Assembly: GCA_030429005.1 (NCBI GenBank)
Contig: JAUIDP010000004.1
Coordinates: forward strand, 1-64,000
Direction: 5' to 3'
From: Gammaproteobacteria bacterium
GTDB lineage: Bacteria > Pseudomonadota > Gammaproteobacteria > Steroidobacterales > Woeseiaceae
DNA length: 64,000 nt
The notes under the pieces: model-generated
The model's input: only the letters and a program-made list of their open reading frames with translations
What the model was told of the DNA's origin: nothing
Databases searched by the model: none
Translations under genes and position numbers: made by a program
Part shown: positions 1-64,000 of the stretch, piece by piece
Layout: each line of letters starts with the position of its first letter
Numbering within the stretch: the first letter of the stretch is position 1

Positions 1-1
1 A

Positions 2-313
2 CGGGTGAAAAATCTCACCGATGTTGCCGTGCTGAATGTTTCCTATGACCTGCCTTTCGCTTACCGCCGGTTCCTGGAGAAACACGAGCTCGAGCACATC
101 ATCGGCCTGTCTGCGATCCGCCACGAAGGTTTCGGGGAGAACTACGGCGTTCTCATCGTCGACGGCCCGTTTGCCGGCATGTTCGCACGGGCGGTGGTCG
201 TGCTGGACGAAAACAACACGGTCGTGCACCAGCAGCAGCTCGAGGATCTGAATAACGAACCGGACTACGACGCCGCTTTTCGCGCGCTGGGTATCAAGAG
301 CAACGAGGACTAG
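2..313 (+). CDS. tpx: Thiol peroxidase (Tpx), C-terminal part, cut by window start
   Basis: The gene runs in from the left edge, so only about 103 C-terminal residues are visible. They match the second half of atypical 2-Cys thiol peroxidase (Tpx, peroxiredoxin family), a periplasmic or cytoplasmic enzyme that reduces hydroperoxides with thioredoxin. Recognisable blocks are [31 protein letters not shown] and the C-terminal EPDYDAA. Where E. coli Tpx has its resolving cysteine (the RFC of the DLPFAQ-RFC block), this protein has RFL, and no other cysteine is visible in the fragment. The peroxidatic cysteine would lie upstream of the window. The stop is 11 bases before gcvPB, so the two may be co-transcribed. 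Confidence 0.85.
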
Positions 314-324
314 CAGGAAGCACT

Positions 325-1785
325 ATGGAAACTCTGATTTTTGACAAATCCCGTGAAGGACGCCGCGCGTTTGCACAGTCCCCGACGGCGTCCGGCGACG
401 TTGCGATCCCGAAGGCGCTGCAGCGCGAGGACGTACCGCGACTGCCCGAAGCCTCCGAGTTGCAGGTCGTCCGTCACTACACGCGCTTGTCGCAATTGAA
501 TTTCTCGATTGACACGCAGTTCTACCCGCTTGGCTCCTGCACGATGAAATACAACCCGCGCGCCTGCAACGCGATGGCGTTGCTGCCCGGGTTTGCCGGC
601 CGCCATCCGCTGGGTCCGGCGAGCCACGGCCAGGGATTTCTGCAGTGCATGTACGAGCTGCAGGAGATGCTGCGCGAGATTACTGGCATGCAGGGCGTGT
701 CGCTGACGCCGATGGCAGGTGCACAGGGCGAGCTCGCCGGTGTGGCGATGATACAGGCCTACCATGCGTCGCGCGGTGACCATGAGCGCAACGAGATCAT
801 CGTGCCGGATGCCGCACACGGCACGAATCCGGCAACGGCAACGATGTGTGGTTGTGTCGTGAAAGAATTGCCGACTGGTGCGGACGGCGACATCGACCTC
901 GACGAATTGCGCGCGGCCGTTGGGCCGAAAACAGCGGGCATCATGCTGACCAACCCGTCGACGCTCGGTGTGTTCGATCGCGGTATCGTCGAGGTCGAGA
1001 AGATCGTGCACGAGGCCGGCGGCCTGCTGTATTACGACGGAGCCAACCTGAATGCCATCTGCGGCAAGGTCCGGCCGGGTGACATGGGCTTCGACGTCAT
1101 TCACATGAACCTGCACAAGACATTTTCGACGCCACACGGCGGTGGCGGGCCGGGATCCGGCGCCATCGGCGTGGGCGAGCGCCTGTTGCCGTTTATGCCG
1201 ATTCCGGTCGTGGGCAGGAAGGAGCGGGACGGCGAGGCGGTGTTCGACTGGCTGGACGAGGACGACCTGCCGCAGAGCATCGGCCGGCTGTCGGGATTCA
1301 TGGGCAACGCCGGCGTGCTGTTGCGCGCCTACGTTTACATGCGCATGGTCGGGCGTGACGGCATGCGGCGCCTGGCCGAGTACGCGACGCTGAATGCCAA
1401 CTACCTGATGGCCAGGCTCAGCGAGGCCGGTTTCGAGCTGGCGTTTCCAGAGCGCAGGGCGAGCCACGAATTTATCGTGACACTGAAAAAAGAAGCGAAG
1501 GCCTACGACATGACCGCGATGGACCTCGCCAAGGCGCTGCTCGATCACAATTATCATGCACCGACGACCTATTTCCCGTTGTTGGTGCCGGAGTGCCTGC
1601 TGATCGAGCCGACGGAAACCGAGAGCAAGGAGACGCTGGACAACTTCGTGGCTGCGATGATCACGATTGCCGAGGAAGCGAAAGCCGGCAAGTCGTTCAA
1701 GGATGCGCCGCACACGATGCCGGTGCGCCGCCTCGACGATGTCAAGGCCGCACGCCAGCTGGATCTCCGTTTTCAACCGGAATAG
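325..1785 (+). CDS. gcvPB: Glycine dehydrogenase (decarboxylating) subunit 2
   Basis: This 486-residue protein is the C-terminal-type subunit of the split P-protein of the glycine cleavage system. That system decarboxylates glycine with pyridoxal phosphate and passes the aminomethyl group to lipoylated GcvH. The PLP lysine is K265 in the [18 protein letters not shown] block, which is diagnostic of GcvP. Length fits the family (about 480-510). The ATG follows an AGGAAG ribosome site 5 bases upstream. The partner subunit GcvPA is not visible and would be expected upstream, beyond the tpx fragment. A split P-protein is common outside the enterics. Confidence 0.95.
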
Positions 1786-1886
1786 TGACCTGATCTACTG
1801 CGACGTGGCTGTTAATCTGTTGAAATAGGGAACCGATTGCTTCGGTCCAAGTCCTTTATTCCTTCGGACGTGACAACAGGTTGACT

Positions 1887-4682
1887 ATGAAAAATGGATT
1901 GATTCTCGCCGTTTGTGCGGGCCTCGCGCTGGTCAACAGTGCTGTTGCCGCGGAAGACAATGACTGGACCAACACGCTAGAGCGAATTTCGTCCGGCGTC
2001 ATCTCCATTCGTGTCGACAGCACGCGCGCGTTCGATACCGAGTGGAACTCATCGAGCCAGGCGACCGGCTTCGTTGTCGACGCAGAGCGAGGCCTGGTGC
2101 TGACCAATCGCCACGTCGTGACACCGGGACCGGTCGTTGCCGAGGCAGTATTTCGCAATAACGAAGAGGTGCGCCTGACGCCGGTTTACCGCGACCCGGT
2201 GCACGATTTCGGTTTTTTCCGCTACGACCCGGAAGACCTGAAGTACATTGAGCCGGCCGAGTTACCGCTGAAACCTGACGGCGCGGGCATCGGCCGGGAG
2301 ATCCGCGTGATCGGCAACGATGCCGGTGAGCAACTCTCGATTCTTGCAGGCACGATTGCACGACTGGACCGCAAGGCGCCGGATTACGGCCGCGGCAACT
2401 ACAACGACTTCAATACCTTCTATTTCCAGGCAGCATCCGGCACGTCCGGCGGTTCCTCCGGCTCGCCGGTCGTAAACATCGATGGCGAGGTGGTGGCGCT
2501 GAATGCCGGCGCCAACAATTCGGCAGCCAGCAGCTTCTTCTTGCCGCTCGACCGGATCGACCGGGCATTGCACCTGATCCAGGCGGGCGAGCCGGTCACC
2601 CGCGGCACGCTGCAAACGATATTCGAGCGCAAGGCGTTCGACGAGTTGCGGCGGCTTGGCCTGCAGGATGCGACCGAGCGAACGGTGCGTTCCGAGTTTC
2701 CTGAACAGACCGGCATGCTGGCGATCGAGCAGGTGATTCCGGATACGCCGGCCGACGGCAAGCTGGAGCCGGGCGATATTCTCGTGCGGGTCAACGGCGA
2801 GCTGGTCACCGAGTTCGTGCCACTGGCGGCGATGCTCGATGACAATGTTGGCAACGAGGTTGAGCTCGAGCTGGAGCGGGGTGGTCGCCAGGTGACCGAA
2901 ACGATCGAGGTGACGGACCTGCATGCCATAACCCCGAGCGAATATCTGCAGTTCGGCGATGCGATCGTGAACAACCTCTCTTACCAGCAGGCGCGTCACT
3001 ACAATCGCAACGTCGAAGGGGTTTACGTCGCCAATCCGGGCTACCTGCTGTCAAAGTCAGCCATCCCGCGTGGCGCGGTCATAACCGAGTATGACAGCGA
3101 ACCGATCACCAATATCGATGACCTTGCAAAAGCACTGGACGGTACGGCCGACGGGTCACGCGCGCAAATTCGCTTTGTCACGATGGACAGCCCGCGCAAC
3201 TCCACGGTCCGCTCATTCGAAATGGACCGGGTCTGGTTTCCGGTCAGGCATTGTGTACGAAACGACGATACGGGCGTCTGGCCGTGTCGCGAACTCGGCC
3301 CGGGCCCGGCGCCCGAGCCGCCGGAAAGCGGCAGCACACGGCTGACCAAGTATGACGATCCACGCGTGGCGGCCATAGCCGCGTCGCTGGTTGTTGTGAC
3401 CTTTGACCTCCCGTATACCGTGTCCGGCGTCGCGGATCGTCACTACTATGGCACCGGGGTGATCGTCGACAAGGACCGCGGCCTGGTGCTGGTCGACCGG
3501 AATACGGTCCCGGTAGCGATCGGTGACGTTACCGTGACATTTGCCGGCTCGCTGGAAGTGGATGCCAGGGTAGAACAGCTACACCCGGTGCATAACCTCG
3601 CCATTGTCTCTTACGACCCGAAGAGTATTGGGGATACGCCGGTGCGAACAGCCAGGTTCAACACGGAACCGTTGCAGGCTGGTGACGATGTACTCGTGGT
3701 CGGCATCAAGGGTGACCACCAACTGGTACACCAGCAAAGCATCGTGTCCGCGGTTGAGCCGCTGGTGTTGCCGTTGTCGCGGACGCTGCGTTTTCGCGAT
3801 GCCAATATCGAGGGCATCAGCCTCGTTAACCCGATGGAGGTGGACGGCGTCCTGGTCGACAAGCGCGGCCGCGTGTCGGCACTGTGGTCGAGCTTTGCCA
3901 TCCAGACGGGCAGCGAGTCGGCGCAGTTCAATCGTGGCGTCGGCGCCGACCTGGTGGCGGAGTTTGTCGATATCGTGCGCAATGACCGGACCTACTATTC
4001 ACTCGAAGCGGAGTTCGTCTATGCGCCGCTGTTTGCAGCGCGCAACCGTGGCGTGGACGAGGAATGGATCGAGAAACTGGAGAACAACAATCCCGTGTTC
4101 CGGCGGGCGCTCAGTATCAACCGCATTGTTGCAGGAACGCCGGCGGCAGAGCATCTGAAAAACGGCGACTTCGTGCTCGCGATTGACGACAAGGTGGTGA
4201 CGTCGTTCCGCGAGGTTGAAAAGGCGGTGCAAAAAGAGTCAGTCAAAGTGACCGTCTGGCGCAATAGCGAAGCCCTGGATATCGAGGTCGCGACAGCGCC
4301 GCTGGACACCCGCGGCATCGACCGGGCGGTGTCCTGGGCCGGTGCATTGCTGCAGGACCCGCACCGCGCCATGGCGGCGCAGCGCGGCATCGAGCCGGAT
4401 GGTGTCTACGTGGCGTTCTTCAGCTACGGATCGCCGGCGACGCGGTATGGACTGTGGGCAGGCAGGCGCCTCGTCGAAGTGGACGAAACACCCACGCCGA
4501 ACCTGCAGGCATTCGTTGACGCCATTGCCGGCAAGAAAGACCAGGCGTCGGTACGCCTGAAGACAGTCACATGGAACGGCGCCGTCGAAGTGATTACGCT
4601 GAAGCTCGACAACCAGTACTGGCCGGCGTACGAGATTCGGCGCACAGAGAATGGCTGGCAACGCTCGTCGATCGGCAGTTGA
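1887..4682 (+). CDS. Tandem HtrA/Nma111-like serine protease with PDZ domains, degenerate second protease half
   Basis: This 931-residue exported protein starts at ATG 1887, with AGG 6 bases upstream; a TTG two codons earlier is less likely. It has a signal peptide ending near AVAAED. The first half (about residues 25-240) is a trypsin-fold HtrA protease with H76 (TNRHVV), D107 (PVHDFG) and S191 (GGSSGSPV), followed by PDZ-like regions (about 265-460). The second half (about 485-690) repeats the same layout: GLVLVDRNTV aligns with GLVLTNRHVV and HPVHNLAIVSYDP aligns with DPVHDFGFFRYDP. There His and Asp have become Asn and no GxSG is present. Two more PDZ-like regions follow to the end. This active-plus-dead architecture is that of yeast Nma111/Ynm3. 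It is probably a periplasmic quality-control protease. Its 3' end overlaps the M23 gene. Confidence 0.85.
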   Translation: MKNGLILAVCAGLALVNSAVAAEDNDWTNTLERISSGVISIRVDSTRAFDTEWNSSSQATGFVVDAERGLVLTNRHVVTPGPVVAEAVFRNNEEVRLTPVYRDPVHDFGFFRYDPEDLKYIEPAELPLKPDGAGIGREIRVIGNDAGEQLSILAGTIARLDRKAPDYGRGNYNDFNTFYFQAASGTSGGSSGSPVVNIDGEVVALNAGANNSAASSFFLPLDRIDRALHLIQAGEPVTRGTLQTIFERKAFDELRRLGLQDATERTVRSEFPEQTGMLAIEQVIPDTPADGKLEPGDILVRVNGELVTEFVPLAAMLDDNVGNEVELELERGGRQVTETIEVTDLHAITPSEYLQFGDAIVNNLSYQQARHYNRNVEGVYVANPGYLLSKSAIPRGAVITEYDSEPITNIDDLAKALDGTADGSRAQIRFVTMDSPRNSTVRSFEMDRVWFPVRHCVRNDDTGVWPCRELGPGPAPEPPESGSTRLTKYDDPRVAAIAASLVVVTFDLPYTVSGVADRHYYGTGVIVDKDRGLVLVDRNTVPVAIGDVTVTFAGSLEVDARVEQLHPVHNLAIVSYDPKSIGDTPVRTARFNTEPLQAGDDVLVVGIKGDHQLVHQQSIVSAVEPLVLPLSRTLRFRDANIEGISLVNPMEVDGVLVDKRGRVSALWSSFAIQTGSESAQFNRGVGADLVAEFVDIVRNDRTYYSLEAEFVYAPLFAARNRGVDEEWIEKLENNNPVFRRALSINRIVAGTPAAEHLKNGDFVLAIDDKVVTSFREVEKAVQKESVKVTVWRNSEALDIEVATAPLDTRGIDRAVSWAGALLQDPHRAMAAQRGIEPDGVYVAFFSYGSPATRYGLWAGRRLVEVDETPTPNLQAFVDAIAGKKDQASVRLKTVTWNGAVEVITLKLDNQYWPAYEIRRTENGWQRSSIGS

Positions 4683-5616
4683 CCGCCGGGCGATCCGGTC
4701 TCTGCTGCCGCTGCTGCTGGTCATAGCAGCAACTGCAGCGGCGCAAGATCTGTACAAGTACAAAGGCAAGGACGGCAACTGGATTTACTCGGACAGGCGT
4801 CCTGTTGATGTCGAGGGAATCGAGAGCCGCGTGCTGCCCGTTAGAGAGTCAGACAGTATCGTCGATGTCGATCATAGCTTCGACGACAACCTGGTGACGC
4901 TCACCGCGCGCAACGATTTCTACGCGCCTGTCGAATTGCGCATTGAGTTTACCGAAACGCGCGACCTGGTGATGCCGGGTTCGGAGCATCCTTTGGCCTG
5001 GGTGCTGCCCGCACGAACTGAAATGCCGATTCTGCAATTGCCGATATCTGACAAAGCAATCCAGCCGGCGCTGAAGTACCAGTTTCGCTACATGCCGGGT
5101 GATCCGCGTGCAAGACATGAGCCTGGCGAGCCGTATCGAGCGCCGTTCGCGATTTCCACGGATCACCGTATCACGCAGGCCTATCCGGACGGCGTGACGC
5201 ACCGGACGATTGACAGCTACTACGCGGTCGATTTTGCCATGCCGATCGGCACGGACATCGTCGCGGCGCGCGCCGGAATGGTATTTGCCGTTGCAAGCAC
5301 CAACTTCCGGTCCGGTCTCGATATTGAGACGGACGGGCCGGCGGCGAACGTTGTACGCATCCTGCACGACGATGGCACGTATGCGATCTACGCACATCTC
5401 AATACAAATTCGATACGAGTCAAGCCAGGCGACTATGTCGAACGCGGCCAGTACATCGCCGATTCAGGCAATACCGGGTTTTCTTCCGGGCCACATTTGC
5501 ATTTTGCCGTGGTGCGCAATATCGGCCTGCAGGTCGCCTCTGTGCCAGTGACTTTTCTCGGTCCCAACTCCGGCAGCGTGGAACCGGCTTCCGGAAACGT
5601 GATGACGGCGTACTAG
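4651..5616 (+). CDS. M23 (LytM-type) metalloendopeptidase with N-terminal DUF4124
   Basis: A 321-residue exported protein, starting inside the last 32 bases of the preceding protease gene, so the two are translationally close. It has a hydrophobic signal segment (RSLLPLLLVIAATAAAQ), then a DUF4124-like block (LYKYKGKDGNWIYSDRRP), then a beta-rich linker and a C-terminal M23 peptidase domain (about 165-310). Visible peptidase features are YYAVDFAMPIGTDIVAARAG, the zinc-ligand pair HLHF near residue 278, and the G-rich SGNTGFSSGPH loop. The first zinc histidine would be the one in THRTID, in the longer-loop variant of the family. Expected role: cutting or sensing peptidoglycan peptides in the periplasm. 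Confidence 0.88.
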   Translation: MAGNARRSAVDRRAIRSLLPLLLVIAATAAAQDLYKYKGKDGNWIYSDRRPVDVEGIESRVLPVRESDSIVDVDHSFDDNLVTLTARNDFYAPVELRIEFTETRDLVMPGSEHPLAWVLPARTEMPILQLPISDKAIQPALKYQFRYMPGDPRARHEPGEPYRAPFAISTDHRITQAYPDGVTHRTIDSYYAVDFAMPIGTDIVAARAGMVFAVASTNFRSGLDIETDGPAANVVRILHDDGTYAIYAHLNTNSIRVKPGDYVERGQYIADSGNTGFSSGPHLHFAVVRNIGLQVASVPVTFLGPNSGSVEPASGNVMTAY

Positions 5617-5654
5617 GTTCGGGTACAGGTGATTCCGAAACTGCCCACCAAGAA

Positions 5655-5676
5655 TCGCCTGTTTGGCGACTTTTTT
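5655..5676 (+). terminator. Probable rho-independent terminator after the M23 gene
   Basis: A 5-bp stem TCGCC/GGCGA (5655-5659 and 5665-5669) with a 5-base loop is followed, after one C, by six T residues (5671-5676). It lies between the M23 stop and the convergent SRPBCC gene. The stem is short, so strength is uncertain. Confidence 0.5.
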
Positions 5677-5677
5677 C

Positions 5678-6163
5678 TCACGCAAGCAAAAACTCGTCGA
5701 TCTGATTGATTGCCGAAGAGGCACCCTCGATAACACCCATCGCCAGCACTTTTTCCAGGCCCTGCCTGCTTTCGTAGGTGCTGCTGAAGATCGCGCGCGT
5801 CCCACTGTCAATCGCCTCGAAGCGAAATTCGTTCTTTGAGACCGGCATATCCGGGTTGGGGTTGAAGTCTTCGTCGGCGAAACCGTCGTCGAAGCAGAAG
5901 CGGGTCGGTTCTTCGACCAGCGTGACAATCCAGTAACCCGCATACTTCTCTCCTTCAGGCCCGGTCATGAAGTATGTCGTGCGCGCGCCAACGGTTAGCT
6001 CATGACTGACGAATGTTGCCGGGTGAGAGGGCGGCCCCCAAACTTTCTCAAGCTGGCGAGGGTCAGCGTACAGGTCCCAGATACGCTGCACCGGTGCGGC
6101 GAATTCGGCCACAATAGTCAGGTTCAGGGACTCAAAGTCGTGTGTAACGTCTGTAACGGGCAT
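5678..6163 (-). CDS. SRPBCC / AHSA1-family protein
   Basis: A 161-residue single-domain protein of the START-like SRPBCC fold, activator-of-Hsp90 (AHSA1) subgroup. The typical start of the fold is visible as TIVAEFAAPVQRIWDLYADPRQLEKVWGP, followed by the GG-type beta turn region and a C-terminal helix ending in SAINQIDEFLLA. Such small proteins bind hydrophobic ligands; the ligand cannot be read from sequence. The gene sits 2 bases downstream of an ArsR-type regulator gene, an arrangement found very widely for this family, and is likely controlled by it. Confidence 0.85.
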   Translation of the reverse strand: MPVTDVTHDFESLNLTIVAEFAAPVQRIWDLYADPRQLEKVWGPPSHPATFVSHELTVGARTTYFMTGPEGEKYAGYWIVTLVEEPTRFCFDDGFADEDFNPNPDMPVSKNEFRFEAIDSGTRAIFSSTYESRQGLEKVLAMGVIEGASSAINQIDEFLLA

Positions 6164-6165
6164 GG

Positions 6166-6546
6166 TTAGTCCTTCGATTTCTCGGTATGAGTGGCGCCTC
6201 CGCGACGAGTGTCGTCCGCCGAAGACTGGTCAAGCAAGGCTTCGATGCGACCGATTCGACCGCGCCAAATACCTTCCAATTCGAGCAATAGCTCCGATGC
6301 AGATCGCACGGCTTCCACGTCACCGCTCGCGAGCGCTTCCCGACCGCGCCGGCGCTTGTTCAACAGGCCAGCGCGTTCAAGGACGGCGACGTGTTTCTGT
6401 ACAGCCGCGAAGCTCATATCGTATGCACCGGCCAGCGTAGAGACCGAGTGCTCACCGGCGAATACGCGTCGCAGGATATCCCGGCGGGTGCGATCGGCCA
6501 GCGCGTGGAAAAGAGCATCCGCGCGATCTTCAGAAGCTTGCAGCAT
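6166..6546 (-). CDS. ArsR-family winged-helix regulator
   Basis: A 126-residue regulator. I chose ATG 6546 (MLQASEDRADALF) because the upstream TTG at 6561 would place the start inside a palindromic operator. The winged-helix core is ALADRTRRDILRRVFAGEHS, then the recognition helix region FAAVQKHVAVLERAGLL and the wing KRRRGRE. No cysteine metal-site motif is visible, so it is probably of the metal-independent group that is paired with SRPBCC proteins. It is the first gene of a two-gene operon with the SRPBCC gene and is likely autorepressing through the adjacent palindrome. Confidence 0.88.
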   Translation of the reverse strand: MLQASEDRADALFHALADRTRRDILRRVFAGEHSVSTLAGAYDMSFAAVQKHVAVLERAGLLNKRRRGREALASGDVEAVRSASELLLELEGIWRGRIGRIEALLDQSSADDTRRGGATHTEKSKD

Positions 6547-6552
6547 GCCAGA

Positions 6553-6578
6553 AATATACAACCAAATGGTTGTATATT
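6553..6578. promoter_or_regulatory. Palindromic operator of the ArsR/SRPBCC operon
   Basis: A perfect inverted repeat with 12-bp arms, AATATACAACCA and TGGTTGTATATT, and a 2-bp centre, lies 7 bases upstream of the ArsR ATG. ACAACC-type dyads next to ArsR/SRPBCC operons are typical ArsR-family binding sites. The position suggests that binding blocks the operon's own promoter or initiation. Confidence 0.75.
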
Positions 6579-6775
6579 CAAGCTGGCGGACGAGAAAGCC
6601 CGGGACGGCACCGGCTGCAACGGAGTTGATGCCCAGGATGGGCTACTATGCATTCCCCGATAACCAGCCAATTCGCACCAGGCGATGATTTGTCCGGCCA
6701 TCGTTGGTGGCACCGGGTTAAGCTATGTATCGGATTAAGCGCCGCCGTTTCGGTTCGAACAAGGAGAGCAGAGTA

Positions 6776-7753
6776 GTGCCATTTCGCGCTCAGGTGATTG
6801 GATTCATTGCCGGGGCGGCGTATGCGTTGGCTTGTGCATCTCTCTTTTCTATCGGCGAACGAGCATCCGTTGCGGTTCTCGGGTTTGTATCGCTGGCGAT
6901 GATTTTCGGCACTCCGCTGGCTGTTGGAGTGGTGACGGTTTTCTTCGGCACCAAGAAACAATTGAAAACCGAGCCGTTTGTCCTGTTCGGCCCGTGGCTG
7001 TCGGTACTGGGTTGGTCGGCAATCTCAATAGTGCTTGCATGGGAGACCATGATCTGTGTCGCAATGCTGTTGCCGGTCTACCTGCCACTGGCGACGGCGG
7101 GCGGTCTGATCGGGGCGCACATTCGGGAAACCTGTTGCAACAAGACGAACTACGGGGCCACTGCTTGCATAGCGGTGCTCCCACTGCTGTTGGGGCTTGT
7201 TGAGTTTCAGGTAGAAAGCCCTGTAGCGCAGCGCACGGTAAGTACCGAGATTCGGGTTCTTGCGCCGGTTGAAGAGGTCTGGGCAGCGTTGCCGAATGTC
7301 GACGATATCCGCACCCGCGAACTGCCCTGGACTTTGTCTCACGCACTTGGAATTCCGCGACCGGTATCGGCGAACACGCGGGATTTCGAGGTGGGCGGCG
7401 TACGAGAAATCGTCTGGGAAAAGGGTATCCAGTTTGAGGAGAAGATCACGGAGGTCGAGGAGAACACCCGGTTTTCATACGACGTTTTCGCCGATGAACA
7501 ATCGATGAGTATTGCTGGCCTCGATACGCATGTCGTGGTCGGCGGTGAGTATTTTGAGGTCGAGTCGGGTGAATACGCTCTGCGACGAGATGGCCAGGCG
7601 ACGATTCTGACCCTCTCGACATCGTATCGAATTACAAGCAATCTCAATTGGTATGGGACATTCTGGGCGAATTTCGTGCTCGATGACTTTCACACGGCAG
7701 TATTGACAATGCTTCGAGACAGAATTGAGAGTGGTTCGAACCGTAGCAAATGA
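6776..7753 (+). CDS. Membrane protein with C-terminal SRPBCC-like domain
   Basis: A 325-residue protein if translation begins at GTG 6776, which has a strong AAGGAG site 9 bases upstream; an in-frame ATG at 6725 lacks one. The N-terminal half has about four membrane helices (for example VIGFIAGAAYALACASLF, AMIFGTPLAVGVVTVFF, and a segment ending LPLLLGLVEF). The C-terminal half, from about residue 150, looks like an SRPBCC domain: STEIRVLAPVEEVWAALPNV, then VGGVREIVWEKG and a final amphipathic helix. I do not recognise a named family. It could be a membrane-anchored ligand-binding or sensing protein. It is divergent from the ArsR operon and may share its control region. Confidence 0.7.
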   Translation: MPFRAQVIGFIAGAAYALACASLFSIGERASVAVLGFVSLAMIFGTPLAVGVVTVFFGTKKQLKTEPFVLFGPWLSVLGWSAISIVLAWETMICVAMLLPVYLPLATAGGLIGAHIRETCCNKTNYGATACIAVLPLLLGLVEFQVESPVAQRTVSTEIRVLAPVEEVWAALPNVDDIRTRELPWTLSHALGIPRPVSANTRDFEVGGVREIVWEKGIQFEEKITEVEENTRFSYDVFADEQSMSIAGLDTHVVVGGEYFEVESGEYALRRDGQATILTLSTSYRITSNLNWYGTFWANFVLDDFHTAVLTMLRDRIESGSNRSK

Positions 7754-7905
7754 GGCGCGCCGCTTTCGACTTCCATCAAGAAGATTCCAGAGCTGCATTT
7801 CCCAGACAGGTACTCAAAAACAGCTTGAGGTTGGTATTCTGCCGGGCTCGCTACCAGTTTCTTCGATCCGGCGGATTGTTGCGAGCAAGTTGGGAGCTCA
7901 GATAA

Positions 7906-8817
7906 GTGAACAAAGACAATGACTTGATGCCGGTTGTCGACGGGTTTCCACGACCGGACTGGGCCGCGATTGCTGATGTTGTGTTCGCAGCGCCGGAAGA
8001 GGCCTGGGCCGCCGAGTGGCTGGTATGGTCTCGCCGATGGCTGAATGCGCTTATCGAGCATTTGCCGGACGGCTACAGCATTGTCGAAACAGATAACTTT
8101 TTTTTGCTTACTGCGCAAGAAGACCGCTACGTGAGTCTGTTTTCTCGGTTCCTTGAAAGAACGCGAAAGAGCATTCTTGCCAACCTTGACGGAATCGCGG
8201 CCGACAAAGGTTTCGGCAAGCATGTTGTCCTGATGTTTGACGACCAGGAACATTACTACCGGTATAACCTGTACTTTTATCCCGAGGAGGGCGAGTTTGT
8301 TCTCAGCTCGGGGATGTATTTGAACGACGGGTATGGCCACTTTGTATTTCCCTATGTCGAGATGTATGAGGCAGAAGCTACTGCGGCACACGAACTTACG
8401 CATGCATGTCTCAGCCACTTGCCGCTTCCGCTTTGGCTAAACGAAGGGTTCGCGGTTACGATGGAGGACGATCTGTGTGGCTCGGCACCGCTTCGTATGG
8501 ATAACGAACGTCTCGGCGAACATCATGCGTTCTGGAATGCCGAGACAGTACAGGAGTTCTGGAGCGGCAGGTCCTTTGGACGCACAGATGAAGGAAATAC
8601 GTTGAGCTACGAGCTTGCACGATACTGTTTACGCGCCTTGGCTCATGACTATGAAGTGTTTGCAGCGTTTGCCAACTCGGCTTCTTTCGAAGATGGTGGG
8701 GAAGCCGCTGCGCAGGAACACTACGGAGGAAGTCTCGGCGGTGTAATCCAGCAGTTCTTCGGCGAAGGCGACTGGCACCCGCAACCTGAACGCTGGCCAG
8801 GCGCCAATGCACCATGA
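7906..8817 (+). CDS. Zincin-like (gluzincin-type) putative peptidase
   Basis: A 303-residue soluble protein with no signal peptide or membrane segment. It starts at GTG 7906 with GGGAG 9 bases upstream. The motif HELTHACL, followed about 18 residues later by LNEGFAVTME, gives HExxH plus a downstream glutamate, the zinc site of gluzincins. The rest is not similar to a family I can name. The stop overlaps the start of the next gene by 11 bases, so the two are probably co-translated. Substrate unknown. Confidence 0.7.
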   Translation: MNKDNDLMPVVDGFPRPDWAAIADVVFAAPEEAWAAEWLVWSRRWLNALIEHLPDGYSIVETDNFFLLTAQEDRYVSLFSRFLERTRKSILANLDGIAADKGFGKHVVLMFDDQEHYYRYNLYFYPEEGEFVLSSGMYLNDGYGHFVFPYVEMYEAEATAAHELTHACLSHLPLPLWLNEGFAVTMEDDLCGSAPLRMDNERLGEHHAFWNAETVQEFWSGRSFGRTDEGNTLSYELARYCLRALAHDYEVFAAFANSASFEDGGEAAAQEHYGGSLGGVIQQFFGEGDWHPQPERWPGANAP

Positions 8818-9693
8818 CGTCGCGTCGGCGTCTGAACTGATGACCCACAGTGCAAAGTTATTCCATCGTCACATGTTCGATCGATGGCGGGCGGCAACCG
8901 CAAATTTTCGAGGGCATCCGCCGATTCTCGTCTATCAAATGGGCAAGGTGGGCTCCAGCGCCGTTTACCAGTCGCTGCTGCGCGCCAATAGTGAGCGCCC
9001 GGTATTCCAGGTGCATTTCCTGTCAGACACGGGGCTCAAACACAGCGCGGCCTACTTCACGCAAAGCAGGCAGCCGCGACCGCCGCATTGGCGATTGGGT
9101 GCTGCGCTGAACAAGCGACTGAAGCGACTTGGCGATATTCGGCCATTCACTATTTCACTGGTTCGTGACCCGGTGGCGCGCCAGGTGTCTGACGTATTTG
9201 AGAATGTTTCTGCGTATTTCCCCGGTCGACCAGGAGGTGCGCAGCCGGGCAGCGAAGAGATCAGCGAATTTCTGCAGGATTATTTTGCCGGCGATATCGC
9301 CGTTGCCGACTATCCGCAAAAGTGGTTTGCAACAGAAATCGGCGAGTTTTTCGATTTGGACGTTTTTGAACAGCCATTCGACCGGTCAGCCGGATGCCAG
9401 CTTATTGCGGGCGAGCGCACGGACCTGTTGCTTATGACCATGGAATCCCTGGCCGACGTGTTCCAGCCGGCCATGCGCGAGTACCTCGACATGGATGTGC
9501 CGCTGGTGCCGGCCAACGTTGGCGCGACCAAGGCATATGCCAAACTGTACCGGCGCGTCAGGGACACCTTTTCGTTGCCGAAACCGGTTCTCGAAGAAAT
9601 CTACAGCCGCAAATCAACGCGTCATTTCTACTCGGCACAGCAAGTCGACAAGTTCATCGCCAGGTGGAGTGAGCCAGGTAGTGGCGCGCCTGG

Positions 9694-9697
<4 letters not shown>
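8807..9697 (+). CDS. Sulfotransferase-like protein of the putative capsular polysaccharide synthesis (NKWYS) type
   Basis: A 296-residue protein. [18 protein letters not shown] is a 5'-phosphosulfate-loop-like motif, and [21 protein letters not shown] is the matching 3'-phosphate-site motif, as in PAPS-dependent sulfotransferases. The later block [14 protein letters not shown] and VFEQPFD match the family annotated as putative capsular polysaccharide synthesis protein. It may modify a surface glycan or small acceptor. It overlaps the zincin-like gene upstream by 11 bases and converges by 4 bases with the DUF255 gene. No glycosyltransferase neighbours are present, so a true capsule role is not supported by context. 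Confidence 0.7.
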
Positions 9698-11739
<2,042 letters not shown>

Positions 11740-11782
11740 GGTTTGCTATGATACAGCCCCCAAGTCGCCACCGTAGAAAACC

Positions 11783-12574
11783 ATGTTCGTCTACCCGGAA
11801 ATTGATCCGATTATTTTCTCGATCGGGCCCATCGCTATACGCTGGTACGGCCTGATGTACGTCGTCGGCTTCCTGGCCGCCTGGTGGCTGGCCCGCCGGC
11901 GTTGCCAGCGGGCCGATTCGCCAGTGACGCCCGAGCAGGTCGACGACCTGATTTTCTACGCGATGCTCGGCGTTATCATCGGCGGCCGCGTCGGCTACTG
12001 CCTTGTCTATGGCTGGTCGGACTTCATCCGTGACCCGCTGTACCTGTTCAAGATCACCGAGGGCGGCATGTCATTCCACGGCGGCCTGGCTGGCGTCATG
12101 CTGGCCATGTGGTGGTACGGCCGCAAGCTCGGCAAGACGATCTGGCACATCCTCGACTTCGTCGCTCCGCTGGTGCCGATCGGACTCGGCGCCGGGCGCA
12201 TCGGCAATTTCATCAATGGCGAGCTATGGGGTCACGAAACCACGGTTCCGTGGGGAGTCGAGTTCCAGGGCAAGGTCCTGCACCCGTCGCAGCTCTACGA
12301 AGCCCTGCTGGAGGGGCTGGTGCTGTTCATGATCCTCTGGTGGTACTCGAGCAAACCGCGGCCGTACATGGCGGTGTCCGCGCTGTTCCTGTTGCTGTAC
12401 GGCAGCTTTCGCTTTTTCGTCGAGTTTTACCGCGTCCCGGACGCGCATCTCGAATATCTCGCGTTCGACTGGCTCACGATGGGGCAGGTGCTGAGCGCAC
12501 CGATGATCGTCGCCGGTGCCGTCATGCTGGTCATGGCATACTCGGCGGACCGAAAAAAGGAGGCAGCGGCCTGA
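11783..12574 (+). CDS. lgt: Prolipoprotein diacylglyceryl transferase
   Basis: This 263-residue inner-membrane enzyme transfers diacylglycerol from phosphatidylglycerol to the lipobox cysteine of prolipoproteins. About seven membrane helices are visible, together with the Lgt signature [15 protein letters not shown] and SFHGGLAG, and the conserved start [20 protein letters not shown]. Length is normal. It is followed after one base by thyA, the lgt-thyA order common in proteobacteria. It supplies substrate lipoproteins such as the LolB and RlpA candidates in this window. Confidence 0.97.
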
Positions 12575-12575
12575 A

Positions 12576-13370
12576 ATGCAGCAATATTTGTCCCTGATGC
12601 GGCAGGTCCGCGACCACGGCACCCGCAAGGAAGACCGGACCGGCACCGGCACACTGAGTGTCTTCGGGCACCAGATGCGTTTCGATCTCGGCAGCGGTTT
12701 TCCGCTGGTCACAACGAAGAAGTTGCACATGCGCTCGATCATCCACGAGCTGCTGTGGTTCCTGCGCGGCGACAGCAACATCAGGTACCTGAAAGACAAC
12801 GGCGTTTCGATCTGGGACGAGTGGGCCGACAGCAATGGTGAACTGGGGCCGATCTACGGCGTGCAGTGGCGCAGCTGGCCGACACCGGATGGCCGCAGCA
12901 TCGACCAGGTCAGCGAGGTGTTGCAGCAGATCCGGCAGAACCCGGACTCCCGGCGCCTGATCGTGAGTGCCTGGAACGTCGCGGAAATCGATAACATGGC
13001 GCTGCCGCCGTGCCACCTGTTGTTCCAGTTCCATGTCGCCGACGGCAAGCTGTCCTGCCAGCTCTACCAACGCAGCTGCGACATCTTCCTCGGCGTGCCT
13101 TTCAATATCGCGTCCTATGCGCTGCTGACACACATGTTTGCCCAACAGGCCGACCTCGCGGTCGGGGACTTCATCTGGACTGGCGGCGACTGCCACCTGT
13201 ACCTGAATCATCTCGAGCAGGCGGACGAGCAATTGCAGCGGGAGCCGATGCCGTTGCCGCGTCTTGCGATCAAGCGCCGGCCCCCGAGCATCTTCGATTA
13301 CACCTTCGATGACTTCGAAATCGTCAACTACGAGCCACACGCGCACATCAAGGCGGCAGTGGCCGTTTGA
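12576..13370 (+). CDS. thyA: Thymidylate synthase
   Basis: A 264-residue protein, the same length as E. coli ThyA. It methylates dUMP to dTMP using methylene-tetrahydrofolate. The ATG at 12576 gives the canonical start MQQYLSLM. Visible motifs are [18 protein letters not shown], the catalytic cysteine block [12 protein letters not shown] and the folate/dUMP site [19 protein letters not shown]. It overlaps folA by a TTGA, matching its functional partner that regenerates tetrahydrofolate. Confidence 0.98.
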
Positions 13371-13873
13371 ACCAACAACGATCGATCAGCCTCGTCGTCG
13401 CCGCGTCCAGGAATCATGTCATTGGCGTAGCCGGCGGTTTGCCGTGGCACCTGTCGGACGATCTCAGGCGCTTCAAGTCACTGACGATGGGCAAGCCTGT
13501 CGTCATGGGCCGCAAGACCTTCGAGTCGATCGGCAGGGCACTGCCGGGTCGTCAGAATATCGTGATAACGACACAGCCGGACTTCACCGCAGAGGGTTGT
13601 GACGTGGTCTCCTCACCCGAGGCGGCCGTGGCCGTGGCACCGGCCGGCAGCGAGATCATGGTGATCGGTGGTGGTGAGATTTACCGGCTGTTCCTGCCGC
13701 TTGCGGACCGTGTCTACCTGACCCGCGTCGACGCTGTTGTCACAGGCGACACCTACTTCCCCGAGCTGCCGGCGGCGGACTGGCAGGAAACCGCGCGCGA
13801 ATCATTCAGTGCAGACGAACGGAATGATCACGATTTTGCGGTGATTACCTGCGAGCGCAGGACACCGGCCTAG
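13367..13873 (+). CDS. folA: Dihydrofolate reductase
   Basis: A 168-residue enzyme reducing dihydrofolate to tetrahydrofolate with NADPH. It starts with TTG overlapping the thyA TGA; no better in-frame start precedes the conserved first strand [15 protein letters not shown]. Motifs are [13 protein letters not shown] (acidic active-site residue), [16 protein letters not shown], and [13 protein letters not shown]. Translational coupling to thyA links it to the dTMP cycle. The last 4 bases overlap the convergent apaH gene. Confidence 0.97.
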
Positions 13874-14694
13874 CGGGCCTGTCCGGGTACCTGGACAACG
13901 CGCGGCACGGGTTTGTCGATGCGCACCGCTGTCAACTGGCGACCCCAGACACAGCCGGTATCGACACTGATGAGGTTGGGCAGCACGACAAGGCCTAGCG
14001 CAGACCAGTGACCGAACACGATGCGCGTATCTGCGGCGGCCCGGTTTTCCTGTGCAAACCACGGCCGCAGCTTGCGTGACGCAGAGAGGTAGGCGGAACC
14101 GGCGTGTGAGAAATTCAGGCGGCCTTTGGCCGTCAGCATGCGCATGCGCGTCAGGCAGTTGATGATGAAGCGCAGCCGCTTGTAGCCAGTGTGTTTTTCC
14201 GACCAGGTCGTCGGTGTGTTGCCATACATCTTGCTCAGCAGCACCGGGTAGTTGTCGGAACGCAGTGCGGTCTGTACTTCCCTGGCGCGCGCGATCGTTT
14301 GCCTTGCCGTCCAGCTCGGATGCGTGCCGGCATGCACCAGCAAAGTGTCCATCGACTTGTCGTAGTGCGCGAGTGGCCGGTACCTGAGCCAGTCGACAAG
14401 TTCTTCGAAGTCCGGTGCGAGCAGTGTCTTGCGCAGTGTCGCGAAGCGCCGCGCGCCGCTGATCTTGCCCTCGGCCAACGCCAGCAGGTGCAGGTCATGA
14501 TTGCCGAGTACCGTGATGGCGGCATCGCCAAGTGATCGCACGAAGCGCAGCGTCTTCAGTGACTTGGGGCCGCGATTGACGAGGTCGCCGGTCAGCCAGA
14601 GCTGGTCGACGGCCGGATCGAATTCAATTTCGTCGAGAAGTTCGCAAAAAGGATCGTAACAGCCCTGGATATCGCCAATCGCGTAGATCGCCAT
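13870..14694 (-). CDS. apaH: Symmetrical bis(5'-nucleosyl)-tetraphosphatase
   Basis: This 274-residue metallophosphatase hydrolyses Ap4A to two ADP. The calcineurin-type phosphoesterase signature is clear: AIGDIQGCYDPF, WLTGDLVNRGPKSL, VLGNHDLHLL, and a later HAGTHPSW; the second-shell block FGHWSALGL follows. Length is that of ApaH. It is the last gene of the lptD-to-apaH run, 17 bases after apaG. Confidence 0.97.
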   Translation of the reverse strand: MAIYAIGDIQGCYDPFCELLDEIEFDPAVDQLWLTGDLVNRGPKSLKTLRFVRSLGDAAITVLGNHDLHLLALAEGKISGARRFATLRKTLLAPDFEELVDWLRYRPLAHYDKSMDTLLVHAGTHPSWTARQTIARAREVQTALRSDNYPVLLSKMYGNTPTTWSEKHTGYKRLRFIINCLTRMRMLTAKGRLNFSHAGSAYLSASRKLRPWFAQENRAAADTRIVFGHWSALGLVVLPNLISVDTGCVWGRQLTAVRIDKPVPRVVQVPGQAR

Positions 14695-14711
14695 GACTGT
14701 GTCGCTGCGGC

Positions 14712-15092
14712 CTAATGCAGCAGGCCGGGTACTGCCAGCGTGAACGGCGCAATCGGTGCGTCGAAATTCACGCCGTTGTCGGCTTCCATGCGGTAGAGGC
14801 CCTGCATCGCGCCAACAGGGGTTTCGAGCACAGCGCCACTCGAATAGCGAAACACCTCGCCGGGGTTCAGGTGCGGCTGCTCGCCAACCACGCCGTCGCC
14901 GTTCACTTCCTGGACCTTGCCGTTGGCATCGGTAATGACCCAGTGGCGGCTGATCAGCCTCGCCGGGAACTCACCCTTGTTGGATATCGTAATTGTGTAG
15001 GCGAACACATACCGGCCTGCATCGGGTTCGGATTGCTCGTCCACGTAGTTGGTGGCCACATCGATGCCGATATCGAATTGTTTCTCGTCCAT
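14712..15092 (-). CDS. apaG: ApaG (Co2+/Mg2+ efflux-associated) protein
   Basis: A 126-residue fibronectin-III-like beta-sandwich protein with the ApaG/F-box-associated signature. It has [28 protein letters not shown], then [21 protein letters not shown] and [10 protein letters not shown]. It is universally linked with apaH and rsmA. The molecular function in bacteria is unsettled. It lies 4 bases after the rsmA stop. Confidence 0.96.
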
Positions 15093-15096
15093 GCGC

Positions 15097-15867
15097 CTAT
15101 TCTAGCGCATTCGCCAGGCGTACATATTCGGCAATTGAAATGGCCTCCGGCCGCAATTGCGCATCGATGCCCACCGACTCGAGCAAAGCCTCGTCTGCGA
15201 CTTTGCGCAGCGCGTTGCGGATCGTCTTGCGCCGCTGGCTGAACGCTGTTGCCACCAGCTTCGACATGGTCGACGGGTCATTGATTTCGTAGGTTCCCGG
15301 CGGCAGCGGCACCAGGCGGACGATCGCCGACGTGACATCCGGTGGCGGCGAGAAGGCATGCCGTTCAACATCGAACAGTGCCTCGACGGCAAAGTAGCAG
15401 CCGAGCATGATACCCAGGCGGCCATACGCCTTGCTGCCGGGCTCGGCAGCCATGCGGGCAACTACTTCCTTTTGCAGCATGAAATGCATGTCGACGATAC
15501 GTTCGCGGTAGTCGAGCAGGTGAAACAGCAACGGTGTTGAAATGTTGTACGGCAGGTTGCCGACAATGCGCAGCCCGTCTCCGAGCGTTGCGTAATCGAA
15601 ACGCAGTGCATCAGCTTCGTGAATCGTCAGACGCGTTTCACCGGCATACTTTTGCCGCAGGGCTGCAGCGAGATCGCGGTCCAGTTCGATCGCGTGTACG
15701 TGCCCTGCCTGTTGCAAGAGCGGCGCCGTGATCGCGGCCTGGCCCGGCCCGATCTCGACGATCGTGTCATCGCCTGACGGCCTGATCGCGTTCAGGATTT
15801 CGTCTATGACGCCATGGTCGGCCAGGAAATGCTGGCCGAATCGCTTGCGTGCTCGGTGGCCGGTCAT
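15097..15867 (-). CDS. rsmA: 16S rRNA dimethyladenosine transferase
   Basis: A 256-residue KsgA/RsmA enzyme that dimethylates the two adjacent adenines near the 3' end of 16S rRNA. Motifs are [15 protein letters not shown], the SAM loop [19 protein letters not shown], the catalytic NLPYNIS, and the LQKEVVARM block. Its ATGA start overlaps the pdxA stop by 4 bases. The order pdxA-rsmA-apaG-apaH is the classic gammaproteobacterial one. Confidence 0.98.
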
Positions 15868-16838
15868 CTTGTGGCCAGCGTTGCCGCAAGCTCGATCGCG
15901 GCAAACAGGCTGCCGGTATCGGCTTTGCCGCTGCCGGCAAGATCCAGCGCTGTGCCATGGTCCACGGATGTTCGGATGATCGGCAGGCCGAGCGTCACGT
16001 TGACGGCATTGCCGAAGCCGGCGTACTTGAGTACCGGCAGGCCCTGGTCGTGATACATGGCAACCACCGCATCCTTGTAGCCGGCAGCCGGCGTGAAGGC
16101 CGTGTCTGCAGGCAACGGACCGCGCACGTTGATACCGGCAGCGGCCAGTTCGCGAACAACGGGCGCAATAATCGCCTCGTCTTCATGGCCCAGGTGGCCG
16201 CCTTCGCCCGCATGCGGATTCAGTCCGCAGACGACGATCTCGGGAGACTCGATACCGAACCGTGTTTGCAGGTCATGCTGCAGTATCTGTATGACGTCAC
16301 GAATACCGTCCGCCGTCAGGTAGTCGGCAACATCGCGCAGTGGCAGGTGAGTGCTGGCCAGCGCGACCCGCAAGTCGCCGGCGGCCAGCATCATCACCGG
16401 TTTGCCGGCGCCGCAGGCCTGGGCGAGAAACTCGGTATGCCCGGTGAATGCAATGCCAGCATCGGCGATGATGCTTTTTTGCATCGGCGCGGTCACCAGC
16501 GCCGCGAACTCGTCGTTCAGGCAGCCGTTGACACCGATGCGCAGGCCGTCGAGCAGCGCGCTGGCGTTGGCCGTGGACGGCGTGCCGCAGACATCCGGTT
16601 CCGGGCACTCGATTGGCCGGAATTTGAGGTGCTCCGGAAACGTGATTCCCAGCTTGTCCGCGCGGGCGCGCAGAACATCCGGGTCGGCGATAAAGACGAA
16701 CTGCTCGCAGGCGGGTTCATTGGCGAGTGCCAGGCACAGGTCTGGGCCTATGCCGGCAGGTTCGCCGGCCGTGATGGCAATCGGTCTCGTCAGATGCGGA
16801 TATCGACGTAGGCCTGGTCGCGCAGGCGCTGGATCCAT
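15864..16838 (-). CDS. pdxA: 4-hydroxythreonine-4-phosphate dehydrogenase
   Basis: A 324-residue enzyme of pyridoxal-phosphate synthesis that oxidises 4-phosphohydroxy-threonine with NAD. It shows PIAITAGEPAGIGPDL, FTGHTEFLA, CGLNPHAGEGGHLGHED and YHDQGLPVLKY, where the metal-binding histidines lie. The start is uncertain. ATG 16838 overlaps surA by 49 bases and adds 15 residues not typical of the family; a CTG at 16793, overlapping the surA TGA, would give the usual N-terminus. Confidence 0.95.
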   Translation of the reverse strand: MDPAPARPGLRRYPHLTRPIAITAGEPAGIGPDLCLALANEPACEQFVFIADPDVLRARADKLGITFPEHLKFRPIECPEPDVCGTPSTANASALLDGLRIGVNGCLNDEFAALVTAPMQKSIIADAGIAFTGHTEFLAQACGAGKPVMMLAAGDLRVALASTHLPLRDVADYLTADGIRDVIQILQHDLQTRFGIESPEIVVCGLNPHAGEGGHLGHEDEAIIAPVVRELAAAGINVRGPLPADTAFTPAAGYKDAVVAMYHDQGLPVLKYAGFGNAVNVTLGLPIIRTSVDHGTALDLAGSGKADTGSLFAAIELAATLATR

Positions 16839-18082
16839 AACTGCGTCTCTTCTTCAATCTTGCTGTTACGAATCTTGGCGATGCAATTGCTGCGCTTCAG
16901 GTCGTCCGTGTTGTCGTAAACGCGACGATCCAGGACTTCGACAATGTGCCAGCCGAAGCGCGACTGGAACGGTTCGCTGACTTCGCCGATCTCGGCGGCA
17001 TTCACGACTTCCTCGAATTCCGGCACAAAGGTATTGGGGCCGGCCCAGTCCATCTCGCCGCCGTTGTTGACCGAGCCCGGGTCGTCGGACAGGAGTTTTG
17101 CGATCGCGCCGAAGTCCTCGCCATTCTCGATTTTTTCGAGAGCGTCCTCCAGGCGCTGCTTCGCTGTCTCGTCGTCGATAATTTCGTTGGGCGAGATGAG
17201 TATGTGGCGCACCAGGACCTGATCCACTTCACTGCGCTCACTGGCGCTGCGCATATCATTGACCTTGACGATGTGATAGCTGTTTGCGGCGCGTATGGGT
17301 TCCGTGACATCGCCGGCCTTGAGGTCGGCAACGAGATTCGTATACAGCGATGGCAGTTGTTCGCCCTTCAGCCACCCGAGCGCGCCCCCGTCGAGGGCAT
17401 TCTGTGCGTCCGAGTAGCGAATCGCCAGGGCGGCAAAGTCGGCGCCGTCTTCGAGGCGCTCAAGGATCTGGCGTGCCTCGGCCAGGGTCTCTTCGATCTC
17501 GGTTGCCGAAGCCGACTCCGACATCGACAGCGTGATGTTGGACAGGTTGTAGTCGGAGTTGACCGCTACGTTGTCCTCGAGATCAGCCAGGCACATCTCG
17601 ACCTCGCGTTCGCTCCACGGTGCATCGACGACAGCGCGACGCAGTTGTTCGAGCGTGATCTCTTCACGCAGGTCGCGACGAAACTTGGCATAGTCGATGC
17701 CGTCGGCGGCAAGCACGGCGGGCATATCCTCGAACCTGACGCCGTTCTGTTCTGCAATGGCACCGATCGAGTCGTTCAGCATCTGGTCTGATATACGCAG
17801 GCCGACACGCTGGGCATGCTGTAGCTGCACTTCGGTGATGATGAGACGCTCGAGCAACTGTTCCTGCAATTCGGCCGGCGGCGGCAAAGGAATGTTCTGC
17901 TCTTCGGCGCGCGCCAGGATCATCGCGGTTTGCTCGGCGAGCTGGCTCTTCAGCACGACGCCGTCGTCGACGATCGCCGCGATACCGTCGATGAATTCAC
18001 CGGTTGAGGACAGCTCCTCGGCTGCCGCAACGGGCGCGATTGCCAGCGCGATGTACGCGCATAACCTGTTGAACTTAAACAC
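16790..18082 (-). CDS. surA: Periplasmic chaperone / peptidyl-prolyl isomerase SurA
   Basis: A 430-residue exported chaperone that escorts outer-membrane proteins to the Bam machinery. GTG start, signal peptide (IALAIAPVAAAEEL), an N-terminal SurA domain (IDGIAAIVDDGVVLKSQL) and two parvulin domains (about 175-275 and 285-385). The second has DPGSVNNGGEMDW and FGWHIVEVLDRR. It follows lptD by 6 bases; LptD is a known SurA client, so co-expression is sensible. Confidence 0.97.
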   Translation of the reverse strand: MFKFNRLCAYIALAIAPVAAAEELSSTGEFIDGIAAIVDDGVVLKSQLAEQTAMILARAEEQNIPLPPPAELQEQLLERLIITEVQLQHAQRVGLRISDQMLNDSIGAIAEQNGVRFEDMPAVLAADGIDYAKFRRDLREEITLEQLRRAVVDAPWSEREVEMCLADLEDNVAVNSDYNLSNITLSMSESASATEIEETLAEARQILERLEDGADFAALAIRYSDAQNALDGGALGWLKGEQLPSLYTNLVADLKAGDVTEPIRAANSYHIVKVNDMRSASERSEVDQVLVRHILISPNEIIDDETAKQRLEDALEKIENGEDFGAIAKLLSDDPGSVNNGGEMDWAGPNTFVPEFEEVVNAAEIGEVSEPFQSRFGWHIVEVLDRRVYDNTDDLKRSNCIAKIRNSKIEEETQLWIQRLRDQAYVDIRI

Positions 18083-18088
18083 TATTTT

Positions 18089-20290
18089 TTACCGAAGGTC
18101 AGCGGAATAGCCAAGAATACCACGTTCCAGAATTTTGTCAGCCGCGGTACCGACGCTGGCCATTCCTTTCAATACCAATTGCAGACCGATGGAGGAATCC
18201 TGAGTTCCGTCGCGCGTGGAAATGTGGCGCCTGGAAACGAGGCGCAACCCCCAGCAACAGCTCTCGTACTCGATGCCGAAAAACTGCTCCAGGGCCTCGT
18301 CGTCACGGAAGGAAAAGTTGTAGCGCCCGACGACGTTCCAGTTTTCGCCGACCGGCCAGGACCAGGACAGGTCGCCCTGTTCCAGCGAATCGCGGCGGAA
18401 GCGATAGGCCAGGTTCAGGATCTTGTTGCTGGAGGGCCGATACTGGAAGCGTGCCTCTGACTGCGTTGTGCCCTCGCCGGATGTGCCCCATTGATAGCCG
18501 AGGTCAAAGTTCATGTTCTCGTTGAGCAGGAAACTGACTTCTGCGATGTAATCGCTCGACTCGGTGGACTCGAAATTCTGCCCTGGCAATTCAACCTTGC
18601 TCTTGCTGAGATAGCGCGTCTGGCCGATCGTAGCGGCTACCAGTTCGCGGCCACTCGACACGTCGAGGATGCGCGACGTGATACCGAGGCTCACCTGGTC
18701 GGTGTCGGCAATCCGGTCGACACCGAGATATCGATTGGTTCGATAGAGCTGAATCAGGCTCAGGTCCGGCGTGATCGTGTCGAACACCGGCAGGTCGTCC
18801 TGGTCGCGAAAGGGCACGTGGACAAACAGGACGCGCGGTTCCAGCGTCTGTATCCGCGAACGATCGCTCATGACACGTTCCAGCGTGAAACCGGAGTCCA
18901 GGCTGGCGATTGGCAACGTGCGACTGGGCGCATCGTCGACACCGGGGTCCGTATCACTCAGCGAGTAGCGCGTGTGATCGAGGACAACGGACGGCGTAAC
19001 GAACCAGCCCGGCCGCGTAATCGGCAGCGCTATTTCCGGCGCCACGTTCAGACGCCAGCCAGTAACGCCGACGTCCCTGTCGAAGTTGACCAGTTCGCTG
19101 TCGAAGCCCAGCCGGGTACCAAGCCACTGGTCCGACCAGCTGCCGCTAGCCAGTAATTGCGGCAGCCGCTGGTACGGGCGGTCTTCCGGCGCGATCGCAT
19201 CGTCGATGGTCTGGTAGTCCTGCACCTGGCCGAAGATCGCCAGGTTACGCGTATAGTAGTCGAAACTCAGGTTGCGGTTCAGGTGCGTGATGCTGGAGCT
19301 GCTGAGGCTGCCGCCGAGATCTTCGAAGTACTGGCTGTCCGAGACTTCGCTGAAATGTACCTGGTTGCGCCAGCCGCTTTCAAAGAAATAGCGATGGTCG
19401 AAGTCGACGTAACTGCGTGAGTCATTGAACCGGTTGTCGCTGCCGAGGTACTCCGCCAGCACCGTGCCGTCCATTGAATTTGTCAGGTAGCGAAACTTGG
19501 TCTGTATCTGCAGACCGCGGTCGGACATCAGGTGCGGTGTTACCGTCGCGTCATAATTAGGTGCAAGATTGAAGTAGTACGGCACCCGAATCTCGTTGCC
19601 GCCACGCTGGGTCGACCCGACCTCGGGAGCCAGCACACCGGATTTGCGGGCATCGCCGATCGGGAATGACAGGTACGGTGCCCACAGGATCGGTACGCCC
19701 TGGAAACGCAGCTTCATGCCGCGTGCCACACCGACGCCCGTGCGTGTGTCGAGATCGATATCGCTGGCTTCGATAAGCCAGTCGTTCGAACCCGGCGGAC
19801 AGGTTGTGTAGCTGACGCCGTCAAGGCTCAATGTGCCATTTTCGCTGACAAGCAGGGCCTCGGCGGCACCGCGGGCATTACTGCTGCCGAGCGAGAACTC
19901 GGCCCCTTCGAAGCGCACACGGCCTGTGTCGTAGCCAAACTCGGCGAGGTCAGAGCGAACTTGCGTACCGCGGTCCTGGTAACGCACATCGCCTTCCAGC
20001 AGCAGCGAGCGGTTGGCTGGGTCGTAGTCCGCCGAGTTTGCACCCGCATGTTTGTTGCCACGCCGCAGCAGGACGCCGCCGCTCATCTTCGCCGTCGGCG
20101 CGTCACCAAATTCCGCTTCAAGTTCACCGACTTCGAACTCAATCGTGTCTTCGTCAGTTGCCGGTAGCGTGTCGAGTAACTGTTGGTCCGCGTCCGGTGC
20201 AAGCGCTGTCGTGCATGCGCCCGGGTCTGCCGCATGCGCATACGGGACGGCCAACGCGAAGCCGGCGAGAATTAAATATTTTGTGTGCAC
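18089..20290 (-). CDS. lptD: LPS-assembly outer-membrane protein LptD
   Basis: About 733 residues from a GTG at 20290 (a TTG at 20293 is equally possible). This gives a signal peptide KYLILAGFALAVPYAHA; the open frame extends upstream, but that part is not signal-like. An OstA/jellyroll domain (about 50-200) is followed by a large beta-barrel. The disulfide cysteines of LptD appear as CTTAL near the mature N-terminus, YTTCPPG, and the adjacent pair ESCCWGLRL near the C-terminus. It inserts lipopolysaccharide into the outer leaflet with LptE. It is first in the operon lptD-surA-pdxA-rsmA-apaG-apaH. Confidence 0.96.
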   Translation of the reverse strand: MHTKYLILAGFALAVPYAHAADPGACTTALAPDADQQLLDTLPATDEDTIEFEVGELEAEFGDAPTAKMSGGVLLRRGNKHAGANSADYDPANRSLLLEGDVRYQDRGTQVRSDLAEFGYDTGRVRFEGAEFSLGSSNARGAAEALLVSENGTLSLDGVSYTTCPPGSNDWLIEASDIDLDTRTGVGVARGMKLRFQGVPILWAPYLSFPIGDARKSGVLAPEVGSTQRGGNEIRVPYYFNLAPNYDATVTPHLMSDRGLQIQTKFRYLTNSMDGTVLAEYLGSDNRFNDSRSYVDFDHRYFFESGWRNQVHFSEVSDSQYFEDLGGSLSSSSITHLNRNLSFDYYTRNLAIFGQVQDYQTIDDAIAPEDRPYQRLPQLLASGSWSDQWLGTRLGFDSELVNFDRDVGVTGWRLNVAPEIALPITRPGWFVTPSVVLDHTRYSLSDTDPGVDDAPSRTLPIASLDSGFTLERVMSDRSRIQTLEPRVLFVHVPFRDQDDLPVFDTITPDLSLIQLYRTNRYLGVDRIADTDQVSLGITSRILDVSSGRELVAATIGQTRYLSKSKVELPGQNFESTESSDYIAEVSFLLNENMNFDLGYQWGTSGEGTTQSEARFQYRPSSNKILNLAYRFRRDSLEQGDLSWSWPVGENWNVVGRYNFSFRDDEALEQFFGIEYESCCWGLRLVSRRHISTRDGTQDSSIGLQLVLKGMASVGTAADKILERGILGYSADLR

Positions 20291-20399
20291 CAAAGGATCG
20301 GGTAAGGGTAGATTCGGTCGCCGATACAAGCAGGACAATGTTCTGTACAACTGTGTTACCTTCGCATAGTTTCGCAAGTGCTTCAATGTGTTACGGAGA

Positions 20400-21428
20400 A
20401 TGCCAATCAGGGAACCGAGTGCAGAATCTGACCCGCGACTGGCGCAGTTAGTCGACTGGTTGAGCAACATCGAGCAGGTCGCCGGTATGAATCCTGTACC
20501 GGCGTCGACCGATGCGAGTTTCCGCCGCTACTTTCGACTGCAGGCCGGCGAGACAAGTTTCATTGCAATGGATGCACCACCGGCGCAAGAGGACAGCACC
20601 GCCTTCGTACGCGTGGCAACCTACCTCGAGGCGATGCAGTTGAATGCGCCGCGCATTGTAGAAGCGGACCTCGAACAGGGCTTCCTGTTACTGTCCGATC
20701 TCGGCGTGCAGCCATATCTGGACATCCTGAACCAGGCACCGGACCGGGCCGATGCCCTGTACGCCGATGCGATGCGTGCGCTGGCCGCTATCCAGCAACG
20801 CGGCGATGCCTACCAGTCCAGCCTGCCAACGTACGACGACACACTGCTGCGGTTCGAACTGTCGCTGTTTCATGACTGGCTTTGTGAAAAACACCTCGGC
20901 ATCGAATTCGGGCCGGATGACGAAGCCGCCTGGCAGGCAGTCTGCGATCTGCTGGTCGCCAATGCACTGGACCAGTCGCAGGTATTTGTGCACCGCGACT
21001 ACCACTCCCGCAACCTGATGTATTCCGACCGCAACAATCCGGGCATCCTCGATTTCCAGGATGCGGTCGAAGGTCCGTATACCTACGATCTTGTGTCGTT
21101 GTTGAAAGACTGTTACGTGCGCTGGCCCGCGGACCAGGTACGCGGCTGGGCGCTGGATTACTACGCGCTACTTGATGAAGAAGCCCATGCCCATGCCGAT
21201 GCGGATACGTTCCTGCGGCATTTCGAACTGATGGGCGTGCAACGGCACCTGAAAGCGGCCGGCATATTCGCGCGATTGAATCTCAGGGACGGCAAGCCGG
21301 GTTACCTGGCCGATATTCCGCGGACGCTGCACTACATCACAGAACTCGCGCCACGCTACGAACAACTGCAAGCGCTCGTGTCACTGATCAACCAGCGCTG
21401 CCTGCCGCAACTGGAGAGCGGGTCTTGA
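20400..21428 (+). CDS. amgK: N-acetylmuramate/N-acetylglucosamine anomeric kinase (AmgK-like phosphotransferase)
   Basis: A 342-residue aminoglycoside-phosphotransferase-fold kinase. Catalytic loop VHRDYHSRNLM and metal-binding ILDFQDA are present. It starts at ATG 20400; a GTG at 20388 is an alternative, and neither has a clear ribosome site. It is divergent from lptD and overlaps murU by 4 bases. That linkage identifies it as AmgK, which phosphorylates the anomeric carbon of MurNAc in the wall-recycling shortcut that bypasses de novo UDP-MurNAc synthesis (known from Pseudomonas putida). The pathway has been linked to fosfomycin tolerance. Confidence 0.9.
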   Translation: MPIREPSAESDPRLAQLVDWLSNIEQVAGMNPVPASTDASFRRYFRLQAGETSFIAMDAPPAQEDSTAFVRVATYLEAMQLNAPRIVEADLEQGFLLLSDLGVQPYLDILNQAPDRADALYADAMRALAAIQQRGDAYQSSLPTYDDTLLRFELSLFHDWLCEKHLGIEFGPDDEAAWQAVCDLLVANALDQSQVFVHRDYHSRNLMYSDRNNPGILDFQDAVEGPYTYDLVSLLKDCYVRWPADQVRGWALDYYALLDEEAHAHADADTFLRHFELMGVQRHLKAAGIFARLNLRDGKPGYLADIPRTLHYITELAPRYEQLQALVSLINQRCLPQLESGS

Positions 21429-22105
21429 TTGCGATGATCCTGGCGGCAGGGCGTGGCGAACGCCTGCGCCCGCTGACGGACTCGACGCCCAAGGCTCTGA
21501 CCGAAGTTCGTGGCGAAAGCCTGCTCGAGCGGCACCTGCGGGCATTGCAGGCTGCCGGCGTGCAAACGGTGGTGATCAATCTCGGCTGGCTCGGCGACCA
21601 GATCGCCGACCGGGTCGGTTCCGGTTCTGCGTACGGACTGCAGGTCATCTACAGCCCGGAGGACGAGCAGATTCTCGAGACGGGTGGCGGTATCCATCGC
21701 GCGTTGCCGATGTTGGGCCCGGACCCGTTCCTGGTCGTCAACGCGGATATTTACACCGACATGCCGATGCCGGACGTCGGGCTCGACGACGATACGCTGG
21801 GCCACCTCGTGCTCGTTCCCACACCGGCCGACAAGACCAGCGGTGACTTCGACGTGGTCGACGGCAGGCTGCGTAATGCTGCCGAGCCGCACTACACTTT
21901 CAGCGGCGTTGCCGTCTATCGTCCCGAATTTTTCAAAGGCTGTGAAGCCGGCCGGTTCTCTGTTGCGCCGATGCTGCGCGCGGCCGCTGATGCCGATCTG
22001 CTGGCGGCATCGATTTATACCGGCGACTGGACAGATGTCGGTACAGCGGAGAGACTGGCCGAACTCAATGCTGCCGATACCATTGCCGGAGATAATGATG
22101 ATTAG
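21425..22105 (+). CDS. murU: N-acetylmuramate alpha-1-phosphate uridylyltransferase
   Basis: A 226-residue nucleotidyltransferase with the signature MILAAGRGERLRPLTDSTPKAL; VNADIYTD carries the metal-binding aspartate. TTG start overlapping the amgK stop, giving MIAMILAAG as in MurU proteins. It converts MurNAc-1-phosphate and UTP to UDP-MurNAc, the step after AmgK. Its end overlaps the DUF62 gene by 8 bases. Confidence 0.92.
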   Translation: MIAMILAAGRGERLRPLTDSTPKALTEVRGESLLERHLRALQAAGVQTVVINLGWLGDQIADRVGSGSAYGLQVIYSPEDEQILETGGGIHRALPMLGPDPFLVVNADIYTDMPMPDVGLDDDTLGHLVLVPTPADKTSGDFDVVDGRLRNAAEPHYTFSGVAVYRPEFFKGCEAGRFSVAPMLRAAADADLLAASIYTGDWTDVGTAERLAELNAADTIAGDNDD

Positions 22106-22997
22106 ACGCTTTGCCATCGCGGTTTGTTGCAGTTCATTTTTCATTGCGGCTCAGCCCGCCTGGTCGCAGAGCGCGCTGGTGTACCAGACTGATTTCGGTC
22201 TCGAGGAACCCGCAGTCGCGTCGATGAAGGGCGTCGCCTATGGCGTCTCTGCGGATCTGAAGATGTTCGACATCACCCACGAGATCCCGGCTTTCAACAT
22301 CTGGGAGGCGGCGTACCGGCTCAACCAGACGGCCAGGTACTGGCCGCCCGGCACGGTGTTCGTTTCGGTTGTCGACCCGGGCGTCGGTACACAAAGACGG
22401 TCGGTCGTGCTGAAGACCAAATCCGGACATTACTTCGTGAGTCCTGATAACGGTTCGCTGACGCTGGTGGCCGAAAACCTGGGCATCGACGAGATCCGGC
22501 GAATCGACGAAACGGTGAACAGGCTCGAAGGATCGCAGCGGTCGCACACATTTCACGGCCGCGACGTCTATTCCTACACGGGCGCCCGCCTGGCAGCCGG
22601 TGTAATCAGCTTCGAGCAGGTCGGGCCGGCTGAAAGCCAGTCCGTCGTCGCGATCGCGTACAAAAAGCCCGCATTGGTCGACGACAGGATCGAAGGCAAT
22701 ATACCCATCCTCGACACGCACTACGGCAACGTATGGACGAATATTGGCGTTGACCTGTTCGACCAACTCGGCGTTGAGGTCGGCGAGTCGGTGTGGGTAC
22801 GCGTCACTGATGGCAACGAAGTCCTGTTCGAGGAACAGGTTCGCTTTGTCAGCTCATTTGGTGGGGTCGAGCTGGGCGACCCGGCCCTGTACGTCAACGA
22901 TATCCTGAATATCGGGCTGGCCATCAACCAGGGAAATTTTGCCGAGCACTACGGCATCGAGGCGGGTCCGGAACGCAACATCGAAATCTGGAAGTAG
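22098..22997 (+). CDS. Exported DUF62 / S-adenosyl-L-methionine hydroxide adenosyltransferase family protein
   Basis: A 299-residue protein of the fluorinase/chlorinase-related DUF62 family, whose cytoplasmic members split SAM into adenosine and methionine using hydroxide. Family motifs are YQTDFG (D32), SVVDPGVGT, VSPDNGSL and FHGRDVYS, with the Asp, His and Arg of the water-binding triad, plus GNVWTNI in the C-terminal domain. ATG 22098 has GGAG 6 bases upstream; ATG 22095 is an alternative. Unusually, the protein begins with a signal peptide (FAIAVCCSSFFIAAQPAWSQS), implying periplasmic or outer location. It overlaps murU, so it is probably in the amgK-murU operon. Confidence 0.88.
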   Translation: MIRRFAIAVCCSSFFIAAQPAWSQSALVYQTDFGLEEPAVASMKGVAYGVSADLKMFDITHEIPAFNIWEAAYRLNQTARYWPPGTVFVSVVDPGVGTQRRSVVLKTKSGHYFVSPDNGSLTLVAENLGIDEIRRIDETVNRLEGSQRSHTFHGRDVYSYTGARLAAGVISFEQVGPAESQSVVAIAYKKPALVDDRIEGNIPILDTHYGNVWTNIGVDLFDQLGVEVGESVWVRVTDGNEVLFEEQVRFVSSFGGVELGDPALYVNDILNIGLAINQGNFAEHYGIEAGPERNIEIWK

Positions 22998-22999
22998 CG

Positions 23000-23659
23000 T
23001 TACGCCTGTTGCCCGGGCGGCAGGCTGTCCTTGTGCACAATCGGACTGGTGAGTTGCAAGTGGCGCAACAGATGCGGCAGCAGTGCCTCCCGCACCTTGT
23101 CGAGGTCATGCTCGGCGCCAAGCTGTTTAAGGTCAGTCACCTGCAGGCCCTGGAAGCCGCAAGGATTGATTCTCGAGAAGGGTTCCAGGTCCACGTCGAC
23201 GTTTAACGCCATGCCGTGAAAGCTTGCGCCGCGCCGAATGCGCAATCCGACGCTGGCGAGCTTGACGCCGTCGACATACACGCCAGGCGCATCACAGCGG
23301 CTGGCCGCGTCGATCCCGTTGGCAGCGGCAACGTCAACGACACACTGTTCCAGTGCGGTGACGAGGTCGCGGACGCCGATACTGCCGCGGCGCAGGTCGA
23401 GCAGCGGGTAGACCATCAGTTGTCCCGGGCCGTGATAAGTCACCTGGCCACCGCGATCGATCTGCACCACGGGAATGTCGCCGGTTGCCAGCAGGTGCTC
23501 CGGTTTCGTATTCAGACCCAGCGTGAATACGGGCTCATGCTCGCAAAACCAGATTTCGTCAGGCGTGTCCGGGCCGCGCGTATCGGTGAATTGCTGCATT
23601 GCCCGCCAGATCGGCTCATAGCTTTGCAGCCCCAGGCTGCGAACGATGATGTCGCTCAC
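23000..23659 (-). CDS. lipB: Octanoyl-[acyl carrier protein]:protein octanoyltransferase
   Basis: A 219-residue enzyme that moves octanoate from acyl carrier protein to lipoyl domains (for example GcvH). Signature [21 protein letters not shown], the catalytic lysine in [18 protein letters not shown] and the cysteine in RINPCGFQG are all present. GTG start overlapping the DUF493 stop. Octanoyl-GcvH made here is the precursor of the lipoylated partner of the glycine dehydrogenase in this window. lipA is not adjacent. Confidence 0.97.
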
Positions 23660-23919
23660 AGTGCCATCAGGACATCGTCGTGTGCCGTCAGCTCACGATA
23701 GATGTCGTCCAGTTGTTGCTGGCTTTCTGCCGTGACTGTCACGGTAACGGACACGAAATTGCCTTTACGGCTCAGCGAAGTCGCGACGGCGTCATCCTTG
23801 AGAGGCCCTGTGTGTTTTTCGACGAGTCTCCTCGCAAGATCCTGAAACTCGTCCGACTCGCGACCCATGATCTTGATCGGAAACTCGCAGGGAAACTCGA
23901 GCAGGGATTCGTCGCTCAC
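23656..23919 (-). CDS. ybeD: DUF493 (YbeD-like) small protein
   Basis: An 87-residue ACT-like-fold protein. It has the YbeD pattern [20 protein letters not shown] and [26 protein letters not shown] start. It sits between dacA and lipB, overlapping lipB by 4 bases, as in E. coli dacA-ybeD-lipB. Function is not established; an allosteric or regulatory role has been suggested for the family. Confidence 0.92.
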
Positions 23920-23924
23920 GGCAA

Positions 23925-25064
23925 TTACTCAAACCACAGGCTGACGCCATCGACCGTGCGTTGCCAGAACGAACCGACCGGGTTGTCCGCGAGTGCGCGC
24001 AGCGGCACAGTCAGCAGTTGTTCGTCGCCGAGTTCGATACTGATTTCCGCGAGCGGCTGGCTCTGTGCAACCGGGGCCTGGATGACTGCAGGGATATTCA
24101 TCGTCGAGACGAGCGAGTCATAGGAGCCGCGCGGTACCGTCACGTAGAGGTCTTCGATGACGCCCAGCGGCGAGTACTCGTTGGCGGACTTCCAGACCCG
24201 CGTCTGTGCGATTTCCGTGTTTGCGCTGTACAACAGGCGTGTCTCGAAGAACCTGAAGCCGTAGTTCAGCAGGGCCTGGCTGCCGCTGATTCGGGCTTTC
24301 GCGCTGGAAGTACCCAGCACGACCGATATGATGCGCATATCGTCGCGCTTCGCTGACGATACCAGGCAGTAGCCGGCAGCTTCGGTATAGCCGGTCTTCA
24401 TCCCGTCGACCGAGTCATCACGCCACAAGAGGTTGTTGCGGTTCGGTTGCGTGATGTCGTTGAACGTGAACTCCTTGACCGAGTACCAGCGGTAATACTC
24501 CGGGAACTGTTCGATAATGGCGCGCGCCAGCGTCGTCAGGTCCCTTGCGGTGGAATAATGGTTGTCGTCCGGCAGGCCGGTGGCATTCATGAAGTGACTG
24601 GAGTGCATGCCGATGGCCGCTGCCTGCTGGTTCATCATTTCGGCAAACACCGGCTCCGAGCCGGCCACGAATTCGGCCAGCGCAACGCTCGCATCATTGC
24701 CGGACTGCACAATCATGCCTAGCAACAGGTCCTCGACCTGGACGCGTTTGCCGACCTCGATGAACATCCGCGAACCCTGGGTACGCCAGGCTTTCTCGCT
24801 GACCGTGACTTCGTCCTGCAGGCTGATCTGTTCCTGCTGCAGCGCATTGAAAATGACGTAGGCCGTCATCAGCTTGGTCAGGCTTGCCGGCGGCACCGGG
24901 ACGTCCGGTTCGAGAGACGCCAGCTCGGCGCCGGTCCGACTGTCGATAACGAGATAGCTGGTCGCGCCAATGACCGGCGGTGCGGGAATCGGGCGAGGTT
25001 GTTGCTGCGCAGCACTGACGGTGGCAAAGAACAACAACAGAAAAACAGGCAAACGAACTTTCAT
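23925..25064 (-). CDS. dacA: D-alanyl-D-alanine carboxypeptidase (PBP5/6 type)
   Basis: A 379-residue exported enzyme that trims the terminal D-Ala from peptidoglycan pentapeptides. Signal peptide FLLLFFATVSAAQ; active-site S61 in PASLTK; SGND as the SxN motif; and MKTGYT as the KTG motif. A C-terminal PBP5-type beta domain follows, ending in an amphipathic anchor (FWQRTVDGVSLWFE) that attaches the enzyme to the inner membrane. It is the third hydrolytic enzyme of the wall block after mltB and rlpA. Confidence 0.96.
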   Translation of the reverse strand: MKVRLPVFLLLFFATVSAAQQQPRPIPAPPVIGATSYLVIDSRTGAELASLEPDVPVPPASLTKLMTAYVIFNALQQEQISLQDEVTVSEKAWRTQGSRMFIEVGKRVQVEDLLLGMIVQSGNDASVALAEFVAGSEPVFAEMMNQQAAAIGMHSSHFMNATGLPDDNHYSTARDLTTLARAIIEQFPEYYRWYSVKEFTFNDITQPNRNNLLWRDDSVDGMKTGYTEAAGYCLVSSAKRDDMRIISVVLGTSSAKARISGSQALLNYGFRFFETRLLYSANTEIAQTRVWKSANEYSPLGVIEDLYVTVPRGSYDSLVSTMNIPAVIQAPVAQSQPLAEISIELGDEQLLTVPLRALADNPVGSFWQRTVDGVSLWFE

Positions 25065-25123
25065 AAACTCTCTGCGGTGGGGATTCGGCCGCGTATTCTA
25101 CGCGGATTGACGAAATACAAAAG

Positions 25124-25975
25124 TCAGTCGGTGACGATGATCGGATCGACAATACCGAGCTTCGCGAGTTCCTCGACCAGCAAGTCGTATTCCTCGACGC
25201 CCTGGATGGGTCCCATGCGAACACGGTACAGCGGCGGGCTGACGGTGTTGTCCGTATGGACGGCAGCCGCGCCGAGGCCACCGCTGCGCAGCAACTGCAG
25301 TCGCCGCTCAGCGTTGGCCTTGCTGCCAAATGCGCCAATTTGAACATATATGTGATTCGGGTTCGTCACGACCGGGTCGACGGCCGTAGGCGGACGTGGC
25401 TCTGTCGGCGCCGGCGTGACGGTCTGCACCGGCAGTTCGCCGTTGCCGGACTCGAAGGTAATCGCTTCAACCTCGACAAGGCTGGTGCCGGTCACGACCA
25501 TGTCCAGTTTCTGCGCCGCGGCATAGGACAGGTCGATGATGCGGTTGTGTACGAACGGGCCACGGTCGTTGACGCGTACGACAATCGACCGGTTGTTGCT
25601 CAGGTTCGTGACCCGCACATAGGTTGGCAATGGCAACGTCTTGTGAGCCGCTGTCATCTGGTGCATATCGTAGGGTTCGCGGCTCGAAGTCAGGTTGCCG
25701 TGAAACTTCTTGCCGTACCAGGACGCCACGCCCTTTTCCTTGTAACCGACCGCACTCGGCATCACCGTGTAGCGCTTGCCGAATACCTCGTAAACCGGGC
25801 CGTTGCCGTAGCGGGCGAGGGGTTCCGGTCGCGGGACCGGATCGTCGGGCAGCCCGGCGGCGGTATTGCTGCCGGTGCGTGGCGGACCGTCACGAACAGG
25901 ACTCGATCCACAGCCGGCGATGATCGTAACGCCCGCCAGCAGGGCGGTGATGCGCGCCGCCCTAGGTGTCGTCAT
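25124..25975 (-). CDS. rlpA: Septal ring lytic transglycosylase RlpA, lipoprotein with SPOR domain
   Basis: A 283-residue lipoprotein. ATG 25975 gives a signal ending in IIAGC (lipid-modified C22); the open frame continues upstream without function. The double-psi beta-barrel catalytic domain (GVASWYGKKFHGNLTSS, VRVNDRGPF, IIDLSYAAA) is followed by a C-terminal SPOR domain (about 205-283, IYVQIGAFGSKANAERR) that binds denuded septal glycan. It cleaves naked glycan strands at division sites. It overlaps mltB by 14 bases. Confidence 0.96.
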   Translation of the reverse strand: MTTPRAARITALLAGVTIIAGCGSSPVRDGPPRTGSNTAAGLPDDPVPRPEPLARYGNGPVYEVFGKRYTVMPSAVGYKEKGVASWYGKKFHGNLTSSREPYDMHQMTAAHKTLPLPTYVRVTNLSNNRSIVVRVNDRGPFVHNRIIDLSYAAAQKLDMVVTGTSLVEVEAITFESGNGELPVQTVTPAPTEPRPPTAVDPVVTNPNHIYVQIGAFGSKANAERRLQLLRSGGLGAAAVHTDNTVSPPLYRVRMGPIQGVEEYDLLVEELAKLGIVDPIIVTD

Positions 25976-26951
25976 TCGCAACTTGCAGCGCAATTTCCTG
26001 GCCGAGCTGGTGCACGGCAAGTGCGTACATGACGCTGCGGTTATAGCGGGTGATCACAAAGAAATTATGAAAGCCGACCCAGTGTTCGGTGCCGTCAGCA
26101 CCTTCGAGTGTCAACAGGCGGGCCGGGCTTTCTTTTGCCTGTTTTGTCGAAAACAGCACGTCCTCGCCCGAGAGTTTTGCAACGGTCGAGTCGGCGGTCA
26201 GTTTATTTTCCGGCGGTGTGCCGGTGTAGCGCTCACCGAGCGTTGCCTGCGTAACAACCTCTTCGCCGCTTCGCCACTTGTGAGCAACGAAGTAGTTCGC
26301 AATGCTGCCGGCAACATCGGTCCAGTTGTTCCAGATGTCGCGCTTGTTGTCCCCGGTGGAATCGACCGCATAGGCCCGGTAGCTCGATGGCATGAACTGC
26401 GGCCGACCCATCGCACCGGCATATGAACCGAACGCATCGACGGCCTGCATATCCTCTTCGCGGACCAGCAGCAGGAACTGTTGTAGTTCGCTGCGGAAGA
26501 ATTTTTCACGTGGCGGATAGTAGAAGGCCAGCGTCGAGAGGGCATCGAGTACCCGGTGACCGCCGGTGATACGACCGTAATAGGTTTCGACGCCAATGAT
26601 GCCGACGATGATCTCGACCGGCACTCCGGTGTCACGACTCACGGTTTCCAGTGCCTCGCGATGCTCACGCCAGAAAGCGGCTCCGGCCTTTACCCGTTCA
26701 TCCGTCATGAATATCTGCCGGTAGTCGGCCCACGTCAGTGTGCGTTCGGCCGGCTTCGAAATCTGCTCGACAATCGATTCTTTGTACTCGGCCTCGCCGA
26801 GAATGTCCTGCAAGACGGCGCGATCGTAATCGTGCTCGCTGACCATCTCGTCAATAAACCGGGCAACCGTTGGTTCGTCGGTATCAATTGCGTAGCCCGG
26901 GGTGCTGGCGGCAAGCAGGAATGCGATGCCGGCGATGTGTCGGTATGTCAT
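25962..26951 (-). CDS. mltB: Lytic murein transglycosylase B
   Basis: A 329-residue family 3 lytic transglycosylase. It has a cleavable signal peptide (FLLAASTPGYA) and no lipobox, so it is periplasmic rather than membrane-anchored like E. coli MltB. Catalytic E122 lies in IIGVETYYGRITG; other family blocks are SYAGAMGRPQFMPSSYR and VDSTGDNKRDIWNN. It begins at the last base of rodA. It cuts glycan strands to form 1,6-anhydroMurNAc, the sugar salvaged by AmgK and MurU. Confidence 0.96.
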   Translation of the reverse strand: MTYRHIAGIAFLLAASTPGYAIDTDEPTVARFIDEMVSEHDYDRAVLQDILGEAEYKESIVEQISKPAERTLTWADYRQIFMTDERVKAGAAFWREHREALETVSRDTGVPVEIIVGIIGVETYYGRITGGHRVLDALSTLAFYYPPREKFFRSELQQFLLLVREEDMQAVDAFGSYAGAMGRPQFMPSSYRAYAVDSTGDNKRDIWNNWTDVAGSIANYFVAHKWRSGEEVVTQATLGERYTGTPPENKLTADSTVAKLSGEDVLFSTKQAKESPARLLTLEGADGTEHWVGFHNFFVITRYNRSVMYALAVHQLGQEIALQVANDDT

Positions 26952-28093
26952 CAGTGAGGGAGTAGTTTCCGGTGCGAATGAATGGACATCAGAATACCGA
27001 AACCGGCCATCAGCGTCACCATCGAGGTACCGCCAAAACTGACCAAAGGTAAAGGAACGCCGACTACCGGCAACAAACCGGTCACCATCGCCGTGTTGAC
27101 AAAGACGTAGACAAAAAACGTCAGGCTGATCGAGCCGGCGAGCAGCCGCGAGTAGGTGTCCGGTGCCTGCATGGCAATGTACAGTCCGCGAGCAACGACA
27201 AACATGTACAGCAGCAGCAGACTCAATGCGCCGAGCAGTCCGAGTTCCTCACCGATCACGGCGAAGATGAAGTCGGTATCGCGTTCCGGCAGGTATTCGA
27301 GGTGCGCCTGCGAGCCGTTGGTCCAGCCCTTGCCGAACAAGCCGCCGGAACCGATGGCAATCTTGGACTGGATGATGTTGTAGCCTGCCCCGAGTGGATC
27401 GCTGTTCGGATCAATCAGCGTCAGTACGCGTTGTTTCTGATAATCCTCCATCAACTGCCAGAGACCGTAGGCACCGGGCACGGACAGCACCGCCAGCGCG
27501 ATGATCAGTCGTATCGGTAATCCTGCCAGGACAATGACGATCATCCCGGAGGCTGCCACCAGCAAGGCAGTACCGAGGTCGGGCTGGCGCGCGATCAGGA
27601 TGGTGGGCACGACGATCAGTATGGCCAGCAACAGCAGCTGGCCAAATCTCGGCGGCAACGAGCGGTCGTGCAGGTACCAGGCAGCCATCATCGGCACCGC
27701 GAGTTTCATCGCTTCCGATGGCTGGAAACGCACGCCGAGGTCCAGCCAGCGGCGGGCACCCTGGCCAACCTCACCGGTGGTGAGGACGAGGACCAGCAAC
27801 ACCAGCCCGGCCGCAAAGCCCCACGGCGTCCAGCGACGCAGGAAATCCGGCGGAAACTGTGCGAGTACGATCATGGCAACCAGCGCGACGCCAAGCCGAA
27901 CCATCTGGTTCACCAGCAGGCGCATGTTTTCACCGACCGCGCTGTACAGGACGAACAAGCCCAGGGCACAAATCAGCAGCAGGCCGCCCAGCAGCGGGCC
28001 GTCGAGGTTGAGCCGTTTCAGGATACGACCGAATTCACCGAGCGGCGCGACCCGGTTCGTGTCGAGCAGCCTGGCGTCAGTTTCCCGCATCAT
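26951..28093 (-). CDS. rodA: Peptidoglycan glycosyltransferase RodA (SEDS family)
   Basis: About 380 residues from the ATG-ATG pair at 28093/28090, overlapping the mrdA stop; the open frame runs further upstream in a non-hydrophobic stretch. About ten membrane helices. SEDS motifs are WLDLGVRFQPSEAMKLAVP, RQPDLGTALL and TDFIFAVIGEELG. RodA polymerises glycan during elongation with PBP2, encoded immediately upstream. Confidence 0.97.
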   Translation of the reverse strand: MMRETDARLLDTNRVAPLGEFGRILKRLNLDGPLLGGLLLICALGLFVLYSAVGENMRLLVNQMVRLGVALVAMIVLAQFPPDFLRRWTPWGFAAGLVLLVLVLTTGEVGQGARRWLDLGVRFQPSEAMKLAVPMMAAWYLHDRSLPPRFGQLLLLAILIVVPTILIARQPDLGTALLVAASGMIVIVLAGLPIRLIIALAVLSVPGAYGLWQLMEDYQKQRVLTLIDPNSDPLGAGYNIIQSKIAIGSGGLFGKGWTNGSQAHLEYLPERDTDFIFAVIGEELGLLGALSLLLLYMFVVARGLYIAMQAPDTYSRLLAGSISLTFFVYVFVNTAMVTGLLPVVGVPLPLVSFGGTSMVTLMAGFGILMSIHSHRKLLPH

Positions 28094-29975
28094 CGCCATA
28101 CCCGAGGTATTCATCCATGATCGCGCGAGCGATCGGTGCTGCGACCCGGCTGCCGCTGGACCCGTTCTCGACGATAAGGGCAACGGCAATGCGCGGATTT
28201 TCGAGCGGTGCAAATGCGACGAACAGTGCGTGATCACGCAACCGGAACTCGATCTCGTCCTCGTCGTACTCGTCTTCCTGCGCTACCGAGAACACCTGCG
28301 CGGTGCCGCTCTTGCCGGCCATCTGGTACTCGGCGTTCGCGCCTGCAGCGCGGGCGGTGCCTTTCGCTCCCTGCATGACTTCGTGCATTCCGAGGATAAC
28401 TGTTTCCCAGTGCGACTCGTCCTGCAGCCGGATGTCGTCCAGTCGCTCGGGCGGATACAGGGTGCGCTCGCCCGTGACCGTATTCTGCGACGCTGCGACC
28501 AGGCGCGGCCGGTACCGTTCGCCGCGAGTTGCGACGGTGGCAATGGCGCTCGCGAGTTGCAGCGGCGTCGCCAGCATGTAGCCCTGGCCGATTGACGCAA
28601 TAACTGTCTCGCCGTTGTACCACCTGGCATCGTAGCCACTGAAGTTGTTCTGCTTCCATTCGCGCGACGGCACCAGCCCGCGGTGCTCGCCGCGGATGTC
28701 GATGCCGCTGCGGTGGCCGAGGCCGAACATGTCGAGATACCTGTGAATGTTATCGATCCCGAGATCGACGCTGAGTTCGTAGAAGTAGACATCACAGGAT
28801 TGCGCAATAGCGTTGACGATGTCGATTTCGCCGTGCCCTTCGGGCTTCCAGTCGCGGTACCGATGTGTACTGTTCGGCAGGCTGAAGTAGCCAATGCACA
28901 TTGTCGTGTGTTGGAGATTGGTCGCGCCGGTTTCCAGCATGGCGATGGACAGCATCGGCTTGATCGTCGAGCCGGGCGGGTACGCGCCGCGAATCGCGCG
29001 GTTGAACAAAGGCTGGTCCAGGTCATTCTGCAGTGCGCTGTACTCTGATGTACTCATGCCGACCGCGAATTTGTTGGGGTCGAATGACGGTGCGCTGACC
29101 AGTGCCAGAACATCACCGCTGCCCGGATCGATAGCGACCAGCGCCCCGCGCTGGCCACGCAGTGCTTCGGTTGCCAGCAACTGCAGGTCGAGGTCCAGGC
29201 TCAGATAAACGTCTTCGCCAGGCGCTGCCGTGACATTGTCCGGCAGCGCGTCGACGACGTCGCGCGAGTCGGCTGGTACGCGCCGGCCGAGTGCGTTGGT
29301 CACGACATTGTTGTAGCCGACATCGCCGTGCAGCGCAGCTTCGTAGCCGCTCTCGACGCCGGTCTTGCCTGTCTGGTTGGTGCCCGCATACTCGGACTGC
29401 TCCAGCCGTTCCAGGTCGGCCTTCGACAATGCGCCGACATAGCCGACGGCATGCGCCGTCGCTTCGCCGTGCGGATAGTGCCGGATCAGGCGCGGCTGGA
29501 AGTCCACACCCGGGAAGCGCGCGCGCTGCAGTGCGAAGTTGGCAATTTCCTCGTCGGTCAGCCGCAGCTTCAGCGCGACCGGCTTGAAACCGGGGCCGCT
29601 GCGCGACAGCTCCTTGAAGTTCTCGATGTCCTCTGCGGCGATCAGTTTCATCGCGGCCAGCCGCTGCAGCGTGTCATCGAGATCCTCAACCTGTTCCGGA
29701 ATCAGTTCGAGCTGATACGCCGGCAGGTTTTCGGCGATTACGCGGCCACGACGATCGAAGATCAGCCCGCGTGTCGGTGGGACCGCCTCGATGCGGTAGC
29801 GGTTGCCTTGCGACTGTTCTGCAAACACCTCGTAGTCGACGACCTGCAGCTGCACCAGGCGGGCGACGACACCGCCAAGCAGCAATATGCCGATCGTCGA
29901 GGCCAGGGCGACGCGCGCGATAAACAGGCGTCGCTCGGAATGGTGATCCTTGATCGGGGAAAGCAGGTCCATCAA
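28077..29975 (-). CDS. mrdA: Penicillin-binding protein 2 (elongasome transpeptidase)
   Basis: A 632-residue class B PBP. One N-terminal membrane helix (ALASTIGILLLGGVVARL), a PBP dimer/pedestal domain starting PPTRGLIFDRRGRVIAEN, and a transpeptidase domain with PPGSTIKPM (active serine), SCDVYFYE and MAGKSGTAQV. Its start overlaps mreD by 4 bases and its end overlaps rodA. It crosslinks wall in lateral growth. Confidence 0.98.
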   Translation of the reverse strand: MMDLLSPIKDHHSERRLFIARVALASTIGILLLGGVVARLVQLQVVDYEVFAEQSQGNRYRIEAVPPTRGLIFDRRGRVIAENLPAYQLELIPEQVEDLDDTLQRLAAMKLIAAEDIENFKELSRSGPGFKPVALKLRLTDEEIANFALQRARFPGVDFQPRLIRHYPHGEATAHAVGYVGALSKADLERLEQSEYAGTNQTGKTGVESGYEAALHGDVGYNNVVTNALGRRVPADSRDVVDALPDNVTAAPGEDVYLSLDLDLQLLATEALRGQRGALVAIDPGSGDVLALVSAPSFDPNKFAVGMSTSEYSALQNDLDQPLFNRAIRGAYPPGSTIKPMLSIAMLETGATNLQHTTMCIGYFSLPNSTHRYRDWKPEGHGEIDIVNAIAQSCDVYFYELSVDLGIDNIHRYLDMFGLGHRSGIDIRGEHRGLVPSREWKQNNFSGYDARWYNGETVIASIGQGYMLATPLQLASAIATVATRGERYRPRLVAASQNTVTGERTLYPPERLDDIRLQDESHWETVILGMHEVMQGAKGTARAAGANAEYQMAGKSGTAQVFSVAQEDEYDEDEIEFRLRDHALFVAFAPLENPRIAVALIVENGSSGSRVAAPIARAIMDEYLGYGDDAGN

Positions 29976-30454
29976 TGAACCCGCATGCGCACGCCGTTAA
30001 GAAGCGAATTGACGATCGGCCAGACGACGGCGCCGCTGACGACCGGTGCCCAGTAGTGCATTGCGTCGACCGGTATACCGGCGACACCATTGACCCAGAA
30101 AAGGATGAACTGGTACAGCGCCAGCAGGGAAAAAACCGAAGCCATTAGCTGGCCGGCCGGAAAGACGCGCATCAACAGGTGCATACGCACTGTGACAAAC
30201 ACGACGACGCAGAGTGCCAGCGCGTGCTGTCCGAGCAACGTCCCCTGTGCAACGTCCAGGACCAGGCCGACGATCCACGCCGAGCCAACGCTCCAGGTCC
30301 GGGGCAACATCATCGCCCAGTAGACCAGTGCCAGGACGACCCAGTCCGGCCGGAACGGTTCGAGCGAGTCCGGCAGCGGAATGATGCTCAGCATCAGGGC
30401 TATGACGATCGTTGCCAGCACGGGCAGCCGTTGCGAATAGGCGCCGCTACTCAT
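29972..30454 (-). CDS. mreD: Rod shape-determining protein MreD
   Basis: About 160 residues starting at ATG 30454, overlapping the mreC stop by 8 bases (an ATG at 30472 is further into mreC). Five or so membrane helices and the MreD features LPDSLEPFRPDWVVLALVYW and GLVLDVAQGTLLGQHAL. Inner-membrane partner of MreC in the elongasome. Confidence 0.96.
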   Translation of the reverse strand: MSSGAYSQRLPVLATIVIALMLSIIPLPDSLEPFRPDWVVLALVYWAMMLPRTWSVGSAWIVGLVLDVAQGTLLGQHALALCVVVFVTVRMHLLMRVFPAGQLMASVFSLLALYQFILFWVNGVAGIPVDAMHYWAPVVSGAVVWPIVNSLLNGVRMRVH

Positions 30455-31388
30455 CGCCGTCCTCCGGTGCATCGGCTTCGGTCGATGTCGCCTCGTCCGG
30501 CTCCGGTTCCGTAGCCGCGGGTTCCGGATTCTCGAGTTCGGAAGGTTCCGGCTCTGCGGACCAGATCAGCAACACCTCGCGTACCTGGTCCAGTGCCGAT
30601 GATGGCGCGGCGGTCACGTCTGCAAACGATGCCTGCGGAATACGATTCACGGTGGCCACGACAGCGACCGGGTAGCCGGCGGGGAAGGCGCCGCCGAGTC
30701 CGGAGGTTACCAGGACATCGCCCGGTACGATGTCGGCGTTATTCGGCAGGAACGGCAAGTCAAGCCGGTCGAATTCGCCGGTGCCGTTGGCGATTGTCCG
30801 CAATCCGTTGCGGCTTACCTCGACGGGCAACGCATGGCTCGGGTCACTGATCAGGATGGCCTGCGACGTCGTCAGCCCGGTCTGCAATACCTGGCCGATG
30901 ACACCGTCGGCATCGATGATGGCCTGGCCATTGTAGACACCGTCTTTCTCGCCGAGGTCGATGACAAAGTTGTGGCGGTATGGATTGGCGTCGACCGCCA
31001 TGATCTCGGCGACGCGGATTTCGTCTCGCAGTCGCGGTCGCGCGTCGAGCAGGTCACGCAGCCGGTCGTTCTCGGCACGCAGTGCCGTCAACTGTTGCAG
31101 CTCGGCACGGGTCAGGACGCGCTCGGCGCGCAGCCGGGCCAGTTCGCGCTGCAATTCACTGCGGTCGGCCGTACTCTCCGTTATCCACGCCCACAGGCGA
31201 AAGGGTGAATCGACAATGACCTGCAGCGGGTAGACGGCGATGCCGACGCCCTTGCGAATCGTGCTCAGGTGATCCTGGCGATGGTCCAGCACCATCAGCA
31301 GGACACTGAGGGCCACACAAACAAGAACGCGAATCCCGAGAGCCGGGATTCGCGCCGGATTCGAGTTGTCACTGCGGTACGTGACCAT
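30447..31388 (-). CDS. mreC: Rod shape-determining protein MreC
   Basis: A 313-residue bitopic protein. It has an N-terminal membrane helix (VLVCVALSVLLMVLDH), a coiled coil (about 75-110, with LQRELARLRAERVLTRAELQ), and the double beta-barrel periplasmic domain with NFVIDLGEKDGVYNGQAI and VLVTSGLGGAFPAGYPVA. The C-terminal tail is acidic and rich in Glu, Pro and Ala, likely disordered. MreC regulates PBP2-RodA. Confidence 0.97.
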   Translation of the reverse strand: MVTYRSDNSNPARIPALGIRVLVCVALSVLLMVLDHRQDHLSTIRKGVGIAVYPLQVIVDSPFRLWAWITESTADRSELQRELARLRAERVLTRAELQQLTALRAENDRLRDLLDARPRLRDEIRVAEIMAVDANPYRHNFVIDLGEKDGVYNGQAIIDADGVIGQVLQTGLTTSQAILISDPSHALPVEVSRNGLRTIANGTGEFDRLDLPFLPNNADIVPGDVLVTSGLGGAFPAGYPVAVVATVNRIPQASFADVTAAPSSALDQVREVLLIWSAEPEPSELENPEPAATEPEPDEATSTEADAPEDGDE

Positions 31389-31439
31389 TGCGAGCTAGCC
31401 CAGATTTGCGAGTTGCGACAACCAGGCCCTGAATCAGAC

Positions 31440-32522
<1,083 letters not shown>

Positions 32523-32619
32523 CTAACAATGCGCAGGACATTGCACAAGGCGGCGTGTATCATTGTGGCCGCGCGCACCGCAGGGTGCTTCGCGCGCCGG
32601 AAAAAGCAGGAAATCTCCC

Positions 32620-32907
32620 GTGTCACTCGATAAAGATCAAGTCCAGCACATCGCAGTGCTGGCACGACTCAAATTGGACGATCAGGAATTCGACCAGGCA
32701 GTGCAGAAACTGTCGAGCATTGTCGATTTCGTGGATCAGCTCAGCCAGGCCGACACAACCGGGGTCGTGCCGATGGCGCATCCGCTGAACGAGTCGCAGC
32801 GTCTTCGCGAAGACCGCGTTACGGAAACCGACGACCGCGATCGGGTGCAGCAGAATGCGGCCGCGGTCGAGGACGGCCTGTACCTGGTACCCAGGGTGAT
32901 CGAGTGA
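32620..32907 (+). CDS. gatC: Asp-tRNA(Asn)/Glu-tRNA(Gln) amidotransferase subunit C
   Basis: A 95-residue subunit. GTG 32620 has AGGA 9 bases upstream and gives the normal GatC length; the open frame extends upstream without similarity. Pattern [16 protein letters not shown], then [20 protein letters not shown] and [10 protein letters not shown]. GatC stabilises GatA-GatB. It overlaps gatA by a GTGA. Confidence 0.95.
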
Positions 32908-34376
32908 CAGGAATGAGTGATCTGCACCTGAAAACGCTGACCGAAATAGCAGCCGGCCTCGAAGCGGGCGAATTCACGTCGCTCGAAGTGACCGAGTCGC
33001 TCCTGGATCGCATCGATTCGAGCGATGACACTTTGAACGCTTTCATAACGGTGACCGGCGAACAGGCGCGGGCGACTGCCGTAGCGGCGGATGCTGCCAG
33101 GGCTGCCGGCAAGGCCGGACCGCTGAACGGTTTGCCGCTGGTGCACAAGGATATTTTTTGCACGCGTGACGTACTGACGACCTGTGGCTCGAGGATGCTC
33201 GAGAATTTTGTGTCGCCGTATGATGCAACTGTCGTCGAACGCCTGAATGCGGCCGGTGTCGTGACGCTCGGCAAGACCAACATGGACGAGTTTGCGATGG
33301 GTTCGTCCAATGAGACCAGCTTCTTCGGCAATGTTCGCAATCCGTGGGATATCGAACGCACACCCGGCGGTTCTTCGGGCGGGTCCGCGGCCGCTGTTGC
33401 GGCACGACTGGCTCCGGCCGCGACGGGAACTGATACTGGCGGCTCCATTCGTCAACCCGCCGCGCTGACCGGCACGGTTGGCCTGAAACCGACTTATGGC
33501 CGCGTCTCCCGTTACGGGATGATCGCTTTCGCCTCCAGTCTCGACCAGGCCGGTGTCATCACTCGCAGTGCCGAGGATGCCGCGCTGTTGCTCGGGACGA
33601 TGGCCGGATTCGATGAGCGTGACTCAACCTGTATCGACCACCCGGTGCCGGACTACTCGGCTGCATTGCAGCAATCGCTGGACGGACTGCGCGTTGGCAT
33701 CGTTCGGCAGCATTTCGATGCGGGCCTCGACGACCAGACCGGCAAAGCGGTCAGGGAAGCGTTGGCAGTGCTGGAGTCGCAGGGCGCGGTGTTGTCCGAG
33801 GTTGACCTGCCAAATATCGGTCTATCCGTCCCGACCTATTACGTGGTCGCGCCGGCGGAGTGTTCGTCGAACCTGTCGCGTTTCGACGGCGTGCGTTTCG
33901 GCCACCGGGCCAACGATGCGAGCGACCTGTTCGATCTGTACTGCCGCAGTCGCGGCGAAGGCTTCGGCGACGAGGTCAAGCGCCGCATCATGACGGGAAC
34001 GTATGTCCTGTCGGCCGGTTATTACGATGCGTACTACCTGAAAGCCCAGCAGGTACGCCAGTTGATTGCCGACGATTTCCGGCAGGCTTTTGCGGACGTT
34101 GATGTCATTGCCGGCCCGACGGCACCAACGCCGGCGTTCAAGCTCGGCGACAAGACCGATGACCCGATCACGATGTACCTGAACGATATCTACACCATCG
34201 GTGCAAACCTGGCTGGCCTGCCCGGTATCTCGACGCCCTGCGGCATGGTGGATGGGCTGCCCGTGGGCCTGCATCTCGTGGGGCCGCACTGGGGCGAGGA
34301 GACATTGCTGCGTTGCGCGCACCAGTACCAGGCAGCGACCGACTGGCACACGCGCTGCCCGGAGGCATTCCGGTGA
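32904..34376 (+). CDS. gatA: Asp-tRNA(Asn)/Glu-tRNA(Gln) amidotransferase subunit A
   Basis: A 490-residue amidase-signature enzyme that releases ammonia from glutamine for the transamidation. The Ser-cisSer-Lys triad is in LVHKDIFC (Lys) and the block [11 protein letters not shown] ... [15 protein letters not shown] 32904 overlaps the gatC stop; an ATG three codons later is an alternative. The presence of GatCAB means this organism probably makes Gln-tRNA and/or Asn-tRNA indirectly. Confidence 0.98.
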
Positions 34377-35815
34377 GCGCGGCGTGGGAAGTGGTCATCG
34401 GGCTGGAGATACATACGCAGCTCGCGACCCGGAGCAAGATCTTCTCGGGCGCGGCGACGGCCTACGGCGCCGAACCCAACACCCAGGCCTGCCTCGTTGA
34501 CCTCGGTTACCCGGGCGTGTTGCCGGTGCTGAACAGGGAAGTGGTCCGGATGGCATGCAAGTTCGGGCTGGCGGTGAATGCGCAAATCGCCGAACGCTCG
34601 GTGTTTGCGCGCAAGAACTACTTCTACCCGGACCTGCCGAAAGGCTACCAGATCAGCCAGTACGAGCTGCCGATCGTTGGCGCGGGTGAGCTGATGATCA
34701 AGGACGACAACGGCAATGAAAAACGTATCGGCATTACCCGCGCACACCTCGAGGAGGATGCGGGCAAGTCGATACACGAAGGATTCGCCGCATCGTCCGG
34801 TATCGACCTGAACCGGGCCGGCACGCCACTGCTGGAGATCGTATCTGAGCCGGACATGCGTTCCGCCGGCGAGGCGGTGGCGTACATGCGCAAGATCCAC
34901 TCGATCGTGCGTTATCTTGGCATCTCCGACGGCAACATGCAGGAAGGCTCGTTCCGTTGCGACGCGAACGTGTCGGTGCGGCCCCGGGGACAGGACGAGC
35001 TGGGTACGCGAACCGAATTGAAAAACCTGAACTCGTTTCGTTTCGTTGAAAAGGCAATCAACTACGAGATCGAGCGGCAGATTGACCTGATCGAAGACGG
35101 CGGCGAAGTCGTGCAGGAAACCCGCCTGTACGACTCGGACAAGGATGAGACGCGTTCGATGCGCTCGAAGGAAGAGGCGAATGACTATCGTTACTTCCCG
35201 GACCCGGACCTGTTGCCGGTGGTTATCGAGCCTGCGTTCATCGAACAGGTTCGCAGCGAACTGCCGGAGCTGCCTGCCGCCAAACAGCAACGATTTGTCG
35301 ACGAATACGGCATCCGCAATGACGATGCCGATATCCTGACGGTCAGCCGGGCACTGGCTGACTACTATGAGGCAGCCGTTGGCGCGGGCAAGTCGGGCGC
35401 CCAGGTGGTTGCTAACTGGGTCATCGGCGACCTGTCGGCCGCGTTAAACCGTGATGGCCTGGAAATCGACAGCAGCAAGGTATCGGCAGTACACCTCGCA
35501 GGCTTGTTGGATCGCATCAGCGACAACACGATCTCAGGAAAAATTGCGAAGGAAGTCTTCGACGCCATGTGGTCGGGCGAAGGTACGGCGGACGAGGTCA
35601 TCGCCGCCAGGGGGCTCAAACAGATCACCGACACGTCGGCCATCGAGGCCATTGTCGATGACGTGATCGCCGCTAACCCGTCGCAGGTGGCCGAATACAA
35701 GGCCGGCAAGGACAAGCTGATCGGCTATTTTGTCGGCCAGGTGATGCAAAAGACCGGCGGCAAGGCGAACCCGGGCCAGGTCAACCAGGTGTTGAAATCC
35801 AAACTGGGCCAATAA
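34373..35815 (+). CDS. gatB: Asp-tRNA(Asn)/Glu-tRNA(Gln) amidotransferase subunit B
   Basis: A 480-residue subunit that binds the mischarged tRNA and phosphorylates its side chain. GTG 34373 overlaps the gatA TGA and has GGAGG 7 bases upstream. Motifs are [37 protein letters not shown], and RMRSKEE-type [20 protein letters not shown]. The C-terminal YqeY-like tail ends [16 protein letters not shown]. Last gene of the gatCAB operon. Confidence 0.98.
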
Positions 35816-35908
35816 GGCCCGTTCCCGGCGGTATACTCTGCGGCTGCAGCAGGAAAACAACAATAATCCCGGCAAAAGTCGGGTGCAGACTTGCAAGGGG
35901 AATAATTA

Positions 35909-36619
35909 ATGATCAGCACATCCAAGAAACTCGCAGCGGAGTTCATCGGCACGTTCTGGCTGGTACTCGGCGGCTGCGGCAGTGCGGTACTGGCAGCCAA
36001 CTTTCCGGGCTCGGGCGCGGAAAACACCCTGGGCATCGGCCTGGTCGGCGTGTCGCTGGCTTTCGGACTGACGGTACTGACGATGGCCTTCGCCATTGGG
36101 CATATATCGGGCTGCCACCTGAACCCGGCTGTCTCGTTCGGTCTCTGGGCCGGTGGCCGGTTTTCGGCGTCCGAGTTGCCCGGCTACGTCATTGCCCAGA
36201 CACTGGGCGCGATCGTTGCAGCCGCCATACTCTCCTACATCGCCTACGGCAGCATTGGCGGCGACGGTGGGCTGGCCTCGAATGGCTATGGCGAGTTATC
36301 GCCGAGCGGCCGCGGCCTGGCGTCCGGCTTCACGACGGAAGTCATCATGACCTTCATGTTCCTCGTCATCATCCTCGGTGCGACGTCGGCGCGGGCGCCG
36401 GCCGGGTTTGCACCGATTGCGATTGGCCTCGGCCTGACGTTGATTCACCTGGTCAGCATTCCGGTCACGAATACGTCTGTTAACCCGGCACGCTCAACCG
36501 GTCCTGCGTTACTTGAGGGTGGCGCTGCAATCGGGCAGCTGTGGCTGTTCTGGGTAGCACCGATACTCGGGGCTGTCGTTGCCGGATACGTGTACCGGTG
36601 GCTCGATCCGCAGGAATGA
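35909..36619 (+). CDS. aqpZ: Aquaporin Z-like water channel
   Basis: A 236-residue MIP-family channel with six membrane helices and both NPA boxes: [16 protein letters not shown] and [14 protein letters not shown]. The arginine after the second NPA and the [11 protein letters not shown] context are those of water-selective AqpZ rather than glycerol channels. Good AAGGGGA ribosome site. It is monocistronic as far as visible and converges with the DUF6265 gene. Confidence 0.95.
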
Positions 36620-36632
36620 TCGGCTCCGACAA

Positions 36633-37070
36633 CTAGTCGCAGGCGACCTTGTCAAAGGTGTTCTCGCGGGAACCGTCGAGCATCGAGATCGTCGCGGAAA
36701 GCGTTTGGCCATGGCGCCGGTAACGGATGGCCTGCGGGTAGTCGTGCTCGGCATTGACGAACAATGCGTTGTTGTCCGAAATTTCCATGCCGACAAAAGA
36801 CGTCCCGGCCTGGCCTGACGGGTAAGCTGTGTACACGAGCAGGCCGTTCTCGTCGCGGTTGATGCTGAGGACTTCGTAGAAGCTGACGGAGTCGTCACGC
36901 ACCGACACGGCGAAGCCGGCCATGCTGTTGTCCATGTCCACGACCCATACTTCCCGGGCCTTGTTGTCGGGCGTTGTCCAGCAGCCAGCCAGCCAGGCAA
37001 GTTCATGGCCGCCATTGTCCCTGGCAAACAGGATTGCGGGAATGAGCAGCAGCATAGGCCATATCTTCAT
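36633..37070 (-). CDS. Exported DUF6265-like protein
   Basis: A 145-residue protein with a signal peptide (MKIWPMLLLIPAILFARD) and a lipocalin-like beta-rich body. The opening HELAWLAGCWTT and later EHDYPQAIRYRRHG match small proteins annotated DUF6265, which use an LxGxW lipocalin-type start. Function unknown. No linked partner; it converges with aqpZ. Confidence 0.75.
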   Translation of the reverse strand: MKIWPMLLLIPAILFARDNGGHELAWLAGCWTTPDNKAREVWVVDMDNSMAGFAVSVRDDSVSFYEVLSINRDENGLLVYTAYPSGQAGTSFVGMEISDNNALFVNAEHDYPQAIRYRRHGQTLSATISMLDGSRENTFDKVACD

Positions 37071-37235
37071 GTCGTGTCGCCTGTTGGTTGTAGAGGCCGC
37101 AAGGCCGGGCCGGATACCTGTAGTGGGCGCTATTCTATTAAATAAGATTAGCTAAATAAGGTCTGCCGGTTCGGGCCCAGCCGGGCGGGATTGGCGCCAT
37201 ATGCACGTGGCTGCGTCCCGGTTGGCTGCAAAATA

Positions 37236-37245
37236 CGCTATTCTA
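37236..37245 (+). promoter_or_regulatory. Candidate extended -10 element for the GlsB-family gene
   Basis: CGCTATTCTA lies 54 bases upstream of the gene's ATG, and the identical 10-mer occurs at 37129-37138. It resembles a sigma-S-type extended -10 (CTATACT). No convincing -35 is seen. Stress-sigma control would suit a GlsB-like gene, but this is inference. Confidence 0.3.
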
Positions 37246-37298
37246 GGAACGAACAACAATAACAAGATCCATAAGAAAAACAGAACAAGGGGAACAAG

Positions 37299-37550
37299 AT
37301 GGACGTAACAAGCCTGTTGATTTTTCTCGCTATTGGCGCCGTTGCAGGATGGCTCGCCGGAACGCTCATCAAGGGCGGCGGCTTCGGCCTGCTTGGTAAC
37401 ATCGTCATCGGCATCATTGGCGCTTTTGTCGGCGGCTTTCTCGCCGGCGTACTGGGGCTCTCAGCCTCCGGTCTCGTGGGCTCGATCGTGCTTGCGACGG
37501 TCGGCGCGATTGTGTTCCTGTTTATCGTTGGCCTTATCAAGAAAGCCTGA
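37299..37550 (+). CDS. GlsB/YeaQ/YmgE-family stress membrane protein
   Basis: An 83-residue membrane protein built of three hydrophobic helices. It has the family glycine pattern LIFLAIGAVAGWLAGTLIKGGGFGLLGN, then IIGAFVGGFLAGVLGL. Family members are transglycosylase-associated or general-stress proteins. Clear AAGGGGA ribosome site. It lies 10 bases before the OmpA-like gene, suggesting an operon. Confidence 0.93.
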   Translation: MDVTSLLIFLAIGAVAGWLAGTLIKGGGFGLLGNIVIGIIGAFVGGFLAGVLGLSASGLVGSIVLATVGAIVFLFIVGLIKKA

Positions 37551-37560
37551 CGGTCCCATT

Positions 37561-38472
37561 ATGCAATTTAAACAACTGGCATTGGCGGCCGTCCTGGCCG
37601 TCTTTGCACTCCCTGCACACGCGCAGGCTGACAAGTCCGATCATCCCCTCGTATCCCCGTATGAGGGGTCCATCGTGCGCAGAAAAGATGTGAAGGAGTT
37701 CGACGAATACCAGGCGTTCACCGGCATGGACGACACCGGCAAGGAACCGATGTCGATCGACCTCGAAGGCAGGGTCACCAAGCTGCTGTACACGACGCCG
37801 AAAGACCGGTCGATTCTCGAAGTCTTTCGCAACTACGAAGCGGCAGTCCTGCAGGCGGGCGCGGAAATTATCTATAGCTGCGACCAGGGAAAATACGAAT
37901 GCGCCAGGAGCTATGCCGGCCCGACATTCCAGAAAGTATCCGACATTCATTCGATGCAGAACCTCGCCGGCCGCTACCTGTTGGCTCGCCTCGAGCAGAA
38001 TGAAAGCACGGCCTATATCGCGATCGCCGTCGGGGCTGCATCCACGACCGTGCACGTCGTGGAAGTTAAAGCGATGGATACCGGCATGGTGACGCTGGAT
38101 GCCGAGGCGCTGGGTAAAGGGCTGGATGCGCGCGGCTACGTCGTGGTTGAGGGAATCTATTTCGATACCGACAAGGCAAGCATGCAGCCGCGTTCATCCG
38201 CGGCTTTGACAGAAATGGCGAGCTTGCTAAAGACGCGGCCGGAGCTCGCCGTGTATGTCGTCGGCCATACGGACTCACAAGGCACGTTCGCGCACAACCA
38301 GGCGTTGTCCGAAGCGCGAGCAAAAGCCGTGGTGGAAGCGCTGGTGGCGGAGCACGGCGTACCACAAGGGCGCCTGCAAGCACACGGTGTCGGTCCGCTG
38401 GCGCCGCAGGCAAGCAACGCGGATGACAATGGTCGTGCCAGGAACCGGCGTGTGGTGCTGGTTGCCCGATAA
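37561..38472 (+). CDS. OmpA-family protein with N-terminal DUF4892-like domain
   Basis: A 303-residue exported protein. ATG 37561 gives the signal peptide QLALAAVLAVFALPAHAQA. The middle (about 30-175) resembles DUF4892 (SPYEGSIVRRKDVKEFDEY). The C-terminal OmpA peptidoglycan-binding domain (about 195-303) shows YFDTDKASMQPRS, VVGHTDSQG and LSEARAKAVVEAL ... NRRVVLV. Probably periplasmic or outer-membrane associated, holding the wall. Downstream of the GlsB-family gene. Confidence 0.88.
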   Translation: MQFKQLALAAVLAVFALPAHAQADKSDHPLVSPYEGSIVRRKDVKEFDEYQAFTGMDDTGKEPMSIDLEGRVTKLLYTTPKDRSILEVFRNYEAAVLQAGAEIIYSCDQGKYECARSYAGPTFQKVSDIHSMQNLAGRYLLARLEQNESTAYIAIAVGAASTTVHVVEVKAMDTGMVTLDAEALGKGLDARGYVVVEGIYFDTDKASMQPRSSAALTEMASLLKTRPELAVYVVGHTDSQGTFAHNQALSEARAKAVVEALVAEHGVPQGRLQAHGVGPLAPQASNADDNGRARNRRVVLVAR

Positions 38473-38496
38473 GTCTTAAGAGCAGGTATAGCGGAT

Positions 38497-38988
38497 ATGT
38501 CCGAGCACAAACTGGGAGCCGAGCTGAAGCGCTACGCCGTCATCAGCCTGTACCTGTTCATTTGCTTCACCGTGATCATGCTGTATGGCAAGTCGCAATC
38601 CGCAGACGAATCGGTTTCGCTGGTCAATTTCGGGCTGGCGCTCGGCAAGGCGCTGCTGCTCGGCAAATTTATTCTTATCGGCGAGGTCCTGGGTACCGGC
38701 ACGCGGATGCAGGTACCAACACTGGTGCACCGCATCGCCTGGCGTTCGATCGCAATGCTGGTCGTCCTCCTCGTCTTCAAGCTGATCGAAGAAATCATTA
38801 TCAACATGGTGCACTCGGTGCCGGTCAGCGAGTTGTTTACAGAGCTGATGAAGCACTCCTGGCTCAGCCTGCTGGCGCCGCCGCTGTTGATGCTGTTGAT
38901 TCTCGTGCCGATGATCACCGTCATCGAGTTGGGTTACGCTTTGGGCAAGGACGGCCTCAGGGAGCTGTTTGCCAAAGACCAGCGCTAA
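38497..38988 (+). CDS. Small multi-pass membrane protein of unknown function
   Basis: A 163-residue protein with about four hydrophobic segments (AVISLYLFICFTVIMLYG, LALGKALLLGKFILIGEVLG, IAMLVVLLVFKLIEEIIINM, LLAPPLLMLLILVPMITVIELG). No catalytic motif recognised. It follows the OmpA-like gene by 24 bases and may share its transcript. It overlaps the convergent acetyltransferase gene by 4 bases. Confidence 0.75.
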   Translation: MSEHKLGAELKRYAVISLYLFICFTVIMLYGKSQSADESVSLVNFGLALGKALLLGKFILIGEVLGTGTRMQVPTLVHRIAWRSIAMLVVLLVFKLIEEIIINMVHSVPVSELFTELMKHSWLSLLAPPLLMLLILVPMITVIELGYALGKDGLRELFAKDQR

Positions 38989-39464
38989 CCTTTGCGATCC
39001 TGCAGTGGCAAATGGTAGAAGTGGTTGAATTCAGTTTCGATGTAATCTGCAAAGGCCTCGCCCCTGACGAATCCGGCCTTGCGATATAGCGATACCGCGG
39101 CGGCAAACGCGGCGCCTGTTCCGGTTTCCAGGCTTAATCGTCGCAAACTTCGTTGCCGCGCAACGTCGACAATATAAGCGAGCAATGCCGCCGCGACGCC
39201 CTGGCGCAGATAGGCAGGCGCCGTGCGCATGGACTTCAGTTCTCCCGCATCGTCGTCGAGCTGTTTCAATGCCGCAATACCGGCGAGTTCGTTCCCGTCC
39301 CACGCGGACCATACAGTAACGTTGCTTTGCCTCAGTCCCGATAAGTCCAGCGCAAACGAAAGTCCCGGCGGTGAATCGTCGCGCATCCCGCCAACGTGCA
39401 TTTCCAGCAGTTCGCGTACGGCGTCACTGCAGAGGTCATCCTGCCGAATCTGGAAAGAACTCAT
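38985..39464 (-). CDS. GNAT-family N-acetyltransferase
   Basis: A 159-residue Gcn5-related acetyltransferase. It has AGIAALKQLDDDAGELKSMRTAPAYLRQGVAAALL, with the acetyl-CoA pyrophosphate loop in RQGVAAAL, and the C-terminal ALYRKAGF-like VSLYRKAGFVRGEAF. Substrate unknown; the PanZ/YjdJ-like small-molecule subgroup is possible. Its start overlaps the end of the gene upstream by 29 bases. Confidence 0.9.
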   Translation of the reverse strand: MSSFQIRQDDLCSDAVRELLEMHVGGMRDDSPPGLSFALDLSGLRQSNVTVWSAWDGNELAGIAALKQLDDDAGELKSMRTAPAYLRQGVAAALLAYIVDVARQRSLRRLSLETGTGAAFAAAVSLYRKAGFVRGEAFADYIETEFNHFYHLPLQDRKG

Positions 39465-39993
39465 CGATCGCCGGGCGGCTGTTGCCGATCATTTGTTGCC
39501 ATTCCTGCATCATAGCCGTGTACGCGGATTCGCTGAAAGTGTCCTGCAATTCGCAATTGCCGGCAGCCGACAATCCGGTCAGCTGGTAGCAAACCGTGAC
39601 GGTCGAGCCACCGGCGCCACTGTCTGCGACCAGGACTTCGACCGTGCCGGTAAAGAGTTCCGGCGTAACCCTGACGTACTTCGCCCGTCGCCGGGCCTGA
39701 TCGAATTCGCTGACCAGCCAGTAGGTGTCAGAGCCGCGATTGGTCGTGACAAACACGGTGCCGGCCTCGATGCCATTGCCGTGCAGAAATCGCGGCTCCC
39801 ATTCGGCAATCCAGATTTTTTCACCCGGCGCGGTGAACAGCAGCAGCGCATTGTCCGGCGGCAAGTCGACCTGCAACGTTCCGCTTCGATGAACGGTCAA
39901 CGCCGCAAATTCGTCAGCGCCTTGCGCCACGGCGCCGCCACTGCTGGTAACTGATGCCGCGGTCAACGCGGCGCATACCTTGAGCACTGTCAT
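39436..39993 (-). CDS. Secreted SRPBCC-like protein
   Basis: A 185-residue protein from ATG 39993 (MTVLKVCAALTAASVT), giving a short signal peptide ending near AVAQG. The body looks like an SRPBCC/START-type fold: LFTAPGEKIWIAEWEPRFL, then AGTVFVTTNRGSDTYWLVSEFD and STVTVCYQLTGLS. No named function. An exported START-like protein is uncommon. A perfect palindrome lies 35 bases upstream of the start, and the gene is followed by the overlapping acetyltransferase gene. Confidence 0.65.
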   Translation of the reverse strand: MTVLKVCAALTAASVTSSGGAVAQGADEFAALTVHRSGTLQVDLPPDNALLLFTAPGEKIWIAEWEPRFLHGNGIEAGTVFVTTNRGSDTYWLVSEFDQARRRAKYVRVTPELFTGTVEVLVADSGAGGSTVTVCYQLTGLSAAGNCELQDTFSESAYTAMMQEWQQMIGNSRPAIDEFFPDSAG

Positions 39994-40028
39994 CGGGTGT
40001 CCCTCGTATCGGCCAGGAACGGTTATAA

Positions 40029-40044
40029 TGTTACCGAGGTAACA
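40029..40044. promoter_or_regulatory. Palindrome TGTTACC-GA-GGTAACA, likely operator
   Basis: A perfect 7-bp inverted repeat with a 2-bp centre, just upstream of the secreted SRPBCC-like gene (minus strand) and next to a TATAAT-like sequence at 40024-40029 on the plus strand. The form suits a TetR-type or similar dimeric repressor. No such regulator is in the window. Confidence 0.5.
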
Positions 40045-40138
40045 AAAAGTCAAATTAGCGCGGCTGTGGCAGGCGACGCCAACCGTGACCGCAATGGTTT
40101 GCTGCCCGGGACAGCCGTGCTAAGCTATAGAGTCAATA

Positions 40139-40158
40139 ATATAAAGAAATATTTATAT
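40139..40158. promoter_or_regulatory. AT-rich dyad immediately upstream of the ArsR-methyltransferase gene
   Basis: Arms ATATAAA (40139-40145) and TTTATAT (40152-40158) with a 6-base centre, ending 4 bases before the ATG. The surroundings are strikingly AT-rich compared with the region. Its place and shape suit an ArsR/SahR-type operator that would control the downstream metF-metH operon by autoregulation. Confidence 0.55.
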
Positions 40159-40162
40159 ATTA

Positions 40163-41910
<1,748 letters not shown>

Positions 41911-41920
41911 GTTCTTCGCC

Positions 41921-44900
41921 ATGGAACGCAAACAACGTATTCACGAACTTTTCGCGGCCCTGCAACAGCGGATTCTGCTGCTCGACGGTGCGATGGGCAC
42001 GATGATCCAGGGCTACGGCCTCAGCGAGGAAGACTATCGCGGCGAACGTTTTGCCGACTGGCAGAGTGATCTGCGCGGCAACAACGATCTGCTGTCGATT
42101 ACCCGGCCGCAGGTCATCCGGGATATTCACCGCCAGTTTCTTGCGGCCGGCGCGGACATCATCGAGACGAACACGTTCAACTCCAATGCGCCGTCGATGG
42201 GCGACTACGCCATGCAGTCGCTGGTACCCGAGCTGAATCTTGCCGCGGCCCGACTCGCGCGCGAGTGTGCCGATACGCACGCCAGCGAGGTTGGCAGCCC
42301 GCGCTGGGTTGCCGGAGTACTGGGGCCGACCAATCGCACAGCGTCAATTTCGCCGGACGTCAACGATCCCGGCTATCGCAACATCCATTTTGGTGAGCTG
42401 GTGGAGACCTACCAACAGGCGGTTGCTGCACTGCTGGAGGGCGGCGTCGACTTCCTGATGGTGGAAACCATCTTCGATACGCTGAATGCGAAAGCGGCAA
42501 TTTTCGCGATCAAGCGCGGATTCGAAGCCGCCGGGGTCGAAGTGCCGGTCATGATTTCCGGCACCATCACTGACGCGTCCGGCCGCACGCTCTCCGGGCA
42601 AACGGGCGAGGCGTTCTGGAATTCCGTGCGGCATGCAGACCCGTTCATGATCGGTTTCAACTGCGCGCTTGGTGCAAAGGATCTGCGGCCGTATGTTGAC
42701 GAACTGGCGCGGGTTGCCGACACCGGCGTCAGTGCGCACCCGAACGCCGGGTTGCCGAATGAATTCGGTGAATACGACGAATCGCCCGAAGCAATGGCAG
42801 AGGTTGTCGGCGAGTTTGCCCGCAGCGGCCTCGTCAACATGGTCGGCGGCTGCTGTGGTACACGGCCCGAGCACATCCGGGCATTGTCCGGGGCAGTCCG
42901 GGATGTATCGCCACGCAAGGTCGCGAAAGTGCCGGTGCGCTGCCGGGTATCCGGGCTCGAGCCGCTGAATATCGGGCCGGACGACCTGTTCGTCAATGTC
43001 GGCGAACGCTGCAATGTCACCGGTTCCGCCATTTTCCGGCGCCTTATCGAAGCTGATGACTACGCCGCGGCGGTACAGGTCGCCCGCGAACAGGTGGCCA
43101 ATGGCGCCCAGATCATCGACGTCAACATGGACGAAGGCATGCTGGACTCCGAGAAGGCCATGCAGACCTTCCTGAACCTGATAGCGTCGGAACCGGACGT
43201 CGCGCGGCTGCCGATCATGATCGACTCGTCCAAGTGGTCGGTTATCGAGACCGGTCTGCGTTGTGTACAGGGCAAAGCCATCGTCAATTCCATCAGCCTC
43301 AAGGAGGGCGAGGAAGCTTTCGTCGCACAGGCGCGCCTCGTGCGCGACTATGGTGCCGCGGTCATCGTCATGGCGTTCGACGAACAGGGGCAGGCCGACA
43401 CGGTTGAGCGCAAAGTCGAGATCTGCAAACGCAGCTACCGGATCCTGACAGAGGTCGTTGGCTTTACGCCGTCGGATATCATCTTCGATCCGAATATTTT
43501 TGCCGTGGCCACTGGCATCGAGGAGCACTCACGCTACGGCCTTGACTTCATCGACGCGACCCGGCTGATCAAGGAGGCTATGCCCGATGTCCTGGTCAGT
43601 GGCGGCGTCAGTAACGTGTCGTTCTCGTTTCGTGGCAACAATATCGTTCGCGAGGCGATTCACTCGGTGTTCCTGTACCACGCTATTCGCGCGGGAATGG
43701 GCATGGGAATCGTCAACGCCGGCCAGCTGGCGATCTACGAAGACCTGCCTGCGGAATTGCGCGATGCGGTCGAGGATGTCGTGCTGTATCGCAGCGACGA
43801 GGCGACCGAGAAACTGCTGGAGATCGCGGAGAATTATAAAGGGCAGGCGGCCGGCGCCAGGGCTCGGACCGAGGACCTGTCATGGCGTGAGCTGCCTGTC
43901 GAAAAGCGCCTCGAGCACGCATTGGTCAAAGGTATCGATGAATACATCATCGAGGATACCGAGGAAGCACGGCTCGCAGCCGAGCGGCCGCTCGCCGTTA
44001 TCGAGGGACCACTGATGGCCGGCATGAACGTCGTCGGCGACCTGTTCGGCGACGGCAAGATGTTCCTGCCGCAGGTGGTCAAGTCGGCGCGTGTCATGAA
44101 AAAGGCTGTCGGACATCTCGTGCCGTTTATCGAAAAAGAGCAGGGCGGTGATGTCAGCAGCAACGGCAAAATCGTCATGGCGACCGTCAAGGGCGATGTC
44201 CATGACATCGGCAAGAACATCGTCGGCGTTGTCCTGCAATGCAACAATTTCGAGGTTATCGACCTGGGCGTGATGGTGTCCTGCGAAAAGATCCTGGAGA
44301 CAGCGCGACGCGAGAACGCCCAGATCATCGGTCTGTCAGGATTGATTACGCCATCGCTGGACGAGATGGTGCACGTTGCCAGTGAGATGCAACGGCAGGC
44401 ATTCGAACTGCCGTTGTTGATTGGCGGTGCCACGACGTCGCCGGCACATACCGCGGTCAAGATTGAGCCGCAGTACAAGGGACCGGTTCTCTACGTCAAG
44501 GACGCTTCGCGTTCAGTAGGAATCGCGCAGGCATTGATTGAACCCGCCACACGTGATGCCCTGGTCAACAAGGCGCGCAAGGAAAACGAGCGCCGCCGCG
44601 AGCAGCACTCGAAAAAGAAACGGCTTGCGCCGCAACTGGCATTGCGCGATGCACGCGAACGTCGCCACCGGTGTGACTGGTCGAGCTACGAGCCGCCGGC
44701 ACCGGCATTGCAGGGCACGCGGGTTCTGCAGGACATCGATCTCGATTCGTTGCGGAATTACATCGACTGGATGCCATTCTTCAATGCCTGGGAGTTCCAC
44801 GGCAAATTCCCCAACATCCTGGACGACAAGATTGTCGGGGAAGCGGCACGGTCGCTGTTTGCCGATGCGACCGCGATGCTGGACCAGATAATCGCCGAGC

Positions 44901-45634
44901 GCTGGCTGCAGGCAAAGGCCGTGGTCGGGTTGTTCCCGGCGAATTCGGACGGCGACGATGATGTATACGTGTATGCAAACGAACAGCGCGACGAGGTCGC
45001 CGCCCGCCTGTGCCATTTGCGGCAACAGCGCAGCAAGGATGCCGGTCAGCCGCAGTATTGCCTGGCAGACTATGTTGCACCGGCCGCGAGCGGCAAGGCG
45101 GACTATATCGGCGCTTTCGCCGTGACCGCGGGCATCGGCATCGAGGAACACGTCGAGCGGTTCGAAGCGCAGCACGATGACTACAGCGCCATCATCCTGA
45201 AAGCGCTGGCGGACCGGCTGGCCGAAGCGTCGGCCGAGTACCTGCATGAACGCGTGCGCAAGGAATTCTGGGGCTATGCGCCACGGGAACAATTGTCGAA
45301 CGATGAGCTGATTCGCGAGGCCTACAAAGGAATTCGCCCGGCACCCGGCTATCCGGCCTGCCCCGATCATACGGAGAAGGCCAAGCTCTGGGAGTTGCTC
45401 GATGTCGAACAGAGCATCGGTATGCGGCTGACCGAGTCGTTTGCGATGTACCCGACAGCCGCCGTCAGCGGCTTCTACTACTCGCACCCGGAAGCGCGGT
45501 ATTTTGCCGTGGGCAAGATCGATCGCGACCAACTGGAATCGTATGCCGAACGAAAAGGCATCAGCCGTGTCGAAGCGGAGAAGTGGCTGATGCCGATCCT
45601 GGGATACGAACCAAATGTCGCCGACGTTGCCTGA
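41921..45634 (+). CDS. metH: Cobalamin-dependent methionine synthase
   Basis: A 1237-residue four-module enzyme (E. coli MetH is 1227). Homocysteine domain about 1-330, with zinc cysteines in FNCALG and GGCCGT; pterin domain about 355-620 ([12 protein letters not shown]-like [16 protein letters not shown]). Cobalamin domain about 650-890, with [11 protein letters not shown] (axial histidine); C-terminal SAM-binding reactivation domain about 900-1237, with [15 protein letters not shown] 41921 is chosen for its typical N-terminus; the open frame extends back into metF. Transfers methyl from methyl-THF to homocysteine via cobalamin, so the cell needs B12. Confidence 0.98.
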
Positions 45635-45658
45635 ATCGAGAAGCAGGAAAACCAATAA

Positions 45659-45729
45659 GGGTCAGAGCCCTTTTCGAACATTTTTTGACGGAGCCGGAGT
45701 GCAAATTCGTCCAAAAAGGGCTCTGACCC
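45659..45729. repeat. Dyad-symmetric repeat element (GGGTCAGAGCCC type) after metH
   Basis: Two 16-bp arms, GGGTCAGAGCCCTTTT (45659-45674) and its exact reverse complement (45714-45729), flank a 39-base centre. Each arm is itself nearly palindromic (AAGGG-CCCTT). This type of motif is scattered through many proteobacterial genomes, often as REP/RAYT-associated or MITE-like debris. It sits between metH and the next gene and runs through that gene's signal-peptide codons. Confidence 0.75.
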
Positions 45730-46964
45730 CTTTTTGTTGGTGTCTGTTGCTGTTTGCTGGCGCCGCGTTGGCCGACAATTACAGCGACGCACGTGCCGAA
45801 CTTGTCGAGGCCTACCAGGCCGGTGAATTTCCCGCGATGGTGCGGGCGGCCGAAAATGCACTGGCGGCCCGCCCGGGATACCCCGGTGCGCTGTTCAATC
45901 TCGCTTATGCGACGTCACTGAACGGCGGGCACGCAGAGGCGCTGGCGATTCTGCAGGGCCTTGCCGAGCAGGGCGTCGACTACGGTGTGGCGGACGCCGA
46001 TGAGCTGGCCGCGCTGCAGGAGTTGCCGAAATGGCCGCAGTACGCTGCCACGATCGCTGAACTGAACACGCCGGTTGGCGAAGCGGCGGTTGCATTTCGC
46101 CACGCCACCGGCGACTTCGTGCCCGAAGGTATCGTCGTCGATGGTGAAACGGCGTGGATCGGCAGCGTCCGCCATGGCTACATCGAGCGCCTCGGCCCCG
46201 AGCCGGTAAGACTGAGCGATCCGGGGGCGGGTGGCCACTGGAGCGTCTTCGGCATGCATGCCGGACCGCAAGGTGGCCTCTGGTATGCAAGTGCCGCGGT
46301 TCCGCAGTTCGTCGATATCGATGCGGAGAGCCAGGGCCGGACCGGCCTGTTCCGGCTGGACCCGGACACCGGAGAAACAACGGTCCGGGCCGTACTGCCG
46401 GACACGGATACCGAACAGGTGCTGGGTGACTTTGTCTTCGTCGGTGAGGAAACGATTTACGCGACCGAAAGCCTGACCGGGGCGCTATATCGCTACTCGA
46501 TTTCCGATAACGAGTTCACCGAAGTGATTGCGCCCGGGAAGCTGCGATCGATGCAAGGGCTGGTGCTCGATGCTTCCGGCAGGTTCCTGTACGTTGCCGA
46601 CTACGTCGGTGGTCTGTACCGCGTCGATCTTGACGACTACAGTACGCAAAAAGTGTCCGCGCCGGCGAACATCAACCTGTTTGGCATCGACGGCCTGTAC
46701 CGGCACAGCGATCGCCTGATCGCGATACAAAACGGCGTTCAACCGAATCGCGTTGCGGCCTTCGACCTCGCGGACGACGGCCTGGCGGTAACAGCCGTGA
46801 AAGTGCTGGCGCGCAGCCTCCCGGAATTCGACGAGCCGACACTGGGCACCGTGGTTGGCGATGAGTTCCTGTTCGTGGCCAACAGTCACTGGAATCGCTT
46901 TGACCGCGACGGCAATCTGCCGCCGGACCTGCAGGGGCCGGTTATCCTGCGGCTGCAGCTATAG
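45699..46964 (+). CDS. Exported beta-propeller (SMP-30/NHL-like) protein with N-terminal TPR-like segment
   Basis: About 421 residues from GTG 45699, which has GGAG 5 bases upstream and yields a signal peptide (KRALTPFCWCLLLFAGAALA). The open frame begins earlier, inside metH. A short helical TPR-like part (about 25-105, EAYQAGEFPAMVRAAENAL) precedes a propeller-type domain with repeats such as FVPEGIVVDGETAWIGSV and MQGLVLDASGRFLYVADYVG. It resembles SMP-30/gluconolactonase-like or quinoprotein-like secreted proteins; the ligand is unknown. The signal-peptide codons overlap the right arm of the repeat. Confidence 0.7.
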   Translation: MQIRPKRALTPFCWCLLLFAGAALADNYSDARAELVEAYQAGEFPAMVRAAENALAARPGYPGALFNLAYATSLNGGHAEALAILQGLAEQGVDYGVADADELAALQELPKWPQYAATIAELNTPVGEAAVAFRHATGDFVPEGIVVDGETAWIGSVRHGYIERLGPEPVRLSDPGAGGHWSVFGMHAGPQGGLWYASAAVPQFVDIDAESQGRTGLFRLDPDTGETTVRAVLPDTDTEQVLGDFVFVGEETIYATESLTGALYRYSISDNEFTEVIAPGKLRSMQGLVLDASGRFLYVADYVGGLYRVDLDDYSTQKVSAPANINLFGIDGLYRHSDRLIAIQNGVQPNRVAAFDLADDGLAVTAVKVLARSLPEFDEPTLGTVVGDEFLFVANSHWNRFDRDGNLPPDLQGPVILRLQL

Positions 46965-47882
46965 CGCCAGGTCAATGAGCAGCGGCAGGTGATCGGAGCC
47001 GTTGGCGCGTCCGGCCCGCGTGTCGAGCACGATGAGTTCGCCGGATACCAGGCAGTGATCGATCGGAATGGCCGCAAACGGCAGCCGCCTGGGCCAGGTA
47101 GGAGCGACGCCGTGGCCGAGGCGCGTATTGCGCAAGCCGGAGACGCTTTCGAGTTCGCGGTAATGATGCGCCCACATCGTGATATTCAGGTCGCCTACCA
47201 GCACGCGGGGTCCCGTGGTCCCTGCCAGCAATGCGGCGATGCTCTGTAGTTGTTCATTGCGGCTGGCTGTCATTTCCCGGCCGAGCGGCGGGACCGGGTG
47301 GGTGGTCACGAAAGTGACCTGCCGGCCGCCGATATCCTGGCGGACGACGAGCGTCGGCAGTTTCAGCGGCGGACTCTCGATGATCTCGACATCCAAAAGC
47401 GGCTCCTTCGCGTACACGGCAATGCCGAAGTTGTCGTCGCGCGGAACCGCAAGCCTGTAGGGCAGCTCGTCCTCGATCACCCGCAAGGCGTCCACCCAGC
47501 GCGAGTCGATCTCCTGCAGAAAAACGATATCCGGCGCGCTGGCACGGATCTGCGCGACGACCTGCCCGGGTGCATTGTCATGACCCAGCACATTGGCTTG
47601 CAGCAGCGTGAGCGTGCGTGCACCGACCGGCGTGGCGTTGCCGGCCGGCAAGTACCACGGCGCGAGCGGCAGGAAATTGACTACCGCCAGCGCGAGCATG
47701 CCGCCGCACCAGCGACGGTTGCGCAAAACGGCGAAGACCACTGCAAATAACAGCGCACAGACAAAATACTGCAGCCGAAAATGTGAGAACAACTCCAGCC
47801 ACGAATGCAGCGAATTGAACAGTGTGGCGATCGAAAACAGTGCAGTCAGGAACGCGCCTGCCTGGACCAGGCCGATCAGCAA
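46959..47882 (-). CDS. Endonuclease/exonuclease/phosphatase-family membrane protein
   Basis: About 307 residues from TTG 47882, next to the moeB stop; the open frame continues upstream only as an antisense shadow of that gene. Three N-terminal membrane helices (AGAFLTALFSIATLFNSL, LQYFVCALLFAVVFAVL, GMLALAVVNFLPLAPWYL) are followed by an EEP domain: LLQANVLGHDN, VFLQEIDSRW, VTTHPVPPLG, VGDLNIT and GSDHLPLLIDL. The catalytic Glu, Asp/Asn and His are all seen. It is of the YafD-like periplasm-facing type; substrate unknown. Confidence 0.85.
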   Translation of the reverse strand: MLIGLVQAGAFLTALFSIATLFNSLHSWLELFSHFRLQYFVCALLFAVVFAVLRNRRWCGGMLALAVVNFLPLAPWYLPAGNATPVGARTLTLLQANVLGHDNAPGQVVAQIRASAPDIVFLQEIDSRWVDALRVIEDELPYRLAVPRDDNFGIAVYAKEPLLDVEIIESPPLKLPTLVVRQDIGGRQVTFVTTHPVPPLGREMTASRNEQLQSIAALLAGTTGPRVLVGDLNITMWAHHYRELESVSGLRNTRLGHGVAPTWPRRLPFAAIPIDHCLVSGELIVLDTRAGRANGSDHLPLLIDLAL

Positions 47883-48595
47883 GAGGGGCAGTCCCGTCGT
47901 TTGGCGATGGCAACGCTGCGGACGCTGCCATCGCCGGCATCGTAGAGTTGCAGGCGGCCGCGCGGCGAGGCAATGCCGACAATGTGTTTCAATGCCTCGA
48001 CGGCCATCATCGTGCCGATGACACCGGGAACCGGCGCCAGTACGCCGTTGCCGGCACAATTGTCGAGCGACTCGTCGGCGTCGTCGTAGAGGCAGCGGTA
48101 GCACGGGGAGCCAGCGTAGTCCGGGCCAAAGACCGCTACCTGGCCTTCTAGCCGGATTGCCGACCCGGATACCAGGCAGCAACCAGCGGCGACACAGGCG
48201 TCATTGACCAGGAAGCGCGTCGCAAAGTTGTCGGTGCCGTCGAGCACGATGTCGACATCCGCCACTGCCGTTGCCAGTGCCGCGGTGTCGAGCCGCTCGT
48301 CGATGACGGTAATCGCAATGTCCGGGTTCAGCATCGACAGCCTGTCTGCTGCCGTCGCGGCTTTGTTCCTGCCCACATCGTCGGGACCAAACAATACCTG
48401 GCGGCCGAGATTGGTGACGTCGACGGTATCGAAATCGTTGAGCAGCAGGTGCCCGACACCGCTGGAGGCAAGATAACTCGCAGCCGCACAACCGATGCCG
48501 CCGACGCCGATCAGCAGAACACGCGCCGAACCGATCTGCCGCTGGCCGGCCTCGCCGACCTGTGCAAGGGCATGATGGCGCGCGTGCCGGTTCAC
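47876..48595 (-). CDS. moeB: HesA/MoeB/ThiF-family E1-like adenylyltransferase
   Basis: A 239-residue E1-like enzyme. ATP loop VLLIGVGGIGCAAASYLASSGVG, LNDFDTVDVTNLGRQ, and the zinc cysteines CYRC and CPSC at the C-terminus. It adenylates the C-terminal glycine of a sulfur carrier (MoaD or ThiS). MoeB and ThiF cannot be told apart here, and no moaD or thiS is adjacent. GTG start overlapping the ppiB stop. Confidence 0.88.
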   Translation of the reverse strand: MNRHARHHALAQVGEAGQRQIGSARVLLIGVGGIGCAAASYLASSGVGHLLLNDFDTVDVTNLGRQVLFGPDDVGRNKAATAADRLSMLNPDIAITVIDERLDTAALATAVADVDIVLDGTDNFATRFLVNDACVAAGCCLVSGSAIRLEGQVAVFGPDYAGSPCYRCLYDDADESLDNCAGNGVLAPVPGVIGTMMAVEALKHIVGIASPRGRLQLYDAGDGSVRSVAIAKRRDCPSC

Positions 48596-49077
48596 TAGCC
48601 GGCTGTGACTTCCACGATGGTGACGGGCTCGAGCGGCACGTCCTGGTGGCCACCCGAATTGCCGGTGGCGACCGCCGCGATCGCATCGACGACATCCATG
48701 CCATCGGTGACCCGGCCGAACACCGCATAACCGAAGTCACGGCCGCCATGGTTCAGGAAATCGTTGTCGCGCAGGTTGATGAAGAACTGGGACGTAGCGC
48801 TGTCAACGACATTGGTGCGTGCCATCGCCAGCGTGCCACGTGCATTGCCCTCGCCGTTGTCCGCTTCATTCTTGATCGGGTCACGGGTGGGCTTGCTGTT
48901 CATGTCGGCATCCATGCCACCGCCCTGGATCATGAAGTTGGGAATGACGCGATGAAAAATCGTGCCGTTGAAGTGGCCGTCGGCAACGTACTGGCGAAAA
49001 TTCTCGCAGGATACTGGCGCTTTCTCTTCAAACAGTTCTACTGAAATATCGCCGTGGCTCGTCTTAATCGTGATCAT
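48595..49077 (-). CDS. ppiB: Cyclophilin-type peptidyl-prolyl isomerase
   Basis: A 160-residue cytoplasmic cyclophilin with no signal peptide. [33 protein letters not shown] (catalytic Arg and Phe) and [18 protein letters not shown] are the cyclophilin blocks. It begins inside the end of prmC (14-base overlap) and is followed by moeB. Confidence 0.96.
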
Positions 49078-49936
49078 GTTCTCTCGCTTTGTATCGGGCA
49101 GTGGTCATTCGTGGGTGGCCAGCGTAATCGTCAACGCAGGCAATGTCACCCCATCCGTCGGCAACCAGGATGTTCGCGACGGCCGTACGCTGGTCATTGC
49201 CGTGCTCCAGCAGGAACAGGCCGCCATCGGCCAGGAGGCCGCGGCAATCGCGCGACAGGCAGCGAATGGCGTCGAGGCCGTCGCTGCCCGATGTGAGTGC
49301 CAGGCCGGGTTCGGCCGCAAGGGCCGCAAGTGCGGCATCGCCTTCTGCCACATACGGCGGGTTGGAGAGGATCAGGTCAAACCGTTCGCCGGCCACCGGC
49401 TCCGTCCAGTGACCCTGCACGCAAGTCACATTGGCCAGGTTCAGCTGTCGAACGTTATTGCGTGCAACCGCGAGGGCATCGGCGCTGGCATCGGTTGCAA
49501 CGACGGCGCAGGCTGGTCGTTCGCTGGCAATGGCAACGGCGATTGCGCCGCTACCCGTGCCGAGATCGAGAATGCGCCACCCGGCATCGCGCGGAATCTC
49601 GCGCAAGGCGTGCTCCACCAGCAACTCGGTCTCCGGGCGCGGCACCAGTGTTGCCGGTGATACCTGCAACTCCAGCGACCAGAATTCCCGCGTTCCGGTG
49701 ATATAGGCCATCGGCACACCGGCAATGCGCCTGGCCAGCGCCTCGTCGAGTCGCGCAACTGCGAGTTCATCGAGTGTGTCCTCCGGGTGCGCATACAGGT
49801 AGCTTCTGGGCATGTCGATGCTGCGGGCGACCAGCATCTCGGCGTCCAGCCGCGCGGAATCGCTGCACGGCTGCAGCCTCTCGGTCGCCAAGGCAATGGC
49901 GGACGCTATGGACAGGGGTTCGGTTGTTGACGGCAT
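49064..49936 (-). CDS. prmC: Peptide chain release factor glutamine methyltransferase
   Basis: A 290-residue SAM-dependent enzyme that methylates the GGQ glutamine of release factors. N-terminal helical domain, then SAM site [15 protein letters not shown] and the catalytic [11 protein letters not shown]. In many relatives it follows prfA in a hemA-prfA-prmC operon. Here it is separated from prfA by the CBS gene and lies on the same strand. Its start is 25 bases from the divergent CBS gene. Confidence 0.96.
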
Positions 49937-49961
49937 GATGCTGAATCGGAACTATACGCGC

Positions 49962-51326
49962 ATGAAAATCTATTCCAACATCCTGGAAATGGTCGGGCGA
50001 ACCCCGATGCTCGAAGTGCACAATCTCGACACCGGCCCCTGCCAGCTGTTCCTGAAGCTCGAACTGATGAATCCCGGCGGCTCCGTCAAGGACCGTATCG
50101 GTATCTCGATGATCGAGGAGGCCGAGCGTCGCGGCGACATCAAGCCTGGTGACCTGCTGGTGGAGGCCACTGCCGGCAATACCGGAATTGGTCTTGCGCT
50201 GGTCGCCGCGCAAAAGGGTTACCGGCTGTTGCTGGTCATCCCGGACAAGATGAGCCAGGAGAAAATATTCAATTTGCGGGCGATGGGCGCGGAGGTCGTG
50301 TTGACGCGCTCGGACGTGGCCAAGGGCCACCCGGAGTATTACCAGGACCTGGGCCGGTCGATTGCAGCGGAGCGGGGCGCCTACTTTATCAACCAGTTCG
50401 GCAACCTGGACAATCCACTGGCGCATGAGCAAACGACGATGCCGGAAATCCTCGAACAGATGGATGGCAAGCTGGACGCGATCGTCCTTGGCGTCGGGTC
50501 CAGCGGCACCGTCAGCGGCATCTGCAAGTACCTGAACGAGCATGCGCCCGACGTCGATGTCATTCTCGCCGATCCGGTCGGTTCTATTCTTGCGGAGTAC
50601 ATCAACGAAGGCACGCTGAGCGACAAGAGCAGCAGCTGGCTGGTCGAAGGCATCGGCGAGGATTTTATCCCGGAGATTGCCGACTTCTCGCGAGTTACAA
50701 AGGCTTATGCCATCAGCGATGCCGAGTCCTTCGCCGCCGCGCGAGACCTGTTGCGATCCGAAGGGCTGCTGGCCGGTTCGTCGTCGGGTACATTGCTGGC
50801 AGCGGCATTGAAATACTGCCAGGAGCAGAACGAAGCCAGGCGCGTTGTCACCTTCGCCTGCGACACGGGCAACAAGTACCTGTCGAAGCTGTACAACGAT
50901 TTCTGGATGGAAGACCAGGGCTTCATCACGCGCGAACAGCAGGGTGATCTCCGCGACCTGGTCGGTCGTCCGCACGGCGAGCGCGCAACGATTACCGTCG
51001 GTCCGAACGACGTTCTGACGACGGCACACAATCGGCTGCGCAATGCCGGTTTTTCACAATTGCCGGTCATGGACGACGGCAAGCTCGTCGGCATCGTCAC
51101 CGAAGACACGATCATCCAGCACGTGTTCGGCAGGCCGGAGCTGATGAATTCACCGGTCGCAGAAGCCATGGAGTCCGCGTTCATCAAGCTGGAAGCCGAT
51201 ACCAGCATCAATAACCTGGTTGCGATGCTGAGCGTACAACCGTATGCGGCCATCATGGATGGCGACGAGTTCGTCGGCCTGATTACCCGTTCGGACGTTC
51301 TGAACTACCTGCGCCGGCAGATGTAG
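49962..51326 (+). CDS. Cystathionine beta-synthase with C-terminal CBS domains
   Basis: A 454-residue PLP enzyme. ATG 49962 (MKIYSNILEMVGRTPM) is chosen as the typical start; in-frame ATGs at 49935 and 49938 would add a few residues. The catalytic domain (about 1-320) has the PLP lysine in NPGGSVKDRIG, the loop ATAGNTGIGLAL and LVEGIGEDF. Two CBS domains follow (about 340-454), with SQLPVMDDGKLVGIVTED and FVGLITRSDVL. It condenses serine (or O-acetylserine) with homocysteine to cystathionine, or acts as a cysteine synthase. The CBS domains are regulatory, in mammals by SAM. Confidence 0.93.
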   Translation: MKIYSNILEMVGRTPMLEVHNLDTGPCQLFLKLELMNPGGSVKDRIGISMIEEAERRGDIKPGDLLVEATAGNTGIGLALVAAQKGYRLLLVIPDKMSQEKIFNLRAMGAEVVLTRSDVAKGHPEYYQDLGRSIAAERGAYFINQFGNLDNPLAHEQTTMPEILEQMDGKLDAIVLGVGSSGTVSGICKYLNEHAPDVDVILADPVGSILAEYINEGTLSDKSSSWLVEGIGEDFIPEIADFSRVTKAYAISDAESFAAARDLLRSEGLLAGSSSGTLLAAALKYCQEQNEARRVVTFACDTGNKYLSKLYNDFWMEDQGFITREQQGDLRDLVGRPHGERATITVGPNDVLTTAHNRLRNAGFSQLPVMDDGKLVGIVTEDTIIQHVFGRPELMNSPVAEAMESAFIKLEADTSINNLVAMLSVQPYAAIMDGDEFVGLITRSDVLNYLRRQM

Positions 51327-51333
51327 TCAGGCA

Positions 51334-51477
51334 GGCGCATAGCGCGGCGTGGGGAGTTCCTCCTCGAGAACTTAAGCGCAGCGCAGCGAGCCGTGCTACC
51401 AGATCAATGAACCATTTAGTTGGCGCGGTGGTGCTACCAGGACCCGAGGAGGAACTCCCCACGCCGCGCTATGCGCC
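51334..51477. repeat. Long perfect inverted-repeat element, 33-bp arms
   Basis: Arms at 51334-51366 and 51445-51477 are exact reverse complements over 33 bp (GGCGCATAGCGCGGCGTGGG ... ), with a 78-bp centre. The centre holds a direct 10-bp repeat GTGCTACCAG (51393-51402 and 51431-51440). It fills the space between convergent CBS and prfA genes. There is no T-tract, so it is not an ordinary terminator, and no coding sequence; it looks MITE-like or like a large RNA hairpin. No flanking target duplication is obvious. Confidence 0.8.
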
Positions 51478-51499
51478 GGGCGCACCTGTTCCGCACCGG

Positions 51500-52582
51500 C
51501 TAGTCCTCCAGCGAGGCGAGCCGGTCAGCCTGGTATTCGCTGGTCAGCGGGTCGATGACCTGGGCCAGGTCGCCTTCGAGAATTTCATCCAGCTTGTACA
51601 GCGTCAGGTTGATGCGATGGTCGGTTACCCGGCCCTGGGGATAGTTGTAGGTCCGGATGCGTTCCGAGCGATCGCCGGAACCGACCAGTGAACGCCGCTG
51701 TTCGGCCTGTTCGGTTTCCTGTGCAGCAATTTCTGCGTCCAGCAGGCGCGCCTGCAACAGCGACATGGCCCGCGCCCGGTTCTTGTGTTGCGAGCGCTCG
51801 TCCTGGCATTCGACGACGATCCCGGTTGGCAGGTGCGTCAGGCGTACCGCCGAATCGGTCTTGTTGACATGCTGACCGCCTGCGCCGGACGCGCGGTAGG
51901 TGTCGACACGCAGGTCCGCGGGGTTGATTTCTTTCGCCTCGACTTCGTCGGGCTCGGGCAACACGGCGACGGTGCAGGCCGATGTGTGGATGCGGCCCTG
52001 TGACTCGGTCGCCGGTACGCGCTGCACACGGTGTGCGCCCGACTCAAACTTGAGACTGGCGAAAATGCCATTGCCGGTGATGCGGCTGATGATCTCCTTG
52101 TAGCCTCCGTGTTCGCCTTCGCGGGCGCTCAGGATTTCGACATTCCAGTTTTTTTCCTCGGCGAATTTCGAATACATGCGAAACAGGTCGCCGGCGAAAA
52201 TGGCCGCTTCGTCGCCACCGGTACCGGCGCGCACTTCGAGATAGACGTTGCTGCCGTCGTGCGGGTCGGGCGGTATCAGCGACTCTTGCAGCTCCAGTTC
52301 GAGTTCCTCGCAACGGGCCGTTGCCGTCCGCAGCTCGTCCTCGCCCATCTCGCGCACTTCCGGGTCGCTGTCAGCGGCCATCTCTTCGGCTGCAGCCATG
52401 TCGGTCTGCAGGCTTGCGTAGTCGGCAAACAGCTTGACGACGGGACCAATGCGCGCGTACTCCTGGGACAGCTCGCGGTAGCGGTTCTGGTCATTAATGA
52501 CTTCCGGTTCGGCCAACAGGCCCTCGAGTTCTTCGTGGCGGCCGCGGACAGCTTCCAGTTTGTGTCGAATGGACTCTTTCAA
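51500..52582 (-). CDS. prfA: Peptide chain release factor 1
   Basis: A 360-residue class I release factor for UAA and UAG, exactly the family length. It has the stop-codon reading segment around [14 protein letters not shown] and the peptidyl-hydrolysis motif in [20 protein letters not shown], whose Gln is the PrmC target. TTG start overlapping the hemA TGA. Confidence 0.98.
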
Positions 52583-53841
52583 GCGGTATCTTCTTCATCG
52601 AGGTCGAAAAGTGTGCGCGCCGCGGCAATTATCTGCTCGTTCGACTGTTCGCCCGCTTCGCGCAGGCGGACTGTCGGACTGTGCAGCAACTTCTTCATCA
52701 TTGCACCTGTTGCGTATTCGATCAGATCGTCGCCGCTCATGCCGCTGGCAAGCCTTCGGCGAGCCTGTTCCGCAACTTCGTCACGAACTGCCTGGCCATG
52801 GTCACGCAGCGCGGTGATGATCGGGTTGGCCTCCTTGGCACGCTCCATTGCCGTATAGCGCTTGATCTCGAGATCGAGAATGCGGTGGGCATCGATGGCG
52901 GCTGCCTCGCGGCTGCCCTGGCCTTCCTGGATGACTTTTTGCAGGTCGTCGACGCTGTACAGGTAGACGTCGTCCAGTTCCGCCACTGCCTGCTCAATGT
53001 CACGGGGCACGGCAATGTCGACAGCAAATATCGGCTTGCGCCTGCGGGCGCGGCTGGCTGCGGCCATTTGTGCGCGGGAGAGGATGGGTTCGGGGCTGGC
53101 GGTTGACGTGATCAGGATGTCGGCCTCCGGCAAGGTGCCTTCGAGCTCGGACAGCGGCACTGCGTAGCCGCCGAACTGGCTGGCCAGCTGCCTGGCCCGG
53201 TCGAGATCACGGTTGGCCACGAACAGGCGCCCGAGCTGTTTTGCGGACAGGTGCCGGGCCACCAGTTCGATGGTCGACCCGGCACCGACGAGCAGCGCCG
53301 TATGTTGCGAAAAACCGGCGAAGAATTGCTGTGCGAGGCTGACAGCTGCCGACGCGACAGACACCGGGCTGGCGCCGATCTCGGTTTCCGTGCGCACCTT
53401 CTTGGCCACCGAAAAGGTGTGCTGGAACAGTGCGCCGAGGTGCCTGCCGACGGAGCCGGCCCGTTCGGCATCGCGGACGGCGTCCTTCAGCTGGCCGAGG
53501 ATCTGCGGTTCGCCGAGCACCATCGAGTCCAGGCCACAGGCGACCCGGAATATATGTCGAATGGCCTGTTCCTGGTCCAGCGAAAACAGCGAGTCGGCAA
53601 AGGCCGGGTCGAGGTTGCCTTCGTCGTGCAACCAGTTGCGTAGTTCGTCACGGCCGGCGTCGCCGGAAATGACGTAGAATTCAGTACGATTACAGGTAGA
53701 TAGCAGCACCGCTTCGTCTATGTCCTGCATTTCCTTCAGGCGAGCCAGGGCCCGGCCTATCTGCTCGCCGGCGAACACAATTTGTTCGCGTACTTCGACA
53801 GGTGCCGTGGTATGGTTCAGCCCGAGAATTTGCAGCCGCAT
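52579..53841 (-). CDS. hemA: Glutamyl-tRNA reductase
   Basis: A 420-residue enzyme catalysing the first committed step of C5 tetrapyrrole (heme) synthesis, reducing Glu-tRNA to glutamate-1-semialdehyde. ATG 53841 is preferred over TTG 53850, since it places the catalytic cysteine at position 50 ([11 protein letters not shown]). NADPH domain with [14 protein letters not shown], and the C-terminal dimer helix. Operon with prfA. The protein also supplies heme for any B12-type tetrapyrrole needs only indirectly. Confidence 0.97.
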
Positions 53842-53938
53842 AGAATGCAATTGTAAGCGAACTGATGGCGTTGTTGCTTGTCTCTGTTACATGTATGCCG
53901 CATGGCGGCGATTTAACCGAATCACCCGTAGAACAGTA

Positions 53939-55675
53939 ATGCATCATTTCAACCGACTAATCTCCCTGCTCGCCATTGTCGCGATGCTGGCCTCACCCGG
54001 GCTCGACGGCGCACGGGCAGAGAACGACAACGGGATTGAGGCCGCCGGCCACCTGATCGAGGGCGAGAATGCGCTGCAGGCAGGCGAGTACCTGACGGCG
54101 GCGCAGGAATACCGCAAGGCGGCCGAGCTCAGCGACAATGTTGACGTCGCCCGCAAGGCGACGCATATCGCGTTGCGGCTGGGCTTCAACGACGAAGCGC
54201 TGCTGTCGGCGGCCCGGTGGATAGAGCTGGACGAGTCGGATGACGAAGCGCGCGTCCTGTACACGCAATTGCAGATTCGTACCGGCAACATCCGCGAGGC
54301 GGAAAAGGCGATCAAGGAACTGGTCGATCTGGATGACGAAAATGCCGACCGGCGCCTCGTGTCGCTGCTGCCGATGTTGTCCGAGGAAGACCCGCAAAAC
54401 GCAGACTTGTTGATGCGTGAACTGGCGAAGCCATTCCGCAAGTCGGCGCCGGCCAACTACGCCACGGCGGTGCTGGCCCTGCAGGCGGGCGACGCCGAGT
54501 ATGCGCTGAAGAAATCGGCACGGGCCACGGAGATCGAGCCGGACTGGCTGAAACCCAAACTGGTTTACGGCCGCGCGCTGATGATGAGTGGCGACTTGCC
54601 GGGCGCAATCGAATACATGGCCGGCGTGGTCGGCGACAACCCGAATATCGATCCCGATGCGCGTATGGAACTGGCCGTCATGTATATGTCAGCGGACCGT
54701 GACGACGATGCACTGAGCCAGGTCAACCAGATCCAGCTCGAGCACACCGGCCGCATGGACGCGCTGCGCCTGATGGGCATTATCAATTTCCGGCAGAACA
54801 ACCTGGATGCGGCGCAAAGTGATTTCGAGGATCTGCTCGCAAGTGGCAGCTTCACGATGGACGCGTTCTATTACCTTGCGCGGATTGCCGATTTTCGCGG
54901 CGAACCGAAACGCGCCGTGCAGTTCTACAAGCAGGTACGGGAAGGACAACATGCCCTGGGTTCACAACGCCGTGCGAGTGCGTTGACCGCGATCCAGCTG
55001 GGTGAACCCGAAGATGCGCTGCACCACCTCGACCAGTTTGCGGACCGCAACCCGGAATTTGCCGTCGATATGGTCATCGCCAAGGCACAACTGCTGGCGG
55101 CACTCGGTCGCAGTGAAGAAGCGATGTTTTACTACGACAAGGCGACGCAGTTCAGGCCGGACAATGAAGAAACGGCTCTGGGTCGTGCGGCACTGCTGCT
55201 CAATATGGACCGGGTGGACCAGGCGATCGAGGCCTACCGGGATGCTGTAGATCGCTGGCCGAACAGTGCATTGTCGCTGAACGCGCTGGGCTATACGCTC
55301 GCCGACCGTACCGATGAAATCGACGAAGCCGAGAAGCTGGTCCGGCGGGCGCTGCGATACGACCCGCACAGTCCGGCAATAATCGATAGTCTCGGCTGGG
55401 TGCTGTATAAGCAGGGTAAATACGAAGAGGCGCTGGAGCAGTTGCAGATCGCGTACAGTCGCTTTCCGGACCCTGAAGTTGCCGCGCATCTCGTTGACGT
55501 CCTGTCAGAATTGAACCGCCATGAAGAAGCACTCGAATTGCTGGCTGCCGCCGAAGAACGAAGCCCGGAGAGCGATCTCCTGGCCAATGTTCGCGAGCGC
55601 CGGTTCCCCGGCACCAAGGCGGCCGCAGTGGTTGAACCCAAGGCCGATACCGAGGCCGAGCCGGTACCCGATTAG
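53939..55675 (+). CDS. Exported TPR-repeat protein
   Basis: A 578-residue protein with a signal peptide (LISLLAIVAMLASPGLDGARAEN) and TPR-like helical repeats over most of its length. Typical repeats are AKAQLLAALGRSEEAMFYYDKATQFRPDN, RVDQAIEAYRDAVDRWP and DSLGWVLYKQGKYEEALEQLQ. It occupies the position of the TPR gene preceding lolB in Pseudomonas. No enzyme motif. Probably a periplasmic or outer-membrane scaffold for lipoprotein or envelope assembly. Divergent from hemA; lolB starts 1 base after its stop. Confidence 0.87.
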   Translation: MHHFNRLISLLAIVAMLASPGLDGARAENDNGIEAAGHLIEGENALQAGEYLTAAQEYRKAAELSDNVDVARKATHIALRLGFNDEALLSAARWIELDESDDEARVLYTQLQIRTGNIREAEKAIKELVDLDDENADRRLVSLLPMLSEEDPQNADLLMRELAKPFRKSAPANYATAVLALQAGDAEYALKKSARATEIEPDWLKPKLVYGRALMMSGDLPGAIEYMAGVVGDNPNIDPDARMELAVMYMSADRDDDALSQVNQIQLEHTGRMDALRLMGIINFRQNNLDAAQSDFEDLLASGSFTMDAFYYLARIADFRGEPKRAVQFYKQVREGQHALGSQRRASALTAIQLGEPEDALHHLDQFADRNPEFAVDMVIAKAQLLAALGRSEEAMFYYDKATQFRPDNEETALGRAALLLNMDRVDQAIEAYRDAVDRWPNSALSLNALGYTLADRTDEIDEAEKLVRRALRYDPHSPAIIDSLGWVLYKQGKYEEALEQLQIAYSRFPDPEVAAHLVDVLSELNRHEEALELLAAAEERSPESDLLANVRERRFPGTKAAAVVEPKADTEAEPVPD

Positions 55676-55676
55676 C

Positions 55677-56270
55677 TTGCGGCACGCATTGCCGCTGGCG
55701 CTGTTCGCGCTGCTGCTGGGCGGCTGCGCATCCCGGCCTGTCACGCAATTGCCCGAGCTCAACGACTGGGCAGTACGTCAGCAGGTCCTTGCGGCCAGGA
55801 GCGAATGGGAATTTTCCGGGCGGATTGCGGTCAGCACCGGCGACGACGGCTTCAACGGCAAGCTGCGCTGGCAGCAGCACGACGAATCATTCAATGCGAC
55901 CGTCAGCGGCCCGCTGGGCATCGGCACCGTGCGCATCGAAGGGGCGGGACAGCATGCCATCCTGACGGACAAGGACGGTGTACGCACGGAACTCCGGGAC
56001 GTCGAGGAGGACCTCAGGATTCGCTATGGCTGGACGATCCCGGTGGCAAGCCTGCGCTACTGGGCATTAGGCATTCCGGACCCGCAGGCGGCCGCGCAAA
56101 CCGAGCTGAACGACGACCAGCAACTCGCCAAACTAGAGCAGGACGGCTGGCAGCTGAGCATCGCAAGTTACCGCGAGAACGCCGGTCAGAGCATGCCGCA
56201 CCGCCTTTCTGCACAAAAAACTTCGACTCGGGTGCGGATCGTCATCGACAAATGGAAATTTTTTGACTAA
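55677..56270 (+). CDS. lolB: Outer-membrane lipoprotein insertase LolB
   Basis: A 197-residue lipoprotein from TTG 55677. This start gives a signal with lipobox LLGGC (modified C17) directly after the TPR stop; the frame continues upstream but only as a shadow. Body beta-rich with EWEFSGRIAVSTGDDGFNGKLRWQQ, the LolB N-terminal strand, and the conserved P-L-G block GPLGIGTVRIEG. LolB takes lipoproteins from LolA and inserts them in the outer membrane. Length close to the usual 205. Confidence 0.9.
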   Translation: MRHALPLALFALLLGGCASRPVTQLPELNDWAVRQQVLAARSEWEFSGRIAVSTGDDGFNGKLRWQQHDESFNATVSGPLGIGTVRIEGAGQHAILTDKDGVRTELRDVEEDLRIRYGWTIPVASLRYWALGIPDPQAAAQTELNDDQQLAKLEQDGWQLSIASYRENAGQSMPHRLSAQKTSTRVRIVIDKWKFFD

Positions 56271-56297
56271 ATTGCGCCGCACACGCAGGGCTTACGT

Positions 56298-56372
56298 TGG
56301 GGCGTAGCCAAGTGGTAAGGCATCGGGTTTTGATCCCGTGTATCGCAGGTTCGAATCCTGCCGCCCCAGCCA
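56298..56372 (+). tRNA. tRNA-Gln (anticodon TTG)
   Basis: Seventy-five bases including an encoded CCA end. Acceptor stem TGGGGCG/CGCCCCA, D-arm GCCAAGTGGTAAGGC, anticodon loop TTTTGAT with anticodon TTG at 56330-56332, T-arm with GGTTCGAATCC, discriminator G. The top pair of the anticodon stem (27-43) appears to be a U-U mismatch; the rest pairs well. It lies between lolB and prs. Confidence 0.96.
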
Positions 56373-56396
56373 ATTCGAAGGACCCAGGGAGGAGTC

Positions 56397-57350
56397 GTGG
56401 ATCTGGTATCGATGGCAGTGTTTTCGGGCAACGCGCACCCGAAACTCGCTAACGACATAGCGCGCTGCCTGCACGTACCACTGGCGCGGGCCCACGTCGG
56501 GCGTTTCAGCGACGGCGAAATCAACGTCGAGATCCTGGAAAATATTCGCGGCCGCGAGACCTTCATCATCCAGCCCACCAGCCCGCCATCGTCAGAAAAC
56601 CTGATGGAGTTGCTGGTCATGGTCGATGCCGCCCGGCGCGCATCGGCGGCCCGGATCACCGCGGTCATGCCATATTTCGGCTTCGCGCGCCAGGATCGCC
56701 GGCCGCGCTCGTCACGCGTACCGATCACGGCAAAGCTGGTCGCGAAGCTGATTGCAGCCGCAGGCGTCGACCGCGTCCTGACGGTGGACCTGCATGCCGA
56801 CCAGATCCAGGGTTTCTTCGATATCCCGGTCGACAATGTGTATGCATCGCCCATCCTGCTGGGCGAAGTCTGGCGGCAGAAGTACGACAACATGGTCGTC
56901 GTGTCGCCGGATGTCGGCGGCGTGGTTCGTGCCCGCGCGCTCGCCAAGCGGCTGGACGATGCCGACCTCGTCATCATCGACAAGCGCCGCGCCAAGGCCA
57001 ACCAGTCCGAGGTCATGAATATTATCGGCGAGGTCTCCGGCAAGCACTGCATCATGATGGATGACATGGTGGATACAGCGGGCACGCTGTGCCACGCGGC
57101 GGCGGCGCTGAAACGGCACGGTGCCGCATCGGTGCAGGCATATATAACCCATCCCGTCCTGTCCGGGTCTGCGGTCAGCCGTATTACCGAGTCGGAACTT
57201 GACGAGGTTGTCGTCACCGACACCATTCCGCTGAACGAAGAAGCACAGGCTTGCACGAAGATCCGCCAGCTCTCGACGGCCGAGTTGCTGGCCGAGACCA
57301 TGCGGCGGATTTCCGACGAGGAGTCCGTTTCTTCGCTCTACCTCGACTAG
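56397..57350 (+). CDS. prs: Ribose-phosphate pyrophosphokinase
   Basis: A 317-residue enzyme making PRPP from ribose-5-phosphate and ATP, feeding purine, pyrimidine, histidine and tryptophan pathways. GTG start with AGGGAGGAG about 4-11 bases upstream. Motifs are [56 protein letters not shown] and the PRPP loop [12 protein letters not shown]. It follows tRNA-Gln by 24 bases. In many gammaproteobacteria ispE lies between lolB and prs; here it does not. Confidence 0.98.
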
Positions 57351-57484
57351 GCTGTTTTTTTTCCCGGCACCGCCGGGCGGAATCTGCCGACCGCGGCGCC
57401 TGTGCGTGAAACTTGCCGTTCGGGGCCGCTGAGGTTAAGATGCGCCTCCGCTGGCGGACCGGTCGCAGGTCTGTCGGTGTTCAG

Positions 57485-57502
57485 GTTCGAAAAAATTCGA
57501 AC
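57485..57502. promoter_or_regulatory. Perfect dyad in the rplY leader
   Basis: GTTCGAA and TTCGAAC arms of 7 bp flank AAAA, 28 bases before the rplY ATG. It could be an RNA hairpin in the 5' leader or a binding site for a dimeric regulator. The 180 bases between prs and rplY hold no gene that I can see. Confidence 0.4.
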
Positions 57503-57530
57503 GAAATCAATCAGATAATGGAGATCAGCC

Positions 57531-58214
57531 ATGGCTGAACAATTCGATCTGATTGCAGATTTTCGTGAAGACAACGGGAAAGGTGCGAGCCGCCGCCTGC
57601 GTCGAGAAGGGAAAGTCCCTGCAATCATCTATGGTGCCGGCCGTCCGCCGCGCGCGCTCAGTTTCGACCACAACAAGGTTCTGCGGCAGATGCAGAACGA
57701 GTCGTTCTACTCGAGTATTCTGAACATCAAGGTTGGCGACAAGAGCCAGGCCGCCGTGGTCAAGGATATACAACGTCATCCTGCAAAGCCGATCGTCATG
57801 CACATCGACCTGCAGCGTATTGTCGAAGACCAGGAAATCAGGATGAACATCCCGATTCACTTCGTCGGCGAAGACGTGGCGCCGGGTGTCAAGGCGGGTG
57901 GTTCCGTATCGCACCTGATTACCGATGTCGAGGTTCAGTGTCTGCCGAAGCACCTGCCGGAGTATTTCGAGGTTGATATCTCGAAGCTCGAGCTCGACGA
58001 GATGTTGCACCTGTCGGATATCAAGGTGCCCGAGGGTGTCGAGATTCCGGAACTGGCACAGGGTCCGGAACACGACCAGGCAATCGTTTCCATCCACGTC
58101 ATCAAGGCTGCGGTCATCGAAGAAGACGTCGACGACGAAGCTGCCGAGGGCGAGGACGCCGCGAAGGACGATGCAGCAGCAGAGTCCGGCGACGACGAGA
58201 GTTCGGAAGACTAG
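57531..58214 (+). CDS. rplY: 50S ribosomal protein L25/general stress protein Ctc
   Basis: A 227-residue long-form bL25. The L25 domain (about 1-95) begins FDLIADFREDNGKGASRRLRR and binds 5S rRNA. The C-terminal Ctc-type beta domain (about 100-190) has VDLQRIVEDQEI-like features and ends in a very acidic tail rich in Asp, Glu and Ala. GGAG ribosome site. Followed by a strong terminator. Confidence 0.97.
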   Translation: MAEQFDLIADFREDNGKGASRRLRREGKVPAIIYGAGRPPRALSFDHNKVLRQMQNESFYSSILNIKVGDKSQAAVVKDIQRHPAKPIVMHIDLQRIVEDQEIRMNIPIHFVGEDVAPGVKAGGSVSHLITDVEVQCLPKHLPEYFEVDISKLELDEMLHLSDIKVPEGVEIPELAQGPEHDQAIVSIHVIKAAVIEEDVDDEAAEGEDAAKDDAAAESGDDESSED

Positions 58215-58234
58215 GCCACGCTTTCGTGGATCAG

Positions 58235-58260
58235 AAAGACCGCCGAATGGCGGTCTTTTT
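58235..58260 (+). terminator. Rho-independent terminator after rplY
   Basis: A perfect 10-bp stem AAAGACCGCC (58235-58244) and GGCGGTCTTT (58249-58258) with a 4-base loop GAAT, ending in a run of T. It ends the rplY transcript 21 bases after its stop; pth must have its own signals or read-through. Confidence 0.9.
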
Positions 58261-58277
58261 GTTTAAGATGCTGCCCC

Positions 58278-58856
58278 ATGAATAACTTGTCCGCTATTGC
58301 CGGCCTGGGTAACCCCGAAGAGAAGTACGAGCGCACGCTGCACAACGCGGGGTTCTGGTTCGTGGATGCGCTGGCGCGAAAATTCGGCGGCAGCTTTCGC
58401 TACGAAAAGAAGTTCGATGCGGACTGTTGCAAGGTTCAAATCCGTGGCTGCGAGGTCTGGCTGATCAAACCGCAGAGTTACATGAATCTCAGCGGTGGAC
58501 CGGTTCGTGCCGCGCTGGACTACTATCGCCTGGAACCGTCGAACCTGCTGGTGGCACACGACGAGATCGATTTGCCGCCCGGGACAGTGCGGCTTAAAAA
58601 GGGCGGTGGCCACGGTGGCCATAACGGCATCCGCGATGTCATCAAGCATTGCGGACCTGGTTTCATGCGGCTGCGCCTCGGTGTAGGGCACCCGGGCGAG
58701 AAGGACCGGGTCACCGGTCACGTACTGAAGCGCGCATCCAGTGACGTGGAAGCAGCAGTGGAACGCAATATCGATGCGGCAATCGACATTCTGCCCGTGC
58801 TGGTCGACGATGGCCTGAATGCCGCCATGAAAAAACTGCATACCAAGGAAAAATAA
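58278..58856 (+). CDS. pth: Peptidyl-tRNA hydrolase
   Basis: A 192-residue enzyme that recycles peptidyl-tRNA dropped by ribosomes. Motifs are GLGNPEEKYERTLHNAGFW (catalytic His) and HDEIDLPPGTVRLKKGGGHGGHNGIRD. Followed without gap by ychF, its constant neighbour. Confidence 0.98.
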   Translation: MNNLSAIAGLGNPEEKYERTLHNAGFWFVDALARKFGGSFRYEKKFDADCCKVQIRGCEVWLIKPQSYMNLSGGPVRAALDYYRLEPSNLLVAHDEIDLPPGTVRLKKGGGHGGHNGIRDVIKHCGPGFMRLRLGVGHPGEKDRVTGHVLKRASSDVEAAVERNIDAAIDILPVLVDDGLNAAMKKLHTKEK

Positions 58857-59948
58857 GTGGCAATCAAATGTGGCATCGTCGGCCTGCCGAATGTTGGCAA
58901 GTCGACGCTATTCAACGCTCTGACGGCAGCAGAAATTCCTGCGGAAAACTACCCGTTCTGCACGATCGAGCCCAATGTCGGCATCGTGGAGGTCCCGGAC
59001 CCGCGGCTGGACGTAATCGCCGGGATCGTGAACCCGGCAAAGATTATCCCGACAACGATGGAATTCGTCGATATCGCCGGGCTGGTTGCCGGCGCGTCGA
59101 AGGGCGAGGGCCTTGGCAACCAGTTTCTCGCAAATATCCGGGAGACGCATGCCATCGCGCACGTCGTGCGATGTTTCGAAGACGATGATGTCACGCATGT
59201 GGCAGGCAAGATCAGCCCGATCGACGACATCGAGACAATCAACACCGAACTGGCGCTGGCTGACCTCGAGGCCGTCGAGAAACAGCTCATCAAGGCCGAG
59301 AAGAACGCCAAGACCGGCAAAAAAGAAGACCTGTACCTGCGCGACACGCTAAGAAAGATCAAGGCGCCACTGGACGAGGGCCGGCCGGTGCGGGCAATCG
59401 ACCTGGACGAAAACGAAGCGAAAATCATGCGCGGACTGCATCTGCTGACGGCGAAGCCGGTGATGTACGTCGCCAACGTCGACGAAGGCGGTTTCGAGGA
59501 CAACCCACACCTGGCAGCGGTCAGGACCTACGCGGGCCAGGAAAACGCAACCGTGGTTGCAATTTGCGCTGCCATCGAAGCTGAAATCGCCGTCCTCGAT
59601 GAGGCCGATAAGGCGGAGTTCCTGGCCGACCTGGGTTTCGACGAGCCTGGACTGAACCGGGTCATCCGTGGCGGCTACGCATTGCTGGGGCTGCAAACCT
59701 ATTTCACGGCGGGACCGAAGGAAGTGCGTGCGTGGACGACGCGCATCGGCGCGACGGCGCCGGAAGCGGCCGGCGAAATCCATACCGATTTCCAGAAAGG
59801 CTTCATCCGCGCCGAGGTGATCGCGTATGACGACTACGTAGCCGGCAAAGGCGAGCAGGGCGCAAAAGAAGCTGGCCGCCTGCGCCTCGAAGGCAAGGAA
59901 TACATCGTCAATGAGGGCGATGTCATGCACTTCCGCTTCAACGTCTAG
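58857..59948 (+). CDS. ychF: Ribosome-binding ATPase YchF (Obg-like)
   Basis: A 363-residue P-loop protein. It starts at GTG 58857, right after the pth stop. Walker [10 protein letters not shown], switch [17 protein letters not shown], and VANVDEGG in place of the usual NKxD, which explains ATP rather than GTP preference. A TGS domain lies at the C-terminus ([16 protein letters not shown] ... [14 protein letters not shown]-like). Involved in translation and oxidative-stress responses. Confidence 0.98.
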
Positions 59949-59961
59949 GCGGACAGCGGTT

Positions 59962-61470
59962 TTAGTGCCAGGCTTTTTCGCTGCTCTCGATTCGGTACAG
60001 GATATAGTCGCGTAGCTGTCGTGCCAGGCTCAGCTCAATGTAGGGGATGTTGACCGTGCCGGACGCCATGTACAGGCGCAGACTGGCGAGGCCTTTGCGC
60101 CGCTGGTAGTGCGATTGAGTCACCGTGATGCGCTGGACTTTCCGAAACAGCAGGCTGACTGTCCGGTAGCCGAACAGCCCGGAGCGGCGAATGATCTCGT
60201 CGGCGTCGAAGCGGTAGCCGGCCCGTTTCCAGTTTCGCCATGCGAGCAATGCGACGACGGGTAACCAGAGCAGGCCGGTAATACCCGGCGGCCCGACCTC
60301 GACGGCAAAAAAAGCTGCAAACGCCAGTGCAGGCAACAGGCCGATATACAGGATGCGCGAGCGCATGTAGTAGGCCGACACCGGTGAAAAGCCGGGATCC
60401 CTGGGGTCTTGAGATAACCGACCGGCCTCTTCAGCCAGCAACAGCGGCCGGAGCCCGTCTGCCTGCGCAGCTGTCACCACGGGGATGCTGAATACTTTCT
60501 TGCGGCGTTGCTTGCGGCCGCTGATTGCCTGCCTTGCGGTCATCGAGAAACGTTTCAGCCAGATCTGAACGATGCCCTGTTGCAGTCGCAGCGTCTGGAT
60601 CTTCTGCAGGTCGATCGAATGCTCATGGCGGGTTAGCAGGCCACCGTGCGAGCGCAACGTGGTGCCGTCCAGGTAGAGTTCGAAATTGTGGTAGCGCAGG
60701 AAAGCTGCCGCGATCGAGATCATTGCAAACAATACCAGCAGCCCGACCAGAACGGCGGCCGCGATCTGGATGCCCGTCGATACGCCAAACTGCATGGCAT
60801 TGAGTGCGGCAGATTGCAGTGCTTCGTCGACGTAGCCCCTGATTTCATCGCCCATTTGTTCCATCAATGGCCCGATCAATGCGAAAACAATCAGCGCACG
60901 CCGATCTGCCAGGCCGATACGAACCATGTCCCGCCAGTCCAGCTTGAGCAGCGGTTGCAGGCTATCCGCGTCTGCATCGTCGCCGGCGTCGGTGCGTTTG
61001 CTGCGTGTACTGCCGATTTGCTTGCGCAATGCATTGGCAAAGTCGCGTGTCACAGCCGGCAGGTTGCCTTCGTCGCCTGATGACCCGGCGGTATCGAAGG
61101 TTACCGTCACGAGATCCAGAAAACGGTAGACCGGGTTCTGTTGTGTGTTAATGCCCTGGATTCGGTCGAACTTGATATCGAGCTGTTTTTTCCTGAATAC
61201 GCCGGAGCGGATCAACACCGAGTCGTCGAGTACCCGGTAACGAAAGAACAACCAGCTCAGGATCGAGCCAACGACGATGACCAGCGCCAGGGTGATGCCG
61301 CCGACGACGATCTTGGTTACAAGGTCTTCCTTGCCGACACTGATGTAGACAAACAGCGGTGCGATGGACTGCCAGGCGTTCTGCGCAATGACCCGGACGA
61401 TTTTGCCAACAAAGAACAGGATGGCGAACGGCGAGGTCCGCTGCCAGCCATCTCTACTCAGCACGTTCAA
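59962..61470 (-). CDS. PH-domain (YdbT/DUF304) membrane protein
   Basis: A 502-residue protein with several paired membrane helices (for example IVVGGITLALVIVVGSILSWLFF and GIQIAAAVLVGLLVLFAMISIAAAFL) and bacterial PH-type blocks between them: FDRIQGINTQQNPVYRF, RHEHSIDLQKIQTLRLQQ and RKVQRITVTQSHYQRR. TTG start overlapping the upstream YdbS-like gene by 17 bases; GTG 61464 is an alternative. Function unknown; the pair is thought to act at the cell envelope. Confidence 0.87.
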   Translation of the reverse strand: MNVLSRDGWQRTSPFAILFFVGKIVRVIAQNAWQSIAPLFVYISVGKEDLVTKIVVGGITLALVIVVGSILSWLFFRYRVLDDSVLIRSGVFRKKQLDIKFDRIQGINTQQNPVYRFLDLVTVTFDTAGSSGDEGNLPAVTRDFANALRKQIGSTRSKRTDAGDDADADSLQPLLKLDWRDMVRIGLADRRALIVFALIGPLMEQMGDEIRGYVDEALQSAALNAMQFGVSTGIQIAAAVLVGLLVLFAMISIAAAFLRYHNFELYLDGTTLRSHGGLLTRHEHSIDLQKIQTLRLQQGIVQIWLKRFSMTARQAISGRKQRRKKVFSIPVVTAAQADGLRPLLLAEEAGRLSQDPRDPGFSPVSAYYMRSRILYIGLLPALAFAAFFAVEVGPPGITGLLWLPVVALLAWRNWKRAGYRFDADEIIRRSGLFGYRTVSLLFRKVQRITVTQSHYQRRKGLASLRLYMASGTVNIPYIELSLARQLRDYILYRIESSEKAWH

Positions 61471-61975
61471 TACTGCGGCCTACTTTTCGCAGAACAAAGA
61501 CGCGCAGCTGTTCTGCCGTGTCTGCGGAGAGACCGTCAATCTTCAAATCCCCGCCGGAGCCACCGGCCGTGAACAATTGCAGCGTCGCAATGCCAAATTT
61601 GCGGTCGAACGGCGTGCTGCTGGTCTCGACATGCTGGATGCGGTTGAACGGAATTGCAGTGACAGACCGCCAGATCACGCCTTTCCTGAACAGGATGTCC
61701 CGGTCGCGAACGACGTAGCCGCGTTTTGGCAGCGCAATGCCGGGCCAGGCCAGCACGACGATGAGGACCAGTGCCCAGCCCGACCAGACCAATACAGCCG
61801 GCAGCGCGGGTATTCCGGCGACAATATTAATGAACGCCAGGGGTATCGCGGCCGCCGCCAGCGCCAGCAAACCCTGCAGTTGCTGTAATTTCTTCAGGTT
61901 GGGGTCCAGCGGCTGCCAGTCGAGTGTATCGGCGCGCGGCAGGCCTTCGAGGGCGACTTCCAGATTTTCAAACAT
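61454..61975 (-). CDS. PH-domain (YdbS) membrane protein
   Basis: A 173-residue partner of the previous protein. Two membrane helices (LLALAAAAIPLAFINIVAG and LPAVLVWSGWALVLIVVLAW) are followed by a bacterial PH-like domain: FNRIQHVETSSTPFDRKFGIATLQLFTAGG, then LSADTAEQLRVFVL. Forms an operon with the YdbT-like gene. Function unknown. Confidence 0.88.
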   Translation of the reverse strand: MFENLEVALEGLPRADTLDWQPLDPNLKKLQQLQGLLALAAAAIPLAFINIVAGIPALPAVLVWSGWALVLIVVLAWPGIALPKRGYVVRDRDILFRKGVIWRSVTAIPFNRIQHVETSSTPFDRKFGIATLQLFTAGGSGGDLKIDGLSADTAEQLRVFVLRKVGRSIERAE

Positions 61976-62045
61976 GGCTGCATCCTGGTTCGATCCGGGC
62001 GCATTATACGGCGCTATGACACCCGGCAGACCCGCAATGACCCGG

Positions 62046-62996
62046 TCATTCCTTCCAGTCGTCGTAGATTTGCCGGTCGCCGAGCCTGACGATCAGGACA
62101 TCACATGCGAAGTGATCGATCGTGCGCTCGGCCGTACTGCCGATGACCATTCGCTTTAAGCCCCAACGGGCAAGGGCGCCCATGACGACGACCGCTGCGC
62201 CTTCTGACCTCGTATACGCTGGCAGAATTTCCTCGGTCCGGCCGGGCAGCTGGTGCACCCGGTCTGCGGGCACTCCGGTGGCTTCGGCCAGTGCATCCAG
62301 GGCTTCGCGGTGTTTGCCGCCTACTCGCGCATCGATCTCGTCGACCGGCAGCTTCACCGGCTTCAGTTCCCTGTTTGCCGCCGCACCGATCCCGGCAATG
62401 CGTTCGTAGACATGCAGCAGGTGGGTTTGACCGCCGGCCGCTTCAGCGACGGCATTGGCGGCCCGGACGATTTCGTAATCCAGGGCAGCGGGCTTGTCGT
62501 GGGCGTGGCTCGGATCCACGGCCGCAACAATGAGTGGCTTCTCCGGAATTTCTTCGGCCTTGACGAACCACAGCGGGTACGGGCAGTTGCGCGTGAGTTG
62601 CCAGTCAGAGTCAACGAAGGTGCTGCGTTCCGCCTGGTTGTGATAACGAACGCATTTGGCGACCACTTTCGGTTCCATGTCGAGGGCCAGTTGCACGACG
62701 CTGTCGGCGAGAGGTCGTTCCCGCAGAACCGAGGTTGTCACTTCGAGCCCATCTGAACGCAGGTCCGCAGCGTACTGTTCGACCAGCTCTTCCTGGATGC
62801 GCTCGAGGTCTTTGCGCAACGTGTCGGCCTCCGTGGACACGGTATAGCGGCTCAGCAAAGCGCCGCTGCCGGGCTCAAACAGCACCAGGTGCACGTTCAG
62901 GTTGAAACCGTTCGCAAGCCACGCCGTGCGCTTTAACAGAAGGTCAGGAAAACAATCGAGTTCCAGGATTGCGAGAATCGAGCTCTTGTCGGCCAT
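62046..62996 (-). CDS. Tandem universal stress protein (UspE-like)
   Basis: A 316-residue protein made of two Usp domains (about 5-145 and 150-310). The second has VAAVDPSHAHDK and the ATP-loop-like VVMGALARWGLKRMVIGSTAERTID. The first domain is more diverged. GGAG ribosome site upstream of ATG 62996. It is linked to the FixJ-type response regulator about 100 bases downstream on the same strand. Stress or energy-limitation role is inferred. Confidence 0.92.
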   Translation of the reverse strand: MADKSSILAILELDCFPDLLLKRTAWLANGFNLNVHLVLFEPGSGALLSRYTVSTEADTLRKDLERIQEELVEQYAADLRSDGLEVTTSVLRERPLADSVVQLALDMEPKVVAKCVRYHNQAERSTFVDSDWQLTRNCPYPLWFVKAEEIPEKPLIVAAVDPSHAHDKPAALDYEIVRAANAVAEAAGGQTHLLHVYERIAGIGAAANRELKPVKLPVDEIDARVGGKHREALDALAEATGVPADRVHQLPGRTEEILPAYTRSEGAAVVVMGALARWGLKRMVIGSTAERTIDHFACDVLIVRLGDRQIYDDWKE

Positions 62997-63096
62997 TGGT
63001 CACTCCAGGCATGCCGGGTAACAGGGTTGTCGTTGAAATACTGGGTCGTGCTGCCGCGCTATCCAATCAGTACATCTAGCGTACAGGATTCGGAGT

Positions 63097-63708
63097 TTAC
63101 GTATCCACCAGCAGTGCCATGCGCACGAGATCGGCAAGCGACTCGGCTCCTGTCTTGCGCATAACCCTGGCCCGATGAATCTCGACCGTGCGCTGGCTGA
63201 CGCCCAGCTCGTAAGCAGAAACCTTGTTCGGTTTGCCGGATACGACCAGCCTCGCCACTTCTTTTTCACGCGGCGTCAGCGATGCCCACTTCTCCGCCAC
63301 ATCCTGGTCGTGCACTTTGCGGTCCTGCGAGCGCGAGCTGGCCACAAGCGCTTCGTTGATGCTGTTTAGCAGAACCTGGTCCCTGAACGGCTTCTCAATG
63401 AAGTCGAATGCGCCGCGACGCATTGCAGTGACGGCCATCTGCACATCCGCATGCCCGGTAATCATGATGATCGGGATGTCAATCTGCAGTTCTTCCATTT
63501 TTTTCTGCAGCTCGAGGCCGCTCATGCCAGGCAGGCGAATGTCCAGCACCAGGCAGGACGACGGTTTCGGCTCGTATGCTTCGAGAAAAGCATCCGCAGT
63601 CAGAAAGGTTTCGCAGTGCATACCGACACTGTCGAACAGGAATTTCGAGTCCCGCAGAAGATCCGGGTCATCGTCAACGACAAAAACTGTGGGCTGCAAA
63701 GAATTCAA
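63097..63708 (-). CDS. FixJ-type response regulator (receiver + LuxR HTH)
   Basis: A 203-residue two-component regulator. Receiver domain (about 7-120) with acidic pocket VVDDDPD, phospho-acceptor D56 (LVLDIRLPG), T84 (ITGHAD) and K106 (EKPF). The LuxR-type HTH (about 138-200) has LTPREKEVARLVVSGKPNK, VSQRTVEIHRARVMRKTGA. FixJ/TodT-like architecture, often used in oxygen or energy control. TTG start with AAAGG upstream. The cognate kinase is not in the window; it may lie beyond the right end. Confidence 0.93.
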   Translation of the reverse strand: MNSLQPTVFVVDDDPDLLRDSKFLFDSVGMHCETFLTADAFLEAYEPKPSSCLVLDIRLPGMSGLELQKKMEELQIDIPIIMITGHADVQMAVTAMRRGAFDFIEKPFRDQVLLNSINEALVASSRSQDRKVHDQDVAEKWASLTPREKEVARLVVSGKPNKVSAYELGVSQRTVEIHRARVMRKTGAESLADLVRMALLVDT

Positions 63709-64000
63709 GGTCGTCCAAACCTTTCCAGTAAATTGATTTTGATGGTCGGCCCGGTCAATGCCGGAGCTTCGTCAGCTTAATCCGTCCGCTCAAATATCAT
63801 ACCATCGTGGCCTGCGGAGGGTAGTCGGAGGCAGAGGGTGGCGGTTGCTGCAAGGCTTGCGAGTGGTTGGTGCCAGGGGTATGTAGCAGCAGGGAGCCCG
63901 GTCCTATGTATCGGTCTGCTTGCCAACGAGCCGGCTTGCGAACAGCCGGCGCCTGAGATAGGCGTGTACCTCGAGCAACGGTAGTTGTTTCGGGCAAACA
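63709..64000. other. Right-end region, no gene recognised
   Basis: The last 292 bases hold no open reading frame with recognisable content. A 66-residue frame on the minus strand (63797-63997) has no similarity to a known family, and its start is unsupported. The response-regulator promoter is probably here, but I cannot assign it. Confidence 0.4.

Follow-up and report, generated by a model that had tools for sequence, protein, structure and literature searches.

The second protease half of Nma111 is degenerate. Chaperone activity has been described for the yeast protein, also known as Ynm3 (PMC4877387), and the PDZ_1 domain (PF12812) has been tied to the fungal HtrAs in an account that grouped the yeast protease with plant and alga proteins and found certain bacterial proteins to be closer to the yeast enzyme than to the human one (PMC5982838). 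The serine motif of Aspergillus Nma111 is GxSxS (PMC7804941) and the Neurospora orthologue carries its triad at His120, Asp151 and Ser234, a spacing of 31/83; the His-Asp interval of 31 is not exclusive, since an Arabidopsis DegP6-like protein has a spacing of 31/78 (PMC3434108). Deg7 (DegP7), a clade III plant Deg/HtrA of about 1000-1100 aa found in the chloroplast stroma, has the order protease-PDZ-PDZ-inactive protease-PDZ-PDZ, and trimerisation of AtDeg7 is reported to require the inactive domain (PMC3473262). In bacteria, the HtrA pseudoprotease MamO is described as activating the protease MamE and as binding metal via its repurposed HtrA domain (PMC4794232). Within the literature searched, represented by partial texts, there was no description of a double HtrA from bacteria in which one half is inactive.

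The window, the whole 64,000-nucleotide stretch of DNA analysed here, encodes a bacterial protein whose two protease and four PDZ domains are arranged as protease-PDZ-PDZ-protease-PDZ-PDZ (Table 1). Pfam matches comprised Trypsin_2 (two), PDZ_1 (two) and PDZ_6 (four). Trypsin_2 and PDZ matches over cut-off, together with an HtrA fold, place the protein in the HtrA superfamily; the second protease domain taken alone scored barely above the Trypsin_2 cut-off (28.5 vs 27.6 bits). The score of the whole protein lay below the cut-off of TIGR02037 (Do/DegP; 149.2 vs 416.2 bits), outside that family, and the NCBIfam MamE model, which has a cut-off of 800 bits, gave 41.7. Judged by its N-terminus alone, the protein is probably secreted to the periplasm. 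In a structure model of the full-length protein, pLDDT fell below 50 at residues 145-189 and 209-216, corresponding to the first-half active-site loops, which were again poorly modelled when the half was modelled separately.

Table 1 Features of the double HtrA gene, with positions in the window
Feature	Position	Strand	Evidence
Double HtrA gene, 931 aa, (protease-PDZ-PDZ_1) x2	1887..4682	+	ATG start; ORF and Pfam
Signal-peptide-like N-terminus, residues 1-22	1887..1952	+	By inspection; crude pattern in 102/116 aligned rows
Active-type HtrA protease domain, residues 27-240	1965..2606	+	
Catalytic His76	2112..2114	+	113/113 distinct homologues
Catalytic Asp107	2205..2207	+	113/113
Catalytic Ser191 in GGSSGSP	2457..2459	+	Ser 113/113; GxSxS 110/113
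PDZ1, residues 245-345	2619..2921	+	PDZ_6, 48.9 bits
PDZ2, PDZ_1 (PF12812) type, residues 346-447	2922..3227	+	54.6 bits, cut-off 28
Linker with Cys456 (3252-3254) and Cys467 (3285-3287), possible disulfide	3228..3350	+	Both Cys 113/113
Pseudoprotease domain, residues 489-702	3351..3992	+	
Asn539 at His position	3501..3503	+	Asn 105/113
Asn570 at Asp position	3594..3596	+	Asn 112/113, Asp 1
Residue 652 (Val) at aligned Ser position	3840..3842	+	Ser 0/113
PDZ3, residues 703-805	3993..4301	+	PDZ_2, 45.7 bits
PDZ4, PDZ_1 type, residues 806-908	4302..4610	+	PF12812, 35.3 bits, cut-off 28
C-terminal tail, counterpart of the first half's closing tail	4611..4679	+	hhalign register

The preliminary description had read the protein as repeating its own layout, and this was borne out. 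Residues 23-480 and 485-931 aligned over 433 collinear columns (profile vs profile, hhalign, E 2e-43), with the two motif pairs it had named in register. BLASTP of half against half gave 51.6 bits (E 1.9e-11), or 62.8 bits without composition correction, compared with 24.6 bits for the best of 200 shuffles. Profile comparison paired PDZ1 with PDZ3 (99.5%) and PDZ2 with PDZ4 (98.3%), cross pairs of PDZ domains reaching 15-63%. Since the halves are collinear and every domain has its best match in the corresponding domain of the other half, the duplication took in the complete protease-PDZ-PDZ unit together with its tail. In structure comparison both halves matched solved HtrA folds, so the second half is an HtrA fold as proposed, rather than an unrelated one; neither Nma111 nor Deg7 was among the PDB matches listed (60 of 86).

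Conservation of the catalytic residues was followed in ORFs covering both halves. There were 134 of these, a further seven having been excluded from the alignment for insufficient coverage; dropping identical C-termini left 115, giving 116 rows with the window protein and 113 distinct homologues at 99% identity. The first-half triad was intact in every distinct homologue, and the three serine motifs that were not GxSxS were GxSxA. In the second half, the His position held Asn in 105 homologues, Ser and Asp in three each, and Thr and Tyr in one each; the Asp position was almost uniformly Asn. Both His-to-Asn and Asp-to-Asn changes had thus been read correctly from the window protein, as had the missing GxSG motif. 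The aligned nucleophile column, where no homologue has Ser, sits in a loop where the alignment is less sure.

Canonical DegP, DegQ and DegS have protease and PDZ folds in common with the window protein, but consist of a single unit with a GNSGG motif, whereas the double has two units and GxSxS. Triad spacing in the doubles was 31 (His-Asp) in 116/116 rows and 84 (Asp-Ser) in 111/116; among 20 canonical ORFs the His-Asp interval was 30 in 17, 35 in one, 37 in one and not assigned in one, and the Asp-Ser interval was 72-75 in 19. PDZ_1 is not exclusive to doubles, as one canonical-type ORF (41.4 bits) scored above the double of genome G399 (30.8 bits). MamO and MamE similarly pair a bacterial HtrA pseudoprotease with an active HtrA, but as separate polypeptides with a magnetosome function, whereas here both halves are fused. 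By description, Deg7 resembles the window protein in domain order and in its inactive second protease domain; it differs in residing in the plant chloroplast stroma, the window protein coming from a bacterium and starting with a signal-like sequence. Nma111/Ynm3 is described as nuclear and pro-apoptotic in yeast, unlike the probably periplasmic window protein. The likeness to both eukaryotic proteins is one of published features, and this leaves some room for an independent bacterial duplication that merely came to resemble them, all the more as MamE-type HtrAs are reported to have duplicated and lost the triad three times independently (PMC4794232). Such convergence is nevertheless improbable, as the doubles have PDZ_1 in common with the fungal HtrAs (PMC5982838), GxSxS in common with Aspergillus Nma111 (PMC7804941) and, at 31/84, a spacing close to the 31/83 of the Neurospora orthologue (PMC3434108). 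The bacterial doubles, Nma111 and Deg7 likely form one family by descent. The Nma111-like bacterial architecture of the preliminary description is partly supported: it stands with respect to layout, PDZ_1, GxSxS, spacing, signal-like N-terminus and HtrA-fold second half, whereas the ancestral or transferred origin it raised stays conjectural and the word 'decayed' does not hold.

That word is wrong because purifying selection acts on the second half. The estimates come from 16 close pairs that share 88-99.5% identity and are not independent of one another, with dS between 0.05 and 1.5 in every one of the four segments compared. The active domain had a median dN/dS of 0.032 and PDZ1+2 one of 0.076; the medians of the pseudoprotease and of PDZ3+4 were both 0.052, and the pseudoprotease maximum was 0.136. 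No internal stops occurred in the long matches from the 60 near genomes or the 369-genome class search. The 116-row alignment cannot argue against decay by itself, its rows having been picked for covering both halves. A decaying relic would account for the loss of all three catalytic residues and for conservation below that of the active domain (0.69 vs 0.83 as the mean frequency of the commonest residue); with these dN/dS values, stop-free long matches and a conservation level equal to that of the PDZ domains, it is scarcely credible and was rejected. The catalytic residues were lost long ago, yet the second half is preserved. Conservation within the pseudoprotease domain is among the highest at the former active-site motifs (residues 536-542 and 566-570), suggesting a retained surface or pocket. 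This would suit a half that is mainly a scaffold for substrate, peptide or metal, as in MamO with its metal-binding repurposed HtrA domain (PMC4794232), rather than a lobe for oligomerisation or gating. The conserved Asn-Asn could just as well be a structural pair in the protein interior, and we regard the scaffold as rather unlikely, if less so than convergence. The reading we favour, with moderate confidence, is an HtrA/Deg-type serine protease of the periplasm, probably also a chaperone, for which the yeast protein is a precedent (PMC4877387); its fused pseudoprotease would organise the oligomer and gate the active half.

In this proposed working, the protein would be exported to the periplasm, where its PDZ domains would capture misfolded envelope proteins and the first half would cut them. 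The second half, unable to cut, may act as a permanent built-in partner building the oligomer, by analogy with the reported role of the inactive AtDeg7 domain in trimerisation (PMC3473262). Together with its two PDZ domains, it could also bind substrate and steer the active loops, or set the conformation of the active half, for which Deg7 (PMC3473262) and MamO (PMC4794232) are precedents. The sequestering or allosteric lobe suggested earlier is a reasonable inference by analogy. A putative disulfide between the invariant linker cysteines would, in the periplasm, fix the halves relative to each other. The double HtrA would work alongside ordinary Deg proteins rather than replace them: its own genome also encodes two Trypsin_2 proteins, 450 and 384 aa long, that carry the usual GNSGG motif. 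The protein offers a soluble bacterial model for control of an HtrA by a fused pseudoprotease.

The double HtrA is frequent around Woeseiaceae and scattered in the class. It occurred in 58/60 near genomes, its own included, two of which (G031 and G038) held it as contig-edge pieces only; the two exceptions had an ordinary HtrA match only (G024) or none (G048). A long second-half match was found in 25/369 genomes of the class, again including its own, with one frame of 934-1088 aa in 24 and a frame split over contigs in G745; G466 gave a 50-residue edge match. Across 398 phylum genomes, the N-half profile (E up to 1e-25) retrieved six proteins: five doubles, none from outside the class, and a single-unit protein from a different class. 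Named relatives came from Woeseiaceae and other Gammaproteobacteria, and three (L093, L095, L097) were labelled Rhodospirillaceae, which speaks against a strictly gammaproteobacterial range. The Nma111/Deg7 layout is thereby placed in free-living bacteria, in a gene that is old and conserved.

Single-unit relatives were present in six genomes of another class, 1.3-2.4 Mb in size (order search 4/55, class search 3/289). Their frames span 480-563 aa; four carry GGSSGSP, one GGGSGSP and one GSSGSP. The linker-type Cys pair was absent from the tails of all six, PDZ_1 was weak or missing in the four scanned, and triad spacing was 32/75 in the four read. The single-unit HtrA at L196 (1423-2895), which like those of L197-L201 has GxSGSP, adjoins pal-like and ybgF-like genes.

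In a tree of 21 doubles, the N halves formed one clade and the C halves another (SH-aLRT 100 and 99), and two further trees agreed; of the 113 doubles, two trees cover 21 and the careful tree 18, the latter leaving out seven long-branch rows (L125 and both halves of L114, L122 and L165). As each half forms one clade, the duplication is older than the divergence of the doubles sampled and, judged from these trees, is old within bacteria. In L114 and L122 (genomes G407 and G399) the second half is far more diverged, on a branch of ~3 changes per column. A quick tree of single-unit proteins, N halves and C halves gave an open fork. The careful tree grouped the N halves with the single-unit proteins at 91/75, unstarred and flagged by the program for the joining of the long C and canonical branches; the alternatives, N with C and C with the single-unit proteins, each had p-AU 0.207. 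Because a tree of N, C and canonical rows only has one possible shape, an ancestor of N and C apart from canonical Deg hinges on rooting; the spacing of 31 in both halves (116/116 rows) and PDZ_1 in both are supporting signs of such an ancestor. The single-unit relatives may be the type that gave rise to the double, or doubles minus one half. Tentatively, and with somewhat less than even confidence, we suggest that the Nma111/Deg7 double was invented in bacteria: a single-unit GxSGSP HtrA, of a type that persists in small-genome Proteobacteria of another class, would have been duplicated and fused, its second copy becoming inactive at once and for good, and the finished double passed to eukaryotes for use in nucleus and plastid. 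Together, doubles and single-unit relatives would let a half-by-half tree test how the fungal and plant proteins arose.

Spread of the gene by mobile elements was discounted: 50 pattern matches in viral contigs yielded no confirmed relative, and the 28 matching plasmid records were all partial, none covering 80%. In 43 named loci of >12 kb, adjoining genes included gcvPB (41/43) and an M23 peptidase (31/43). Other neighbours, identified by eye, were found in 20 loci of more distant genomes, in L085, L103 and L109 and in the window, and on these differences a dedicated partner gene was rejected; the lack of a constant neighbour is as expected for a stand-alone protein. Downstream in the window lies an M23 peptidase gene with a DUF4124 domain (4651-5616), and an ORF at 7906-8817 contains a HELTH motif and, read by eye, may encode a zinc peptidase.
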